A stretch of DNA of 64,000 nucleotides from Catellatospora sp. KI3 (lineage in GTDB: Bacteria > Actinomycetota > Actinomycetes > Mycobacteriales > Micromonosporaceae): contig NZ_JASAMB010000029.1 in the NCBI RefSeq assembly GCF_029948125.1, positions 1 to 64,000 on the forward strand, read 5' to 3'. The position numbers were made by a program, and so were the translations under genes. This document shows, one piece after another, positions 1 to 64,000 of the stretch. The first letter of the stretch is position 1, and each line of letters starts with the position of its first letter. Below the pieces are notes generated by a model that saw only the letters and a list, made by a program, of their open reading frames with translations, was not told where the DNA came from and ran no database searches.

Positions 1-91
1 TGGAAAATCGTCCTCTGGATAGGCCAGCGTCAATGGAAGGCGGGTTGGGGCGGGGTGGGGCGGGGCAGGGGCGGCGAGGGGCGCGGAAGCG
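1..91. repeat. G-rich tract and partial dispersed repeat 3' of the TIGR03943 gene
   Basis: No gene is seen here. Positions 47-71 hold five GGGG runs separated by 1-2 nt, a strong G-quadruplex motif on the + strand (C-rich on the transcript of the minus gene that ends at 92). Positions 19-31 carry GATAGGCCAGCGT, which is also found in the right arm of the inverted repeat at 25634-25700, so the window probably begins inside another copy of that repeat. Confidence 0.5.
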
Positions 92-838
92 CTATTCGTA
101 CTGCTCCTTCGGGGCGGGGACCGGGCGCCAGGTGGCCACGTTGAGGAAGGGGATGTCCTCGCCGTTGACCGGGTCGGCCAGGGTCTGGGTGCTGTACGTC
201 CCCGTCACCTCCAGCCACGTGTCCGGGGCGACCCCCTCCGGGGCGCTGCCGGTCAGCGCGACCTTGATCGGCCGCGCGTCGGCCGCGCAGCAGGACAGGA
301 TCATGCGGGTGAGCAGCGGCTGCCCGTCGGGCCCGAGCGAGATGAAGCCCGTCAGCTGCACCGTGCGCTCCCCCAGCGAGGCGCCGCTGTCGAAGATCGC
401 CCGGGTGGCGTAGTCCAGGACGCTGAGCTGGACCGGGTCGCCGTCGGGCAGCGGTGGGAAGTCGGTGGTCTGCTGCGCGGACAGGGCGGTGCCGGCCTGG
501 CCCGCCGCGTACGAGCCGAGGGCCGGGGGTGCCACCAGCAGCAGTCCGAGCACGGGTGCGATGAGCAGCCAGCCGATCCGGGGCTCCCGGTGGCCGTGGC
601 CGCCGCCGGAGTGCCCGGCGTGGTCGTGGTCGTCGGCGCATTCGGTGTCGACGGTGGCGCCGTGCCTCAGGTCGTACCAGATGGTCATGATCGCGGCCAG
701 GACCAGCAGCAGCCCGGCGCCGATCAGGAACGGCTGGAGCCCCGCCTTGACGTAGCGCAGGTACATGTCGGTGAGGCTGGCCTTGAGGATGGCGCCGCCC
801 AGCAGCAGCATCACCACGCCCTGCGCCTGGCGGTTCAC
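92..838 (-). CDS. TIGR03943 (DUF1980) family membrane protein
   Basis: A 248-residue protein that pairs with the upstream permease. The N-terminal half has hydrophobic segments (around residues 8-25, 35-55 and 85-105). Between the second and third lies a His/Asp-rich stretch (CADDHDHAGHSGGGHGHRE) that looks metal-binding. The C-terminal half is a soluble domain with a CC pair (ILSCCAAD), typical of the family. The GTG start at 838 overlaps the permease stop as GTGA, so the two genes are translationally coupled. Family members always accompany YraQ/YcgR-like permeases and are often tied to metal homeostasis; the substrate here is unknown. A start further upstream is possible in frame but would lie inside the permease gene. 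Confidence 0.85.
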   Translation of the reverse strand: MNRQAQGVVMLLLGGAILKASLTDMYLRYVKAGLQPFLIGAGLLLVLAAIMTIWYDLRHGATVDTECADDHDHAGHSGGGHGHREPRIGWLLIAPVLGLLLVAPPALGSYAAGQAGTALSAQQTTDFPPLPDGDPVQLSVLDYATRAIFDSGASLGERTVQLTGFISLGPDGQPLLTRMILSCCAADARPIKVALTGSAPEGVAPDTWLEVTGTYSTQTLADPVNGEDIPFLNVATWRPVPAPKEQYE

Positions 839-1860
839 AGCAGCACCCACCCGATCCCGGCCGCGACCACGACCGCGGTGACGAAGGTGGCCGGGGCGAA
901 CCGGAGCGCGAAGCGGCGCCCGAACACCCCGGCCTGCATGGAGATGAGCTTCAGGTCGACCATCGGGCCGACGACCAGGAACGCCAGCCGCGCGGTGAGC
1001 GAGAACTGGCTCAGCGAGGCGGCCACGAACGCGTCGGCCTCGGAGCAGATCGACAGCAGCACGGCCAGGCCGGCCAGGGCTATCACCGCGAGCACCGGCT
1101 GGTCGGCGACGCGCTGCAGCACCGACTCGGGTACGAGCACGTTGATGGTGGCGGCGGCCATCGCGCCGAGCACCAGGAAGCCGCCCGCGTGCACGATGTC
1201 GTGGCGGCAGGCGGCCCAGAAGGCGCGCCAGCGCGACAGGTCGTCCAGTTCGGGCCGGTGCGGCAGCCGGATCCACTCGGCCTTGCCCAGGCGCAGCCAC
1301 AGCCAGCCCATCAGCATCGCCACGATGACACTGGCCACGCCCCGGGCGACGACCATCTCCGGGTTGTTCGGGAACGCGACCGCGGTGGCGGTGAGCACGA
1401 TCGGGTTGATCGCGGGCGCGGCGAGCAGGAAGGCGAGCGCGGCGGCGGGGGTGACGCCGCGGCGGATCAGCGATCCGGCGATCGGGACCGAGCCGCACTC
1501 GCAGCCGGGCAGGATCACCCCGGCGCAGCTGGCGACCGGTACGGCCAGCGCCGGATGCTTGGGCAGCGCCTTGGCCCAGAACGAGCGGGGCACGAAGACC
1601 GCGATCACCGCCGACAGCGCGACGCCGAACACCAGGAACGGCGTGGCCTGCACCATCACCGATACGAACACGGTGGTCCAGGTCTGCAGCCGGGGCGTGG
1701 ACAGCACCGAGGCCAGCGGCTGCCGGAACAGCAGCAGCGCGATCAGCACCGCCGCCAGCACCTCGACGGAGCCGATGCGGCGCCGTTTCGGCGGGGCGGT
1801 CACGGGGGTATGGCTGTCAGTGCCGCGCACCTGATCGACAGCGGTCACGGGGGTCCTCAC
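835..1860 (-). CDS. UPF0718/DUF318-type permease
   Basis: A 341-residue integral membrane permease of the YraQ/ArsP-like family with about eight hydrophobic segments. A conserved GCECGSVP loop (two cysteines, near residues 121-128) and a following NPIV motif are family hallmarks of the putative thiol/metal-binding transport site. The gene is the first of a two-gene operon with the TIGR03943 protein. It is divergent from the thiamine riboswitch, and a 16-bp palindrome lies 11 bp upstream of its GTG start, a possible operator. The family includes methylarsenite exporters and permeases of uncertain substrate; no arsenic genes are adjacent, so the substrate is left open. Confidence 0.85.
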   Translation of the reverse strand: MRTPVTAVDQVRGTDSHTPVTAPPKRRRIGSVEVLAAVLIALLLFRQPLASVLSTPRLQTWTTVFVSVMVQATPFLVFGVALSAVIAVFVPRSFWAKALPKHPALAVPVASCAGVILPGCECGSVPIAGSLIRRGVTPAAALAFLLAAPAINPIVLTATAVAFPNNPEMVVARGVASVIVAMLMGWLWLRLGKAEWIRLPHRPELDDLSRWRAFWAACRHDIVHAGGFLVLGAMAAATINVLVPESVLQRVADQPVLAVIALAGLAVLLSICSEADAFVAASLSQFSLTARLAFLVVGPMVDLKLISMQAGVFGRRFALRFAPATFVTAVVVAAGIGWVLL

Positions 1861-1870
1861 CTCGACGGGA

Positions 1871-1886
1871 TGTGCCGACCGGCACA
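1871..1886. promoter_or_regulatory. 16-bp palindrome, possible operator
   Basis: TGTGCCG-AC-CGGCACA has perfect 7-bp arms. It sits just upstream of the permease start (1860) and before the transporter leader on the other strand, so a bound protein could control either gene. No matching regulator gene is adjacent. It does not resemble the AT-rich Zur box known in actinobacteria. Confidence 0.4.
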
Positions 1887-1964
1887 GGTTACCCGCAGCG
1901 TGTTCGGTGCTAGCCTGTCCGACACAAGCACCGCATGTACAGCGGGTACACAGTTTTCAAACGA

Positions 1965-2045
<81 letters not shown>

Positions 2046-2125
2046 TTCGGTCAACACCTCACCGCCACGCCGGTCCGCCCGCCATACTCGTAATCGGGGC
2101 ATAGCGGACGTACGGCGTGCGCCTT

Positions 2126-2155
2126 CTCCTCGTTCGTCCCCTCACGAACAAGGAG
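2126..2155 (+). promoter_or_regulatory. Shine-Dalgarno-sequestering hairpin of the TPP riboswitch
   Basis: CTCCTCGTTCGT (2126-2137) can pair with ACGAACAAGGAG (2144-2155) with one G-T wobble and a six-base loop. The 3' arm contains the AAGGAG Shine-Dalgarno (2150-2155) for the ATG at 2165. This suggests translational control, with the hairpin masking the ribosome site when TPP is bound. No U-tract terminator is visible in this leader. Confidence 0.65.
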
Positions 2156-2164
2156 CCACATCTG

Positions 2165-2749
2165 ATGTCCCACTACCGCTGGCGCACCGTCGACATCGTC
2201 GTCGCGTCCGTGCTCGCCGCCGCCTTCGGCGTCATCTTCTGGGCCTGGGGCCTGCTCTGGAACGGCCCCGCCGCGGCCGCCTTCAGCGGCTTCTTCCCGC
2301 CCGCCGCCGCCGCCATCTACGGCGTATGGCTGCTGCCCGCCGTCCTCGCCCCGCTGATCATCCGCAAGGCGGGCGCGGGCATCTACACCGAACTCGTCGC
2401 CGCGACCATCTCGGCGCTGCTCGGCAGCGTCTGGGGCATCAGCACCATCTGGTACGGCCTGGCCGAGGGCCTCGCGGGCGAGCTCGGCTACGCCGCCTTC
2501 GGCTACCGCCGCTGGGGCCTGCCCCAGGCGCTGGTCGCCTCCGTCCTGTCCGGCGCCACCGCCGCCGGGCTCGACCTGTACTACTACTACCCCGAGTGGA
2601 GCACCGACTGGAAGCTCAGCTACGTCGCGATCGTCATCGCCAGCACCGTCGTCATCGCCGGATTCGGCAGCGTACTGCTGACCAAGGCGCTGGCCGGCAC
2701 CGGAGTGCTCGACCGCTTCCCGTCGGGCCGCGTCCGCGACCTGGTCTGA
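2165..2749 (+). CDS. ykoE: ECF transporter S component, YkoE family (HMP/thiamine)
   Basis: A 194-residue membrane protein with about six hydrophobic helices, the substrate-binding (S) subunit of an energy-coupling-factor transporter. YkoE proteins recognise hydroxymethylpyrimidine or thiamine. The assignment rests on the upstream TPP riboswitch and on the adjacent ATPase and transmembrane T subunit. The ATG at 2165 is chosen because AAGGAG lies 9 nt upstream; an ATG at 2117 would overlap the regulatory hairpin. Confidence 0.9.
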   Translation: MSHYRWRTVDIVVASVLAAAFGVIFWAWGLLWNGPAAAAFSGFFPPAAAAIYGVWLLPAVLAPLIIRKAGAGIYTELVAATISALLGSVWGISTIWYGLAEGLAGELGYAAFGYRRWGLPQALVASVLSGATAAGLDLYYYYPEWSTDWKLSYVAIVIASTVVIAGFGSVLLTKALAGTGVLDRFPSGRVRDLV

Positions 2750-2753
2750 CGCG

Positions 2754-4265
2754 GTGATCCGGCTCAGCGGGTACGGCTGGCGCCACGCCGGACGGCGCGC
2801 CTGGGCGGTGCGCGGGCTCGACCTGCGCATCGCCCCCGGCGAGCGGGTGCTGCTGCTCGGCCCCTCCGGGGCGGGCAAGTCCACGCTGCTGCACGCGCTG
2901 GCCGGGCTGCTGCCCGCCGACTCCGGCGAGGCCGAGGGCGAGCTGCGGGTGGACGCCGAGCACGTCGGCATCGTGTTCCAGGACCCGCAGTCGCAGCTGG
3001 TCATGTCCCGCGCCGGGGACGAGGTCGCGTTCGGGCTGGAGAACCTCGGCTGGCCCGCCGACCGCATCTGGCCCCGCGTCGACGAGGTGCTGGCCCAGGT
3101 CGGGTTCGGACCGGACCGGTCCCGGTCCACCAGTGCCCTCTCCGGCGGCGAGCAGCAGCGGCTGGTGCTCGCCGGGGCGCTCGCGGCCCGGCCCGGCCTG
3201 CTGCTGCTCGACGAGCCGACCGCCAACCTCGACCCCGCCGGCGCCGAGCGGGTGCGCCGGGTGCTGCGCGGGGCCGTGCCCGCCGACACCGCCGTCGTAC
3301 TCGTCGAGCACCGCATCGCCGAGGTGCTGGACCTGGTCACCCGGGTGGTGGTGCTGGAACCGGGCGGCGGCGTGCGCGCCGACGTACCCCCGGAGCTGCT
3401 GCGCGGACCGCTCGGCGACGACCTCGCCGCGACCGGGGTGTGGGTGCCCGGCCATCCCGCACCGCGCCTGCACGCCGCCACCCCACCCGGCGACGTGCTC
3501 GTGTCCGGTCACGACCTGCGCGTACGCGACCTGGCCCTGCCCGACGTGGCCGCCCGAGCCGGCGAGGTGCTGGCGATCACCGGCCCCAACGGCAGCGGCA
3601 AGTCCACCCTCGCCCTGGCCCTCGGCGGCCTGCTCAAACCCGCCGCCGGCGAAGTCCGCACCCGGTACGGCCCCCCGCACCGCTGGCGGGCGCCCGCGCT
3701 GGCGGCCCGGATCGGCTCGGTGTTCCAGAACCCCGAGCACCAGTTCGTCACCGCCACCGTCCGCGACGAACTCGCCCTCGGCGGCACCGCCCCGGCCCGC
3801 CGCGACGAACTGCTGGAACGGCTGCGGCTGAGCCACCTCGCCGGGGCGAACCCGTTCACCCTGTCCGGCGGCGAAGCGCGGCGACTGTCGGTGGCGACCG
3901 CGCTCGCGGCCCGGCCCGAGCTGCTGATCCTCGACGAGCCGACGTTCGGCCAGGACCGCCGTACCTGGCTGGAACTGGTCGACATGCTCGCCGGGCTGCG
4001 CGACAGCGGCCACGGCGTCATCACCGTCACCCACGACCCCGACGTCGTCACCTCCCTCGCCGACCGCGCCGTCTCCCTACCCTGCTCCCCGTCCGACGCC
4101 GACCCGTCCGTCAGCGGCTCCTCTGACGGCCGCTCCTCCGACGGCGGCTCGGGCATCAGCGGCTCTTCCGACGGCCGCTCGGGCATCAGCGGCTTCACCG
4201 GCACCGGCTCTTTCGATGCCGGCTCGGGCATCAGGCCGTCTGCCGACACCGGGGGTGCGCCGTGA
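2754..4265 (+). CDS. ykoD: Duplicated ABC ATPase of the ECF thiamine transporter (YkoD/CbiO type)
   Basis: A 503-residue cytoplasmic protein with two fused ATPase domains. Domain 1 has Walker A GPSGAGKST near residue 36, signature LSGGEQQR near 128 and Walker B LLLLDEPT near 152. Domain 2 has GPNGSGKST near 276, LSGGEARR near 369 and LILDEPT near 391. It powers uptake with YkoE and YkoC. From about residue 442 the protein ends in a Ser/Asp/Gly-rich tail of imperfect SGSSDGRS / GSGISG repeats that looks disordered and is not part of the family core. The GTG start lies 4 nt after the ykoE stop. Confidence 0.93.
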   Translation: MIRLSGYGWRHAGRRAWAVRGLDLRIAPGERVLLLGPSGAGKSTLLHALAGLLPADSGEAEGELRVDAEHVGIVFQDPQSQLVMSRAGDEVAFGLENLGWPADRIWPRVDEVLAQVGFGPDRSRSTSALSGGEQQRLVLAGALAARPGLLLLDEPTANLDPAGAERVRRVLRGAVPADTAVVLVEHRIAEVLDLVTRVVVLEPGGGVRADVPPELLRGPLGDDLAATGVWVPGHPAPRLHAATPPGDVLVSGHDLRVRDLALPDVAARAGEVLAITGPNGSGKSTLALALGGLLKPAAGEVRTRYGPPHRWRAPALAARIGSVFQNPEHQFVTATVRDELALGGTAPARRDELLERLRLSHLAGANPFTLSGGEARRLSVATALAARPELLILDEPTFGQDRRTWLELVDMLAGLRDSGHGVITVTHDPDVVTSLADRAVSLPCSPSDADPSVSGSSDGRSSDGGSGISGSSDGRSGISGFTGTGSFDAGSGIRPSADTGGAP

Positions 4266-5056
4266 CCGTCTGGCCGACCGACGGGTCGGGCGCTGGGCCG
4301 GGCGCTGGGCGCTGGGCACCGCTGGCACGGCGTACCCCCGTAGCCAAGATCGCCGCACTCGCGCTGTTCACCACGGCGGCGCTGTTCACCCGCGACCTGG
4401 CCGCGCTCGCCTTCGCGCTGGCGGTGACGCTGCTCGCCGCGCCGCTGTTCGGGATCACGCCGTGGGGGCTGCTGCGGCGCGGCCTGCCCGCGCTGTTCGC
4501 CGCCGCGACCGTGGTGCTGTCACTCACCCTGTTCGCCGCGGACCGCTCCGGCACGGTGCTGCTGCACTTCGGGCCGTTCCTGGTGACCACCACCGTGCTG
4601 TACAACGCGGCGACGCTGGCGCTGCGGCTGCTCGTCATCGCCCTGCCCAGCATCCTCGTCTTCAGCACCACCGACCCGACCGACCTCGCCGACTCGCTCA
4701 TCCAGCACACGCGGGTGTCGGCCCGGTTCGCGATCGGGGCGCTGGCCGCATTCCGGCTGGTCGGGCTACTGGGAGAGGAGTGGCGCACCATCGCCATGGC
4801 ACGGCGGGCACGCGGGCTGGACGCGGGCGGCAACCCGGTCCGGTGGGTCAAGGTGTTCGCGGGCACCGCGTTCGGGCTGCTGGTGGGCGCGATCCGGCGC
4901 GGCACCCGGCTGGCGGTGGCGATGGACGCGCGCGGGTTCGACTCCGGCATACCGCGCGGACTGGCCCGACCCATACCCTGGCGGGCCGCCGACTGGCTGC
5001 TCATCCTCGCCGGAGCGGTCCTGGCGGCAGCGATCCAGTACCTCGCCCACCGCTGA
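4262..5056 (+). CDS. ykoC: ECF transporter T component (CbiQ/YkoC family)
   Basis: A 264-residue transmembrane coupling subunit of the ECF transporter. Several hydrophobic helices span residues about 25-110 and 235-255. Conserved cytoplasmic Ala-Arg-Gly signatures (MARRARGLD near residue 181 and MDARGFDS near 222) are the coupling helices that contact the ATPases. The GTG start overlaps the ATPase stop (GTGA), so the three genes form one translationally coupled operon under the TPP riboswitch. Confidence 0.92.
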   Translation: MTVWPTDGSGAGPGAGRWAPLARRTPVAKIAALALFTTAALFTRDLAALAFALAVTLLAAPLFGITPWGLLRRGLPALFAAATVVLSLTLFAADRSGTVLLHFGPFLVTTTVLYNAATLALRLLVIALPSILVFSTTDPTDLADSLIQHTRVSARFAIGALAAFRLVGLLGEEWRTIAMARRARGLDAGGNPVRWVKVFAGTAFGLLVGAIRRGTRLAVAMDARGFDSGIPRGLARPIPWRAADWLLILAGAVLAAAIQYLAHR

Positions 5057-5132
5057 TCCCCACCCCGTTCGGCCACCGCCCGAACGGCCGCCGTCCGAGC
5101 AGCCGCCGTCCGGACGGGCGCTGTCGGGGCCA

Positions 5133-5245
5133 GTAGGTGCTGCGCCGGGCGGGTGGGTGTTGCGCCGGGCGAGTGGGTGTTGTGCCGGGCGGGTGGGTGT
5201 TGCGCCGGGCGAGTGGGCGCTGTGCCGGACGGGCGCTGTGCCGGA
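5133..5245. repeat. Imperfect tandem repeat, about 20-bp unit
   Basis: Five or so head-to-tail copies of a unit close to GTGTTGCGCCGGGCGAGTGG, with G/A and C/T variants between copies, shortening to GCTGTGCCGGACGGGC at the right end. There are no unique spacers, so it is not a CRISPR array. It lies just 3' of the thiamine transporter operon. Confidence 0.7.
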
Positions 5246-5642
5246 CGGGTCGGCTCAGCGCGGGGAGTGGGCGCTGTCCGGAGGTCGGGCTCTGCGCGGG
5301 GGTGGGCCCTGCGCGGTCGGTTGGGAACTGGGCGGGCGGCGGTGTCTCGGTGGTCACTGTCTGCGGTCGTAATGTGCACGTCAAGGCCACCCTGTGACCG
5401 TAGGCAGTGATCAAGCACGGATTCGGCATCGAAGATCGCGCTCTGCGGCCAGTTTCCTGCACACGTTTCAGCCGGGACGCACGTTCCAGCCACCGACAGC
5501 GATCTTGCCGCCGCCCCACCGATCTTGCCGTCGCCCCGCCGACACCCGCCAGCACCTACCGGCAGCACCTGCACCACCGGCACCCACCACCACCCGAGGG
5601 CCTTGATCGACGAGCGCCGCGCCACCAGCCGAGCACGCGGAC

Positions 5643-5706
5643 GTGCAGTTTCGGGGAAAGTGCACGAAAGCGCGCCACGATTCCAGCGCTTTCCCCGAAG
5701 GTGCAC
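5643..5706. repeat. Dispersed 64-bp inverted repeat, family 1, copy A
   Basis: The left arm GTGCAGTTTCGGGGAAAGTG pairs imperfectly with the right arm GCGCTTTCCCCGAAGGTGCAC, around a degenerate centre. Related copies are at 45277-45338, 46977-47040 and 63468-63534. This copy is intergenic. Confidence 0.8.
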
Positions 5707-5779
5707 GGATCACCGCCGCGTCAGCGCCCCGAGCCCGAGGTGATCACGGCGCCAGGGTGGGGACACACCGCCGAACACG

Positions 5780-5832
5780 CCCATAAGTTCATGATCAACT
5801 CGCCTGGAGGGGCGCGGGGCGGGAGACGGGGG
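5780..5832. repeat. GTTCATGATC element with G-runs, copy 1
   Basis: CCATAAGTTCATGATCAACT is followed by G-rich DNA abutting the uppS stop codon. A closely related block sits directly 3' of dnaJ (26548-26607). In both places the order, read in the gene's direction, is stop codon, C-rich tract, GATCATGAAC core, ATGG. It could act as a transcription-end signal or be a dispersed repeat. Confidence 0.55.
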
Positions 5833-6636
5833 TCAGGGGGCGGGGGGTGCTACTGGGTTGGGGAGGGCGCCGCCGAAGCGGCGGTCGCGCTGGGCGTAGA
5901 GCTCGCAGGCGTACCAGAGGTGGCGGCGGTCGAAGTCGGGCCACAGGGTGTCGAGGTAGACGTGCTCGGCGTACGCGGACTGCCAGATGAGGTAGTTGCT
6001 GGTCCGCTGCTCGCCGGAGGGGCGCAGGAACAGGTCCACCTCGGGGACCTCGGGGTGGTAGAGGTACCGCGCGAACGTCTTCTCGTTGACCTTGTCGGGC
6101 TTGAGGCGCCCGGCCGCGACGTCGCGGGCGATGGCCGCGGCCGCGTCGGCGATCTCGGCCTGGCCGCCGTAGTTGACGCAGAATTGCAGCGTCAGCTTGG
6201 TGTTGGCCCGGCTGAGCTGCTCGGCGGTCTCCAGCTCGTCGATGACGCTCTTCCACAGGCGCCCGCGGCGGCCGGACCACACGATGCGTACGCCGAGGTC
6301 GTTGAGCTGGTCGCGGCGGCGGCGGATGACGTCGCGGTTGAAGCCCATCAGGAAGCGCACCTCCTCGGGCGAGCGCTTCCAGTTCTCGGTCGAGAACGCG
6401 TACGCCGACAGGTACGGCACGCCGATCTCGAGCGCGCCCTCGATGGTGTCGAACAGGGAGAACTCGCCGCGCTCGTGCCCGGCGGTGCGCGCCAGTCCGC
6501 GCTCCTTGGCCCAGCGTCCGTTGCCGTCCATCACGATCGCGATGTGCTTGGGCAGCGCCCCGGCGGGCAGCCTGGGCGGGGTGGCCCCGCTCGGGTGCGG
6601 CGTGGGCGGCTTGGGTTCGCGTCGCGTGCGCAGCAA
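5833..6636 (-). CDS. uppS: Isoprenyl transferase (undecaprenyl diphosphate synthase)
   Basis: Cis-prenyltransferase making long-chain polyprenyl diphosphate, the carrier lipid for peptidoglycan and glycans. Seen: [13 protein letters not shown] at the start of the catalytic domain (Asp of the FPP site), the [10 protein letters not shown] motif, and the [15 protein letters not shown] signature with the Glu that binds Mg-IPP. The TTG at 6636, about 25 bp after recO, is chosen because GGGGGAAG precedes it. An ATG at 6750 would overlap recO extensively. It is last in era-recO-uppS, the same order as in mycobacteria. Confidence 0.9.
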
Positions 6637-6661
6637 GGTGCACTTCCCCCAGGTGCTAGAG

Positions 6662-7417
6662 CTAGGCCGGTTCCCGGCGATCGACCAACGGCAGAGAGCG
6701 TAGCTGCCGCTCCAGGTGCCACTGCAAGTGCGCCGCCACGAAACCGGCACATTCGCGCTGCACCGCCGCTTCGGTGTCCTGCGCCGCGGCCCAGTCGCCG
6801 ACGAGCAGGGCGGACATCAGGTCGAGGGTGGCCGGGTCCGGGTGGGCGGCGCCGGGTGGGCGGCAGTTGAGGCAGGTGACCCCACCGGAGGGTACGGAGA
6901 AGGCCCGGTGCGGCCCCGGCTCGCCGCACACCGCGCAGTCGCGCAGCGCCGGGGCCCAGCCCGCCTGGGACATGGCCCGCAGCAGGTACGCGTCGAGCAC
7001 CAGCGTGCCGGGGCGCTCGGCGTCGGCCAGCGCCCGCAGCGCGCCGAGGGTGAGCTGGTAGAGCCGCATGGCGGGCTCGCGCTCGACCGGGGTGAGCCGC
7101 TCGGCCAGCTCGACGATCGCGCTGGCCGCGGTGTAGCGCGGGTAGTCGGTCAGGAACCGCCGCCCGAGCATGTCCCGCGCCTCGACCTGGGTGACGCTGT
7201 CCAGCGAGGTGCCCTCGCTGCACTGGACGTCGATGTGGCTGAACGGTTCGAGGCGCGCGCCGAAGCGCGAGGTGGTGCGGCGTACGCCCTTGGCCACGGC
7301 GCGGACCCGGCCGTGCTGGCGGGTGAGCAGGGTGACGATGCGGTCGGCCTCGCCCAGCTTCTGCACGCGCAGCACGAGGGCGTCGTCGCGGTAGAGGGGT
7401 CGGCGCATGCCCGGCAT
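6662..7417 (-). CDS. recO: DNA repair protein RecO
   Basis: Recombination mediator that works with RecF/RecR to load RecA. It has an N-terminal OB-fold ([20 protein letters not shown]) and a C-terminal zinc-binding region with cysteines in CAVCGE and TCLNCRP (CxxC plus CxxC). The ATG at 7417 is preferred over 7426 because TAGATT lies exactly 7 nt before it with no Shine-Dalgarno, matching the leaderless pattern of its neighbours. Length about 251 residues, normal for the family. Confidence 0.9.
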
Positions 7418-7461
7418 GCCCGCCAATCTACGCGCCGGGGCCGACGCCCCCGGTCACCTGC

Positions 7462-8352
7462 CTAAAAGCCCAGGCGGCGCAGCTGGCGCGGGTCGCGCTG
7501 CCAGTCCTTGGCCACGCGTACGTGCAGGTCGAGGTAGACCCGGGTGCCGAGCAGCTCCTCGATCTCTGCGCGGGCCTTCATGCCGACCTCCTTGAGCCGG
7601 GAGCCCTTGGCGCCGATCATGATGGCCTTCTGGCTCTGCCGCTCGACGTAGACGTGGGCGTACACCTTGGTCAGGTTGTTCTCGCCCGGGATGATCTCCT
7701 CGACCAGCACCGCGATGGAGTGCGGCAGCTCGTCGCGTACGCCCTCCAGGGCCGCTTCGCGGACCATCTCGGCGATCAGCACGTGCTCGGGTTCGTCGGT
7801 GAGCATGCTGTCCGGGTACAGCTGCGGCGACTGCGGCAGGTATCCGATCATGACGTCGACCAGCCGGTCGAGGTTGTCGCCGCCGACGGCGCTGACCGGG
7901 ACCACGGCGGCGAACGCGCCCAGCGCGTCGACCGCGAGCAGCTGCTCGGCCAGCGCGTCCTTGCTGACCAGATCAGTCTTGGTGACCACCGCGACGACGG
8001 TGGCCTTGAGCCCGGCGATCTCGCTGGCGATGAAGGTGTCGCCCTTGCCGACCGGCTCGTTGGCCGGGATGCACAGGCCGATCACGTCGACCTCGCTCCA
8101 GGTCGCGCGCACGAGGTCGTTCAGCCGCTCGCCGAGCAGGGTGCGCGGGCGGTGCAGTCCGGGGGTGTCCACCAGGACCAGCTGCGCCTCGGGGCGGTGC
8201 AGCACCGCGCGGATGACGTGCCGGGTGGTCTGGGGCTTGTTGGAGGTGATCGCGATCTTCTGGCCCACGATCGCATTGGTGAGTGTCGACTTGCCGGCGT
8301 TCGGTCGTCCGACGAAGCAGGCAAAACCGGCACGGTATGAGTTTTCCGCCAC
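7462..8352 (-). CDS. era: GTPase Era
   Basis: Essential 30S ribosome-assembly GTPase. G1 is GRPNAGKS (residues 15-22), followed by the effector loop, G3 DTPG, G4 TKTD and a C-terminal KH domain (GAKGSRLKEVG) that binds the 3' end of 16S rRNA. 296 residues, full length. TAGCGT lies 6 nt before the GTG start, consistent with a leaderless message. In many actinobacteria era directly follows the cytidine-deaminase-like gene; here the two are 11 kb apart. Confidence 0.95.
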   Translation of the reverse strand: MAENSYRAGFACFVGRPNAGKSTLTNAIVGQKIAITSNKPQTTRHVIRAVLHRPEAQLVLVDTPGLHRPRTLLGERLNDLVRATWSEVDVIGLCIPANEPVGKGDTFIASEIAGLKATVVAVVTKTDLVSKDALAEQLLAVDALGAFAAVVPVSAVGGDNLDRLVDVMIGYLPQSPQLYPDSMLTDEPEHVLIAEMVREAALEGVRDELPHSIAVLVEEIIPGENNLTKVYAHVYVERQSQKAIMIGAKGSRLKEVGMKARAEIEELLGTRVYLDLHVRVAKDWQRDPRQLRRLGF

Positions 8353-8374
8353 GCACGTACGCTACCTCCCCCGC

Positions 8375-9544
8375 CTACGGCAGGAAGGCGGGCTCCTCTC
8401 CGCAGGCGTGGTGGCCGGGCGGCGGGCCGCCGTCGGGTTCGGCGACCAGTGCCGCGAACAGTTCGTCGACTTCGATGCCGAGCAGGCCGGCGAGCGGGAC
8501 CAGGGTGGCGGCGCCGTCGGCGTACGCGGCGAAGAGGTCGGCGACCAGGCGCGCGGGCAGGCGGGGGGTGCGGGCGGCGGCCAGGCGGGAGACCAGGGCA
8601 GCGCGGCGGCGGGGCGTGGCGTGGCAGCGGGCGGCGGTCCAGCGGCCGAGGTCGTCGGCGGCCGCCGCGTCGAGCAGGCCCAGGGCGCGCAGCCGGGCGG
8701 CCATCGCCCCGGGTGACACGCGCAGGCCCGAGACCAGGGCGGCGAACGACTCGCCGGTCACCGGGCCGCCGTCGAGGTGGGCGTGGATCTCGTCGTACGG
8801 CATCAGAAAGGCCGAGGCGAACCCGTCGGCCCGCGCCTCCACCGCCGCGCGCTGGCGGCCCGGCGCGACCCGGTGGTCCACCAGCGGCTGCTCGGCGTCC
8901 CCGGCCAGCAGGTGGCCCAGGGCGTGCGCGAGGGCGAACCGCTGCCGCGACCACTGGCTGGTGCTGCCGCACAGCAGCAGCCGTCCCGGCCCGGCGTGCC
9001 AGGCCACCGCGTCGGCTCCGCCGGGCAGCGGCCCGAACGCGACGTCCACCGCGTACGCCCGCTCGATGGCGTCGGCGAGCTCGCCGGTGTCCAGGCAGCC
9101 GACGCCGCCGGCGCCGGTGGCGCGGACGGCCGCGACGGCGGGCCCGGCCAGCTCGCGGCCCTGCAGGCCGGGCGGCAGCGGCGGCAGCGCGGTGAGCGCC
9201 GGGGGCACGGCCAGCGCGGGCGGGCGCTCGCGCCGACCCAGGCGGCGCAGGGTGTCGTAGGCGGCGGCGTAGCGGTCGAGCAGGGCGCGCACCGCGTCGC
9301 CGGGCGGCGGTTCGGCCGCGGCGGCGGCGACGGGTTCGCGGACGCGGCCGGTGAGCAGCCAGTCCACGCTGACGTCGCCCGCGTCGGCGATCAGTGCCAG
9401 CTCCAGCGAGGTGAAACGGCGGACCGCGGTGAGCGATTTGGACAGCTTGTCCGGGCTGATGCCGACCAGTTCACTGAAAGCGGCCTGGCTGGGCGACACC
9501 CGGGTGATGACCGCACGGACCCGGTCGATCACGCCTTCATCCAT
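8375..9544 (-). CDS. XRE-type regulator with degenerate ImmA/IrrE metallopeptidase domain
   Basis: A 389-residue two-domain protein. Residues about 1-60 form a helix-turn-helix (SQAAFSELVGISPDKLSKSL). The central region resembles ImmA/IrrE zinc peptidases (FALAHALGHLLAGD), followed by the usual downstream EARADGFASAFLMP. The catalytic motif, normally HExxH, reads HALGH at residues 207-211: both His ligands remain but the catalytic Glu is Ala, so peptidase activity is probably lost. It may act as a sensor-regulator only. The ATG at 9544 is chosen because TAGTTT ends 7 nt upstream; an in-frame ATG lies at 9550. No phage genes are adjacent. Confidence 0.8.
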   Translation of the reverse strand: MDEGVIDRVRAVITRVSPSQAAFSELVGISPDKLSKSLTAVRRFTSLELALIADAGDVSVDWLLTGRVREPVAAAAAEPPPGDAVRALLDRYAAAYDTLRRLGRRERPPALAVPPALTALPPLPPGLQGRELAGPAVAAVRATGAGGVGCLDTGELADAIERAYAVDVAFGPLPGGADAVAWHAGPGRLLLCGSTSQWSRQRFALAHALGHLLAGDAEQPLVDHRVAPGRQRAAVEARADGFASAFLMPYDEIHAHLDGGPVTGESFAALVSGLRVSPGAMAARLRALGLLDAAAADDLGRWTAARCHATPRRRAALVSRLAAARTPRLPARLVADLFAAYADGAATLVPLAGLLGIEVDELFAALVAEPDGGPPPGHHACGEEPAFLP

Positions 9545-9634
9545 GGACATGAAACTAGCGACGCCTCGCGATAATCGCAACGCCTCCCGGCTCCGCCGCC
9601 CGGCCGGAAAATCCGGTCCGGTACGGTGACCACC

Positions 9635-10468
9635 GTGGAGCTGCTGCACTCGGGCAAGGTCCGGGACGTGTACGCCGACGGGGAGGACATCATCCTCGTC
9701 GCCTCGGACCGGATGTCGATCTTCGATGTGATCCTGCCGACGCCGATCCCGGACAAGGGCGCCATCCTCACCCAGCTCTCGCTGTGGTGGTTCGAGCAGC
9801 TCGCCGACCTGGTCCCGCACCACGTGGTGTCGGCGGTCGACGTGCCGGCCGAGTTCGCCGGGCGCGCGATCCGCTGCAAGCGGCTGCGCATGGTGCCGGT
9901 CGAGTGCATCGCCCGCGGCTACCTGACCGGCTCGGGCCTGGCCAGCTACCAGGTCGACGGCACGGTCTCCGGGGTGGCCCTGCCGCCCGGCCTGACCGAG
10001 GCGTCCCGCATCGAGCCGGCGATCTTCACGCCGACGACCAAGGCGCCTGTTGGCGAGCACGACGAGCACATGTCGTACGCGGAGGTCGAGGCGAAGATCG
10101 GGGCCGAGGACGCGGCCCGGGTCCGCGACATCACGCTCGCCGTGTACCAGCGCGGCCGCGACCTGGCCGCCGAGCGCGGCATCATCCTCGCCGACACGAA
10201 GATCGAGCTGGGCTGGGACGCCGACGGCGTGCTGACCCTGGGCGACGAGGTGCTGACCCCGGACTCGTCGCGGTTCTGGCCCGCCGACGGCTACGCCCCG
10301 GGCCGGGTGCAGCCCAGCTTCGACAAGCAGCCCCTGCGCGACTGGGCGGTCAGCCTGGGCTGGAACAAGCAGGAGCCCGGACCCGAGCTGCCCGAGGACG
10401 TCGTGGCGGTCACCCGGGCCCGCTACATCGAGGCGTACGAACGGCTCACGGGCCTCGCCTGGAGCTGA
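9635..10468 (+). CDS. purC: Phosphoribosylaminoimidazole-succinocarboxamide (SAICAR) synthase
   Basis: Purine biosynthesis enzyme joining CAIR and aspartate with ATP. Seen: SGKVRDVY at the N terminus, LVASDRMSIFDV, IPDKGAILTQLS, CIARGYLTGSG and the C-terminal DTKIELGWD. About 277 residues. The GTG at 9635 is preferred over one at 9626 because TACGGT (9622-9627) ends 7 nt upstream, as at other genes here. It stands alone, away from other pur genes, as is common in actinobacteria. Confidence 0.93.
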   Translation: MELLHSGKVRDVYADGEDIILVASDRMSIFDVILPTPIPDKGAILTQLSLWWFEQLADLVPHHVVSAVDVPAEFAGRAIRCKRLRMVPVECIARGYLTGSGLASYQVDGTVSGVALPPGLTEASRIEPAIFTPTTKAPVGEHDEHMSYAEVEAKIGAEDAARVRDITLAVYQRGRDLAAERGIILADTKIELGWDADGVLTLGDEVLTPDSSRFWPADGYAPGRVQPSFDKQPLRDWAVSLGWNKQEPGPELPEDVVAVTRARYIEAYERLTGLAWS

Positions 10469-10491
10469 CCGGCCGCGCTAGCCTCGGAGCC

Positions 10492-10686
10492 ATGGACGCG
10501 CGCGAGCAGAGCTATGTGGAGGTTCGGCGGCGCCTCGGGCTGCCCGAGATCCCGGCCGACGTGCTGGCCGAGGTGCGGGCGGAGTTCGAGGAGGAGCGGG
10601 CGCTGCACGCGGACCCGGCCTGGGTCGCCGAGCAGCGGGCGCACTACGCCCCGCTGCTGGCCGCGTACGGCGCGGACGTCGCGTGA
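10492..10686 (+). CDS. Small antitoxin-like protein
   Basis: A 64-residue acidic, helix-rich protein (MDAREQSYVEVRRRLGLPEI...). It is not a recognised DNA-binding fold. It overlaps the downstream PIN-domain gene by GTGA, the arrangement of antitoxin followed by toxin. TAGCCT lies 7 nt before the ATG, suggesting a leaderless transcript. The antitoxin role is inferred only from position and size. Confidence 0.6.
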   Translation: MDAREQSYVEVRRRLGLPEIPADVLAEVRAEFEEERALHADPAWVAEQRAHYAPLLAAYGADVA

Positions 10687-11069
10687 GGCCGGTCGCGCGG
10701 ATCGTCGACGCCAGCGCGATCCGGCGCTACCTGGCCGGTGACGACATGGCGTTCGCCGCGCAGCTCGTCGCGCTCGACGACGCGGGCTACCAGGTGCTGG
10801 TCCCGGCGCTGTGCCTGAGCGAGGCGTACTGGGCCGTGGACGCCGCCGACGAGTCGCTGCTGGACGTGTTCCGTACGCTGCGCCAGGTCACCGTGGCACC
10901 GCTGCCCGCCGGGGACGCCCAGGCCGTCGGCGGGCTGGCCCGCTTCCTGGGCACGCTGGGCATGGCGCACGCGTGCCTGCTCGCCGCGGTGACCCACACC
11001 CCGCTGCTGACCGCCGAGCCGGCCCTCGCCAGCAAACTCCTCCGCCCCGATCTCATCCGCCAGGTCTGA
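10683..11069 (+). CDS. PIN-like domain protein, putative toxin
   Basis: A 128-residue protein with PIN-domain order: Asp9 in IVDASAI, Glu47 in CLSEAY, and a C-terminal PLLTAEP in place of the usual T-x-D. The acidic residues normally near positions 96 and 112 read His96 and Glu112, so the metal site is altered and nuclease activity is uncertain. The GTG start overlaps the small upstream gene. It may be a decayed VapC-like ribonuclease or a divergent active form. Confidence 0.65.
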   Translation: MRPVARIVDASAIRRYLAGDDMAFAAQLVALDDAGYQVLVPALCLSEAYWAVDAADESLLDVFRTLRQVTVAPLPAGDAQAVGGLARFLGTLGMAHACLLAAVTHTPLLTAEPALASKLLRPDLIRQV

Positions 11070-11079
11070 TCGTCCGACC

Positions 11080-11130
11080 TGCCGGGCAATCGGGGGTATG
11101 ACCGGTCGAGATACGCCCGATTGCCGGGCA
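11080..11130. repeat. 51-bp inverted repeat
   Basis: TGCCGGGCAATCGGGGGTAT (11080-11099) is mirrored by ATACGCCCGATTGCCGGGCA (11111-11130) with one mismatch and an 11-nt loop. It follows the PIN gene. No T-tract follows, so it may be a repeat element rather than a classic terminator. Confidence 0.7.
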
Positions 11131-11158
11131 ACTTGAGCGGTCTTGACCACGCTGAGCT

Positions 11159-11173
11159 GCGAAAACGTTTCGC
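11159..11173. promoter_or_regulatory. Palindrome GCGAAA-ACG-TTTCGC, possible operator
   Basis: Perfect 6-bp arms around a 3-bp centre, of the AACGTT-centred type bound by LacI-family repressors. It lies 55 bp upstream of the secreted propeller gene. No cognate regulator is known; the LacI gene at 14425 has a different palindrome at its own promoter. Confidence 0.4.
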
Positions 11174-11200
11174 GGTTGTTCGTCGGTTTTCATGCTGAAA

Positions 11201-11225
11201 CTTCATGTTCCGGGTGAACATGAAG
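11201..11225 (+). promoter_or_regulatory. Hairpin over the translation start region
   Basis: CTTCATGTTC-CGGGT-GAACATGAAG has perfect 10-bp arms and a 5-nt loop. It ends 2 nt before the ATG at 11228 and covers the only Shine-Dalgarno-like stretch (GGGTGAA). In RNA it would hinder initiation; in DNA it could be an operator. Confidence 0.5.
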
Positions 11226-11227
11226 TC

Positions 11228-12523
11228 ATGCGTACGTTCCTCACTTTTTCGACCGTGCTGTCCCTGCTGCTGCCCGCGGGAGCAGCACAGGCCGCACCGG
11301 CAGCAGCCGACCCGCCGACCACCTCGCCGGTCCGGCAGGCACCCGCGATGGCGGACACCGTCACCGACGACCCGGTCAACTGGACCCCGCACATCACCGA
11401 CGGCCGGGTCTGGGCCGTGGCCGTGCTCGGCGACACCGTGGTGGTCGGCGGCGACTTCGGCGCCACCACGCAGGCGCACAGCCGGGCCGTGCTGTCGCGC
11501 CGCAACCTGATGGCGTTCCGGCTGTCCGACGGCCAGGTCACCGACCTGCGGGTACAGCTGAACGGCCCGGTCTTCGCCCTGGCCGCGGCCCCGAACGGCA
11601 ACCTCCTGATCGGCGGCAACTTCACCGAGGTCAACGGGCACCGCCGGCGCTCGCTGGCCAGCGTCGACCTGGCCACCGGCGAGGTCACCCCCACCCTGCG
11701 TACCGGGGTCGACGGCGACGTGCGGGCCCTGGCCGTGTCCGGCACCCAGCTGTACGTCGGCGGCTGGTACGACTGGATCGGCGGCTTCCGCCGCAACGGA
11801 CTGGCCCGCCTGGACCTGGCCGCCGACGCCGTCGACGCCGGTTTCGACGCCGAGCTGTCCGATCCGGTGCGCACGGCGCCGCGGACCGAGGCGATGGCGC
11901 TGTCGCCCGACGGCACCCGGCTGGTCGCCATCGGCAACTTCAACACCGCGCGCGGCCTGCCCCGCCCGCAGCTGGTCATGCTCGACGTGACCGGCCCCGA
12001 GGCGACGGTGACCGACTGGACCACGCCGTTCTACGGCATCCGCTGCGATGAGCGGTTCGACAGCTACGTCCGGGGCGTGGACTACTCCCCCGACGGCAGC
12101 TGGTTCGTGGTGGTCACCACCGGCCACGACTCCGGACCCGACCTGCCCTGCACCGCCGCGGCCCGGTTCGAGGCGACCGGCCCCGGTGAGCACGCCCCCA
12201 CCTGGGTCAACCACACCGGCGGCCACTCGCTGTACGCCGTCGCCGTCACCGGCCCCGCCGTCTACGTCGGCGGCCACCAGGTCTGGCAGGACAACACGTA
12301 CGGGCAGAAGACCGCCGGACCCGGCGCGGTGGAGCGGCCCGGCATCGCCGCGCTCGACCCGGCGACCGGGATGGCGCTGCCGTGGAACCCGACCCGCAGC
12401 CGGGGCGAGGGGGTGCGCGCGTTCGCGGTGTCGCCGCGCGGGCTGCTGGTCGGCTCCGACACCGACGAACTGGGCCACGAGTACCACGCCCGGATCGGGC
12501 TGTTCCCGTACCGCGCGGACTGA
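11228..12523 (+). CDS. Secreted beta-propeller protein
   Basis: A 431-residue exported protein. A signal peptide (MRTFLTFSTVLSLLLPAGAAQA) ends around residue 22. The mature part has repeated short blades of the form VWAVAVLGDTVVVGGDF, VFALAAAPNGNLLIGGNFTEVNG and VRALAVSGTQLYVGGWY, typical of delta-60-repeat or NHL-like propellers. No catalytic residues can be assigned. The ATG at 11228 fits the signal peptide; an in-frame ATG at 11192 would place the hairpin inside the coding region. Confidence 0.75.
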   Translation: MRTFLTFSTVLSLLLPAGAAQAAPAAADPPTTSPVRQAPAMADTVTDDPVNWTPHITDGRVWAVAVLGDTVVVGGDFGATTQAHSRAVLSRRNLMAFRLSDGQVTDLRVQLNGPVFALAAAPNGNLLIGGNFTEVNGHRRRSLASVDLATGEVTPTLRTGVDGDVRALAVSGTQLYVGGWYDWIGGFRRNGLARLDLAADAVDAGFDAELSDPVRTAPRTEAMALSPDGTRLVAIGNFNTARGLPRPQLVMLDVTGPEATVTDWTTPFYGIRCDERFDSYVRGVDYSPDGSWFVVVTTGHDSGPDLPCTAAARFEATGPGEHAPTWVNHTGGHSLYAVAVTGPAVYVGGHQVWQDNTYGQKTAGPGAVERPGIAALDPATGMALPWNPTRSRGEGVRAFAVSPRGLLVGSDTDELGHEYHARIGLFPYRAD

Positions 12524-12590
12524 GCGGGCCGGTGGCCGGGGCGGGTCTAGGCTGGGCCGTCGCAGGATCGGACGGTCAGGACGGGGCAGC

Positions 12591-13520
12591 ATGATCGAGC
12601 TCGACGACGTGGTCACCGCCGCTCGGCGCATCGCGCCGTACGTACGCACCACGCCGGTGCTCGCGGCGGGTGGCGGGGACCCGGTGTTCAAGCTGGAGTT
12701 CACCCAGCACACCGGCTCGTTCAAGGCACGCGGGGCGTTCAACCGGATCCTGCGGGCGGTCGAGCTGGGCGCCGTCGAGCCGGGCGCGGGAGTGATCGCG
12801 GCGTCGGGCGGCAACGCCGGGATCGCGGTCGCCCACGCCGCGCACCGGCTCGGCTTCACCGCCGAGATCTTCGTACCGGAGACCGCACCGGCAGCCAAGG
12901 TGGCCAGGCTGCGGCAGCTCGGGGCCGAGGTCGTCCCGGTCGGCCGGGAGTACGCCGAGGCCTACGCCGCGGCCGTGGTCCGGGCGGAGCAGTCGGGTGC
13001 CCTGTTCTGCCACGCGTACGACCAGGAGGACGTCGTGGCCGGGCAGGGCACGCTCGCCCTGGAGCTGCTCGACCAGCTCGACGGCTTCGACACCGTGCTC
13101 GTCTCGGTCGGCGGCGGCGGGCTGATGGCCGGGATCACCGCCGGGCTGGCCGGCCGGGCCGGGGTCGTCGCGGTCGAGCCGGAGACGATCCCGACGCTGC
13201 ACACGGCCCTGGCCGCGGGCGGACCGGTCGACATCGCGGTCTCCGGCGTGGCGGCCGACTCGCTGGGCGCCCGCCGCATCGGCTCGATCGCGTACGACCT
13301 CGCCGTGGCGCACGGGGTGCGCAGTGTGCTGGTCTCCGACGAGTCGATCGTCGCCACCCGTGCCCGGCTCTGGCACGACCACCGGCTCGCGGTCGAGCAC
13401 GGCACCGCGGCCGCGCTGGCGGCGCTGGACGCGGGCGGCTACGTCCCGGCGCGCGGCGAGCGCGTCGTGGTGGTCCTCTGCGGCGCGAACACCGACCTGG
13501 CCACGATCACCGCCGGGTGA
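12591..13520 (+). CDS. PLP-dependent threonine/serine dehydratase family protein
   Basis: A 309-residue type-II fold PLP enzyme. The lysine motif is GSFKARGA (residues about 43-50), the phosphate-binding loop is SVGGGGLMAG near 169, and the substrate loop is ASGGNAG. It lacks the C-terminal ACT domain of biosynthetic IlvA, so a catabolic serine/threonine dehydratase or racemase role is more likely. There is no neighbour from branched-chain amino-acid biosynthesis. A possible TAGGCT box lies near 12548. Confidence 0.8.
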   Translation: MIELDDVVTAARRIAPYVRTTPVLAAGGGDPVFKLEFTQHTGSFKARGAFNRILRAVELGAVEPGAGVIAASGGNAGIAVAHAAHRLGFTAEIFVPETAPAAKVARLRQLGAEVVPVGREYAEAYAAAVVRAEQSGALFCHAYDQEDVVAGQGTLALELLDQLDGFDTVLVSVGGGGLMAGITAGLAGRAGVVAVEPETIPTLHTALAAGGPVDIAVSGVAADSLGARRIGSIAYDLAVAHGVRSVLVSDESIVATRARLWHDHRLAVEHGTAAALAALDAGGYVPARGERVVVVLCGANTDLATITAG

Positions 13521-13521
13521 T

Positions 13522-13583
13522 GATCCGAAATCGTGGACGCCCGATGCTGCCCTGGCCGCACCCAGCGTCCACGATTCGCGATC
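13522..13583. repeat. Inverted repeat between convergent genes
   Basis: GATCCGAAATCGTGGACGC (13522-13540) pairs with GCGTCCACGATTCGCGATC (13565-13583), with mismatches only near the outer ends and a 24-nt centre. It begins at the dehydratase stop and ends 4 nt before the 13588 gene. It could serve as a two-way terminator but has no T-run. Confidence 0.65.
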
Positions 13584-13587
13584 TCGC

Positions 13588-14331
<744 letters not shown>

Positions 14332-14424
14332 GAGTACCTCCGATGACGTCAGTGCATTTGACTGACTACACAGAGTTACTATTCGCACGTACCGTAACCG
14401 GTCCAAGCCGACGCGCCGCCGGGG

Positions 14425-15444
14425 TCAGGGCCGGGCGGGACCGGTACTCGCCCGGATGACCAGCTCGGCAGGGGCGGGGCGGGTGCGGCCGCCGGGCTCG
14501 TCGTCGAGCAGCAGCCGCATCGCCTGGGCGCCGATCCCGGTGAGGTCGAGCCGCACCGTGGTCAGGCCCGGGGTGAGGTCGGTCGCGACCGGCAGGTCGT
14601 CGAAGCCGACCACGGACACCTCGCCCGGCACCGACCGCCCGGCCTCGCGCAGGGCGGCCAGCGCCCCGGCCGCCATCAGGTCGTTGAGCGCGAAGACGGC
14701 GGTCAGCCCGGGGTGGGCCCGCAGCAGCTCGTGCGCGGCCGCGCGCCCGCCCTCGCGGGTGAAGTCCGAGCCGGCCACGTGCGGGCGCGCCACGACCTCG
14801 GTGAATCCGGACAGCCGCTGCGCCACCGTGGCCAGCCCCGCCGGGCCGGTGATCACGCCGATCTCGCGGTGGCCCAGTGCGGTCAGGTGCTCGGCCACCA
14901 GGCGGCCGCCGCCGGCGTGGTCGGGCTCGACGGTGTCGATGCCCTCGCCGCGTGCGCCGATCGCGGCGACCCGCCCGCCCGCGGCGGCGAACCCGGCCAG
15001 CTCCTCGGCGAACGGCTCGCCCGCGAACGCCGAACCGGCCAGCAGCATCGCCCGCGCCCGCTGCGCGCGCAGCCGGGCGAGGTAGTCGCGCTCCAGCGCG
15101 GGGTCACGGAACGTGTTGGCGACCAGCACCATCAGGTCGTGCTCGCGGGCCACCTGCATCGCCCCGGCCGCGATGGCCGCGAAGTACGGGTCGGCGATGT
15201 CGTGCACCAGCACGCCGACGACGGTGCTGCGCGAGCGGGCCAGCGACTGCGCGGGCGCGTGGGCGACGTAGCGCAGCTCGGCGGCGGCGGCGGTGACGCG
15301 CTCGGCCAGCTCCTCGGCGACCCGGCGCCCACCGCTGCCGTGCAGGACCCGGGAGGCGGTGGCCAGCGACACGCCCGCGGCGGTCGCGACCTGCTGCAGC
15401 GTGGCGGCGCCGCCGGGCGGTCTGGTTGACGAGGTTCTGGGCAT
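14425..15444 (-). CDS. LacI-family transcriptional regulator
   Basis: A 339-residue repressor. The N-terminal helix-turn-helix is TLQQVATAAGVSLATASRVL, followed by a hinge and a periplasmic-binding-like effector domain (VVGVLVHDIADPYF through VVGFDDLPVA). It is divergent from a three-gene sugar operon. TACCCT (15451-15456) lies 6 nt before the ATG, so its message is probably leaderless, and a perfect palindrome covers its -35 region. This predicts autorepression and control of the operon, with a sugar or sugar acid as inducer. Confidence 0.92.
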   Translation of the reverse strand: MPRTSSTRPPGGAATLQQVATAAGVSLATASRVLHGSGGRRVAEELAERVTAAAAELRYVAHAPAQSLARSRSTVVGVLVHDIADPYFAAIAAGAMQVAREHDLMVLVANTFRDPALERDYLARLRAQRARAMLLAGSAFAGEPFAEELAGFAAAGGRVAAIGARGEGIDTVEPDHAGGGRLVAEHLTALGHREIGVITGPAGLATVAQRLSGFTEVVARPHVAGSDFTREGGRAAAHELLRAHPGLTAVFALNDLMAAGALAALREAGRSVPGEVSVVGFDDLPVATDLTPGLTTVRLDLTGIGAQAMRLLLDDEPGGRTRPAPAELVIRASTGPARP

Positions 15445-15469
15445 GCGCGTAGGGTACCGCCTCGCGGGC

Positions 15470-15483
15470 GGAAAGCGCTTTCC
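15470..15483. promoter_or_regulatory. LacI-type operator palindrome
   Basis: GGAAAGCGCTTTCC is a perfect 14-bp palindrome with the central CG typical of LacI-family operators. It lies in the 88-bp divergent promoter between the LacI gene and the oxidoreductase operon. It is about 17 bp upstream of the LacI gene's TACCCT box, that is over its -35 region. Confidence 0.8.
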
Positions 15484-15532
15484 ACCCTCCTCACCCCCGA
15501 TCCCTCCCCGATCTCTCGCCGAGGAGCGCACC

Positions 15533-16678
15533 ATGGACCGCAGATCAGTCGGCATCGTCATGAACGGTGTCACCGGACGGATGGGTTACCGCCAGCACCT
15601 GGTGCGGTCCATCCTGGCCATCCGCGAGCAGGGCGGCCTGACCCTGCCCGACGGCACCGTCGTCTGGCCCGAGCCCGTGCTCGTCGGCCGCAACGCCGCC
15701 AAGCTGGAGCAGCTCGCCGAGCAGCACGGCCTGGCCCGCTACACCACCGACCTGGCCGAGGCGCTGGCCGACGACAGCAACGAGATCTACTTCGACGCGC
15801 AGGTGACCACCGCCCGGGTCGCCGCGCTGCGCCAGGCGATCGCCGCCGGCAAGCACGTCTACACCGAGAAGCCGACGGCCGAGTCGCTGGCCGAGGCGGT
15901 CGCCCTGGCGGAGGAGGCGAAGGCGGCCGGGATCAAGCACGGCGTGGTCGCCGACAAGCTGTACCTGCCCGGCCTGCTCAAGCTGCGCCGCCTGGTCGAG
16001 TCCGGCTTCTTCGGCCGCATCCTGTCCGTACGCGTCGAGTTCGGCTACTGGGTGTTCGAGGGCGACTGGCAGGCCGCCCAGCGTCCGAGCTGGAACTACC
16101 GGTCGCAGGACGGCGGCGGCATCATCCTGGACATGTTCCCGCACTGGCGCTACGTGCTCGATCACGTGATCGCCCCGGTGCGCTCGGTCTACGCCCAGGC
16201 CGCCACGCACATCCCGACCCGCTGGGACGAGCAGGGCGACGCCTACCCCGCCACCGCCGACGACGCCGCGTACGCGGTGCTGGAGCTGGAGGGCGGCATC
16301 ATCGCCTCGGTCAACAGCTCGTGGACCACCCGGGTCGACCGCACCGAGCTGGTCACCTTCCACGTCGACGGCACCGAGGGCAGCGCCGTGGCCGGCCTGC
16401 GCGAGTGCCGGGTGCAGCACCGGACCACCACCCCGAAGCCGGTGTGGAACCCGGACCTGCCGGTCAGCCACGACTTCCGGGACCAGTGGACGACCGTCCC
16501 GCAGAACGACGTGTACGACAACGGCTTCAAGCGCCAGTGGGAGGAGTTCCTGGCGCACGTGGTCGCCGACGCGCCGTACCACCACGACCTCTACGCGGGC
16601 GCGCGCGGCGTACAGCTGGCAGAACTGGGCCTGCAGTCGGCTCGCGAGGGTCGCAAGATCACCGTAGGTGACCTGTGA
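15533..16678 (+). CDS. Gfo/Idh/MocA-family oxidoreductase
   Basis: A 381-residue NAD(P)-dependent sugar or inositol dehydrogenase-like enzyme. The Rossmann N terminus reads GIVMNGVTGRMGYRQHL. The catalytic Lys motif is YTEKPTA near residue 117, and DMFPHWRY lies in the C-terminal domain. GAGGAG precedes the ATG by 6 nt. It is first in an operon with a DUF993 protein and a TIM-barrel isomerase, so it probably oxidises a sugar or polyol. The exact substrate is unknown. Confidence 0.85.
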   Translation: MDRRSVGIVMNGVTGRMGYRQHLVRSILAIREQGGLTLPDGTVVWPEPVLVGRNAAKLEQLAEQHGLARYTTDLAEALADDSNEIYFDAQVTTARVAALRQAIAAGKHVYTEKPTAESLAEAVALAEEAKAAGIKHGVVADKLYLPGLLKLRRLVESGFFGRILSVRVEFGYWVFEGDWQAAQRPSWNYRSQDGGGIILDMFPHWRYVLDHVIAPVRSVYAQAATHIPTRWDEQGDAYPATADDAAYAVLELEGGIIASVNSSWTTRVDRTELVTFHVDGTEGSAVAGLRECRVQHRTTTPKPVWNPDLPVSHDFRDQWTTVPQNDVYDNGFKRQWEEFLAHVVADAPYHHDLYAGARGVQLAELGLQSAREGRKITVGDL

Positions 16679-17736
16679 GCTCGCGGATCTTCTACGCGGC
16701 CGCGCACGTGGTGGCCGATCCGGACGCGGACAACGGACCGGGGCGGCCCGCCGTCGTGGACTGGGACGCGACCATGGCGTTCCGGCACCACCTGTGGTCG
16801 CTGGGGCTGGGCGTCGCCGACGCGATGGACACCGCCCAGCGCGGCATGGGCCTGGACTGGGCCGCGACACGGGAGCTGATCCGGCGCAGCGGCGAGCAGG
16901 CGCGCGCCGTGGGCGGGCTGCTGGCCTGCGGCGCGGGCACCGACCAGCTCGCGCCCGGCCCGCACAGCCTGGCCGCGATCGAGGCGGCCTACGCCGAGCA
17001 GCTGGAGGTCGTGCAGGGGGCCGGGGCACGGGTGATCCTGATGGCCTCCCGGGCGCTGGCGGCGGCCGCGCAGGGCCCGGCCGACTACCACGCCGTGTAC
17101 GGCAAGCTGCTGGCCCAGACCGAGCGGCCGGTGATCCTGCACTGGCTGGGCGACATGTTCGACCCGGCGCTGGCCGGCTACTGGGGCTCGCCCGATTTGG
17201 ACGCCGCCACGGCCGGCGTGCTGGAGCTGATCCACGCCAACGCCTCGAAGATCGACGGCATCAAGGTGTCGCTGCTGGACGCCGACCGCGAGATCGCCAT
17301 CCGCCGCGCGCTGCCCGCCGGGGTGCGCCTGTACACCGGTGACGACTTCAACTACCCGCAGCTCATCGCCGGTGACGAGCACGGGCACTCCGACGCGCTG
17401 CTGGGCATCTTCGACGCGCTCGCGGTGCCCGCCGCCGGCGCCCTGGCCCGGCTGGACGCCGGGGACACCGCCGGGTTCCGGGCGATCCTGGACCCGACCG
17501 TGCCGCTGGCCCGGCACATCTTCAGCACGCCGACCTACCACTACAAGACCGGCATCGTCTTCCTGGCCTGGCTCAACGGCCACCAGCAGCGGTTCCGGAT
17601 GGTCGGCGGGCTCCAGACGGCCCGCTCGCGCGAGCACCTGACGCAGCTGTACACCCTCGCCGGGCAGGCGGGCGTGCTGGCCGACCCGGACCTGGCCGCG
17701 GCCCGGTTCGCGACCTACCTGGAGGGTCCGGCGTGA
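16675..17736 (+). CDS. DUF993 protein (dihydrodipicolinate synthase-like)
   Basis: A 353-residue protein of the DUF993 family, distantly related to aldolases of the DHDPS type. Seen: VILHWLGDMFDPALAGYWGS and a central GIKVSLLD segment whose Lys could be the Schiff-base residue. YTGDDFNYPQLI follows. The GTG start overlaps the upstream stop (GTGA). The family occurs with sugar dehydrogenases and isomerases. An aldolase or lyase step on a keto-sugar is inferred, not shown. Confidence 0.8.
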   Translation: MSSRIFYAAAHVVADPDADNGPGRPAVVDWDATMAFRHHLWSLGLGVADAMDTAQRGMGLDWAATRELIRRSGEQARAVGGLLACGAGTDQLAPGPHSLAAIEAAYAEQLEVVQGAGARVILMASRALAAAAQGPADYHAVYGKLLAQTERPVILHWLGDMFDPALAGYWGSPDLDAATAGVLELIHANASKIDGIKVSLLDADREIAIRRALPAGVRLYTGDDFNYPQLIAGDEHGHSDALLGIFDALAVPAAGALARLDAGDTAGFRAILDPTVPLARHIFSTPTYHYKTGIVFLAWLNGHQQRFRMVGGLQTARSREHLTQLYTLAGQAGVLADPDLAAARFATYLEGPA

Positions 17737-18542
17737 GGCTGTCGCTGAACACCGCCACGATCAAGCGCGCCACCCTGGCCGAGGCGGCGCGGCTGTGCGC
17801 CGACAACGGGATCGACGGCATCGGCCCGTGGCGCGACGTGGTCGAGGCCGCGGGCGGGGCGGCGGCAGCCCGCAAGCTGCTCGACGGGTACGGCCTGACG
17901 GTGACCAGCCTGTGCCGGGGCGGCTTCGTCACCTCCGGCTCGGCGGAGTCGCTGGCCGACAACCGGCGCGCCGTCGACGAGGCGGCCGAACTGGGCACCG
18001 GTGAGCTGGTGCTGGTCGTCGGCGGGCTGGCCGAGGGGTCCAAGGACCTGCCGCTGGCCCGCGCGAACGTGGCGCGGGCGCTGGAGGCGCTGGTGCCGTA
18101 CGCCCGCGAGCGCGGGGTGCGGCTGGCGATCGAGCCGCTGCACCCGATGTTCTGCGCCGACCGGGCCGTGGTCTCCACGCTCGGGCAGGCGCTGGACCTG
18201 GCCGAGCCGTTCGCGCCCGACGAGGTCGGCGTGGTGGTCGACACGTACCACGTGTGGTGGGACCCGCAGCTGTTCGCGCAGATCGCGCGGGCGGCGGGGC
18301 GGATCTCGGCGTACCAGGTCTGCGACTGGGTGGTGCCGCTGCCCGCGGACATGCTGCTGGGGCGGGGCCACGTCGGTGCCGGGCACATCGAGTTCGCGCC
18401 GATCACGGCGGCCGTGGCGGCGGCCGGGTACACCGGGCACGTCGAGGTGGAGATCTTCAACCAGGAGATCTGGGACACCGACCCGGCGCGGACCGTACGC
18501 ACCGTGGTGGATCGGCACGAGGCGCACATCGCGCCGCGGTGA
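17733..18542 (+). CDS. Sugar phosphate isomerase/epimerase (AP endonuclease 2-like TIM barrel)
   Basis: A 269-residue xylose-isomerase-like TIM barrel. Metal-ligand segments are visible: LAIEPLHPM (Glu), VVDTYHVWWD (Asp/His), CDWVVPL, GAGHIEFAPI (His) and HVEVEIFNQEIW (Glu). The GTG start overlaps the DUF993 stop (GTGA), completing a tightly coupled trio. Family members isomerise, epimerise or dehydrate keto-sugars. No transporter or kinase follows, so substrate must enter through a system elsewhere. Confidence 0.85.
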   Translation: MRLSLNTATIKRATLAEAARLCADNGIDGIGPWRDVVEAAGGAAAARKLLDGYGLTVTSLCRGGFVTSGSAESLADNRRAVDEAAELGTGELVLVVGGLAEGSKDLPLARANVARALEALVPYARERGVRLAIEPLHPMFCADRAVVSTLGQALDLAEPFAPDEVGVVVDTYHVWWDPQLFAQIARAAGRISAYQVCDWVVPLPADMLLGRGHVGAGHIEFAPITAAVAAAGYTGHVEVEIFNQEIWDTDPARTVRTVVDRHEAHIAPR

Positions 18543-18702
18543 CCGGTCGAGGGCGCCCGCGCTGGGCGGGCGCCCTTCGGCGGTGCGATCACCGTTGCGG
18601 CCGACAGCCCCCGACGATGTCTCTTCTGTCGCCCGACCCCGTGTTCCGTGATCGCTGTAGAGAGTCTGCGGGCGGCTTCTTATTCGATCATTTCCCGTCG
18701 GC

Positions 18703-19425
18703 TTGCCGGGCCCGACCGCCGCCTCGCAGATCCACGTCGCGGTCTCGCACCTGCGCGGCGCGCTGCGCCGGCACGGCCTGGCCGAGGTGATCGCCACCCG
18801 TCCCGGCGGGTACACGCTGGTCGCCGCCGCGCACGAGACCGCGGTGCCGTCCTACCTGGCCTCGACGTACACCGAGTCGGGCGAGCCGGACCGGTCGGCC
18901 GACTGCCACCGGCAGGCGATCGCGCTGCGCCGGGCCGTCGGCGACGACAAGAGCACCGCGCACGCGCTGGCCAACGCCGCCTACCACTTCATGACCCAGC
19001 GCGAGTACGCCGAGGCGCAGGGCTGCCTGACCGAGACACTGGCGATCAAGTACGCCGAGCAGGACCTGCTCAGCGCCGGGGTCACCGAGGTGCAGCCGGC
19101 CGGGGTGCTGCTGGCGCAGGGCCGCCACGCCGACACCGTCCGGCACGCCGACACCGGCCTGGACCTGTGCCGCCAGTACGGCGACCGCTACAACGAGTGG
19201 ATCGCGCTGCTGTTCCGCTCGGTCGCCCACCGCCGGCTCGGCGACGCCCGACGCAGCCGCGACGACGCCGCCGCCTGCCTGGCCGTCTGCGAGGCGCTGC
19301 GGCAGACCCCGGCTCGCAACCTGGCCGCCGGGCTGCTGGGACGGCCGCCGCTGGCCGACGAGTCCGGCGACCCGGTGCCGGCCTGGCTGACCATCGTCCT
19401 CGACGCCGCCAGCCTCCCGCGCTGA
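18703..19425 (+). pseudogene. Remnant of an AfsR/SARP-type regulator
   Basis: The first readable part (ASQIHVAVSHLRGALRRHG ... RPGGYTL) matches the last third of a SARP winged-helix DNA-binding domain. It then jumps straight to tetratricopeptide-type repeats (SGEPDRSADCHRQAIALRRA and onward) of the C-terminal region. The start of the DNA-binding domain, the BTAD domain and the NB-ARC ATPase are missing. It therefore looks like a large internal deletion plus 5' truncation of a protein normally 600-1000 residues long. The 160 bp upstream show no recognisable start of the gene. Confidence 0.65.
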
Positions 19426-19431
19426 GACCGC

Positions 19432-19483
19432 AAGGAAGGGCCCCTTCTTATCGCTTTCCGTAGTAGAAGGGCCCCTTGTTAAC
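19432..19483. repeat. Dispersed 52-bp double palindrome, family 2, copy 1
   Basis: AAGGAAGGGCCCCTTCTTAT, a short linker CGCTTTCCGTAGT, then AGAAGGGCCCCTTGTTAAC. Each half is itself a GGGCCC-centred palindrome and the two halves also mirror each other. Other copies lie at 19519-19571 (opposite orientation), 31591-31646 and 61667-61719. Confidence 0.85.
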
Positions 19484-19518
19484 CCGCCGTGCCGTGGACG
19501 GTGAGTGCGCTGGGCAGA

Positions 19519-19571
19519 GTTAAGAAGGGGCCCTTCTACCGCGTATACCGATAAGAAGGGCCCCTTCCTTT
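19519..19571. repeat. Dispersed 52-bp double palindrome, family 2, copy 2 (inverted)
   Basis: GTTAAGAAGGGGCCCTTCTA, a linker ACCGCGTATACCGAT, then AAGAAGGGCCCCTTCCTTT. Its outer ends are the reverse complement of copy 1, so copies 1 and 2 face each other 35 bp apart between the SARP remnant and the 19580 gene. Confidence 0.85.
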
Positions 19572-19579
19572 CGGCTGGG

Positions 19580-19936
19580 TCAGGCGGTGCCGGTGGCGGC
19601 GATGGTGCCGTCGGGGGTGGCCAGGTAGACCGGGATGCCGGTGGTGACGTCGCTGACGGCGGCCAGGTCGCCCGGGTCGACCTTGGACGCCTCGGTGACC
19701 ACCAGGGCGGCTTCCAGGGTGGTCGCGCCCGCGGCGACGGCCGAGGCGACGGCCAGGTGCAGCGCCGAGATCGACAGTGCGGGTAGCCGCACGCTGACGC
19801 CGGTGTAGGTGCGGCCGTCGCCGTCGCGTACGGCCGCGCCCTCGATCGCGTTGATGCGGGCCCGCGCCGAGCGCGCCATGGTCAGCAGCTTGCGGTCCTC
19901 GGCCGACAACTCGGCGGTGGCGGACTGCTCAGACAT
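19580..19936 (-). CDS. Cytidine-deaminase-like protein lacking the zinc site
   Basis: A 118-residue protein resembling the small cytidine-deaminase-like protein found beside era in actinobacteria (Rv2365c type). It keeps the fold's landmarks (ARSARARINAIEGAAVRDGDG and ALHLAVASAVAAGA) but has no cysteine and no HxE or PCxxC motif. It therefore cannot bind the catalytic zinc and is presumably a non-enzymatic member. Its ATG overlaps the CNNM/CBS gene by 8 nt, so the two are co-translated. Confidence 0.75.
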   Translation of the reverse strand: MSEQSATAELSAEDRKLLTMARSARARINAIEGAAVRDGDGRTYTGVSVRLPALSISALHLAVASAVAAGATTLEAALVVTEASKVDPGDLAAVSDVTTGIPVYLATPDGTIAATGTA

Positions 19937-21248
19937 CGGCCAGGTGCCTTTCGTGGGGTACGGCGTCGTCCGCGGGCTCCTCCCGCGTCACCAGTACGGT
20001 ATCGATGTGGTTGCGCCGACCCGTGGTGCCCTCCGCGACCAGGGTCAGCCCGCCCACCGAGGCGCGCGCGCCCGGGATCGGCACCCGGCCCAGAGCCTGC
20101 GCCAGCAGCCCGGCCACGGTCTCCACCTCGTCGGCGGGCAGCTCCACGTCGAACAGCTCGCCCAGGTCCTCGATCGGCAGGCGGCCGGTGACCCGGACCG
20201 CGCCGTCGGGCAGGCGCTCCACCGGCGGGCGCTCCACGTCGTACTCGTCGGTGATCTCGCCGACGATCTCCTCGAGGATGTCCTCGATGGTGATCAGGCC
20301 GGCGGTGCCGCCGTACTCGTCGATGACGATGGCGAGGTGGGTACGGGCGGCCTGCATCTCCGAGAGCAGGTCGTCGACCGGCTTGAACTCGGGGACGAAG
20401 GAGGCGACCCGCATCAACTGCTCGACCGGCTCGTCGGCCCTGCCCTCCTGGGCGTGCCGGGCCAGGTCCTTGAGGTAGACGACGCCCAGGACGTCGTCGA
20501 CGGACTCGCCGATCACCGGCACCCGGGAGAAGCCGGAGCGCAGCGCCAGCGCCAGCGACTGCTCCACCGACTTGGTCGCCTCGACCCACACCATCTCGGT
20601 GCGGGGCACCATGACCTCGCGGGTGATGGTGTCGCCGAGCGCGAACACCGAATGGATCATCTCGCGCTCGCCGTGCTCCACCACGCCCCGCTGCTCGGCC
20701 AGGTCGACCAGCTCACGCAGCTCGACCTGGGTGGTGGCGAACGGGCCCTCGCGGAAGCCCTTGCCCGGGGTGACCGCGTTGCCGATGACGATCAGCAGGC
20801 TGGCCAGCGGGCCGAGCACCCGGGTCAGCCAGCGCAGCACCGGCGCGGCGAACCGGCCCACCTCGTACGGATGCTGGCGCCCGATGGTGCGCGGGGTGAC
20901 CCCGACGACGACGAAGCTGATCAGCGTCATCGCCCCGGCGGTCACCAGGGCGGCGGTCCAGCCGGGGCCGAACGTGTCGACCGCGACCAGGGCCACCAGC
21001 GTGGTGGCGGTCAGCTCCGACAGCAGGCGCAGCAGCAGGAGCAGGTTGATGTGGCGGACCGCGTCGGCCGCCACCGCCTGCAGCGCGGCCGCGCCGCGCA
21101 CGCCCTCGCGGGCCAGTTCGGCGGCGCGGGCCGGGGACACCACGGCCAGCGCCGACTCGGTCATCGCGAACAGTCCGGCCAGCACGACCAGGCCCGCCGC
21201 CGACCACAGCAGGGGCATGTCGGGCAGGCCGCCCAACTGGCTGGTCAC
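19929..21248 (-). CDS. CNNM/HlyC-CorC family membrane protein with CBS domains
   Basis: A 439-residue protein: DUF21 transmembrane domain (about 1-190), a CBS pair (about 205-330, [17 protein letters not shown] and [19 protein letters not shown]), then a CorC_HlyC domain. Family members are linked to Mg2+ homeostasis; the old haemolysin name is not well supported. The start overlaps the end of ybeY by 4 nt, so it is co-translated with it. Confidence 0.9.
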
Positions 21249-21799
21249 TTGCTGCTCGCCCCGCTGCGCGCCCGCCAGCTGTCCAGCAGCTTGCCCTGCA
21301 GTGCGAACATCTCGCGCTCCTCCTCCGGCTCGGCATGGTCGTAGCCGAGCAGGTGCAGCACGCCGTGGATGGTGAGCATGCTCAGCTCGTCGACGGTGCC
21401 GTAGTCGCCGTGCAGGCCGGCCGGGCCGCCCGCGGGGGCCGGCTCCGGCGCGTCCTCGCGCCGCATCCGCGGGTCGGGACTGCCGTAGCGCGCGGCCTGC
21501 GCCGCGGCGACCTCGGGGCAGAGCACGAGGTCGCCGAGCAGCGCCGGCTGCCCGCCGGTGGAGTCCGACGGGCCGTGGTCGATCGTGTCCTCGTCCATCG
21601 GGAAGGCGAGCACGTCGGTCGGGCCTTCCTTGCCCATCCAGCGGTGGTTCAGCTCGGCCATGTAGTCCGAGTCCACCAGCAGCACCGACAGCTCCGCCAG
21701 CGGGTTCACACCCATCTGGCCCAACGCGTGCCGGGCCACGGCAACGATGTTGTCGGCGTCGACGTCATACCCGGACTCGTTGGCGATCTCGATAGACAC
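21245..21799 (-). CDS. ybeY: Endoribonuclease YbeY
   Basis: rRNA maturation endonuclease of 184 residues. The zinc motif [11 protein letters not shown] supplies three histidines near residues 144-154. [20 protein letters not shown] is the family's N-terminal signature. A Pro/Ala/Gly-rich insertion (about residues 108-130) just before the active helix lengthens it relative to E. coli YbeY. It follows phoH by 15 bp and overlaps the next gene. Confidence 0.95.
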
Positions 21800-21814
21800 G
21801 TTCCATCCCTCGGT

Positions 21815-22870
<1,056 letters not shown>

Positions 22871-23002
22871 AAGCCGGCCGTGAGGCCTCCAGCCACCCGC
22901 TCTCTGCGCTCATCAGCGGCTCTTTCCGCCGCCGCTGCTCCCATCGTAGTCGCCGCCGCACAAGCCGCCAGTGCTTAACCGGCCCCGGCACGCCCGCCCC
23001 GC

Positions 23003-24379
23003 TCAGGGGTGGCTGGCCCAGACCCCGTCGAAGGACTCCTGGCGGCGGGTGAACCGGTAGGTCGCCCAGTGCATCCGGACCACCTCGCCGTGCTCGTCGC
23101 GGGTCAGCCGCAGCAGCTCCCCCACCTCCCGGCCCGACACCGTACGCAGCAGCTCCGGCTGCCCCGGCACCTGCGCGAACACGCTCGGCGCGAGGTCGGC
23201 CGGGTCGTCGGCGCCGGCGGCGGTCAGCGCCCCGTCGCGCCAGCGGAACACGTGCTCGTAGCCCTCGCCCCACCAGCGGCCCAGCACCGAGCGCAGCTGC
23301 TCCGGCGCGGGTTCGCCCGGCGTCCACGCGGTGATGTCGGCCGGGTCCTGGGCCAGCGACTCCGCCATCAGCTCGTGCGGCAGGTTCAGGATCTCCGACG
23401 CGGTGCCCGAGGAGGCCAGCACGGCGCAGGACATGCCGCCCGGGTTGCCCGCCCCGCCGTGGCGCCCGCTGGTCGCGGCCAGGAAGCCGGGCATGGCGCC
23501 GTTGTGGCCCACGTGCATGGCGCGGCCCGGCTGCGGCCACAGCATCAGGCCCAGGCCGATGCCCGAGCCCCACACGGTCTCGTGCCGGGGGGTCAGCGGC
23601 CAGCGGGCCTCGTCCAGCGTCGCGGCGGCCAGCACCCGGCCCTGCGGATCGGCCGACTTCGGGTCGGCCAGGAACGCCGACCAGGCGGCCATGTCGGCGG
23701 CGGTGCTCCACAGCTGCGCCGCGGGCGCCGCCGCGCGCACGTCGACGTTAGGCTCGGGGCGCGCGTGGTCGGAGTACTCGTCGACCAGGTAGCCCACGGC
23801 CGCGTGCGCGGGTGCGTCGTACGTGGTGGCCGACAGGCCCAGCGGCCCGCAGACACGCTCGGCGACCAGCTCCCACCAGCGGCCGCCCAGCCGCTGCTCA
23901 GCCACGTGCCCGAGCAGCGCGAAGCCCAGGTTGGAGTAGTGGAACCGGCGCGAGGGCGGGTGCACCGCCTCGGCCCCGGCCAGGTCGTCGAGCAGGCCCG
24001 GCAGGTCCGGCGGGGCCAGGGTGTCCCAGATGTCGCCGAACGGCTCGCGCTGCAGGCCGCCGGTGTGCGACAGCAGCCGCCGGATCGTCATCGCGCCGTG
24101 GGCGGGCACCTTGACGTGGGTGCTGATCGGATCGTCGAGGTCGAGCAGGCCCGCGTCGCGGCACTGCAGCACCAGCACCGCGGTGAACGTCTTGGTGATC
24201 GAGCCGATCCGGAACGGCGTGGCCGCGTCCAGCGGCGCGTCCGGATTGCCCGACGCGCCGACCTGGAACATCCACACCGGACGATCGGCCCGCCGCAGCG
24301 CCACACTCAGCGCGGGCACCCTGGCCTGCGCCTGCACCTGCCGGACCAGCCGCTCGAGAGCACCGTTCGCGTTCGCCAT
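23003..24379 (-). CDS. Serine hydrolase (beta-lactamase class C-like)
   Basis: A 458-residue penicillin-binding-protein-like esterase or peptidase. It has the nucleophile motif SITK in RIGSITKTF near residue 58, the YSN motif in HYSNLGF near 149, and HVGHNGAMPG in place of KTG. No signal peptide is seen, so it may be cytoplasmic. A C-terminal lipocalin-like region follows about residue 330. TAGTCT lies 6 nt before the ATG (leaderless). It interrupts the phoH to rsmE cluster. Confidence 0.85.
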   Translation of the reverse strand: MANANGALERLVRQVQAQARVPALSVALRRADRPVWMFQVGASGNPDAPLDAATPFRIGSITKTFTAVLVLQCRDAGLLDLDDPISTHVKVPAHGAMTIRRLLSHTGGLQREPFGDIWDTLAPPDLPGLLDDLAGAEAVHPPSRRFHYSNLGFALLGHVAEQRLGGRWWELVAERVCGPLGLSATTYDAPAHAAVGYLVDEYSDHARPEPNVDVRAAAPAAQLWSTAADMAAWSAFLADPKSADPQGRVLAAATLDEARWPLTPRHETVWGSGIGLGLMLWPQPGRAMHVGHNGAMPGFLAATSGRHGGAGNPGGMSCAVLASSGTASEILNLPHELMAESLAQDPADITAWTPGEPAPEQLRSVLGRWWGEGYEHVFRWRDGALTAAGADDPADLAPSVFAQVPGQPELLRTVSGREVGELLRLTRDEHGEVVRMHWATYRFTRRQESFDGVWASHP

Positions 24380-24388
24380 GCGGCGAGA

Positions 24389-24742
24389 CTACCCGGTGAG
24401 GTCCCCGTCCATCTCCACGCCGCCGAGCACGTGCGCGTGGGCGTGGAAGACCGTCTGCCCCACCGAGGCGCCGGTGTTGAAGATGACCCGGAAGCCGGTG
24501 CCGTCCAGGCCCTCGGCCGCGGCGACGTCGGCCACCGTGGCCAGCACCTCCCCGGCCAGCGCCGGGTCGCCCGCGCCGAGCGCCGCCACGTCGGCGTAGT
24601 GCTCCTTCGGGATCACCAGCACGTGCACGGGCGCCTTCGGCGCGATGTCGCGGAACGCCAGCGTGGTCTCGGTCTCGCGGACCACGGTCGCCGGGATCTC
24701 CCCGGCGACGATCCGGCAGAACAGGCAGTCGGGTTGGGTCAC
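24389..24742 (-). CDS. HIT-family nucleotide-binding protein
   Basis: A 117-residue histidine-triad hydrolase. CLFCRI near the N terminus is the zinc-binding half-site of Hint proteins. The active-site triad reads HAHAHVLGG near residue 99. Hint enzymes hydrolyse nucleoside phosphoramidates. TACGAT (24750-24755) lies 7 nt before the GTG, and this box overlaps the box of the divergent SDR gene. Confidence 0.9.
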   Translation of the reverse strand: MTQPDCLFCRIVAGEIPATVVRETETTLAFRDIAPKAPVHVLVIPKEHYADVAALGAGDPALAGEVLATVADVAAAEGLDGTGFRVIFNTGASVGQTVFHAHAHVLGGVEMDGDLTG

Positions 24743-24749
24743 GGCACAG

Positions 24750-24759
24750 ATCGTAGGCT
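24750..24759. promoter_or_regulatory. Overlapping divergent -10 boxes for HIT and SDR genes
   Basis: On the minus strand TACGAT (24750-24755) sits 7 nt before the HIT start. On the plus strand TAGGCT (24754-24759) sits 7 nt before the SDR start. They share two base pairs, so the two promoters should exclude each other, and both predict leaderless transcripts. Confidence 0.55.
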
Positions 24760-24766
24760 GAAGAGC

Positions 24767-25528
24767 GTGTCAGCACGAAGAGTCCTGGTGACCGGTGCGT
24801 CGCGTGGCGTGGGCCGCGCCGTCGCCGCCGCGTTCGCCGCCGCGGGCGACCGGGTCGCCGTCCACCACCGCGACTCCGCGGACCTCGCCGAGTCGCTGCG
24901 GGCCGAACTGCCCGGCTCAGGTCATGTCGTGGTACGGGCCGACCTGGCCGACCCCGACGCCGTCGCCGCGATGGTCGACGCGGCCGCCGACGGGCTGGGC
25001 GGCCTCGACGTGCTGGTCAACAACGCCGGGCAGGCTTACCCGCATCCGATCGGCGACGTGTCGTACGAGCAGTGGCAGCAGGCCTGGGCACGCACCCTGG
25101 CGGTCAACCTGACCGGCCCCGCCAACGTCACCTGGTGCGCGGTCCGGCACATGCTGGCCCGCCCCGACGGCTTCCCGCCCGGCCGGATCGTCAACGTCGG
25201 CTCGCGCGGCGCCTACCGGGGCGAGCCGGGCCAGCCGGCGTACGGCGCGGCCAAGGCGGGGCTGCACGCGATGGGCCAGTCCCTGGCGGTCGCCCTCGCC
25301 CCGCACGGCATCTCCGTCGCCACCGTCGCCCCCGGGTACGTGCTGGAGGACCCGTCCAACGCGGCGTACAAGGTGCCGCGGGGCTCCGAGCACGCGGCGC
25401 AGTCCCCGTTCGGCCGGGTGGCCCGCCCCGACGAGGTCGCCGCCGCCGTCCTCTGGCTCGCCTCCCCCGAGGCCGAATGGGCCTCCGGCGCCGTCCTCGA
25501 CCTCAACGGCGCCTCCCACCTCCGCTGA
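24767..25528 (+). CDS. SDR-family oxidoreductase
   Basis: A 253-residue short-chain dehydrogenase/reductase. Cofactor motif TGASRGVG (residues 9-16), NNAG near 85, catalytic Ser in VNVGSRGAY, and YGAAKAG (Tyr and Lys of the active site). The GTG at 24767 is fixed by TAGGCT 7 nt upstream. It may reduce a keto or acyl substrate; none is indicated by neighbours. Confidence 0.88.
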   Translation: MSARRVLVTGASRGVGRAVAAAFAAAGDRVAVHHRDSADLAESLRAELPGSGHVVVRADLADPDAVAAMVDAAADGLGGLDVLVNNAGQAYPHPIGDVSYEQWQQAWARTLAVNLTGPANVTWCAVRHMLARPDGFPPGRIVNVGSRGAYRGEPGQPAYGAAKAGLHAMGQSLAVALAPHGISVATVAPGYVLEDPSNAAYKVPRGSEHAAQSPFGRVARPDEVAAAVLWLASPEAEWASGAVLDLNGASHLR

Positions 25529-25632
25529 CCACCCACCCCACCACCCCACCACTCCACCCCGCCCACCTGACCCGCCGCACCCCGCCCCGCCCCGCCGCAC
25601 CCCGCCGCGACCCGCCGCACCCCGCCCGTCCT
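25529..25632. repeat. C-rich low-complexity tract
   Basis: About 100 bp of CACCC and CCGC runs directly after the SDR stop, with many (ACCCCGCC)-like steps. It has no coding signal. The opposite strand is G-rich and could form quadruplexes. Confidence 0.6.
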
Positions 25633-25633
25633 G

Positions 25634-25700
25634 CATAAACGTTGGCCTATCTCATCGAATCCACGTAGATCGAACTCGACGAGATAGGCCAGCGTTTATG
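25634..25700. repeat. 67-bp inverted repeat, family 3
   Basis: CATAAACGTTGGCCTATCTC (25634-25653) is mirrored by GAGATAGGCCAGCGTTTATG (25681-25700) with one mismatch. A truncated match to the right arm is at 19-31. It lies between the convergent SDR and rsmE genes. Confidence 0.75.
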
Positions 25701-25756
25701 AGAAAGCGGGCGGCGGATGCCAGATGCCCGGTCTCGGCGCGTGCCGGGGTGGCGGT

Positions 25757-26491
25757 CTACCAGCGGTTGAGGCGGGCGGACAGGACGCTGAGGGCGGCGA
25801 CGCCCGCGGTGGAGGTGCGCAGGACCGTGCTGCCCAGGCGGACCGGGACCGCTCCGGCGGCGGTGAACGCGGCCACCTCCGCCGCGTCGATGCCACCCTC
25901 GGGGCCGACCACCAGGATGATCTCGCCGGAGTCCGGCAGCGCGGCGGTGGCCAGGCGCTCGGTGGCCTCCTCGTGCAGCACGTACCCGGCAGCCGCCGCC
26001 GACAGCCGCTGGGTCAGCTGCTTCGTGGACACGTCCGGGTCGCCGCCGACCTCGGGCAGCCAGGTGCGGCGGGCCTGCTTGGCGGCCTCGCGGGCCACCG
26101 CGGCCCACTTCTCGCGGGATTTCGCGCCCCGGTCGCCGCGCCACTGGGCCACGCTGCGGGCGGCGGCCCAGGGCAGGATCTCGTCCACGCCCACCTCGGT
26201 CATCGCCTGCACGGCGAGTTCACCGCGGTCGCCCTTGGCGATGCCCTGGGCGACGGTGAGCCGGGGGGTGGGCGCTGCTTCGTACCCCCGGCTGGTTATG
26301 GCGACGTCCAGCGCGCCCTTGCCGACCGCCGTGACCACCGCGTCGGCCAGGCCGCCGCGGCCGTCGGCGAGCAGCAGGTGCTCGCCGAGGCGCAGCCGCT
26401 GCACGGTCGCGGCGTGGTGCCCCTCCGGACCTCCGAGGGTGTACGACTCCCCCGCCGGCAACTCGTCAACCAGGAACAGTGGCGCGCTCAC
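25757..26491 (-). CDS. rsmE: 16S rRNA (uracil-1498-N3)-methyltransferase
   Basis: A 244-residue SPOUT methyltransferase. PEGGIDAAEV (near residue 195) and the knotted C terminus with LGSTVLRTSTAGVAAL are the family signature. The GTG at 26491 is preferred since GGAGGG lies 7 nt upstream; an ATG at 26506 would sit inside that site. It follows dnaJ, the usual actinobacterial order. Confidence 0.92.
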   Translation of the reverse strand: MSAPLFLVDELPAGESYTLGGPEGHHAATVQRLRLGEHLLLADGRGGLADAVVTAVGKGALDVAITSRGYEAAPTPRLTVAQGIAKGDRGELAVQAMTEVGVDEILPWAAARSVAQWRGDRGAKSREKWAAVAREAAKQARRTWLPEVGGDPDVSTKQLTQRLSAAAAGYVLHEEATERLATAALPDSGEIILVVGPEGGIDAAEVAAFTAAGAVPVRLGSTVLRTSTAGVAALSVLSARLNRW

Positions 26492-26547
26492 CGGCCAACC
26501 CTCCAATGTCGATCAGGAAGCCGTGCCCCCGACACGCCGTCGAACCG

Positions 26548-26607
26548 TGCCATAGGTTCATGATCGACGCGTCTGGCGGGGGCGGGGCGGGGGCGTGGAA
26601 AGGCGGG
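26548..26607. repeat. GTTCATGATC element with G-runs, copy 2
   Basis: CCATAGGTTCATGATCGACG then CGGGGCGGGGGCG-type DNA, ending exactly at the dnaJ stop. It matches the block 3' of uppS (5780-5832). It falls between dnaJ and rsmE, so it may weaken read-through in the cluster. Confidence 0.55.
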
Positions 26608-27738
26608 TCAGTGGCCGTTGAAGGCGTCGCGGACTCGGGAGAAGAAGCCGCCCTGCTTGGAGAGTTCGGCGACCTCCTCGCCGCGGAGGCGGGCGAACTC
26701 GCGGAGCATGCGCTCCTGCTCGCCGTCCAGGCGGGTGGGGGTCTTGACGTCCAGGTGGACGAAGAGGTCCCCGCGGCCCTGGCCGCGCAGGTGCGGGACG
26801 CCCTTGCCGCGGATGCGCAGGGTGGAGTTCGGCTGGGTGCCGGGCTTGACCTCCAGCTGCTCCTCGGAGTCGAGGGTCTTGATGGTCAGGCGGGTGCCCA
26901 GCGCGGCGGCGGTCATCGGCACGGTGACCTTGCAGTGCAGGTCGTCGCCCTTGCGTGCGTACACGTCGTGGGCCCGCTCGTGGATCTCGACGTACAGGTC
27001 GCCGGAGGGGCCGCCGCCGGGGCCGACCTCGCCCTGGCCGGCCAGGCGGATGCGCATGCCGTCCTCGACGCCCGCCGGGATCTTCACGGTCAGGCTGCGC
27101 CGGGTACGGACCCGTCCGTCCCCGGCGCAGGTCGGGCACGGGTGCGGGATGGTGGTGCCGTAGCCCTGGCAGCTGTTGCACGGGCGCGACGACACGACCT
27201 GGCCCAGGAAGGTGCGCTGCACCGACTGGACCTCGCCGCGGCCGCCGCAGGTGTCGCAGGTCACCGGGTGGGTGCCCGCCGCCGTCCCGCCGCCGGAGCA
27301 GGTCGTGCACAGCACCGCGGTGTCCACGGTGATCGGGGCCTCGACGCCGAACGCGGTCTCGACCAGGTCCAGGTCCAGGCGCAGGATCGCGTCGGCGCCC
27401 GGCCGGGTGCGCGGACGCGGGCCGCGCGAGCCGCTGCCGCCGAAGAACGCGTCCATGATGTCCTGGAACCCGACGAACGGGCCGCCCGCGCCCCCGCCGG
27501 GACCCGCGCCGCCGCCGCCCGGGGCCAGCGGGTCGCCGCCCAGGTCGACGATGCGCCGCTTCTGGTCGTCGGAGAGGACCTCGTAGGCGTTGTTGATGTC
27601 CTTGAACTTCTCCGCCGCGGACGGGTCGGGGTTGACGTCCGGGTGGTACTGCCGGGCCAGCTTGCGGTAGGCCCGCTTGATGTCGTCGGCGTCGGCGTCC
27701 TTGGGCACACCCAGAATGCCGTAATAGTCCTTGGCCAC
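26608..27738 (-). CDS. dnaJ: Chaperone DnaJ (DnaJ2)
   Basis: A 376-residue type-I J protein. The J domain carries HPD in RQYHPDVNP near residue 32. A Gly-rich linker follows (about 70-95), then four zinc-finger motifs [24 protein letters not shown] and CPTCAGDG (residues about 145-210). The substrate-binding C-terminal domain completes it. It is the partner of DnaK and lies 60 bp after hrcA, so it shares HrcA control. Confidence 0.96.
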
Positions 27739-27798
27739 GCTGTCCTCAAGCCTCGTTCAACAACACGCTACGGAAAAAGTCGAGCTACGAAGTTCTGG

Positions 27799-28824
27799 TC
27801 AATTCTGCGCCAGCAGCTCGCCGACGTAGCGTGCCACGGCACGTACGGTGGCGATGGTGCCGGGATAGTCCATCCGGGTCGGCCCGACGACGCCCATGCC
27901 GCCGACGACGGTGCTCCCCGGACCGTATCCGGTGCTGACCACCGAGGTCACCCGCAGATCGACGACCTCGTTCTCGTCGCCGATGCGCACCCGGGTGCTG
28001 CCCGCCTTCACCTCGTCGAAGAGCTTGAGCAGGATGACCTCCTCCTCCAGCGCCTCCAGGATCGGCCGCAGCGAGCCGGTGGCCAGGTCCAGCGGACCCA
28101 CCCGGGCCAGGTTGTGCGTGCCCGCGAGCGCGAGGCGCTCCTCGTGCCGCTCGACCAGAGTCTCCAACAGCACACTGGCCAGCGCGGTCACGGTCGCCTT
28201 GGCTTCGGGCTCGGCCCGCTCGACCAGCCCCTGCACCAGCGGGGGCGTGTCGGCGAGCTTGATCCCGGTCAGCGTGGTGTTGAGCAGCTTGCGCAGCTCG
28301 GTGATCTCGTCCGGGTCGACCGGACCGGGCAGCTCGACCGTGCGCTGCTCGACCCGGCCGGTGTCGGTGATCATGACGAGGAGCAGGCGGGTGGTGGAGA
28401 CCGGGACCAGCTCCAGGTGGCGTACGGCCGACCGGGCCAGGCTCGGGTACTGCACCACGGCGACCTGGCGGGTCAGCTGGGCGAGCAGCCGGACGGTGCG
28501 GTGCACGACGTCGTCGAGGTCGACCGCGCCGATGAGGAACCGCTCGATGGCGCGGCGCTCGGCCGGGCTCAGCGGCTTGACCCGCGACAGCCGGTCCACG
28601 AACAGCCGGTAGCCGCGGTCGGTGGGCACCCGGCCGGCCGAGGTGTGCGGCTGGCGGATGTAGCCCTCCTCCTCCAGCACGGCCATGTCGTTGCGCACCG
28701 TCGCCGACGAGACGCCCAGGGCGTGCCGCTCGACCAGCGCCTTGCTGCCGACCGGCTCCTGCGTGGAGACGTAGTCCTCCACGATCGCGCGCAGGACCTC
28801 GAGCTTGCGGTCGTCCAGACCCAT
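27799..28824 (-). CDS. hrcA: Heat-inducible transcription repressor HrcA
   Basis: A 341-residue repressor of chaperone genes. A winged-helix N terminus ([23 protein letters not shown]) is followed by the GAF-like HrcA core. The ATG at 28824 is chosen because GGAGGAG lies 5 nt upstream and a CIRCE operator sits just before it. It is normally kept active by GroEL. The gene heads hrcA-dnaJ-(rsmE) and is autoregulated. Confidence 0.96.
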
Positions 28825-28837
28825 GCCTCTCCTCCCG

Positions 28838-28864
28838 CTGGCACTCGTGGTTGGTGAGTGCCAG
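28838..28864. promoter_or_regulatory. CIRCE operator of hrcA
   Basis: CTGGCACTC, nine spacer bases, GAGTGCCAG: perfect 9-9-9 geometry, differing from the consensus TTAGCACTC only at the outer bases. TAGACT (28863-28868, minus strand) overlaps its upstream edge and is the likely -10, so HrcA would block transcription start. Confidence 0.95.
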
Positions 28865-29065
28865 TCTACGTGGCCGCGGGCCCGGTTGGGATAGGCGTGG
28901 TGACGGGTACGACACCCGCCGCCGACCAGACGAAACGCCCGATCGGCGCGAGCGGGCGAAAGAACCGCTCTACAACGATTGAGCATTCTGGCGGTTGCGC
29001 ATTGTCGCCAATCGGTCACGACCGTTGACTGGCGCCGTTTGATCCACACACCTAGCCTGACGGGC

Positions 29066-29563
29066 ATGAGTGAACCCACCCCGCCTGGTTCCGCCCCCCA
29101 GGAGCCGCCGGTGCCGTCGGCTCCGTCTTTCGAGCCCCCGGCCCCGAGCGCGCCGCCGTCGGCGCCGTACTCGCCGCCGGCCGCCTCGGGCGGATACACG
29201 GCTCCCCCGCCCGGCCCCGCGCCGGTCGGCTACAGCAACCCCGATGACAAGACCTGGGCCCTGATCGCCCACTTCGGTGGTGCCCTGACCTGGTTCATCG
29301 CCCCCCTGATCGCGCTGCTGGTCAAGGGCAACGAGTCGCCGACGGTCAAGGCGCACGCCACCGCCGCGCTGAACTTCCAGGTCCTGTGGACCGGCATCAA
29401 CCTGGTCTGCATCTGCATCGGCACCTGCCTCGGCTGGCTGCTCCTGCCGCTGGTGCTGTACTTCGTCCCGCTGTTCCCGCTGATCATGGGCATCCTGGCC
29501 GGTGTGAAGGCGAACAACGGCGAGCTGCCGAAGTACCCGCTGACCATGAACCTGATCAAGTAA
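29066..29563 (+). CDS. DUF4870 membrane protein
   Basis: A 165-residue protein. The first 55 residues are Pro/Ser/Ala-rich and probably disordered. The rest is a DUF4870 (Tic20-like) domain with three hydrophobic helices ([22 protein letters not shown], then the [23 protein letters not shown] region). Function unknown. TAGCCT lies 7 nt before the ATG (leaderless). Confidence 0.8.
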
Positions 29564-29569
29564 GCGGTC

Positions 29570-30784
29570 TCACCAGGCCAGCAGGGAGTGGACCACCGCG
29601 TCCGCCAGGAGTCGGCCGCGCAGCGTCAGCGCTGCGCGGCCGTCCGCGTATCCGGCCCCGGTCAGCAGCCCGTCGGCCAGCGCCCGCGCGGCCGCGTCCC
29701 GCCCGGCCGCGTCGAGGCGGGCCAGCGGCAGCCCCTCGACCAGGCGCAGCTGCAGCAGCACCTCCTCGGTGTGGCGCTGCTCGGCGGTCAGCACCTCCCG
29801 CTCCAGGCCGGGCGACAGGCCCTCGGCCAGGCGGGCGGCGTACCGGCTCGGGTGCTTGACGTTCCACCAGCGCACCCCGCCGACGTGGCTGTGCGCGCCC
29901 GGCCCCAGGCCCCACCAGTCGCCGCCGCGCCAGTAGAGCAGGTTGTGGCGGCAGCGCGACGCCGCACCGGCGGCCCAGTTGCTGACCTCGTACCAGCTCA
30001 GGCCCGCGTCGGTCAGCGCCGACTCGGCGGCCAGGTAGCGGTCGGCCGCGACGTCGTCGTCGGGGGCGGCCAGCTCGCCGCGGCGGACCCGCGCGGCCAG
30101 CCGGGTGCCGTCCTCCACGATCAGGGCGTACGCGCTGACGTGGTCCACCCCGGCCCCGATCACCGCCGCCAGCGAGTCGGCGAAGTCCTGCTCGCTCTCC
30201 CCCGGCGTGCCGTAGATCAGGTCCAGGTTGACGTGCTCGAACCCGGCCTCGCGCGCCTCGGTGGCGGCGGCCGGGGCCCGTCCGGCGGTGTGCTTGCGGT
30301 CCAGGATGCGCAGCACCCCCGGCGCCGCCGACTGCATGCCCAGCGAGATCCGGGTGAACCCGGCCGCACGCAGCGCGCGCAGCGACACCGGGTCCACCGA
30401 CTCCGGGTTGGCCTCCGTGGTCACCTCGGCCCCGGCGGCCAGACCCCAGGTGCGGTCGATCGCTTCCAGCATCCGGCCCAGCTGCTCCGGGCGCAGCAGC
30501 GTCGGCGTGCCGCCGCCGACGAAGACCGTATCCACCCGCGGCGGCGCGGGCATCACCTTCGCGGCCAGCGCGAGCTCGGCCAGGACCGCCTCGACGTACC
30601 CGTCGGTGTCGGCCCCGCCCAGCTCCGAGGCGGTGTACGTGTTGAAGTCGCAGTAGCCGCAGCGGCTGGCGCAGAACGGCACGTGCAGGTACACGCCGAA
30701 ACCGCGCCCGCCGACGTCGGTCAGCGCGGACTCGGGCAACGCACCGTCGTCGGGTACGGGTTCACCATCGGGAAGCTTCGCCAC
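29570..30784 (-). CDS. hemW: Radical SAM heme chaperone HemW
   Basis: A 404-residue radical-SAM protein with the cluster motif CASRCGYCDF (CX3CX2C) preceded by YLHVPFC, then VFVGGGTPT. It was formerly annotated as an oxygen-independent coproporphyrinogen oxidase, but HemW proteins lack that activity and insert haem. The GTG at 30784 is preferred because it clears the divergent gene and has CAGACT 6 nt upstream; an in-frame ATG at 30811 lies inside that gene. Confidence 0.9.
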   Translation of the reverse strand: MAKLPDGEPVPDDGALPESALTDVGGRGFGVYLHVPFCASRCGYCDFNTYTASELGGADTDGYVEAVLAELALAAKVMPAPPRVDTVFVGGGTPTLLRPEQLGRMLEAIDRTWGLAAGAEVTTEANPESVDPVSLRALRAAGFTRISLGMQSAAPGVLRILDRKHTAGRAPAAATEAREAGFEHVNLDLIYGTPGESEQDFADSLAAVIGAGVDHVSAYALIVEDGTRLAARVRRGELAAPDDDVAADRYLAAESALTDAGLSWYEVSNWAAGAASRCRHNLLYWRGGDWWGLGPGAHSHVGGVRWWNVKHPSRYAARLAEGLSPGLEREVLTAEQRHTEEVLLQLRLVEGLPLARLDAAGRDAAARALADGLLTGAGYADGRAALTLRGRLLADAVVHSLLAW

Positions 30785-30789
30785 GGCTC

Positions 30790-30796
30790 TAGTCTG
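30790..30796. promoter_or_regulatory. Overlapping divergent -10 boxes for hemW and enoyl-CoA hydratase
   Basis: TAGTCT (30790-30795, plus) is 6 nt before the hydratase ATG. CAGACT (30791-30796, minus) is 6 nt before the hemW GTG. Only 17 bp separate the start codons, so both messages would be leaderless and the promoters would compete. Confidence 0.5.
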
Positions 30797-30801
30797 CCAA
30801 C

Positions 30802-31587
30802 ATGTCGTCACCTGACTCCCCGCTCGTACGGGTCACCCACGCCCGCGGCGTAACCACCATCACGCTCGACAGCCCGCACAACCGCAACGCGCTGTCCCAG
30901 CGGCTCATGCGCGAGCTGCTCGACGCGCTGGCCGCGGCCGGTGCCGACGACGCGGTCCGGGTCGTCGTGCTCGACCACACCGGCCCGGTCTTCTGCTCCG
31001 GCGCCGACCTGGCCGAGACCGCCGCGGCCGCCGCCTCCGGGCAGATGCCCGCGGCGCTGCTCGGCGACGTGCTGGCGGCCGTGGCCGGCTGCCCGAAGCC
31101 GGTGGTGGCGGCGGTGCGCGGCCCGGCCCGTGCGGGCGGCCTGGGGCTGATCGCCGCGGCCGACCTGGCCGTCTGCGACCAGGCGGCGACGTTCGCCTTC
31201 ACCGAGGTGCGGCTGGGCGTGGTGCCCGCCCTGATCTCGGCCACGGTCCTGCCCCGGCTGTCGCCCCGCGACGCCGCCCGCTACTACCTGACCGGCGACG
31301 TCTTCGCCGGCGCCAAGGCCGCCGACATGGGACTGGTCAACACCGCCGTCCCCGGCGACGAGCTGGACGCCGTGGTCAAGGCATGGTGCGAGAGCCTGGT
31401 CCGGGGCGCCCCGGCGGCGCTGGCCGAGACCAAGCAGCTGCTGCGGCGTACCCCCGCCGAGACCCTGGAAGCCGAGGTGGCCCACCTGTCGACGATCTCG
31501 CTGCGCTTCTTCGGCTCGCCCGAAGGGCGCGAAGGCGTAGCCGCCTTCCGCGAGAAACGCGACCCCACCTGGGTCCCCCACCCCTGA
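30802..31587 (+). CDS. Enoyl-CoA hydratase/isomerase family protein
   Basis: A 261-residue crotonase-fold enzyme. Seen: NRNALSQRLM, the oxyanion-hole region CSGADLAE, and GPARAGGLGLIAAADL (second oxyanion-hole segment). FTEVRLGVVPALIS carries the position of the catalytic Glu. It acts in fatty-acid or branched-chain degradation; the substrate is not indicated by the neighbours. Confidence 0.88.
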   Translation: MSSPDSPLVRVTHARGVTTITLDSPHNRNALSQRLMRELLDALAAAGADDAVRVVVLDHTGPVFCSGADLAETAAAAASGQMPAALLGDVLAAVAGCPKPVVAAVRGPARAGGLGLIAAADLAVCDQAATFAFTEVRLGVVPALISATVLPRLSPRDAARYYLTGDVFAGAKAADMGLVNTAVPGDELDAVVKAWCESLVRGAPAALAETKQLLRRTPAETLEAEVAHLSTISLRFFGSPEGREGVAAFREKRDPTWVPHP

Positions 31588-31590
31588 GCG

Positions 31591-31646
31591 AGTTAAGGAA
31601 GGGGCCCTTCTTATCGCTTTCCGTAGCGGAAGGGCCCCTTGTTAAC
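31591..31646. repeat. Dispersed 52-bp double palindrome, family 2, copy 3
   Basis: AGTTAAGGAAGGGGCCCTTC, TTATCGCTTTCCGTAGCGG, AAGGGCCCCTTGTTAAC. It has the same orientation as copy 1 and begins 3 nt after the hydratase stop, so it could act as its 3' hairpin. Confidence 0.85.
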
Positions 31647-31760
31647 GCCCGCCTCACAGGGGAACGGGGATGGTGAGGGCGTGAATCCGGGCGAGTGCCC
31701 GTTCGCGTCGTAAGGTGGCCGGGGAGCCTGCCACGAACCGACTACCCCCGAGGAGGTCGC

Positions 31761-32624
31761 GTGCGCGCCCGTACGGTGGTGCCTGCCCTGATCGTGCTGC
31801 TGGTCGTGTGCGGTGTCGGCGGCTACCTGGCCCACGGCAAGTGGCCCGACGACCTGGAGCTGCCGCTGCCGAAGCTGGGCGCCCCGCAGTGCGTGGCCGA
31901 GGCCGACGGGCAGGTGCGGCTGGACCCGGAGCAGATGGCCAACGCGGCCACCATCACCGCCGTGGGCATCCGGCGCAACGTGCCCGACCGGGCGGTGACG
32001 GTGGCGCTGGCCACGGCGCTGCAGGAGTCGAAGCTGCGCAACCTGGAGCACCTGGGCGGCGGCAACGACCACGACTCGGTCGGGCTGTTCCAGCAGCGTC
32101 CCAGCCAGGGCTGGGGCACCGCGGCGCAGATCATGGATCCGCGGTACGCGGCCGACCGGTTCTACCGCAGCCTGGCCCGGATCAAGGGCTGGGAGAAGAT
32201 GCGGATCACCGAGGCCGCGCAGCGGGTGCAGCGCTCGGCGTACCCGGAGGCATACCAGAAGTGGGCCGACGAGGCCACGGTGCTGACGAAGGTGCTCACC
32301 GGGCAGGTGCCCGGTGGTGTGACCTGCGACACCGAGGACGGCGGCGACGTGGCGCTCACCCCGGCGGGGCTGGTCGAGCGGATCAAGCTCGACTTCGGCG
32401 CCAAGGCCAAGGGCGTGACCACGGTCGCCGGCGAGCTGCGGGTACCGGCCGCCACCGACCGGGCGGGCTGGCAGTTCGCGCACTGGCTCGTGGCCCAGGC
32501 ACCCGCGGCGGGTGTCCGAAAGGTCACTTTTGCTGACCGCCAGTGGTCTGCCGAGAACGGGGCGTGGTCAGGCGCCGAGAAAAAGGCCGAACAGGTGGTG
32601 GCAGCGGTCCGGCCAGCCGGGTGA
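31761..32624 (+). CDS. Membrane-anchored lytic-transglycosylase-like protein
   Basis: A 287-residue protein with one N-terminal membrane segment (VVPALIVLLVVCGVGGYLA) and a short anchor, so probably extracytoplasmic. The core ATALQESKLRNLEHLGGGND followed by SVGLFQQRPSQGWG resembles lysozyme/SLT folds, with a Glu in QESKL at the catalytic position. A cell-wall role is inferred. GAGGAGG precedes the GTG by 4 nt. Confidence 0.7.
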   Translation: MRARTVVPALIVLLVVCGVGGYLAHGKWPDDLELPLPKLGAPQCVAEADGQVRLDPEQMANAATITAVGIRRNVPDRAVTVALATALQESKLRNLEHLGGGNDHDSVGLFQQRPSQGWGTAAQIMDPRYAADRFYRSLARIKGWEKMRITEAAQRVQRSAYPEAYQKWADEATVLTKVLTGQVPGGVTCDTEDGGDVALTPAGLVERIKLDFGAKAKGVTTVAGELRVPAATDRAGWQFAHWLVAQAPAAGVRKVTFADRQWSAENGAWSGAEKKAEQVVAAVRPAG

Positions 32625-32786
32625 CGCTGGTGGAGGGCCGGTACGCGAAGCGCCGGGAGGCGCGGATGCGAGTTAGTATCGGCTCTCGTTCGCGAAGTTG
32701 GCTCACCCCGGCACGCACCCCCCAGTCGCGCGCCTCCGATCGCCACCTTCGTCCGTGCCCAGTATGGAAGGACGTAAGGGGAGGAC

Positions 32787-33722
32787 ATGACCATCACCTC
32801 TCAGCCTGACACCGCTCAGGACGCGGGCTACACCCCGATCACCGATACCGAGCGCAGGGAGTTCCACGAGCGCGGGTATCTGCACCTGCCGGGTGTCGTC
32901 AGCGAGGAGCGGGTGGCGGAGCTGCAGGCCGAGGCCGACCGCCTCTACGCCGAGCACAAGTCCGTCGGCCACCTGGACAAGACGGGCTCGCTCCACCTGC
33001 TCGGCGCCGTGAGCCACAGCCTGGCCTTCGCCCGCATGCTCGACTACGGTCCGACGTTCCGCTACATCTGGGGCCTGGCCGGCTGGAACATCTACTCCCA
33101 GCACAACCACCTCGACGTCAACCCGCCCTACGAGGAGGACGAGACGCCGCGCTGGGAGTGGCACCAGGACGGCTGGCGGCAGAACTCCGACGCGGAGTAC
33201 TACTCGGCCTTCTACGGCGACATCCCGCGCCCGATGCTCTCGCTCAAGGTCGCGATCGTGCTCAGCGACATCTCCGAGCCGGGCCGGGGCCAGACCCTGT
33301 GCATCCCGGGTTCGCACCTGAACAACTCGATGTACCGGCCGACCGACCCCGAGGAGATCGCCAAGGGTCCCGAAGGTGCGGTGCCGTGGCTGGCCAAGCC
33401 GGGTGACGCGTTCATCTTCGACCGCCGCCTGTGGCACTCCCGCTCGCGCAACCGGTCGCAGTTCACCCGCCGGATGCTGTTCATGAGCTACACCTACCGC
33501 TGGATCCGGCCGGTCGACGACATGCCGATCGACCGCGACTCGGCGTGGTACGCGGCGCTCACCCCGGTGCAGCGCCAGCTCATCGGCGAGGCGTTCGGCC
33601 AGCTGAAGGTGCAGAACATGTGGGGCGTCGGCGACGGCGGCTGGGTCGACGACACGATCCCGGTGCGCGCCGAGCTCAAGGAGCGCGGCCTGCTGGACCG
33701 TACGGTCCCCTGGCTGCGCTGA
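32787..33722 (+). CDS. Phytanoyl-CoA dioxygenase-family Fe(II)/2-oxoglutarate oxygenase
   Basis: A 311-residue oxygenase. The iron triad is visible as WHQDGW (His and Asp) and the distal His in RLWHSRSRNRS, followed by an Arg that could bind 2-oxoglutarate. AAGGGGAGG lies just upstream of the ATG. The family hydroxylates small molecules (for example ectoine or phytanoyl-CoA). No biosynthetic partners are adjacent, so the substrate is unknown. A strong hairpin follows. Confidence 0.85.
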   Translation: MTITSQPDTAQDAGYTPITDTERREFHERGYLHLPGVVSEERVAELQAEADRLYAEHKSVGHLDKTGSLHLLGAVSHSLAFARMLDYGPTFRYIWGLAGWNIYSQHNHLDVNPPYEEDETPRWEWHQDGWRQNSDAEYYSAFYGDIPRPMLSLKVAIVLSDISEPGRGQTLCIPGSHLNNSMYRPTDPEEIAKGPEGAVPWLAKPGDAFIFDRRLWHSRSRNRSQFTRRMLFMSYTYRWIRPVDDMPIDRDSAWYAALTPVQRQLIGEAFGQLKVQNMWGVGDGGWVDDTIPVRAELKERGLLDRTVPWLR

Positions 33723-33732
33723 GTCCTGACAC

Positions 33733-33770
33733 GGCGAGGGCCGGTTCGCGTTCGCGAACCGGCCCTCGCC
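33733..33770. terminator. Bidirectional terminator hairpin
   Basis: Perfect 18-bp arms GGCGAGGGCCGGTTCGCG / CGCGAACCGGCCCTCGCC meet with a 2-nt centre. It lies between the convergent dioxygenase and the secreted-repeat gene. Confidence 0.85.
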
Positions 33771-33791
33771 GTTCTGCCGTACCGCGGCAGG

Positions 33792-34697
33792 TCAGTCGAT
33801 GATGTTCTGCTGACCGGACGCGCACTGTCCGGCGACGAAGGCCGGGCTGTTGATCGGCAGCGCCGGGCCGAGCTGGCCGATCAGGCCGGAGCTGGCGCAG
33901 ACCTGCAGCGGAACGAGGTCGATCACCTGGTTGGTGAGCAGCGGCAGCAGCGCCGGCGACTTCGTGCGCTGGATGGTGCTGTTGCTGTTGTAGCAGTCGC
34001 CCAGCACGGTGGTCGGCGACTGCACCGCGACCGGGGCGCCGAGGATGCCGGCGGTGGAGCCGCAGACCTGCGTGGCCAGGGCGTTCACCACGGATCCGCT
34101 GCCGATGGCGACGAGGCTCTGCGGGGCGTCGTCCTCACCGCCCTCGCCGTCCTTCGGCGCGGCGATGAGCGTGTTGGCGTTGTAGCAGCTGCCGACCACG
34201 GTCGCGGGTGAGGTCAGGCTCAGGGTGGCTCCCGCCACGGCGGCGTTGGAACCGCACACCTGCACGGGAACCGCGTTGATCGAGGTGTTGTCCAGGATGG
34301 AGATCACTCCCCGGACCTGGCTCTGCCGGATGAGCACGTTGGCGTTGCCGCAGTCACCCAGCACCGTGTTCGGCGAGTTCACCGATGCGGCGACGCCCGC
34401 GGTAGCGCTGGTGGAGCCGCAGGACTGCAGGGCCAGTGCCATGACGCTGCTGCCGTTGCCGATCGAGATGAGCGGCTGGGGCCGGTCCTGCCGCTGGGGA
34501 CCTCGCGCGACCTGGTCGGCCGCCGCGGCGGCCACCGAAGCACGCTGCAGCGCCGTCTGCTTAAGTGCGGTCGCCGCAGTCTGGATGGGGTCGACTCCGG
34601 CCGGCCCCGCCTGCGGTGCGGCGGACGCGGCGGTACCGAACACCGCCACCGTGGCCATGGCCCCGGCAGCGACGATCCCCGCCTTGCCTACCTGCAT
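33792..34697 (-). CDS. Secreted two-cysteine repeat protein, paralogue 1
   Basis: A 301-residue exported protein. The signal peptide (MQVGKAGIVAAGAMATVAVFG) ends near residue 30. Then come four imperfect repeats of about 50 residues, each of the form I-G/N-N-x-S ... QxCGSTxxxxG...xSPxTVxGxC-N-A/S-N: one Cys in a VCGS/SCGS strand and one about 23 residues later before YNAN or GNAN. The pattern recalls chaplins but has a longer Cys-Cys spacing. The ATG at 34697 has GGAG 5 nt upstream, identical to its neighbour's initiation site. A cell-surface or aerial-hypha coat role is a guess. Confidence 0.75.
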   Translation of the reverse strand: MQVGKAGIVAAGAMATVAVFGTAASAAPQAGPAGVDPIQTAATALKQTALQRASVAAAAADQVARGPQRQDRPQPLISIGNGSSVMALALQSCGSTSATAGVAASVNSPNTVLGDCGNANVLIRQSQVRGVISILDNTSINAVPVQVCGSNAAVAGATLSLTSPATVVGSCYNANTLIAAPKDGEGGEDDAPQSLVAIGSGSVVNALATQVCGSTAGILGAPVAVQSPTTVLGDCYNSNSTIQRTKSPALLPLLTNQVIDLVPLQVCASSGLIGQLGPALPINSPAFVAGQCASGQQNIID

Positions 34698-34837
34698 CGT
34701 CACTCCTTCAAGTCTTGGTCACCGCAACCCGATCGGGAATGCAGCGGCGCCGGGTCTGATGCGTTCGCACGCCTGTCTGGGCGGTGGGGCGGGCCGCTGG
34801 CGCGACCCGCCCCACCGCTCGGTTACCAGTCCCGACG

Positions 34838-36019
34838 TCAGTCGATGACGATGTTGGCGTTGTAGCAGCTGCCGATCACCGTGTTCGGCGACGTGATCGG
34901 AGCGGCAGCCCCGATACCCGCCGACGCGGTGGATCCGCACGCCTGGATCGGAGCGACGACGACCGCGGTGTTGTTCGCGGCGTACGTCAGCGCCGAGGTG
35001 TCCTTCTGGTCGATCTTCACGTTCGAGTTCTTGCAGTCGCCGATCACCGTGTTGGGCGAGGTGATGGGCGCCGTGATGCCGACCGCGAAGGCCGCGGTGG
35101 AGCCACAGGCCTGCAGGAGAGCGGTCTGGATCGAGGTGCCGTTGGCCGTGGCCAGCACACCGAACGGGTCCACGTCCCACGGGGCGTCCCAGCCGAAGCC
35201 GCCACGCACCTGCGGGGCCGCCTGCGGGCCACGCGCGTTGAGCTTCATGCTGGCCTTCTTGAGACCGGCCACCTTGGCGACCAGACCCTGGCGAGCCGCG
35301 GCCGTGCTGACCGTGGTGCCCTCGGTGCGGGCCGACTCACTCCACTTGCCGTACCCGTCGGACTTGTGCGAGCCGCCCCACTTGTCGGAGCCACCCCACT
35401 GGTCCCACTCGTCCTCTTCCTCGATCGAGACGTTGCCGTTGTCACAGCCGCCGATGACCGTGTTGGGCGACGTGATCGGGATGGCGACGCCGGCCGCGAA
35501 GGAAGCGGTCGAGCCGCAAGCCTGCAGGGCACCCGCCACGACAACGGTGTTGTTGCCGATGGCGGTCACCGGCACCTCGTCCGACTGGGTCACCGAGACG
35601 TTGCTGTTGGCACACGCCAGCTTGTCACCCTTGTCGTGCCCGTAGCCCTCCTCGTGGAAGCCACCGGCGACGACGGTGTTCGGCGAGGTGATCGGCGCCG
35701 CCGCGCCGACCGCGAACGCCGCGGTCGAGCCGCAGCTCTGGATCGGGAGGGTGCTGATCGCCGTACCGTTGAGCGTCGAGACGAGCGCCTGCGGGTCGAC
35801 GTCCCAGGGGGCGTCCCAGCCACCCTGCCAGCCACCGCGCGCCAGGTTCAGCTGGTTGGCGCCGACCATGCGCATCGCGCTGGCCTTGCCTTCGGTCAGC
35901 GAGGTGCCATGGGTCAGCGCGGAGGCGTCCGTGGTGGACGCCGCAGCGGCAGGAGCCCCCATGATCGCCACGGCGGCGAGCGCGCCCGTGGCGACGACTC
36001 CGGCCTTCTTCATCTGCAT
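34838..36019 (-). CDS. Secreted two-cysteine repeat protein, paralogue 2
   Basis: A 393-residue paralogue of the downstream gene. Signal peptide MQMKKAGVVATGALAAVAIM, then two pairs of the same repeat (QACGSTAxFAxG...ITSPNTVIGxC-xN-xN). Each pair begins after a Trp-rich GWDAPWDVDP block. The pairs are separated by an acidic Trp/Gly/Ser/Lys linker (DEWDQWGGSDKWGGSHKSDG). Repeat 1 carries an inserted His/Gly stretch (HEEGYGHDKGDK) before its second Cys. It looks like a duplicated surface protein; the metal-like His stretch is unexplained. Confidence 0.75.
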   Translation of the reverse strand: MQMKKAGVVATGALAAVAIMGAPAAAASTTDASALTHGTSLTEGKASAMRMVGANQLNLARGGWQGGWDAPWDVDPQALVSTLNGTAISTLPIQSCGSTAAFAVGAAAPITSPNTVVAGGFHEEGYGHDKGDKLACANSNVSVTQSDEVPVTAIGNNTVVVAGALQACGSTASFAAGVAIPITSPNTVIGGCDNGNVSIEEEDEWDQWGGSDKWGGSHKSDGYGKWSESARTEGTTVSTAAARQGLVAKVAGLKKASMKLNARGPQAAPQVRGGFGWDAPWDVDPFGVLATANGTSIQTALLQACGSTAAFAVGITAPITSPNTVIGDCKNSNVKIDQKDTSALTYAANNTAVVVAPIQACGSTASAGIGAAAPITSPNTVIGSCYNANIVID

Positions 36020-36188
36020 CGTCACTCCTTGTGCGACTTTGGAACCGGCTCGCCCGGAACATATCGGGCGAAAGCGGCAAAACACTGCACTTGAGGTAAC
36101 GATGGGTACATTGCCCAGTTACTACGGCTTTTGCCCTTTTGTACGGCAATCTTCGCCGGACGTACCAGCCCGACGACGGCCGTACGTA

Positions 36189-36685
36189 CTAGCCCGCCAG
36201 GAGGACGGCGTCGCGCAGCGCGCGGTCCATGGTCCCGAAGGCCAGCGGGGGCGGGTCGGCCAGCGGGAACCAGGCGTACTCACTCGCCTCGACCGGGTCC
36301 ACCAGCAGCGGCGCACCCGCGGGCAGGGTGGCGAGGAAGAAGCAGTCCAGCACCGGCAGCAGCTCGCCCTGGAACTCATAGCCGCCCAGGTACATGCCGA
36401 CGAAGGCGCCCAGCTCGATCTCGACGCCCAGCTCCTCGCGGGCCTCGCGGCGGGCGGCGTCGGCGGGCTCCTCCCAGCCGTCGCAGAACCCGCCGGGCGT
36501 CTCCCACAGCCCCGCCCTCGGCGCCCGCGCCCGGCGCAGCGCCAGGAACCGGCCCGCGCCGTCGAGGATGATCAGGCCGACCGTGGGCCGGGCGTTCAGG
36601 TGCTGCTCGTACCCGCAGGCGCCGCAGACGCACGGCGGCGCGGCCGCGAGGGCCGCGCCGCAGCGGAAGCAGTGACCGGCGAAGG

Positions 36686-36689
<4 letters not shown>
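36189..36689 (-). CDS. Nudix hydrolase with N-terminal zinc ribbon
   Basis: A 166-residue NADH-pyrophosphatase-like protein. CxxC pairs (CFRCG and CGACG, residues 7-25) make a zinc ribbon. The Nudix box [23 protein letters not shown] is intact (Gly, Glu and REAREE). It overlaps the end of lepA by 4 nt, so it is co-translated with it. Likely substrate: a nucleoside diphosphate derivative, not defined. Confidence 0.85.
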
Positions 36690-38578
<1,889 letters not shown>

Positions 38579-38686
38579 ACGAAAGAGCGGCGGTCGCCCT
38601 CCCTATGTTCCCACGTCCCCCGGACCCCTCGCTCAGGCAGCCCGACCACCGACCCGCGCCCGCGGAGGCGGGCGCCGGATCACAGA

Positions 38687-39265
38687 TCAGCAGCGGCAGC
38701 CCTCGTTGGGAGGCCAGCCGATGGTCAGGGACGCCAGGCGCGGGAGGCGGTGGCGCATCTGGGCGTCGTCGTCGAAGTCCCAGGACTCGCCGGCAGGCTC
38801 CGAAGCCGCCGGTTCGGGCAGCTCGGCGCCGGTCACCTGCCGGTACGCGGTGGCGGGCGCGTAGCCGACCAGCTCGGCGAAGATGGCGCTGTCGTCGTTC
38901 CACTCGACCGCCTCGGCCACCGCGGGGTGCCCCGCCAGCGCGTCGGGATCGGCCAGGGCCGCCTCGTACCAGTGCCGCCCGGCCGCGATCAGGCCGCTGC
39001 GGAAGTCCAGGAAGCCGTCCCGGCTGCAACCGCCGCCGATCAGGTGCGCGGCACCCCACAGGTCGTAGCGGTCGGCGGCGGCGCGCAGCCGCCCGAACTC
39101 CGCCGCGAACTGCTCGATCTGCGCGGCGGGCAGCTCCACCAGCCGCGCGGTGAGCGCCTTGGCCAGGCTGTCGCCGTCCTCGCCGAGCTCCCCCTCGACA
39201 TCGGCGCGCGCCTGCTCGATCAGTGCCCAGAACCGGTCGGTATCCACGGACGTGAAGTCTGCCAC
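38687..39265 (-). CDS. DUF4240 protein
   Basis: A protein of about 192 residues with the DUF4240 start signature DTDRFWALIEQAR and a conserved WGAAHLI. FRSGLIAAGRHWYEAAL follows. It ends in a short acidic stretch and GCRC. The function is unknown; the family is widespread in actinobacteria. The start is uncertain: GTG at 39265 or 39247. Confidence 0.75.
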   Translation of the reverse strand: MADFTSVDTDRFWALIEQARADVEGELGEDGDSLAKALTARLVELPAAQIEQFAAEFGRLRAAADRYDLWGAAHLIGGGCSRDGFLDFRSGLIAAGRHWYEAALADPDALAGHPAVAEAVEWNDDSAIFAELVGYAPATAYRQVTGAELPEPAASEPAGESWDFDDDAQMRHRLPRLASLTIGWPPNEGCRC

Positions 39266-39336
39266 CCGCCCCGGTCCGCGCGGTGCCGCCACGGCGGCCG
39301 AAACCCGGTTGTGCACGTCACAACCCCGCCCCGACC

Positions 39337-40323
39337 ATGGCCGGCATGACCGAGCTGCTGCTGCCCGAGGTGGGCTACACCCAGACCGCCCGCCGCCCGG
39401 GCTGGGCGCAGCTGCCCGCCGAGCTGCGGGCCGCCGTCGAGCAGCGGCTCGGCGCCGCCGTGGTCACGGCGAGCGGCACCGGCGCGGGCTTCACCCAGGG
39501 CTTCGCCTCCGTCGTGGGTACGGCGGACGGCCGCGCCCACTTCGTCAAGGCCGTCCCCCGCGACCACTACCTCGCCCGCTGGTACGAGCAGGAGGCGCAC
39601 AACACCGCCGCCCTGCCCGCCGCGGTCGCCGCGGCCCGCCTGCGCTGGCACGCCGAACTGGCCGGCCACGTGGTGCTGTGCCTGGACCCGATCCCCGGCG
39701 CCCGCGTACCGCAGCTGCCCTGGCGCCCCGAGGAGCTGACCGCGGCGCTGGACGCCTGGGCCGTCACGGCCGCCGCGCTGGCCGAGCCGTCGCCGCCGCT
39801 GCTGGAGCTCCCGCTGGAGACGTTCGCCACGACGGTCGAGCCGATGCTGCGCACCTGGCGCGACGCCGACCCCGACCAGCTCGCGGTGCTCACCCCCGAA
39901 CTGGTCCCGCACCTGGACCGGCTGCGCGAGCTGGAGGCACGGCTGGTCGAGCTCGGCACCCGGGCCACCGGGGTGTTCCACGGCGACCTGCGGCTGGACA
40001 ACACGGTGCTCGACGGCGACGGCCGGGCCTGGATCTGCGACTGGGCCTTCCTGGCCCACGGCCCCGCCTGGTTCGACCTGGTCACGCTGCTGCTGTCGGC
40101 GGAGGCCAGCGGCTACGACGTCGACGCGCTGTTCGCCGCCCACCCGGCGGCCCGCGGCCTGCCGGACGACGCGCTCGACGCCGCGCTGGCCGCCTGCGCG
40201 GGCTACTACGTACACGCCGGGGCCAAGCCGGAGATCGAGCAGTCCCCCGCCGTCCGATCCCACCAGCGGTACTACGGCCGCCTCACGGTACGCTGGCTGT
40301 CACGACGCCAGGGCTGGCGCTGA
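39337..40323 (+). CDS. Phosphotransferase family kinase (APH/ChoK-like)
   Basis: A 328-residue kinase-like fold. Catalytic loop HGDLRLDN near residue 211 (Asp and Asn), Mg-binding ICDWAF near 228. The N-terminal HFVKAVP supplies the ATP Lys. Aminoglycoside, homoserine or small-metabolite kinases share this fold; no resistance context is seen. The start could be 39337 or 39346. Confidence 0.82.
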   Translation: MAGMTELLLPEVGYTQTARRPGWAQLPAELRAAVEQRLGAAVVTASGTGAGFTQGFASVVGTADGRAHFVKAVPRDHYLARWYEQEAHNTAALPAAVAAARLRWHAELAGHVVLCLDPIPGARVPQLPWRPEELTAALDAWAVTAAALAEPSPPLLELPLETFATTVEPMLRTWRDADPDQLAVLTPELVPHLDRLRELEARLVELGTRATGVFHGDLRLDNTVLDGDGRAWICDWAFLAHGPAWFDLVTLLLSAEASGYDVDALFAAHPAARGLPDDALDAALAACAGYYVHAGAKPEIEQSPAVRSHQRYYGRLTVRWLSRRQGWR

Positions 40324-40485
40324 GATCCCACCGCACGGGTCAGCACGAGTACCGACCAGCCATGCGGCATGGGCCCGTTTTGGCCGATGCGCGGGCCACC
40401 TGGTAACCTGGCACGTCGCGGCTGGTGCTAACGCGCCGGCCCATCCCAAGCATCCAACCCGAAACGAGCAGGACGAGGCTGTCGC

Positions 40486-40752
40486 GTGGCGAACATCAAG
40501 TCCCAGATCAAGCGCAACCGGCAGAACGAGAAGGCCCGGCTGCGCAACAAGTCGGTCAAGTCTTCGCTGAAGACGGCCGTGCGCAAGTTCCACGAGGCGT
40601 CCGCCTCCGGCGATCTCGACAACGCCGCTGCGATGCTGCGTGACGCCACGCGCAAGCTGGACAAGGCCGTCAGCAAGGGCGTGATCCACAAGAACCAGGC
40701 GGCGAACCGCAAGTCGGCCATCGCCAAGAAGCTGGCTTCGCTGTCCGCCTGA
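40486..40752 (+). CDS. rpsT: 30S ribosomal protein S20
   Basis: An 88-residue basic helical protein ([20 protein letters not shown]). GTG start, common for this gene in actinobacteria. It is transcribed opposite to lepA and holA and followed by a strong terminator. Confidence 0.98.
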
Positions 40753-40790
40753 GGCCTGACGCCCGCACGGGCACTGCCATCAGCATCGCC

Positions 40791-40828
40791 GACGCCCGGC
40801 TCCGACAGGAGCCGGGCGTCGGCTTTTC
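40791..40828 (+). terminator. Terminator of rpsT
   Basis: GACGCCCGGCTCC (40791-40803), a 4-nt loop, GGAGCCGGGCGTC (40808-40820), then GGCTTTTCC. Classic intrinsic terminator with perfect 13-bp arms. Confidence 0.95.
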
Positions 40829-40870
40829 CACACCCTGGCCACACCGCCGAGAGGTCGCCGCCTGCCGCAA

Positions 40871-41297
40871 GATCACCACTTGTGGTCAGATCACGGGCTC
40901 CAGCCTTAGCAAACGACCGCAGCCAGCGATCACATAGCGCCCAGCCGGACTCGGGTTGCCCTCGACGGCCCCGTTTTGCCCCGGCCGAAGGCCCGCGAGC
41001 TGACCGTCACCCTCACGTTGATCGCCTTCTGCGGTTGCCGCCTCGGCTGGCGGACGAGGAAATGACCCCAGGCGGCGACCAACGCTTCTGGGATCACCGT
41101 CCGCGGTCACAGCCTCGGGCCGACGGCCGGGAACCCACGCCGCACCGCGACCAACGCTCCCAGAGATCACCGTCCGCGGTCACGACCCCGGCACATCGAC
41201 CAGGGAACGGCCTCAGACTGCGATCACTCTCGTGAGATCACTGCTTGGGGTCTTCAGGAAGGTTCAGCGTGCAGGGAAAGGCCGCAGTCGGCGATCA
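40871..41297. repeat. Gene-free interval with GATCAC motifs and a 72-bp direct repeat
   Basis: The 40829-41375 interval has no credible gene. It holds eight GATCAC hexamers (for example near 40871, 40889, 40928, 41093, 41166, 41223, 41237 and 41292), far above chance. It also holds two copies of GCGACCAACGCT-N(6-7)-GATCACCGTCCGCGGTCAC starting at 41075 and 41147. Spacing is irregular, so it is not a CRISPR array. It may be a decayed repeat array or a protein-binding cluster. Confidence 0.6.
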
Positions 41298-41375
41298 CGA
41301 GGTGCGGAGAGGCGCGGCAGGGACCGCGCTAGTACGACAGGAACCGCTGGCGCGGCATGGACCGCTGGTGGCGTG

Positions 41376-41939
41376 TCACTCGTAGCGGTAGGCGGCGGAC
41401 TGGCGGGAGCGCTGCTCGGCGCTGCCGATCCAGGGTTCCTCGGCGGCGGGGCTGACCGGTTCGACCGGGGCCTGCTCGTGGCGGGTCAGCCGTTCGTACC
41501 GGCTAGGGAGATCGACTCCGGCGTCGTCCTCGAAGCCGGGCAACTCGACCGGTGGTGTCGCCCCCCGCAGCGGCACGGTCGGTAAGGCTACGGTCGGGCC
41601 GGCCAGGGTCGGGCCGGTCGCCGCCGACCCGGCCACGGCGGCACGGGACGCGCGGCGCGGCACCGCGTCACCCCCGGAGCGGGTGGTGGCCCCCGCGATA
41701 ACGTCGTTGATCTTCACCATCGCGGCCACCGACACCGGCAGCACCAGCACCGCCCACCAGTTGGTCAACTCGGCCAGCGCCAGCAGCACCGCCAGCGAGA
41801 TCGCGCCCTCGAAGAACACGAAGCACATCAGGTTGCTCGGGCGTACGTACTGCAGGCCCAGCACCCGGGCGTAGAGCGGTCGGGTACGCGCCTCCTGCTG
41901 GCTGATCCCGGCGCGACGCGACCGGATGTTGGCCGTCAT
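41376..41939 (-). CDS. Small membrane protein coupled to holA
   Basis: A 187-residue protein of unknown function with two hydrophobic segments (residues about 30-75, MCFVFFEGAISLAVLLALAE and WWAVLVLPVSVAAMV). A disordered Ala/Pro/Thr-rich cytoplasmic tail follows. Its ATG overlaps the holA stop as ATGA, so it is co-translated with the clamp-loader gene. No known partner. Confidence 0.7.
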   Translation of the reverse strand: MTANIRSRRAGISQQEARTRPLYARVLGLQYVRPSNLMCFVFFEGAISLAVLLALAELTNWWAVLVLPVSVAAMVKINDVIAGATTRSGGDAVPRRASRAAVAGSAATGPTLAGPTVALPTVPLRGATPPVELPGFEDDAGVDLPSRYERLTRHEQAPVEPVSPAAEEPWIGSAEQRSRQSAAYRYE

Positions 41940-42919
41940 CTCGATCCTCCCGCTCTGGCCCGCGCGAACGCCGCGATGGTGCGCTCCAGCGCGTAGCCGC
42001 GATCCTCCTCGCCGCCCTTGACCGCGGCATTGCAGTCGGCCGCCGCGCGCATCGCCTTGACTAGGCCCTCCGGGGTCCAGCCGCGGGCCTGCCGCTGCGC
42101 CTTCTCGATCTTCCACGCGGGCATGCCCAGCGACGACGCGAGCTGGAACGCGTTGCCCCGCCCCGCCGAGGCCACCCGCGCCACGGTACGTACGCCGTCG
42201 GCGAGCGCGTCGGCGATCGGCACCGGGTCGACCCCGCTGTGCAGGGCCCAGCGCAGCGCCTCCAGCGCGGCGGGCAGGTCACCGGCCACCGCCGCGTCGG
42301 CGACGGCGAAGCCGCTGACCTCCGCTTTGCCCCGGTAGTACCGGGCCACTGTGGCGGCGTCGACGCGCCCGTCGGTGTCGGCGATCAGCTGGGCGCACGC
42401 GGCGGCGAGTTCGCGCAGGTCGTGACCGACCGCCTCGATCAGCGCCTCGGCGGCGTCAGCCTGGCAGCGACCGCCGAGGCGGCGTACCTCGCTGGTGACG
42501 AAGTCGACCCGTTCCCGGTGCTTGGTGATCTTCGCGGCGGGCACCACCTCGGCTCCCGCCTTCGCCAGCCCGTCGGCGATCGCCTTGCCCTTGGCCCCGC
42601 CCGCGTGCGCGACGACCAGCGTCACCTCCGGGTCGGGCGCCTTGACATAGTCGAGCAGCATCGCCGCGACGTCCTTCTTGGCGTCCTGCCCTCTGCGCAG
42701 CACCACCACGCGGCGGCCGCCGAACAGCGACGGGCTCAGCGCCTCGGCCAGCTCGCCTACGAGCAGCGTGTCGGCGTCCATCTCCCGCAGCTCGACGGCC
42801 GGATCGACGACCCGGGCCCGGGCCGCGGTGTCGGTGACGGCGCGCGCGACGAGCAGCTCCTCGTCGCCGAGGACGAGGACCACGGGTGTCAGGGCGGGGG
42901 ACGGAACCTGGCTCACCAC
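41936..42919 (-). CDS. holA: DNA polymerase III delta subunit
   Basis: A clamp-loader subunit of about 327 residues with an AAA+-like fold (LVLGDEELLVARAV at the N terminus) and a C-terminal helical collar (WKIEKAQRQARGWTPEGL). No Walker A, as expected for delta. The start is a GTG at 42919 or 42916. It lies near rpsT and comEC as in other actinobacteria. Confidence 0.9.
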   Translation of the reverse strand: MVSQVPSPALTPVVLVLGDEELLVARAVTDTAARARVVDPAVELREMDADTLLVGELAEALSPSLFGGRRVVVLRRGQDAKKDVAAMLLDYVKAPDPEVTLVVAHAGGAKGKAIADGLAKAGAEVVPAAKITKHRERVDFVTSEVRRLGGRCQADAAEALIEAVGHDLRELAAACAQLIADTDGRVDAATVARYYRGKAEVSGFAVADAAVAGDLPAALEALRWALHSGVDPVPIADALADGVRTVARVASAGRGNAFQLASSLGMPAWKIEKAQRQARGWTPEGLVKAMRAAADCNAAVKGGEEDRGYALERTIAAFARARAGGSR

Positions 42920-43014
42920 CCCGCTATCGTCGCACGACCCTCTCGCGGACCGTTCATCGTCACTCGCACGGGCGCGTCGCCTTGCGTCCGCCGGGCTCCT
43001 GTGGATGACCGGCC

Positions 43015-45725
43015 TCACCCGGTCACCACCGACAGCACCCCGCCGTCCAGCACCACGGCGAGATCACCGGAAAGGTCCGTACGCAGCACCCGCGCCCCGT
43101 GCCCCGCCAGCCGGGTCAGCACCGCCGCGTTCGGATGGCCGTAGTCGTTGCCGGCGCCCACACTGACCAGCGCCACCCGCGGCGCGACCGCGTCGAGGAA
43201 CTCCGGCGACTGGTAGGCGCTGCCGTGATGGGCCACCTTGAGGACCTGCGCCCCGAGGGCGACGCCCGCGTCCAGCAGCGCCTGCTGCCGCTCGGTCTCG
43301 GCGTCCCCGGCCAGCAGGAGGCGTACGCCGCGTACCTCGGCGAGCAGCAGCAGCGAGTTGTTGTTCGGGTCGCTGCGGGTGCCGTGCAGCATCGGTCCGG
43401 GCAGGACCGTCACCCGCACCGTCCCGACGGTCCAGCCGCCCTCCGCCGGCGCGGGGAACACCGTGACGTCGTGCGCGGCGGCCGCGCGCAGCACCGCGTC
43501 GCGCCCCGGCGCGGGCTCCGGCCAGGCCGTGGTGACCACCGCCCCGACCGGCCGCCCCGCCAGCACGCCGTCGAGACCGCCGATGTGGTCCAGGTGGAAG
43601 TGGCTGATCAGCAGCAGCGGCACCGTGTCGATACCGAGCCGGTCCAGGCACGCGTCGACCGGGTGCGGCAGCGGCCCGGTGTCGACGACGACCGCCGCGC
43701 CGCCGCCCGCGTTGAGCACGGTCGCGTCGCCCTGGCCCACGTCGCAGGAGACCGCGAGCCAGCCCGGCGGCGGCCAGCCGCCCGCGATCAGCCGTACCGG
43801 CAGCGCGCCCAGCGTCGCGGCCAGCGCCACCACCAGCGCCAGCTGACGCAGCACCGGACGGCGCAGCCCGAGCATGGCCAGCACGGTGAGGCCCGCCAGC
43901 AGCAGCGCGCCGGGTAGCCCCTCCGGCCAGGGCAGCACCGCCGCGGGCAGCTCGCTGCCCACCCGGGCGACCGTGACCAGCCAGCGCGCGGGCCAGCTGC
44001 CGAGCCACGCGGTGAACTCGGCGCCCTGCGGCCACAGCGGCGACAGCAGGGCGGCGGCCACGCCGGTCAGCGTGGCCGGTGCGATCGCGGGCACCACCAG
44101 CAGATTCGCCGGTACGGAGACGAGGCTGACGGTCCCGCTGATGCCCGCGACCACCGGCCCGCACGCGAGCTGGGCCGCGGTCGGCACCGCCAGCGCCTCG
44201 GCGATCCCGCGCGGCACGCCCCGGCCGTGCAACGCGTCGCGGATCGGCGGGGCCAGCAGCAGCAGTCCGGCGGTGGCCAGCACCGACAGCGCGAACCCGG
44301 CGTCGGTGGCCAGCTCCGGGTCGATGACCAGCAGCGCCGCCACGGTGGCCGCGAGCGCGGGCAGCGCGGCGCGGGACCTGCCGGAGGCCAGCGCGAGCAG
44401 CGCGACGCACCCCATCGCGGCGGCTCGCAGCACACTCGGCGACGGCCGGACCAGGATCACGAACCCGACCAGCGCCACGGCGCAGAGTACGGCGCTCAGC
44501 CTGGGCCCGGCCCGGCACCACCGGGCCAGCAGCAGCACCGCCCCGAGCACGACCGCCACGTTGCTGCCGCTCACGGCATTCAGGTGGGTCAGCCCGACTT
44601 CGCGAAACTGCTGCGACAGTTCCTGGTCCATGTGGCTCGTGTCGCCCACGACCAGGCCCGGCAGCAGGCCCCCGGCGGCCCGGTCGAGTGGCGCGCAGGC
44701 CCGTTGCAGCCCTGACCGCAGCACTCCGGCGGCACGCTGCGCCCACGGTGCCGGACCCAGCGGCTGCGGCGCCGCATCGGCGGACAGCACGGCCGCGCGC
44801 AGGTCACCGCCGCGAGACGGTCCGAACCGGACCCGGGCCCGCACCTGCTGGCCCGGCAGCAGCCCGCGCCAGCCGCCGTCGGCGGCCAGCACCAGCACCC
44901 GCGCATCGGTACGCAGCCCCGCCACCGCGTCCAGGTTCGCCGCCACCACCCAGGTCGCGTCCCGCCCGGTGACCCCCGCCACCGCCCGCGGATCGTCGCG
45001 TACGGTCAGCAGCACCTGCTCCGAAGCGTGCCGCCGCACCAGTTCCGCCAGCTCGGGCGCGTCCCGCGCGGACAGTCGCGCCCCGGTCGCCACCGCGCCG
45101 CACGCCAGCCCCAGGCAAGCCCCAGCCACGATCCACCGCCACCGCACCCCCCAGCCCGACCCCGACTCCCCCGCCGCCCGCGCCCGCCCGGAACCGGCGC
45201 CCACCTCCGCCAACCGCCGCCCCGACCCGACCCCCGCGCCCCGCTCCGTCGCGCGGCCCCCTCGGAGGATCGGCACGCAGTTTCGGGGGAACTGCCGGAA
45301 TCTTGACCAGAATTCGTGCAGTTTCCCCGAAACTGCACCTCCGGTCGCGCGGGTGGGGACGGCCGCACGGGTGGCGGCGGTCGAGTCGGTGCGAGCGGTC
45401 GCGCGGGTGCGGGTGCGAGCGGCCGCGCGGCGATCGTGGGCGATCAGCAGCGCTGCCGCGAGCAGTGCGGCTGCGGTCAGCATCAGCGCGATGCGCAGGC
45501 CGGTGTACAGCACGGTCAGGGCGGCCGCCCAGCACCCGAGCGCGAACGGCACCAACCGCAGATCGGGCTCCTGGCCGGCCGGCGCGAACGGCGCCATCCG
45601 CGAGCCGGGCACCTCGCCGGTCGGCGCGGACAGCACCGACCACCGGTCGAGCTCGCGGTCGGCCGACGCTGACGGCGCCAACCGCGGGTCGGGTCGGCGG
45701 CCGGCTGCCGGATCGGGGGCGCCCA

Positions 45726-45726
<1 letters not shown>
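43015..45726 (-). CDS. comEC: ComEC/Rec2 DNA-uptake channel protein
   Basis: A 903-residue membrane protein. Two or more N-terminal helices (about 45-105) are followed by an Arg/Thr/Ala-rich loop. Next are an OB-like domain (about 190-330), the Competence core with LNAVSGSNVAVVLGAVLLL and a helix bundle, and a C-terminal metallo-beta-lactamase-like domain with LISHFHLDHIGG and KVAHHGSAYQS. The ATG overlaps the comEA stop. A dispersed palindromic element (45277-45338) is read in frame in the loop. Whether DNA uptake occurs in this organism is unknown. Confidence 0.9.
45277..45338. repeat. Family-1 inverted repeat inside comEC, copy B
   Basis: GCAGTTTCGGGGGAACTGCC and, across the centre, GTGCAGTTTCCCCGAAACTG. 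It lies wholly within the comEC reading frame and codes for about 20 residues near positions 130-150 (VSGKLHEFWSRFRQFPRNC) in a loop between membrane segments. The other three copies are intergenic. Confidence 0.85.
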
Positions 45727-46826
<1,100 letters not shown>

Positions 46827-46976
46827 GCGGCCACGCTAGGAGGACAGACCCCCCCGGCCCCACCCTCGCGCGGCACCACCTGTGGACAACGGACCGCTTG
46901 TGGATAACGCCCTGATCACACCCCACCCGTGCTACGAGCCCCGCCCCCCGCTCCCCGCCACACCGCCCCTCGCAGG

Positions 46977-47040
46977 GTGCAGTTTCGGGGAAACTGTCCG
47001 AAAGAACGCCAAGATTCCAGCACTTTCCCCGAAACTGCAC
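46977..47040. repeat. Family-1 inverted repeat, copy C
   Basis: GTGCAGTTTCGGGGAAACTG ... CACTTTCCCCGAAACTGCAC with a degenerate centre. Intergenic, between comEA (-) and the GGDEF-EAL gene (-). Confidence 0.85.
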
Positions 47041-47043
47041 CGA

Positions 47044-47155
47044 AGCGCGGCGCGGGCGCCGGGCGCGGGCGCCGGGCGCGGGCGCCGGGCGCGGGCGCCG
47101 GGCGCGGGCGCCGGGCGCGGGCGCCGGGCGCGGGCGCCGGGCGCGGGCGCCGGGC
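47044..47155. repeat. 12-bp tandem repeat downstream of the GGDEF-EAL gene
   Basis: About nine near-perfect copies of GCGGGCGCCGGG run right up to the stop codon at 47157. No spacers, so it is not a CRISPR. Each unit contains GGCGCC and can fold on itself, which may act as a termination or stability element, and its length is likely variable between strains. Confidence 0.85.
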
Positions 47156-47156
47156 C

Positions 47157-49226
47157 TCATACCCCCGCTTCGACCTCTGCGGGGGGCAGGTGGCCGGAGG
47201 CGGGTTTCAGGGCCGACCGGGCGATCCGCGCCGCCTTGGCGCACTCGGCGAACAGCGCGTCGGCGGGCACCGGCCGCGCCAACGCGAACCCCTGCACCTG
47301 GTCGCAGCCGAGGTCGGCCAGCATCGCCAGCGCGGTCAGGTCCTCGACCCCTTCGGCGGTGACGAACAGCCCCAGGTTGTGGGCCAGTTCGATGGCGCTG
47401 CGGACCAGGATCGCGTCGCCGGGGTCGGTGGCCAGGTCCTGGATGAAGATCCGGTCGATCTTCAACTCGTCGGCGGTGAGCAGTTTGAGCTGGTTCAGCG
47501 AGCTGAAGCCGGTGCCGAAGTCGTCGATCGAGACCTGGACGCCGTCGTTGCGGATACGGCGGAGGACCTCCTGGGCCCGGTCGGGGTCGGTCGTCATGCC
47601 GCTCTCGGTGATCTCCAGCCGGAGCAGGTGCGGCGGCAGTCCGGTGTCGGTGAGCGCGCCGCGTACCTGGCCCACGAACGCGTCGTCGAGCAGGCAGTTG
47701 GGGCTGACGTTGACCGAGACGGTCAGCGGCCGCCCCTGGGCGTTCCAGCCGGCCGCCTCGGCGACGCCGATGCGCAGCAGGTGGTACGTGAGCGGCAGCT
47801 CCAGCCCGCCGGTCTCGGCGACGCCCAGGAACGCGTCGGGCGACAGCAGGCCCATCTGCGGGTGGCGCCAGCGCACCAGCGCCTCGACGGCGGGGACGGC
47901 GGCGTCGGCGATGCTCACCTGGGGCTGGTAGTACAGCACCAGCTGGCCGTCGGGGTCGCCGTCGGTGAGCAGCGTACGCAGGTCGGCGAAGAGCGCCATC
48001 CGCCCCGGCTGGTCGATGTCGATCTCGGGGTCGTACAGGGCGACGCCCTTGCCGCTGCTCTTGGCCCGGTACATGGCGGCGTCGGCGTGGCGGAGCATGT
48101 CCTCGGCCGAGGAGCCGGGGGCGCCCAGCGCCATGCCGACGCTGCCGCTGACGGCGGCGGAGCCGACCGGGAGCAGGAAGTTGCGCCGCAGCGCCCCGCC
48201 CGCCCGCTCGGCGATCTCCAGCGCCGCCTCGACGGTGGAGACGCTGCGCAGCAGTACGGCGAACTCGTCGCCGCCGAGCCGGGCCACCGTGTCGCGCTCC
48301 CCGCAGACCTTGCGCAGCCGGTTGCCGGTCTGGATCAGCACCTCGTCGCCCGCGTGGTGGCCCAGGGTGTCGTTGACGGCCTTGAAGCCGTTCATGTCGA
48401 TCAGCATCACCGCCGGCCGGCGGTCCGGGTCGGCTCCGGCGGCCTCGATGGCGTCGTCGAGCCGCTGCTGGAACAGCAGCCGGTTGGCCAGGCCGGTGAG
48501 CGGGTCGTGCAGCGCCTGGCGCTGGCTGGCGCGGGCGTGTTCGACCACCCGCCGCTGGTAGGCGAGCATGACCCGCCAGATGGCCGCGACCAGGGCCAGG
48601 CCGACCGCGAAGCCGACCATGGTGGCGGCGAAGATCCGGGTCTGCACGTTGCGCAGGTCGGCTACGCGCTTCTGGGCCAGCGAGTGGTACGAGCGCGACA
48701 CCTCGGTGATGTCGTGCTGCAGCGTGTAGTACGCCGGGGTGACCTCGAGCCGGTCCTGCTTGATGGCGTCGGGGTCGCGATCGGTGACCATGACGATGAG
48801 CTGGTCGGCGGCCTGCCGGTAGGCCGACTGCTCGGCCTGCAGCCGCAGTGCGTCCTCGCGGGCGTCGCCGGTGCTCAGCTCGACGGCGCGGCGCAGCGCC
48901 CCGTCGGCCTGCGCCGCGGAGTCCAGGTACCGCTCGCGGCTGGCCACCGACGGCTCCAGCTGGTAGTGCCGGGCCTGCATCTCCTGCACCGCCACGGCGG
49001 CGCTGGCCTCGCTGAAGATGGCGTCCAGCACCAGCGCCTTGCTCTGCGCCTCGGTGGCGTGGGTGGCCTGCAGGGTGCCCCAGAGCGTGAACGCGCCCAG
49101 CCCGCACAGCACCGCCGCGAGCGCGGCGGTCATGCCCAGGCTGCGGCGAGGGCGAATGGGGTCGCCCCGGCGGGCGTCTGCGCCCCGCTTGCCGACGGCG
49201 GCCCGCCACCAAGACGGCCACTGCAT
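47157..49226 (-). CDS. GGDEF-EAL cyclic-di-GMP enzyme
   Basis: A 689-residue membrane sensor. Two transmembrane helices (about 35-55 and 205-225) flank an extracytoplasmic helical sensor domain. The GGDEF domain follows (LGGDEFAVLL, motif intact). The C-terminal EAL domain has VEALVRWRHP, NVSPNCLL, the DDFGTG loop and AEGVED, so both cyclase and phosphodiesterase sites look intact. The ATG at 49226 is chosen from the start of the basic N terminus. It is divergent from a solute-binding lipoprotein. Confidence 0.92.
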   Translation of the reverse strand: MQWPSWWRAAVGKRGADARRGDPIRPRRSLGMTAALAAVLCGLGAFTLWGTLQATHATEAQSKALVLDAIFSEASAAVAVQEMQARHYQLEPSVASRERYLDSAAQADGALRRAVELSTGDAREDALRLQAEQSAYRQAADQLIVMVTDRDPDAIKQDRLEVTPAYYTLQHDITEVSRSYHSLAQKRVADLRNVQTRIFAATMVGFAVGLALVAAIWRVMLAYQRRVVEHARASQRQALHDPLTGLANRLLFQQRLDDAIEAAGADPDRRPAVMLIDMNGFKAVNDTLGHHAGDEVLIQTGNRLRKVCGERDTVARLGGDEFAVLLRSVSTVEAALEIAERAGGALRRNFLLPVGSAAVSGSVGMALGAPGSSAEDMLRHADAAMYRAKSSGKGVALYDPEIDIDQPGRMALFADLRTLLTDGDPDGQLVLYYQPQVSIADAAVPAVEALVRWRHPQMGLLSPDAFLGVAETGGLELPLTYHLLRIGVAEAAGWNAQGRPLTVSVNVSPNCLLDDAFVGQVRGALTDTGLPPHLLRLEITESGMTTDPDRAQEVLRRIRNDGVQVSIDDFGTGFSSLNQLKLLTADELKIDRIFIQDLATDPGDAILVRSAIELAHNLGLFVTAEGVEDLTALAMLADLGCDQVQGFALARPVPADALFAECAKAARIARSALKPASGHLPPAEVEAGV

Positions 49227-49353
49227 TGTTCCGGGTGTCCCCCTCCGGGCCGACCGCTGCGGCCCACCCCGTCGAGTGCTGTCCTGTGCACCAGGCGGTG
49301 GCCTGGGCGGCATATCCGGCTTATCCTACTTACACGTGATAATAATTCACCGT

Positions 49354-50541
49354 ATGGACGACCTCCAGCCTCGACGGGCCGCGCGCCGCAGCTTCCGTGT
49401 TTCGGCGGCCGCGCTGGTGGCGGTGCTGTGCGGTGCACTTGTCGCGTGCAGTGAACCCGACAAGGCGGATGATACGCCACAACCAGTACGTATCGGTGCG
49501 TTGATCCCGCTCACCGGCGACAACGCACCGACCGGGCAGCGGATGATGGAGGCGTACCAGCTCGCCATCAAGGAGATCAACGACAAGGGCGGGGTGCTCG
49601 GCCGGCCGGTCGAGCTGGTCGCCGGGGACGACGCCTGCGACCCGGGAACGGCCGTGGTGAAGGCGAACGAACTCATCGCCAAGGACGTCACGGTCTCGGT
49701 GGGCGGCGGCTGCAGCGTCGCGGTCGTACCGGTGCTCAAGCCGTTCCACACCGCGGCGATCCCGATGATCGTCCCGGCCGCCAACTCCATGGACCTGCTG
49801 GCCCCCGGCTACGACAGCGTGTTCCTGCTGGCCGGCACCGCGAAGGAGGAGGGCGAGCGGGCGGTCGAGTCCCTGACGAAGATGGGGCGCAAGCGGCTGG
49901 CCGTGGTGGACGACGGCACCAGCTTCCCCCAGTCGGTCGCCCACGCCGCCGTGGAGCGGCTGAAGGAGCCCGGCGCGAAGATGGAGCTGGCCACCCGCCT
50001 GCGCATCAGCCAGGGCGCCACCAGCTACCCCCGCATGGTCGACGAGGTGGTCAAGCAGGACGCCGACGCGGTGCTGTTCACCGGCTACTACCCGGAGGCG
50101 GCCACCATCGTGCGGGATCTGCGGGCCGGCGGCTTCCAGGGCACGATCATGCTGTCGGACGCCGGGCTGGACCCGACCCTGTTCGACAAGCTCACGCCGG
50201 CGGAGACCGAGGGCCTCTACGGCATCACGCTGCCGATGGCGCAGTTCGAGCCGGACGCCAAGGCGTGGGCGGACCGCTACCGCGCCGCGTACGGCCACGA
50301 TCCGGGACCGTTCACGATGCAGAGCTACGACGCGCTCAAGCTCGCCGCCAACGCGATCGAGCGGGCGGGCAGCACCGACCGGGAGGCCGTGCGCAAGGCG
50401 ATCGCCGCGACGACCCCCGCCGACATCCAGCTGCTGTCGGGCCCGTCGGAGTTCGGGCCGGACGGCACCCAGCCGCACCCGGACTTCATGCTCCTGAAGA
50501 TCCACGACGGGGCCTTCACCCTGGTCAGCCAGACCGGCTGA
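49354..50541 (+). CDS. Branched-chain-type solute-binding lipoprotein
   Basis: A 395-residue type-I periplasmic-binding protein of the LivJ/UrtA class. A lipobox LVACS (Cys near residue 30) marks a lipid anchor. The core starts at VRIGALIPLTGDNAPTGQ. No permease or ATPase genes are nearby, so it may serve a sensor role or use a transporter elsewhere. AT-rich DNA (GATAATAATT) lies just before the ATG. Confidence 0.85.
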   Translation: MDDLQPRRAARRSFRVSAAALVAVLCGALVACSEPDKADDTPQPVRIGALIPLTGDNAPTGQRMMEAYQLAIKEINDKGGVLGRPVELVAGDDACDPGTAVVKANELIAKDVTVSVGGGCSVAVVPVLKPFHTAAIPMIVPAANSMDLLAPGYDSVFLLAGTAKEEGERAVESLTKMGRKRLAVVDDGTSFPQSVAHAAVERLKEPGAKMELATRLRISQGATSYPRMVDEVVKQDADAVLFTGYYPEAATIVRDLRAGGFQGTIMLSDAGLDPTLFDKLTPAETEGLYGITLPMAQFEPDAKAWADRYRAAYGHDPGPFTMQSYDALKLAANAIERAGSTDREAVRKAIAATTPADIQLLSGPSEFGPDGTQPHPDFMLLKIHDGAFTLVSQTG

Positions 50542-50559
50542 CCAGGAGGCGGCACCCGG

Positions 50560-50784
50560 TCACGGGATGTCGTTGAGGGTTTTCTCGATCTTGCCGAGCC
50601 GCTGGTCGACCCCTTCCAGCCGCTGGGCCAGCTGGCGGTTGGTGGCGGCCAGCTCGTTCAGGCTGGCCCGCAGCGCATCGTCGTCGCGCTTGGCCGGCTG
50701 CCGCAGCGTGCCGACGACGACCGGGATGACCCAGCTGACGGCGCCGGCGATGGCGACCCAGCCATACCAGGGGATGAACTCCAT
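50560..50784 (-). CDS. Small membrane/coiled-coil protein
   Basis: A 74-residue protein. One N-terminal transmembrane helix (WVAIAGAVSWVIPVVVGT) is followed by a charged coiled-coil (LNELAATNRQLAQRLEGVDQ). Its ATG overlaps the stop of the ArsR-type gene (TAATG), so it is co-translated with it. Unrecognised; possibly a partner of the regulator or a membrane sensor piece. Confidence 0.7.
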   Translation of the reverse strand: MEFIPWYGWVAIAGAVSWVIPVVVGTLRQPAKRDDDALRASLNELAATNRQLAQRLEGVDQRLGKIEKTLNDIP

Positions 50785-51101
50785 TACGAACCTTCCTCAG
50801 GGGTGACGGGAGGGCTCGCGGCGACCGCGGCCCGGACGGTGGGCAGATCGACGGTGAGCGCGAACGGCACCGCCTCGAAATACTTGAGCGCCTTGCCGTC
50901 GGGCGACAGCTCCAGGTGCCCCGTGACGTAGCCGAACTCTTCGAGTCGGCGCAGGTGCAGGTAGAGCAGCGCGCGGGACATGCCGGTCCGCCTGGCCAAC
51001 TCGCTGACATGCGTCGACTCCTCGGCCAGGGTGGCCAGGATGCGCAGTCGCAGCGGGTTGGCCACCGCCGCCAGGCGGCCGACCAGGCTCTCGACGTCCA
51101 C
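50784..51101 (-). CDS. ArsR-type winged-helix regulator
   Basis: A 105-residue regulator (LAAVANPLRLRILATLAEES, then SELARRTGMSRALLYLHLRRLEEFGYV). The helix-turn-helix is intact. It has no metal-ligand cysteines of the classical ArsR/SmtB sites. The GTG at 51101 has GAGGGG 6 nt upstream. A 24-bp palindrome sits 20 bp upstream and is its likely operator. Confidence 0.85.
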   Translation of the reverse strand: MDVESLVGRLAAVANPLRLRILATLAEESTHVSELARRTGMSRALLYLHLRRLEEFGYVTGHLELSPDGKALKYFEAVPFALTVDLPTVRAAVAASPPVTPEEGS

Positions 51102-51120
51102 TGGTACCCCTCTGTCTTGC

Positions 51121-51144
51121 ACCTGTAAGAATCTTATTACAGGT
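51121..51144. promoter_or_regulatory. Operator-like palindrome ACCTGTAA-N8-TTACAGGT
   Basis: Perfect 8-bp arms with an 8-bp AT-rich centre. It is 20 bp upstream of the ArsR-type start and includes a possible -10 (TAAGAT, minus strand). The position predicts autoregulation. The subtilisin gene starts 220 bp further on and could also be controlled. Confidence 0.7.
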
Positions 51145-51365
51145 GTCAACGGCGCATAAGAGCAGCGGGTTCAACTGTCGGAACCCTGTCGGTTCACGAC
51201 AGAACCCTCTTCCCAGTTTTTCAACAGTTTTGGCGTTACAAAACGTCGACTCCTGTTCACGGATCTGCCGCCGCCGATACACACGCTCCTAGGTTCTCCT
51301 CCAGCCCTTCGCGGCCGGTGTCAACCGGACCCGGTCGCGAAGCCGGCTACTGGGAGGAGATCACC

Positions 51366-53318
51366 TTGTTGCAACGCATCTACGGTTTCGGCGCCGCGTT
51401 CATCGTGGTGTTCGCGGCCGCGGTCAGCGTCGCGGGACCGGCTCAGGCCGCCCCCGAGGGCTCGATCCGGTACGCGGACAGCCCGAGCGCCGTCCCCGGC
51501 CGCTACATCGTGGTGCTGAAGGACTCCGCGGTGGCCGCCACCGCCTCGGCCATCGGCACGAAGGCCCGCGACCTGGCGGGCCGCTTCGGCGGGCAGACTC
51601 GCCACGTGTACAGCAGCGCACTGCACGGCTTCTCGGTGTCGCTGTCGGAGCAGCAGGCCAAGCGCCTGGCCGCCGACCCCGCCGTCGCCTCGGTCGAGGC
51701 GGTCCAGCGGGTCCAGATCGCCGACACCCAGAACAACCCGCCGAACTGGGGCGACGACCGCATCGACCAGGCGAACCTGCCGCTCAACCAGGCGTTCACC
51801 TACCCGGCCAACCCGGGCCAGGGCGTCACCGTGTACGTGCTGGACACCGGCCTGAACGCCAGCCACCAGGAGTTCACCGGCCGGGTCAAGCAGGGCACCG
51901 ACATCGTCGACGGGGACAGCAACCCCGCCGACTGCCACGGCCACGGCACCCACGTCGCGGGCACCGCGGTCGGCACCAGCTACGGCATCGCCAAGAAGGC
52001 CAGCGTGGCCTCGGTTCGCGTGCTGAACTGCCAGGGCAGCGGCAGCAACGACGACCTGATCGCCGGGTTCAACTGGGTCCGCAGCAACGGCACCAAGCCC
52101 GCGGTCGTCAACTACAGCATCGGCTGCACCAGCCCGTGCACCAGCCAGGCCATGGACTCCGCGGTCAGCAACCTGATCAGCTCCGGTATCCAGGTCGTCA
52201 TGGCGGCCGGCAACTCCGGCGACAACGCCTGCAACTACAGCCCGCAGGCGGTCGCGGCGGCGGTCACCGTCGGCAACTCCAACAGCTCCGACGCGCGCAA
52301 CAGCACGAGCAACTACGGCTCGTGCCTGGACCTGTTCGCGCCGGGCACCAGCATCGTGTCGGCGTCGTACTCCAGCAACACCGGCAGCGCCACGATGACC
52401 GGCACCTCGATGGCGTCCCCGCACGTCGCCGGTGCCGCCGCGGTCTACCTCGGCCAGAACCCCAGCGCCACCCCGGCCCAGGTCCGCGACGCGCTGGTCA
52501 ACAACGCCACCACTGGAAAGATCACCAGCCCGGGCACCGGTTCGCCGAACCGCCTGCTGTACACGGGCTTCATGAACGGCGGGACCCAGCCGGGCAACCC
52601 GTCGGTGACCAACCCCGGTAACCAGAGCACCGGCGTCGGTCAGTCGGTCGACCTGCAGCTGCAGGCGAGCGGCGGCTCCACCCCGTACACCTGGAGCGCC
52701 TCGGGTCTGCCCGCCGGCCTGTCGATCGGCTCGTCGACCGGTCGGATCACGGGCAGCCCGACCACCGCCGGCACGTCGAACGTCACCGTCACGGTGACGG
52801 ACTCGGCGAGCAAGACCGGCACCGCCAACTTCACCTGGACGGTCACGTCCGGCGGCGGCTGCACCCCGGTGCAGGTGGTCGGCAACTCCAGCCTGGAGAA
52901 CGGCACCACCCCGTGGACCGCGAACAGCGGCGTGATCGGCGCCTGGGCGGGGTACAACTACCCCGGCCACACCGGCACGCGCAGCGCGTGGCTGGGCGGT
53001 CAGGGCCAGTCGCACACTGATTACCTCTCCCAGTCGGTGACCATTCCCGCCGGCTGCACCAGTGTGACGCTGCGCTACTGGGTCCGGATCACCACCGCCG
53101 AGAACGACGGCCAGGTCTGGGACCGGCTGACCGTCACCATGGGCAGCACCACGGTCGCCTCCGCCACGAACCTCGACGCCAACTCGGCGTACGTGGAGAA
53201 GGTGGTCAACGTGAGCCAGTTCGCCGGGCAGACGGTGACGCTGAAGTTCAACGGCGTCGAGGACCAGAGTCTGCAGACCTCCTGGGTCATCGACGATGTG
53301 ACCATCAGCGCCTCCTGA
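51366..53318 (+). CDS. Secreted subtilisin-like serine protease (S8)
   Basis: A 650-residue exported protease. The signal peptide ends near residue 30 (AGPAQAAP). An I9 propeptide follows ([13 protein letters not shown]). The catalytic triad is intact: Asp160 (VLDTG), His193 (HGTHVAG) and Ser348 (GTSMASP). C-terminal additions are an Ig-like putative domain ([14 protein letters not shown]) and a beta-sandwich domain beginning [15 protein letters not shown]. The start is a TTG at 51366 because GGAGGAG lies 7 nt upstream. It probably degrades external protein. Confidence 0.92.
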
Positions 53319-53336
53319 CAAACCGGGGGGAGGGTG

Positions 53337-53369
53337 GGGGTCGGGCGTCTCACGAGGACGCCCGACCCC
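53337..53369. terminator. Hairpin between the convergent protease and HTH genes
   Basis: GGGGTCGGGCGTC (53337-53349), 7-nt loop, GACGCCCGACCCC (53357-53369), followed by TATT. The last base overlaps the stop codon of the minus-strand gene. Confidence 0.85.
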
Positions 53370-54307
53370 TATTCCCACTCCCAGCGCATGCCCACGATGC
53401 CCGGCGGCACGTCCGAGCCGACCAGGTGCGCCCCGTGCGTGGAACCGATCCACACCTCGCGTACGCCCTGGTCCGGCGCGTTGACGCCGCGCCGCTCGAA
53501 CCGGTAGCACCGGGCCGGCACCGCGTCGCGGTGGAACTGCAGCTGCAGCAGGTACTCCCCCACCGGCACCGAGAAGCCCCGGTAGTAGATGTCGGTCGGG
53601 GCGGCGGAGCTGCTGAGGAACTCGTACTCCAGCACCACCGTGTCGCCCTGCGACAGCATCCGGTCGAAGATGATCTCAGCGGCGCACAGGCCGCTGTCGG
53701 GATCGGTGCGCACCCGCCCCAGGCGGCAGTTGCGCAGGGCGTTGATCTGCAGCGGCGCGCCCGGGTCGTCGGTGCGGAAGATGCCGACGGTACGCGACAC
53801 CCGGTCCACATTGGCCCGCAGCACCTGGCGGCAGCTGAGGCTGATCTCCTGCCGCTGCGCCCCCACCTGGTACACGTCGTGCAGGCTGACCCGGCTCAGC
53901 TCGTGGTAGAGCCAGCGGTCCAGCTCCCCGATCATCTTGGCGACGCTCATCGAGTCGGCGAACAGCCGGTCGATGTCGATCGTGCCCGGCGGCTGGCCCA
54001 GCCAGCGCCCGCGCGGGCGGCGCGGGCCGAGCTGGGCGATCAGCGACTCGGCGGGCAGGGCGAGGATCTGCTCCAGCAGCCGGACGGCCTTCATCGATTC
54101 GGGGCGTTCGGGGCGGCTGCGTCCCCGGCGCCAGTAGCTCAACGTGGTGGTGCTGACTGTGATCCCGGCAGCGGCCAGCCGCTCCTGGATCTCCTCCAAC
54201 CGCATTCCCCGGTCCTCGATGGCCAGGTGGAGCACGGCGGAGAACGGGCCGGTACGCAGCGCGTGCGCCAGGTCCCGGCCGACCGAGTCCGGTCGAGCCT
54301 TCTCCAT
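53369..54307 (-). CDS. HTH-domain regulator of unknown family
   Basis: A 312-residue protein. The N-terminal part (residues about 25-65, MRLEEIQERLAAAGITVSTT, then YWRRGRSRPERPES) looks like an XRE-type helix-turn-helix. The remaining 230 residues, with RQVLRANVDRVSRTVGIFRT and beta-rich segments, match no domain I recognise. Similar two-part proteins are common in actinobacteria. The ATG at 54307 is the first with reasonable sequence. Confidence 0.6.
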   Translation of the reverse strand: MEKARPDSVGRDLAHALRTGPFSAVLHLAIEDRGMRLEEIQERLAAAGITVSTTTLSYWRRGRSRPERPESMKAVRLLEQILALPAESLIAQLGPRRPRGRWLGQPPGTIDIDRLFADSMSVAKMIGELDRWLYHELSRVSLHDVYQVGAQRQEISLSCRQVLRANVDRVSRTVGIFRTDDPGAPLQINALRNCRLGRVRTDPDSGLCAAEIIFDRMLSQGDTVVLEYEFLSSSAAPTDIYYRGFSVPVGEYLLQLQFHRDAVPARCYRFERRGVNAPDQGVREVWIGSTHGAHLVGSDVPPGIVGMRWEWE

Positions 54308-54363
54308 GAACGCTGAGTATCGCCACCACTTCGCATTCCCGCCACCGCAGTTCGCGGCGGGGC

Positions 54364-55236
54364 TCAGCCGGGCAGCAGGGACTGGTCGGGTTCGGGCAGG
54401 CGGTGCACCACGATGCCGGCCAGCCCGGGGCCCACGTGCGCGGCCACCACCGCGCCGACCTCGCTGGTGTACAGCTCGCACAGGCGCTCGCCGAGCCGCT
54501 CGCGCAGCGCCGTCGCGACCGAACCGGCCCGCTCGGCGGCGGCCAGGTGGTGCACCGCGACCTCGACCGGGCCGTCCCCGGCCGCCTGCACGGCGAGCGC
54601 GACCAGCCGGTCCAGCGCGCGGGCGGCGGTGCGCACCTTGTCGCGCATGGAGATGCCGCCCGCCGAGACCTCCAGCAGCGGCTTGACCGCCAGGGCGGTG
54701 CCGACCAGCGCGGAGGCGGCGTTGATGCGGCCGCCCCGGCGCAGGTGCTCCAGCGTGTCGACGTAGAAGAAGGTGGAGGTGCGGCTGATGGTGGCCAGCG
54801 CCGCCTCGCGTACCCCCTTGAGGTCCTTGCCCTGGGCGGCGGCGCGGGCGGCGGCCAGGGCCGGGAAGCCCACGCCCATCGCCGCCGAGCACGAGTCGAC
54901 CACCTCGACCGGCCCGTCGGCCTGCTTGGCCGCGATCGCGGCCGAGCCGAGCGTGCCCGACAGCGCCCCGGCCAGGTGCACCGAGACGACCCCGGTGGCA
55001 CCGGCGGCGAACAGCCGGTCGTAGACCTGCTTGAACTCGGCCGGGGTCGGCTGGGAGGTGGTGACCGAGACCCGGCGGGCGGTCAGCGCGACGGCGACCT
55101 CGGCCGGGCTGACGTCCAGGCCCTCCCGGCCGGACACCCCGCCGAGCACGATGTGCAGGGGCACCACGGTGAGCGTCCCGTCGCCGACGGCGGCGGGCAG
55201 GTACGCGGTGGAGTCGGTGACGACGGCTACAGCCAT
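54364..55236 (-). CDS. DegV-family fatty-acid-binding protein
   Basis: A 290-residue DegV/FakB-type protein. It begins VAVVTDSTAYLP (the conserved lipid head-group site) and contains SVTTSQPTPAEF, another family motif. Binds fatty acids, possibly for a FakA kinase. TAACGT lies 6 nt before the ATG (leaderless). It sits in the nadD-rsfS-phosphatase neighbourhood as in mycobacteria. Confidence 0.92.
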   Translation of the reverse strand: MAVAVVTDSTAYLPAAVGDGTLTVVPLHIVLGGVSGREGLDVSPAEVAVALTARRVSVTTSQPTPAEFKQVYDRLFAAGATGVVSVHLAGALSGTLGSAAIAAKQADGPVEVVDSCSAAMGVGFPALAAARAAAQGKDLKGVREAALATISRTSTFFYVDTLEHLRRGGRINAASALVGTALAVKPLLEVSAGGISMRDKVRTAARALDRLVALAVQAAGDGPVEVAVHHLAAAERAGSVATALRERLGERLCELYTSEVGAVVAAHVGPGLAGIVVHRLPEPDQSLLPG

Positions 55237-55253
55237 GCGCGCACGTTAGCCTG

Positions 55254-55664
55254 TCACGACGGCCGTGCCGAGATGACCTCGAGCACGGGCCCCATCTGGC
55301 AGATGGTCGCGATGTCGGTGCGGATCCGGCCGGTCACCATGAGCCGCGCCCCCGGCTTGACCACGTCCTTGTCCCCGCCCATGAGCTGGTACGTCTTGCC
55401 GGGCGTGCGCAGCACCGTGCAGCCGCCCTCCAGCTCGACCCGCTCGACGGTGCCCGAGACGGTGATCTCGTCCTTGGCCGGGGGCGGGATGCTCGGACCG
55501 CCGGTCGGCGGCTTCGGCCGGCCCGAGGCCGACGGTGACGCGTTCACGGAGACCTCCCCACCGGGTGTGGCGCCGGGTCGGGCGGTGCCCGCGCAGCCGG
55601 CCAGCAGGCCGCTCAGGAGTGTGGCGGCCAGCAACGTGTACAGCAGCGGCTTTGGCGTCGTCAT
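55254..55664 (-). CDS. Lipoprotein, OB-like fold
   Basis: A 136-residue lipoprotein: signal with lipobox LLAGC (near residue 22), a Pro/Ser-rich linker, then a small beta-barrel-like domain (ITVSGTVERVELEGGCTVLR ... RLMVTGRI). Function unknown. It lies between degV and the phosphatase on the same strand. The ATG at 55664 matches a signal peptide; an ATG at 55718 would overlap the phosphatase. Confidence 0.7.
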   Translation of the reverse strand: MTTPKPLLYTLLAATLLSGLLAGCAGTARPGATPGGEVSVNASPSASGRPKPPTGGPSIPPPAKDEITVSGTVERVELEGGCTVLRTPGKTYQLMGGDKDVVKPGARLMVTGRIRTDIATICQMGPVLEVISARPS

Positions 55665-55710
55665 GTCAGCTCGGACGTTACCGGCACGCCACAAGTTGCG
55701 CGACCGCTGT

Positions 55711-56340
55711 TCAGACACCCGTGTTGTACGCCGACATCCGCCACCCCTGCTCCGCCGAGTGGGTCAGCTCGACCCAGTGGCAGTTCTGCAGCGGCATGAT
55801 GGTGGGCAGGATCTCCAGCGGCCAGCCCAGCAGGGTGGCCGTGCCGTACTTGATGGCCGCGCCGTGCGAGGCGAGCACGGTGGTCACCCCGGGGGCGACC
55901 TCGGCGGCCTGCCGGATGACCTCGACGACCCGCTTGCCCAGCTGGGTCAGCGGCTCGACGCCGTCACCGGGGTCGTCGAGCGCGTCGCGCCACCCCAGCC
56001 ACGACGTCGGGAACTGCTCCTTGACCTCGGTCATGAGCAGGTTCTCCCAGTGCCCGAAGCCGCGCTCGCGCAGCCTGGGGTCGCGCTCGGGCACCAGCCC
56101 GGTCAGCTGCGCCAGCGCGGCTGCGGTGTGCGCGGCGCGGCTGAGGTCGCTGGTGACCAGCCGCGCCGGGCCCCGGCGGGCGAGCGCGGGGGCGGCGGCG
56201 GCCGCCTGGGCCCGGCCCTTGTCGTTCAGCGGGGCGTCCTGCTGCCCCTGCACCCGGCCCTCGGCGTTGTAGTCCGTGTTGCCGTGGCGCCAGAGGATGA
56301 TCCGGGTCACCCCGGCCTCCGAGCCCCGCTCATTGCTCAC
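55711..56340 (-). CDS. Histidine phosphatase family protein
   Basis: A 209-residue phosphoglycerate-mutase-type phosphatase. Active-site WRHGNTDYN (RHG, residues about 18-26) and a distal SHGAAIKYG supply the two His. In Mycobacterium the gene at this position (Rv2419c) is a glucosyl-3-phosphoglycerate phosphatase; that activity is possible here but not shown. The GTG overlaps the rsfS stop (GTGA). Confidence 0.85.
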   Translation of the reverse strand: MSNERGSEAGVTRIILWRHGNTDYNAEGRVQGQQDAPLNDKGRAQAAAAAPALARRGPARLVTSDLSRAAHTAAALAQLTGLVPERDPRLRERGFGHWENLLMTEVKEQFPTSWLGWRDALDDPGDGVEPLTQLGKRVVEVIRQAAEVAPGVTTVLASHGAAIKYGTATLLGWPLEILPTIMPLQNCHWVELTHSAEQGWRMSAYNTGV

Positions 56341-56726
56341 GCGGCGTCCTGCGACGCCAGGTGGCGGTCGACGAACTCGATCCGGGCGCAGTCCTTCCAC
56401 AGCCGGTCCAGCGCGTAGAACTCGCGCTCCTCGCTGTGCTGGACGTGCACCACGATGTCGTTGAAGTCCAGCAGCACCCAGCGGCCGGTGCGCTCGCCTT
56501 CGCGGCGCACGGGCTTGGCCTTCTCGGGCAGCTGGAGCAGGGCATCCTCGATCGCGTCGACGATGGCGAGCACCTGGCGTTCGTTGGAGGCGGAGGCGAC
56601 CACGAAGACGTCGGTGATGACGAGCTGGTCGCCCACGTCCAGCAGGACGATGTCCTCGGCCTTCTTGTCGGCGGCGGCCTGTGCGGCGGCCAGCGCCATC
56701 TCGACGGCACGCTCGGTTGCGGGCAC
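56337..56726 (-). CDS. rsfS: Ribosomal silencing factor RsfS
   Basis: A 129-residue factor that binds L14 and blocks subunit joining (DIVLLDVGDQLVITDVFVVAS, then DFNDIVVHVQHSEEREFYAL). Full length. AAGGA precedes the GTG start. It follows nadD as usual. Confidence 0.95.
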   Translation of the reverse strand: MPATERAVEMALAAAQAAADKKAEDIVLLDVGDQLVITDVFVVASASNERQVLAIVDAIEDALLQLPEKAKPVRREGERTGRWVLLDFNDIVVHVQHSEEREFYALDRLWKDCARIEFVDRHLASQDAA

Positions 56727-56847
56727 CTTGGTCCTTTCGGTGGGCTCACCGCCCGCTGGACGCGGGCGGAGTTCGACCTCAAGGGTCTCACAGGCGCGGG
56801 CGGGGACGCCGCTCAGATAACAACGAGGTGTGCCGACCCACCGCCGA

Positions 56848-57432
56848 TCAGCGGTAAAGGCGGCGTTTTGTGATGTATTGCACTACCCCGTCCGGTACCA
56901 GGTACCAGACGGGCTGGCCCGCGGCGACGCGGCGGCGGCAGTCGGTGGACGAGATCGCCATCGCGGGCACCTGGACCAGGCTCACCACGTCGGCGGGCAG
57001 GTGCGCGTCGGTGAGGTCGAAGCCGGGCCGGGTCACCCCGACGAAGTGCGCCAGCTCGAACAGCTGGTCCGCGTCCTTCCAAGAGAGGATCTTGGAGAGG
57101 GCGTCGGCGCCGGTGATGAAGAACAGCTCGGTCTTCTCGCCGTACTGCCCGCGCAGCTCCCGCAGGGTGTCCACGGTGTAGGTGTCGCCGCCGCGGTCGA
57201 TGTCGGCCCGGCTGACGGAGAACCGCGGGTTCGACGCGGTCGCGATGACCGTCATCAGGTAGCGGTCCTCCGCCGCCGTCACCGGGTTGCCGGACTTCTG
57301 CCACGGCTGCCCGGTCGGCACGAACACGACCTCGTCGAGGGCGTAGCGGTCGGCCACCTCGCTGGCTGCCACGAGGTGTCCGTGATGGATGGGATCGAAC
57401 GTCCCGCCCATGATCCCGATGCGACTCGCCAC
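56848..57432 (-). CDS. nadD: Nicotinate-nucleotide adenylyltransferase
   Basis: A 194-residue NAD-synthesis enzyme. [12 protein letters not shown] and [10 protein letters not shown] are the HxGH and ISSTxxR motifs. The GTG at 57432 is preferred over a TTG at 57441 because TACCTT (57440-57445) lies 7 nt upstream. Confidence 0.95.
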
Positions 57433-57447
57433 GCCCTCCAAGGTACG

Positions 57448-59931
57448 TCAGCCCCTGACCCGCAGCGCCCGCGCCAGGTCGTCGGTGCCGTCGGCCAGCG
57501 CCCGGCGCAGCAGCGGGTGCATCTGCCCGGCCAGTGCCCGCTCGGCGGCGGCCAGCGTGTCGGCCGACACCGCGTACCCCGGGTAGGCGGCCGTGCCGAG
57601 GTGGGCCAGCATGTCGCCGGAGCGGCCGGTGGTCGCGGGCAGCTCGGCGAAGAAGCGGGCCACGTACGGCTCGGTCAGCTCGGCGTGCTCGGGCTGCCAC
57701 AGCCCCTGCCCGGCCGCGACGCAGATCCGGTTGGACAGCCCCTGCTCGGTGACGACCAGGTCGAACGCCCACGCCTTGGCCTGCGGGTCGGGCCGGGACG
57801 CGCGGGCGCGCACCGCCTCCTGCTCACCGCGGGCGCTGGTGTCGCGGGCCAGCTCGGCGTCGATCTCCGCCTCGGACACGTCGCCGAGCACCGACAGCCG
57901 GTTCAGCACCGACCAGCGCAGCTCGCTGTCCACGGCCAGCCCCTCGGGCACCCCGGTGCCGCCGAGCCAGCCGCGCAGCAGGTCGCGCTCGCCGGGGCCG
58001 GCCAGCGCGGTCAGCGACCGGGCGCCGACCAGCTGCCGGCTGCCGCCCGGCTCGGCGGTCTCCAGCAGCGTGCGCGCCGCCGCGGCCAGCGCCGCCCGGC
58101 CCTGCTCGCGCTGCGCGCCGGGCAGGTAGGTGTTGACCGCCAGGCGGGCCAGCGCGAACACCGACTCGGCCAGGGTCACGTCCGGCTCGCCGGGCAGCAC
58201 CCGCGCGGCCAGCTCCACGAACTCCAGCGCGGGCCACTCGGCGTCGCGGGTGGCGTCCCAGGCGCTGTTCCACAGCAGGGCGCGGGTCAGCGAGTCCGGC
58301 TGCGCGGCGAGCAGGTCGGCCAGCTCGGCCCGGGTCCGGTCGTCGAGGCGGACCTTGGCGAAGGTGAGGTCGCCGTCGTTGAGCAGCAGACCCTTTCCGC
58401 GTACGCCGGACAGCAGCGGCACCGGCGTCCGCTCCCCCGCCACCTCGATCTCGGTGCGCTGCCACTGCCCCTGCTCGTCGAACCAGCCCAGGCCGATGCG
58501 GTGCGGGCGCAGCACCGGGAACTCCGGCGCCGCGGTCTGCACCACCGCGACCGACTCGTACGACCCGTCGGCCGCCCAGGTGATCTCCGGCCGCAGCGTG
58601 TTCACCTGCGGGGTGCGCAGCCAGTCGCCCGCCCACGCCTGCAGGTCCCGGCCGCTGGCCTGCGACAGCGCGTCGAGCAGGTCGGCCAGGGTGGCGTTGC
58701 CCCACGCGTGCTTGTCGAAGTACGACCGCAGCCCCGACAGGAACGCCTCGTCGCCGATCCACGCCACCAGCTGCCGCAGCGCCGAGCAGCCCTTGGCGTA
58801 GGAGATGCCGTCGAAGTTGGCGAACGCCGCGTCGGTGTCGACGACCTCGGTCGGCGCGATCGGGTGCGTGGAGGGGCGCTGGTCGGCGGCGTACCCCCAG
58901 GCCTTGCGGCCGACGCCGAAGCGGGTCCACGACTGCGGCCAGGGGGTCACCTCGGCCACCAGCCGGTAGCCCATGTACGTCGCGAACGACTCGTTCAGCC
59001 ACAGGTCGTCCCACCAGCGCATGGTGACCAGGTCGCCGAACCACATGTGCGCCATCTCGTGCGCGATGATCGCGGCCCGCTCCAGCCGCTCGGTGTCGGT
59101 GACCGCCGCGCGGAACAGCAGCTCGTCGCGGAACACCACCAGGCCGGGGAACTCCATCGCGCCCCAGCTGAACTCGGGCACGAACGCCTGGTCGTACTTG
59201 CCGAACGGGTAGCGCACGCCGAACAGCTCGTGGTAGCGGTCCAGGAACGCCTTGGTCAGCATGAAGATCTCGGGGGCGTCGCGGTGCAGCACCTCGGCGT
59301 AGCTGGCCCGCGCCACGATCGCCATGCCGATGCCGTCGTGGACGTCGTCCACCTGCACGTACGGCCCGGCCACCAGCGTGATCAGGTACGTGGCGACCGG
59401 CTTGGTCTCGGCGAACTCCCACCGTCCCGGCGCCGCCTGGGTGCCCTCGGCGTTGGCGCGCACCAGCCAGGACGGGTCGGCGGTGACCGACAGCGTCACC
59501 GGCGCCTTCAGGTCCGGCTGGTCGAAGCAGGCCATGAACCGGGGTGCGTCAGTGATCGAGGGCTGCGCGTACGTGTAGACCAGGCCGTCGGCCGGGTCCA
59601 CGAAGCGGTGCATGCCCTCGCTGGTACGGGTGTAGGCGTAGTCGGCGGTCACCTCGACGGTGTTGCTCGCGGCGAGGGAGTCCAGTGCCAGCCGACCGTC
59701 GGCGAAGGCCGACTCGGGCAGCGGCACGCCGTTGAGCGTCGCCGACAGCAGGCGCTCCGGCCGCGCCTCCAGGAAGACGGTGGAGCCGGGGGTGGCATCG
59801 AAGCGGACGGTGGTCACGCTGCGGAAGGTCTCCTCACCGGTAGTGAGGTCGACGTCGAGCCCGTACGACAGCTGCCGCACGGTAGCGGCGCGTGAGACGG
59901 CTTCGGCATGGGTGAGGCTGCGCTGCGTCAT
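57448..59931 (-). CDS. pepN: Aminopeptidase N (M1 family)
   Basis: An 827-residue zinc aminopeptidase. The exopeptidase motif WGAMEFPG (near residue 255) and the zinc motif HEMAH (near 290) with the downstream WLNESFATYMG Glu are intact. An ERAP1-like C-terminal domain completes it. It is divergent from the trpS leader. Confidence 0.95.
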   Translation of the reverse strand: MTQRSLTHAEAVSRAATVRQLSYGLDVDLTTGEETFRSVTTVRFDATPGSTVFLEARPERLLSATLNGVPLPESAFADGRLALDSLAASNTVEVTADYAYTRTSEGMHRFVDPADGLVYTYAQPSITDAPRFMACFDQPDLKAPVTLSVTADPSWLVRANAEGTQAAPGRWEFAETKPVATYLITLVAGPYVQVDDVHDGIGMAIVARASYAEVLHRDAPEIFMLTKAFLDRYHELFGVRYPFGKYDQAFVPEFSWGAMEFPGLVVFRDELLFRAAVTDTERLERAAIIAHEMAHMWFGDLVTMRWWDDLWLNESFATYMGYRLVAEVTPWPQSWTRFGVGRKAWGYAADQRPSTHPIAPTEVVDTDAAFANFDGISYAKGCSALRQLVAWIGDEAFLSGLRSYFDKHAWGNATLADLLDALSQASGRDLQAWAGDWLRTPQVNTLRPEITWAADGSYESVAVVQTAAPEFPVLRPHRIGLGWFDEQGQWQRTEIEVAGERTPVPLLSGVRGKGLLLNDGDLTFAKVRLDDRTRAELADLLAAQPDSLTRALLWNSAWDATRDAEWPALEFVELAARVLPGEPDVTLAESVFALARLAVNTYLPGAQREQGRAALAAAARTLLETAEPGGSRQLVGARSLTALAGPGERDLLRGWLGGTGVPEGLAVDSELRWSVLNRLSVLGDVSEAEIDAELARDTSARGEQEAVRARASRPDPQAKAWAFDLVVTEQGLSNRICVAAGQGLWQPEHAELTEPYVARFFAELPATTGRSGDMLAHLGTAAYPGYAVSADTLAAAERALAGQMHPLLRRALADGTDDLARALRVRG

Positions 59932-59973
59932 GCGAACATCCTGCCTGATCGAGGACCTGCGCAGGTATGCCGG

Positions 59974-60003
59974 TTGCCGCCGGGCGCCCGCCGGTGCCAC
60001 AAT
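59974..60003 (+). promoter_or_regulatory. Promoter of the trpS leader
   Basis: TTGCCG (59974-59979), an 18-bp spacer and CACAAT (59998-60003). The -10-like box ends 6 nt before the leader ATG at 60010, so the transcript may begin at the start codon itself. Confidence 0.5.
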
Positions 60004-60009
60004 CGGCGC

Positions 60010-60045
60010 ATGCGGATGACGACCAACCTGTGGTGGCTGCCCTAG
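60010..60045 (+). CDS. trpS leader peptide MRMTTNLWWLP
   Basis: An 11-residue open frame with two adjacent Trp codons (60031-60036) and a stop at 60043. It lies 117 nt before trpS and precedes paired alternative hairpins. A ribosome stalled on the Trp codons would leave 60049-60055 free; a ribosome reaching the stop would cover it. This is the layout of a ribosome-mediated attenuator. Auxiliary, indolmycin-resistant TrpRS genes of Streptomyces are known to be controlled in this way. Confidence 0.85.
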   Translation: MRMTTNLWWLP

Positions 60046-60048
60046 ACC

Positions 60049-60100
60049 GGCGGCCCGCATCCGTATGACCTCACCAGGCCGCCTGACCGGGCGGCCTTTC
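60049..60100 (+). promoter_or_regulatory. Transcription attenuator before trpS
   Basis: Antiterminator: GGCGGCC (60049-60055) pairs with GGCCGCC (60077-60083). Terminator: AGGCCGCC (60076-60083), a 6-nt loop, GGCGGCCT (60090-60097) then TTCTCG. The two structures share 60077-60083 and cannot coexist. The T-run is short, as often in high-GC genomes. Confidence 0.8.
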
Positions 60101-60161
60101 TCGTGCACGGGCCCCGTGCAGCCTCCCGGAGCGGCGACCGCGACCCGACGGGAGACCCACC

Positions 60162-61178
60162 ATGACCCTCACCGCACTCCGGCCCACCACCACCCGCATC
60201 CGCCGCCTGACCGGCTGCAAACCCACCGGCCATCTGCATCTGGGCACCCTGCTCGGCATGATCCGGCCGATGCTCGCCGCCCAGCACGACACCGACTCGA
60301 TCATGATGATCGCCGATCTGCACGCGCTCACCGTCGAGCACGACCCCGCCCGCCTGCGCGCGTACGTCGCCGAGCAGGCCCGGGTGCTGCTCGCCGCCGG
60401 CATCGACCCCGACCGCACCATCCTGTACGTCCAGTCCGACCTCCCCGAGCACACCGGCCTGCACTACCTCCTGGAGTGCGCCACCGGCTACGGCGAGGCG
60501 CAGCGGATGACCCAGTTCAAGGAGAAGGGCGCCGGGGCCGCCGGAGTCCGGCTCAGCCTGCTCACGTACCCGGTGCTGATGGCCGCCGACATCCTGCTGC
60601 ACGACACCGACGCCGTCCCGGTCGGCGACGACCAGACCCAGCACCTGGAGCTGGCCCGCACCATCGCGACCCGATTCAACGCCCGCTACGGCGAGGTCTT
60701 CACGGTGCCGGTCGGGCAGCGCCCCGGCGTCGCGGCACGCGTGATGGACCTGACCGACCCGACCGCCAAGATGGGCAAGACCAACGACTCCGCCCTGGGC
60801 ACGATCGGGCTGCTCGACCCGCCGGACCTGGTCCGCCGCAAGGTCATGCGCGCCGTCACCGACACCCTCGCCGTCGTCCGCCACGACCGCGAGGCGCAGC
60901 CCGGCGTGACGAACCTGCTGGAGATCTACGAGGCGTGCACCGGCGAGACGACCGAGTTCCCGTCATACGGCGCGCTCAAGGCGGGGGTGGTCGACGCGGT
61001 GGTGGCCCGGCTGGAGCCGATCCAGCGGGCGTACGCGGCACTGTCGCCGCACGATGTGGACCTGGTCCTGGCCGACGGGGCCGAACGGGCTCACCCGCGG
61101 GCTGCCGCGACACTGCGGCGAGCCGGCGAGGCGATCGGTCTTCGCGGAACCGTCAGGACCGAACGATCTTCTTCGTGA
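60162..61178 (+). CDS. trpS: Tryptophanyl-tRNA synthetase
   Basis: A 338-residue class-I synthetase. GHLHLG (residues 23-28, HIGH signature), Trp-site YGEAQRMTQFKEK and GDDQTQHLELARTIA are present. The KMSKS loop reads KMGKT at 203-207. The N-terminal CKPTGHLHLG and the leader attenuator fit the auxiliary actinobacterial TrpRS type rather than the general one; whether a second trpS exists cannot be seen here. The ATG at 60162 follows GGAG. Confidence 0.93.
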   Translation: MTLTALRPTTTRIRRLTGCKPTGHLHLGTLLGMIRPMLAAQHDTDSIMMIADLHALTVEHDPARLRAYVAEQARVLLAAGIDPDRTILYVQSDLPEHTGLHYLLECATGYGEAQRMTQFKEKGAGAAGVRLSLLTYPVLMAADILLHDTDAVPVGDDQTQHLELARTIATRFNARYGEVFTVPVGQRPGVAARVMDLTDPTAKMGKTNDSALGTIGLLDPPDLVRRKVMRAVTDTLAVVRHDREAQPGVTNLLEIYEACTGETTEFPSYGALKAGVVDAVVARLEPIQRAYAALSPHDVDLVLADGAERAHPRAAATLRRAGEAIGLRGTVRTERSSS

Positions 61179-61593
61179 AGCAGACGGAAGCGGGGTTGTG
61201 CACATACCTGCCGTACGGCTCGGTGCGCTGGTAGCCCACCGACTCGTACAGCGCGATCGCCTCGGGCTGGTTCTCGCCGGTCTCGAGGAGCAGCGTGTCC
61301 CAGCCCTGGGCGGTGGCCCGTCGTTCCAGTGCCGCAAGGATGCGGCGGGCCACCCCGGCGCGGCGATGCGCCGGTGCTACATACATTCGCCTGATCTCCG
61401 CGACGCCGGCCTCGTGCGGAGTCAGTGCTCCGCAGCCGACCGGCTCCCCCAGCACGTACGCCACCACGAAGTGGGCGCGGGGGTTCAAGGGGGTTCGCGT
61501 CGTGCCCGGGTACCGCGTGAGAAGTTCGTCCTCAGCGGCGAGCACGAGCGCGGTCACATCAGGGTGGGTGATCTCACGGTGCTGGATCAACAC
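61153..61593 (-). CDS. GNAT-family N-acetyltransferase
   Basis: A 146-residue acetyltransferase with the acetyl-CoA motif RRMYVAPAHRRAGVARRIL (R/Q-x-x-G-x-G/A) and LLLETGENQPEAIALYESVGY. The substrate is unknown. It converges with trpS and overlaps its 3' end by 26 bp. TAGCGT lies 7 nt before the GTG (leaderless). Confidence 0.88.
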   Translation of the reverse strand: MLIQHREITHPDVTALVLAAEDELLTRYPGTTRTPLNPRAHFVVAYVLGEPVGCGALTPHEAGVAEIRRMYVAPAHRRAGVARRILAALERRATAQGWDTLLLETGENQPEAIALYESVGYQRTEPYGRYVHNPASVCFTKKIVRS

Positions 61594-61666
61594 CGACAGG
61601 ACGCTATCCAGGGCATGTTTCGAGAGTGTTTCACACTCCGCACACCACCCACGTCACCCCGAAAGA

Positions 61667-61719
61667 AAAGGAAGGGTCCCTTCTTAACGCTTTGCGTAGA
61701 AGAAGGGGCCCTTCTTAAC
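61667..61719. repeat. Dispersed 52-bp double palindrome, family 2, copy 4
   Basis: AAAGGAAGGGTCCCTTCTTA, ACGCTTTGCGTAGA, AGAAGGGGCCCTTCTTAAC. One half has GGGTCCC in place of GGGCCC. It lies between obgE (-) and the GNAT gene (-). Confidence 0.85.
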
Positions 61720-61745
61720 TTCTGCGATCCCGTGGTGCTCCGCGC

Positions 61746-63302
61746 TCAGCGGTTCTCGTCGCTCCTGTGGGCGGCCGCGTCGGCGTCGGTCTCGTCGTAG
61801 TCGTCGAAGTCCGCGTCGTCGTCGCGCTCGCCGGCCGGGTCGGTGAGGTCGGCGTCGAGGTCGTCCTCGAGCCACTCGTCGCCGGCCGTGTCACCCTCTT
61901 CGCGCTGGCGGCGCGCCTTGCGGGCGGCCAGGCGGTCGGCGGCGTTGGGCCGGGTCGGCTCGCCGTCGATGCGGATGTCGGTGCCCCGGTTGCCGGGCAC
62001 GTAGTCGGCGCCGGCATAGATCGTGGGCTGCCAGTCGAACTCCATGGTGCCGATGCGCACCGGGTCGCCCGGCTGCGCGCCGAGCTTGGCCAGCTTGGCC
62101 TCGACCCCGAGGCGGGCGAGCCGGTCGGCCAGGTAGCCGACAGCCTCGTCGTTGTCGAACGTGGTCTGCCGCACCCAGCGCTCCGGCTTGGCGCCGCGCA
62201 CCACCCAGACCCCGGCCTTGTCCTGCGCGATCTCGAAGCCGTCGTCGTCGACCGCCTTCGGGCGCAGCACGATGCGGGTCGGCTCCAGCACCGGCTTGGC
62301 GGCGCGGTGCTCCTCGACCATCCGGGCCAGCGCGTAGATCAGCTCCTGCAGGCCCTCCCGGGTGGCGGCGCTGACGGAGTAGATGGGCCAGCCGTACTTC
62401 TCCAGGTCGGGGCGGACGATGTCGGCCAGATCCCGCCCGTCCGGTACGTCGATCTTGTTGAGCACGATGATCCGGGGCCGGTCCTCGAGCCCGCCGTACT
62501 GCGCCAGCTCGGCTTCGAGGGCGTCGATGTCGGCGACCGGGTCGCGGTTGGGCTCCAGCGTGGCGGTGTCGACGACATGCGCCAGCACCGCGGTGCGCTC
62601 GATGTGCCGCAGGAAGTCCAGGCCCAGGCCCTTGCCGTCGGCCGCGCCCGGGATCAGCCCCGGCACGTCGGCCACGGTGTACGTCTGCTCGCCCGCCTGC
62701 ACCACGCCGAGGTTTGGCACCAGCGTCGTGAACGGGTAGTCGGCGATCTTGGGCTTGGCCGCCGAGATGACCGAGATCAGCGACGACTTGCCCGCGCTCG
62801 GGAAGCCCACCAGGCCGACGTCGGCGACGCTCTTGAGCTCGACCACCACGTCCAGCCGGTCACCCGGCTCGCCCAGCTCGGCGAAGCCGGGCGCCTTGCG
62901 CCGCGAACTGGCCAGCGCGGCGTTGCCCCGGCCGCCCCGGCCGCCCCGGGCGATCTCCAGGGTGGTGCCGGTGCCCACCAGGTCGGCGATGACCTCGCCG
63001 TCGGTGGTCTGCACCACGGTGCCGTCCGGCACCTTCAGCACCAGGTCACCGCCGTTGGCGCCCTCGCGGTTGTTACCCGCGCCGCCCTTGCCGTTCGGCG
63101 CCTTGAGGTGCGGGTGGAAGTGGAAGTCCAGCAGCGTGTGCACGTTCGGGTCGACGACCATCAGGATGCCGCCGCCGTGCCCGCCGTTGCCCCCGTCCGG
63201 GCCGCCGAACGGTTTGAACTTCTCCCGGTGGATGGAGACGCAGCCGTGCCCGCCGTCACCCGCCTGCAGGTGCAGCACCACGCGATCCACGAAGGTCGCC
63301 AC
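61746..63302 (-). CDS. obgE: GTPase Obg
   Basis: A 518-residue ribosome-assembly and stringent-response GTPase. N-terminal Gly-rich Obg fold (about 1-160), G domain with GFPSAGKSS and DVPGLI and NKIDVP, then an OCT domain (about 340-430). A long acidic tail ([20 protein letters not shown]) follows. GGAGGATGG precedes the GTG start. It follows rplU-rpmA as in most bacteria. Confidence 0.97.
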
Positions 63303-63467
63303 GTTTCCATCCTCCAGCTATGTAGATCTAAGTCAGCATATGCCCGCTGTGCGGGCGTGCTCGCACCCTCTGGCGCGAGCCCCCCGATACAGCACCCCGC
63401 CCGGTCCGGACATGCCCGAACCGGCCTGGGACGCGCGCCACAACTGCGCGCGGTGCGCTTCGGTTGG

Positions 63468-63534
63468 CTGCAGTTCCCGGGAAAGTGCAGGAATCTCGGC
63501 CAAGATTCGTGCACTTTCCCCGAAACTGCTGCAG
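63468..63534. repeat. Family-1 inverted repeat, copy D
   Basis: CTGCAGTTCCCGGGAAAGTG ... GCACTTTCCCCGAAACTGCT then GCAG. Intergenic, between rpmA and obgE on the minus strand, outside the terminator at 63555-63593. The 63303-63599 interval holds no gene. Confidence 0.85.
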
Positions 63535-63554
63535 ACCGCTCACGGGAGGAACAG

Positions 63555-63593
63555 AAAAGGGCGGGAAGGCGCAGCGCGCCTTCCCGCCCTTTT
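63555..63593. terminator. Terminator after rpmA
   Basis: AAAAGGGCGGGAAGGCGC (63555-63572), 3-nt loop, GCGCCTTCCCGCCCTTTT (63576-63593). The T-run is present in both directions, so it can terminate the rplU-rpmA message before obgE. Confidence 0.95.
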
Positions 63594-63599
63594 CGACGA

Positions 63600-63857
63600 T
63601 CAGCCCTCGACCGGGACGATGCTCACGGTCTTGCGGCCGCGCTTGAGGCCGAACTGCACCGCGCCGTGCGCGAGCGCGAACAGCGTGTCGTCGCCACCGC
63701 GGCCGACCAGGTCACCCGGGTGGAACTTGGTGCCACGCTGACGGATGAGGATCTCGCCGGCCGACACGACCTGACCGCCGAAGCGCTTCACGCCGAGCCG
63801 CTGGGCGGCGGAGTCGCGACCGTTGCGCGAGCTGGATGCACCCTTTTTATGTGCCAT
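63600..63857 (-). CDS. rpmA: 50S ribosomal protein L27
   Basis: An 85-residue protein ([20 protein letters not shown], then [20 protein letters not shown]). Full length, with no N-terminal extension needing cleavage. Confidence 0.98.
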
Positions 63858-63864
63858 CTCAGGC

Positions 63865-64000
63865 CTACTTCCCGCTCTTGATGCCGGTGACCTTGACCTG
63901 GGTCAGCGGCTGACGGTGACCCTGCCGCTTGTGGTAGCCGGTCTTGTTCTTGAACTTGTGGATCCGGATCTTCGGGCCCTTGGTGTGGGCCACGACCTCA
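63865..64000 (-). CDS. rplU: 50S ribosomal protein L21, C-terminal part
   Basis: Open at the window edge. The readable C terminus ([20 protein letters not shown], then [20 protein letters not shown] and KSGK) is that of L21, ending at a TAG at 63865. It precedes rpmA in the usual rplU-rpmA-obgE order. Confidence 0.97.

Follow-up and report, generated by a model that had tools for sequence, protein, structure and literature searches.

Attenuation by the ribosome of an auxiliary, antibiotic-resistant tryptophanyl-tRNA synthetase (TrpRS) gene was reportedly described by Vecchione and Sello in 2010, the gene being trpRS1 of Streptomyces coelicolor. Related candidates in Actinobacteria include an attenuator before trpS2 of S. 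avermitilis and predicted attenuators before trp operons (PMC1262725), those of a 2015 report on Trp attenuators (cited in PMC4833913), and leaderless leader peptides reported before trpE and trpS in S. lividans (PMC8079986). An attenuated auxiliary trpS is, in this regard, of a kind already known from Streptomyces. Within the excerpts of open-licence papers covered by our search, we found neither a family-wide case nor a P0-like, start-codon helix in a Trp attenuator.

Here we describe a trpS locus lying in a 64,000-nt stretch of DNA (the window), part of an 8.2-Mb genome of the family Micromonosporaceae. From comparative analysis, it is probable (roughly 0.85) that this auxiliary TrpRS gene has a leaderless message and is controlled by ribosome-mediated attenuation of transcription.

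Architecture of the locus and its promoter

The elements preceding trpS are listed in Table 1, and comprise a Trp-codon ORF upstream of the gene, together with a mutually exclusive antiterminator and terminator that have one strand in common, which is the anatomy of a trp-type attenuator. The preliminary description of this DNA had already reported the 11-codon frame with adjacent Trp codons, the antiterminator and a competing terminator, and all three were recovered: strand 2 is perfectly complementary to strand 3, and the terminator extends to nine pairs, with none of 200 shuffled sequences as stable. Two helices, P0 and P1, are additional to these elements, and in the minimum-energy fold of the free RNA P0 encloses P1 (z -3.15; 1 of 200 shuffles equally stable). 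On the opposite strand, the pepN reading frame is open up to 60108, beyond the end of its family match.

Table 1. Features around the attenuator of the auxiliary trpS gene (window coordinates).
Feature	Position	Strand	Description	Basis
pepN	upstream of attenuator	-	TIGR02412 spans almost all of 815 aa scanned; family match stops near 59895	
-35-like box	59974-59979	+	TTGCCG; 18-nt spacer to -10 box	sequence
-10-like box	59998-60003	+	CACAAT; ends 6 nt 5' of leader ATG 60010; predicted transcription start 60010	sequence and relatives
Leader ORF	60010-60045	+	MRMTTNLWWLP, 11 codons, stop TAG; tandem Trp codons 60031-60036	
P0, 5' strand	60010-60018	+	pairs with 60058-60066; start codon included	fold, swap test, covariation
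P0, 3' strand	60058-60066	+	pairs with 60010-60018; inside antiterminator loop	fold, swap test, covariation
Strand 1	60035-60041	+	P1 (anti-antiterminator) with strand 2; overlaps second Trp, Leu and Pro codons	fold
Strand 2	60049-60055	+	GGCGGCC; common to P1 and antiterminator P2	
Strand 3	60077-60083	+	GGCCGCC; common to antiterminator P2 and terminator P3	
Terminator hairpin P3	60076-60084:60089-60097	+	9 pairs, -18.1 kcal/mol; tail TTCTCG	
Shine-Dalgarno-like motif of trpS	60150-60154	+	GGGAG	sequence
trpS	60162-61178	+	auxiliary tryptophan--tRNA ligase, 338 aa, KMGKT loop; TIGR00233 279.3 bits, cut-off 176.75	

In an Rfam scan of the whole window no family matched at the attenuator, and the sole match at gathering score was a TPP riboswitch elsewhere (1956-2062, plus strand, 64.6 bits). 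A known Rfam element at 59900-60200 was rejected, only RNAI appearing there at E up to 10 (13.4 bits vs 47). Directly 3' of the terminator lies a second inverted repeat (GTGCACGGGCCCCGTGCA, 60103-60120), which alone is no stabler than shuffles; GTGCAC...GTGC-like repeats are found at the same side of the terminator in several relatives of the genus (e.g., L083, L084, L085).

For comparison, 300 genomes of the family were searched, and a TrpRS match at E up to 1e-85 was obtained in 111 of them, from 28 of 44 genera, while the remaining 189 held none at that threshold. All 111 loci examined have a Trp leader, with tandem Trp codons in 92 and a single Trp codon in 19, so the attenuator is beyond chance. 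The 111th locus (leader MTRVASTKWWAA, with a WWAA end) was added later, and most leader counts given below refer to the 91 tandem-Trp loci out of the first 110. Outside the family, all 29 auxiliary loci read (L192-L220) carry a Trp-containing candidate leader, 27 of them with WW.

The trpS message is likely leaderless, with a predicted 5' end at the A of the leader ATG (60010). Our criterion was a -10 box located 5-7 nt upstream of the start codon together with the lack of a Shine-Dalgarno motif, the spacing rule being that of S. lividans transcripts, in which -10 box and start site lie 6.3 nt apart on average (PMC8079986). An nANNNT box ending 6-7 nt before the start was present at 36 of 36 loci with a single possible start codon (TANNNT in 35), which is the unbiased figure, because starts at multi-start loci were picked partly by the box; before the chosen start it was found at 90 of the 91 tandem-Trp loci (TANNNT in 77). 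Among control starts, the box preceded 88 of 2076 inside trpS (~4%; TANNNT in 1) and 9 of 433 in the 150 nt upstream. Moreover, an SD-like 5-mer occurs before 1 of 91 leaders vs around the aligned trpS start in 72 of 91. Leaderless transcription is likely because the box stands at 6-7 nt in 90 of 91 loci and an SD-like motif in only one, and the leaderless geometry suspected for the window in the preliminary description was consequently borne out. A simple promoter scan listed no promoter at the leader region.

Helix P0 and the proposed order of events

In the mechanism that we propose, RNA polymerase would start at the A of the leader ATG, and if no ribosome had been loaded by about 57 nt of RNA, the 5' end would fold back, P0 burying the start codon. 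P0 and P1 would then hold strand 2, leaving strand 3 free for the terminator, and trpS would be off; for these two steps the fold is computed and the kinetics are what we infer. A loaded ribosome would keep P0 open. With ample Trp-tRNA, it would reach the stop codon and cover strand 2, leading to the terminator, whereas scarce charged Trp-tRNA, from tryptophan starvation or an inhibited main TrpRS, would stall it at the Trp codons, where it would cover strand 1 and most of the P0 5' strand and leave strand 2 exposed. Free strand 2 could then pair with strand 3 into the antiterminator before strand 4, the last strand of the terminator, is made, and trpS would be transcribed.

P0 was assessed by swapping linkers among loci. 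The score for pairing of the leader 5' end with the linker was 17.2 in 90 family loci vs 14.9 after swapping (0 of 500 swaps reached the observed value) and 10.8 after shuffling; in 29 loci of other actinomycetes it was 18.1 vs 13.7 (0 of 500) and 11.1, respectively. The test omitted L125 of the 91 family loci (short linker) and, of 32 class loci, L211 (short linker) and two that the script did not detect, L201 and L206.

Covariation was evaluated with a covariance model, R1, built from 23 loci (alignment A3, chosen for one sequence dialect), which recognises 95 of 96 loci in sense orientation. On the model-fitted alignment A5, consisting of 100 chosen loci, all with E up to 3e-6 and 20 of them in the model itself (98 distinct rows), P0 covariation was 0.158 vs 0.090 in shuffles (0 of 500 reached it) and at most 0.072 when the helix was slid. 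In this alignment 82.8% of P0 cells are paired and six of nine pairs show changes on both sides, with pairs 1, 8 and 9 failing in 43, 33 and 37 of the 98 distinct rows, respectively; A5 omits L125-L127, L152, L174-L176, L188, L190 and L191 of the 110 loci (weak, cut or odd), and also L225. Since A5 was fitted to the structure, the swap test is the cleaner evidence. In A3 alone, before fitting, the signal was weaker, with covariation of 0.080 vs 0.066 (10 of 500 shuffles reached it) and pairs changed on both sides were 3 vs 2.1 in shuffles (164 of 500); swap tests and pair counts alike are not counts of independent events. The MAFFT alignment A1 (55 loci), in which by eye the P0 strand lay two columns off in one dialect, was unused for pair counts.

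When loci were folded with the last terminator strand unmade, the P0/P1 fold beat the antiterminator at 70 of 80 loci, and at 36 of 80 when the first nine bases were kept single, with a median loss of 6.3 kcal/mol; 11 of the 91 loci, where the script found P2 of under five pairs, were left out. In the computation, P0 tips untranslated RNA toward termination, and it may also block ribosome loading.

The helix occupies another place in class genomes f21 and g70, presumed to be Streptomyces from leaders (e.g., VMTRTCTQLWWAA, L208) nearly equal to S. lividans trpL2. There it lies at about nt 9-18 of the leader, GCGTACGTG with CACGTATGC, at a similar distance before the Trp codons; burial of the AUG is not universal, since this P0 starts at nt 9 and not at the start codon.

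Beyond the family, R1 matched 37 of 246 class genomes, the own genome included, where the attenuator site was found at E 3.8e-8 and the next match at E 2.96, for which reason the idea of further elements of this sort in the own genome was dropped. Among 29 new class loci, 16 precede an auxiliary trpS, as judged from their place, and the leaders of the other 13 resemble HQWWRR or MYATVLGxWWPAS. At 12 of these 13 non-trpS loci the next ORF resembles, by eye, anthranilate synthase (L245 is not among the 12, and the longest ORF of L233 is in the wrong frame); the product at L238 exceeds the cut-off of the anthranilate synthase model (739 vs 645), and that of L251 has the same model as best match, far below cut-off (129). 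MYATVLG.WWPAS-like leaders were seen at L237, L243, L245, L249, L251 and L253, before anthranilate-synthase-like genes, which could possibly be a second trpE class or a specialised-metabolism enzyme. When R1 was run against 78 other TrpRS loci (the own main copy, 13 class main copies and 64 others), E below 0.04 was obtained only for L018, L019, L021 and L051, which are loci with known Trp leaders.

The best helix between leader and linker starts within the first three leader bases in 10 of 12 trpE-type loci, and none of 500 swaps gives a mean as high as that observed (e.g., ATGCGAAC with GTTCGCAT; ATGTACGTGC with GCGCGTACAT); of the 13 loci, L232 was missed by the script, the L237 start was set wrongly, and in L241 pairing begins at base 9. 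P0 is also seen, with a different sequence, in trpS attenuators of other actinomycetes and in attenuators of the trpE type. In this context, we tentatively propose, with odds slightly short of even, that leaderless Trp attenuators of trpS and trpE across Actinomycetes share a fourth helix, which brings the 5' part of the leader onto the antiterminator loop and acts as a loading gate. The ribosome would have to start before the helix closes, the RNA being otherwise locked into termination, and the device would read both Trp-tRNA charging and the loading of ribosomes at the bare 5' end.

A rather unlikely reading of the same helix is that P0 is chiefly part of a P0+P1 pause hairpin, which would synchronise RNA polymerase with ribosome loading, and not a start-codon lock. 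Consistent with it, 76 of 91 minimum-energy folds contain both P0 and P1, the AUG stays outside P0 in the presumed Streptomyces set, and a pausing role has been proposed for H1 of the leaderless ilvBNC attenuator of Corynebacterium glutamicum (PMC11857589); however, P0 of the Micromonosporaceae reaches over the start codon, which pausing would not need.

Ribosome position, terminator and leader end

The spacing of the leader is in agreement with an attenuator that reads the ribosome position. Measured from the first nucleotide of the first Trp codon, the 5'-most strand 2 base paired with strand 3 is 15-18 nt downstream at 84 of 91 loci. Under a geometry model in which RNA is free from 14 nt past the start of the A-site codon, strand 4 is still unmade and an antiterminator counts from 6 pairs, placing the first Trp codon in the A site allows an antiterminator at 81 of 91 loci, the second at 80, and the stop codon at none; at 10 of 91 loci it has under 6 pairs with the first Trp codon in the A site. 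These values (81 vs 0 of 91) bear out by computation an earlier suggestion that a ribosome stalled at the Trp codons would expose strand 2, and one at the stop would mask it. In the window, with strand 4 absent, the antiterminator tolerates a ribosome edge as far as 60048, is weaker with the edge at 60050 and disappears from 60052 on. Once strand 4 is included, equilibrium folding of the window gives a stabler terminator at every ribosome edge tried, that of the stalled ribosome included, and the switch must therefore be kinetic. P2 showed no covariation, 500 of 500 shuffles being as high, which is expected if each base serves two helices, yet lends no support.

The P3 helix is paired in 99.5% of cells over the 98 distinct relative rows. 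It is followed by a weak U-tract, with a median of 3 T in 8 bases among the 91 relatives, and a simple terminator scan listed nothing at the P3 site. The weakness of this tract, together with the existence of actinobacterial leader peptides that have no obvious terminators (PMC1262725), would suit control at trpS translation or by Rho, with a hairpin that is no terminator; we regard this as improbable, against the near-complete pairing of P3 and its position, as in the window 52 nt separate its end from the trpS SD downstream, which it leaves uncovered.

Leader ends among the 91 tandem-Trp loci were WWLP (55), WWRP (14), WWAP (10), WWSP (5) and others (7). The 19 single-Trp leaders, with peptides read by eye, have WR (14), RW (3) or WQ (2) in place of WW, and were found at L094, L116, L117, L120, L123, L126, L127, L144, L152, L154-L156, L158, L163, L174-L176, L188 (cut by the contig end) and L190; the covariance model still matches 16 of them, with no match at L175, and L188 and L190 were outside the search. 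Of the 91 tandem-Trp leaders, 86 have Pro at the end, encoded by CCC in 84 of the 86, and four of the five other ends are NCC codons (GCC, TCC). The last leader codon is kept as CCC or NCC because these bases of strand 1 pair with strand 2, and RNA pairing largely dictates the peptide end, the RNA being conserved more than the residue. At L105 the leader frame runs through strand 2 (VRMSPIFLGWWRSDGRPPFSA, then stop), and a ribosome that finished translation there would stop beyond strand 2.

In TnaC-like systems the ribosome is stalled by the nascent peptide, and an arrest of that sort at the conserved WWxP-stop end, suggested by the terminal Pro, was dropped as very improbable, since the CCC bases, which pair with strand 2, are better conserved than the residue, and the presumed Streptomyces leaders end in WWAA (GCC GCC).

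The auxiliary TrpRS and comparison with known systems

A genome search for another trpS, recommended in the preliminary description, revealed a second, unattenuated copy in the same genome (G000:C1:745165-746178), whose product is 44% identical; in comparison, the TrpRS of a genus-mate (G133) is 92% identical to that of the window. A tree of 75 protein rows places all 52 auxiliary rows together at 100/97, and the 14 main copies (the own one and 13 of the class) at 100/100, so that, by sequence, the window TrpRS falls among attenuated auxiliary TrpRS and away from the main copies; the tree contains no sequence named as S. coelicolor.

In Bacillus TrpRS, the residues Gln9 and His43 are important for indolmycin. 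At the position of Gln9 the window protein carries K20, and it retains the His of DLHALT, which is kept in 111 of 111 family members. At the Gln9 place, the 12 commonest forms among the 111 members give minimum counts of 59 for K, 38 for Q and 10 for T, and the loop is KMGKT in 39, KMSKS in 35 and KMGKS in 28. Since K, Q and T all occur there among attenuated relatives, the indolmycin phenotype is unreadable from the motif. The preliminary description had tentatively assigned the protein to the class of Streptomyces auxiliary TrpRS, possibly indolmycin-insensitive, by its KMGKT loop and N-terminal motif; the grouping with attenuated auxiliaries stands in the tree, but the two motifs are variable among the 111 relatives and were dropped as markers, and the insensitivity drawn from them is not supported.

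In the family sample, attenuation accompanies the spare trpS without exception (111 of 111 orthologues examined, out of 300 genomes searched), and a covariance model is now available for an RNA that had no Rfam match here. Furthermore, the start-codon helix offers a testable point on the default state of messages that, being leaderless, lack a Shine-Dalgarno step. That this family should have inducible spare TrpRS genes is plausible ecologically, because an Actinoplanes produces chuangxinmycin, an inhibitor of TrpRS, the cluster for which was discovered via a potentially resistant trpRS gene (PMC12087186).

Among known systems, mycobacterial poly-Cys short ORFs (Canestrari 2020, via PMC9031893) are likewise leaderless, regulatory and read for one amino acid, but this is cysteine, and they are described as regulating translation of downstream genes. 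H1 of C. glutamicum ilvBNC reportedly protects the site where ribosomes land on the leaderless message and works as an anti-antiterminator, which makes it comparable to P0 by description; it differs in serving branched-chain amino acids and in being one hairpin (PMC11857589). Attenuators of trp operons in Streptomyces and Corynebacterium (PMC1262725) have, as here, a WW or WWW leader and a triple of complementary strands; our trpE-type matches also have P0, but another regulated gene and other P0 letters.

The auxiliary trpS of Streptomyces has, as here, a Trp leader, GGCGGCC/GGCCGCC strands and a second trpS, and proteins of the presumed Streptomyces genomes (f21, g70) group with ours. The leader ends mostly in WWLP, WWRP or WWAP here vs WWAA in presumed Streptomyces, and P0 lies over the start codon here vs farther inside the leader there. 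In S. lividans, trpL2 (MMTRTCTQLWRAA) is a leaderless leader before trpS, as established by transcript 5' ends there and predicted here; it has one Trp codon (WRAA), and no uridine-rich stretch was found downstream (PMC8079986). Its single-Trp form is paralleled in 19 of the 111 family loci, 14 of them with WR.
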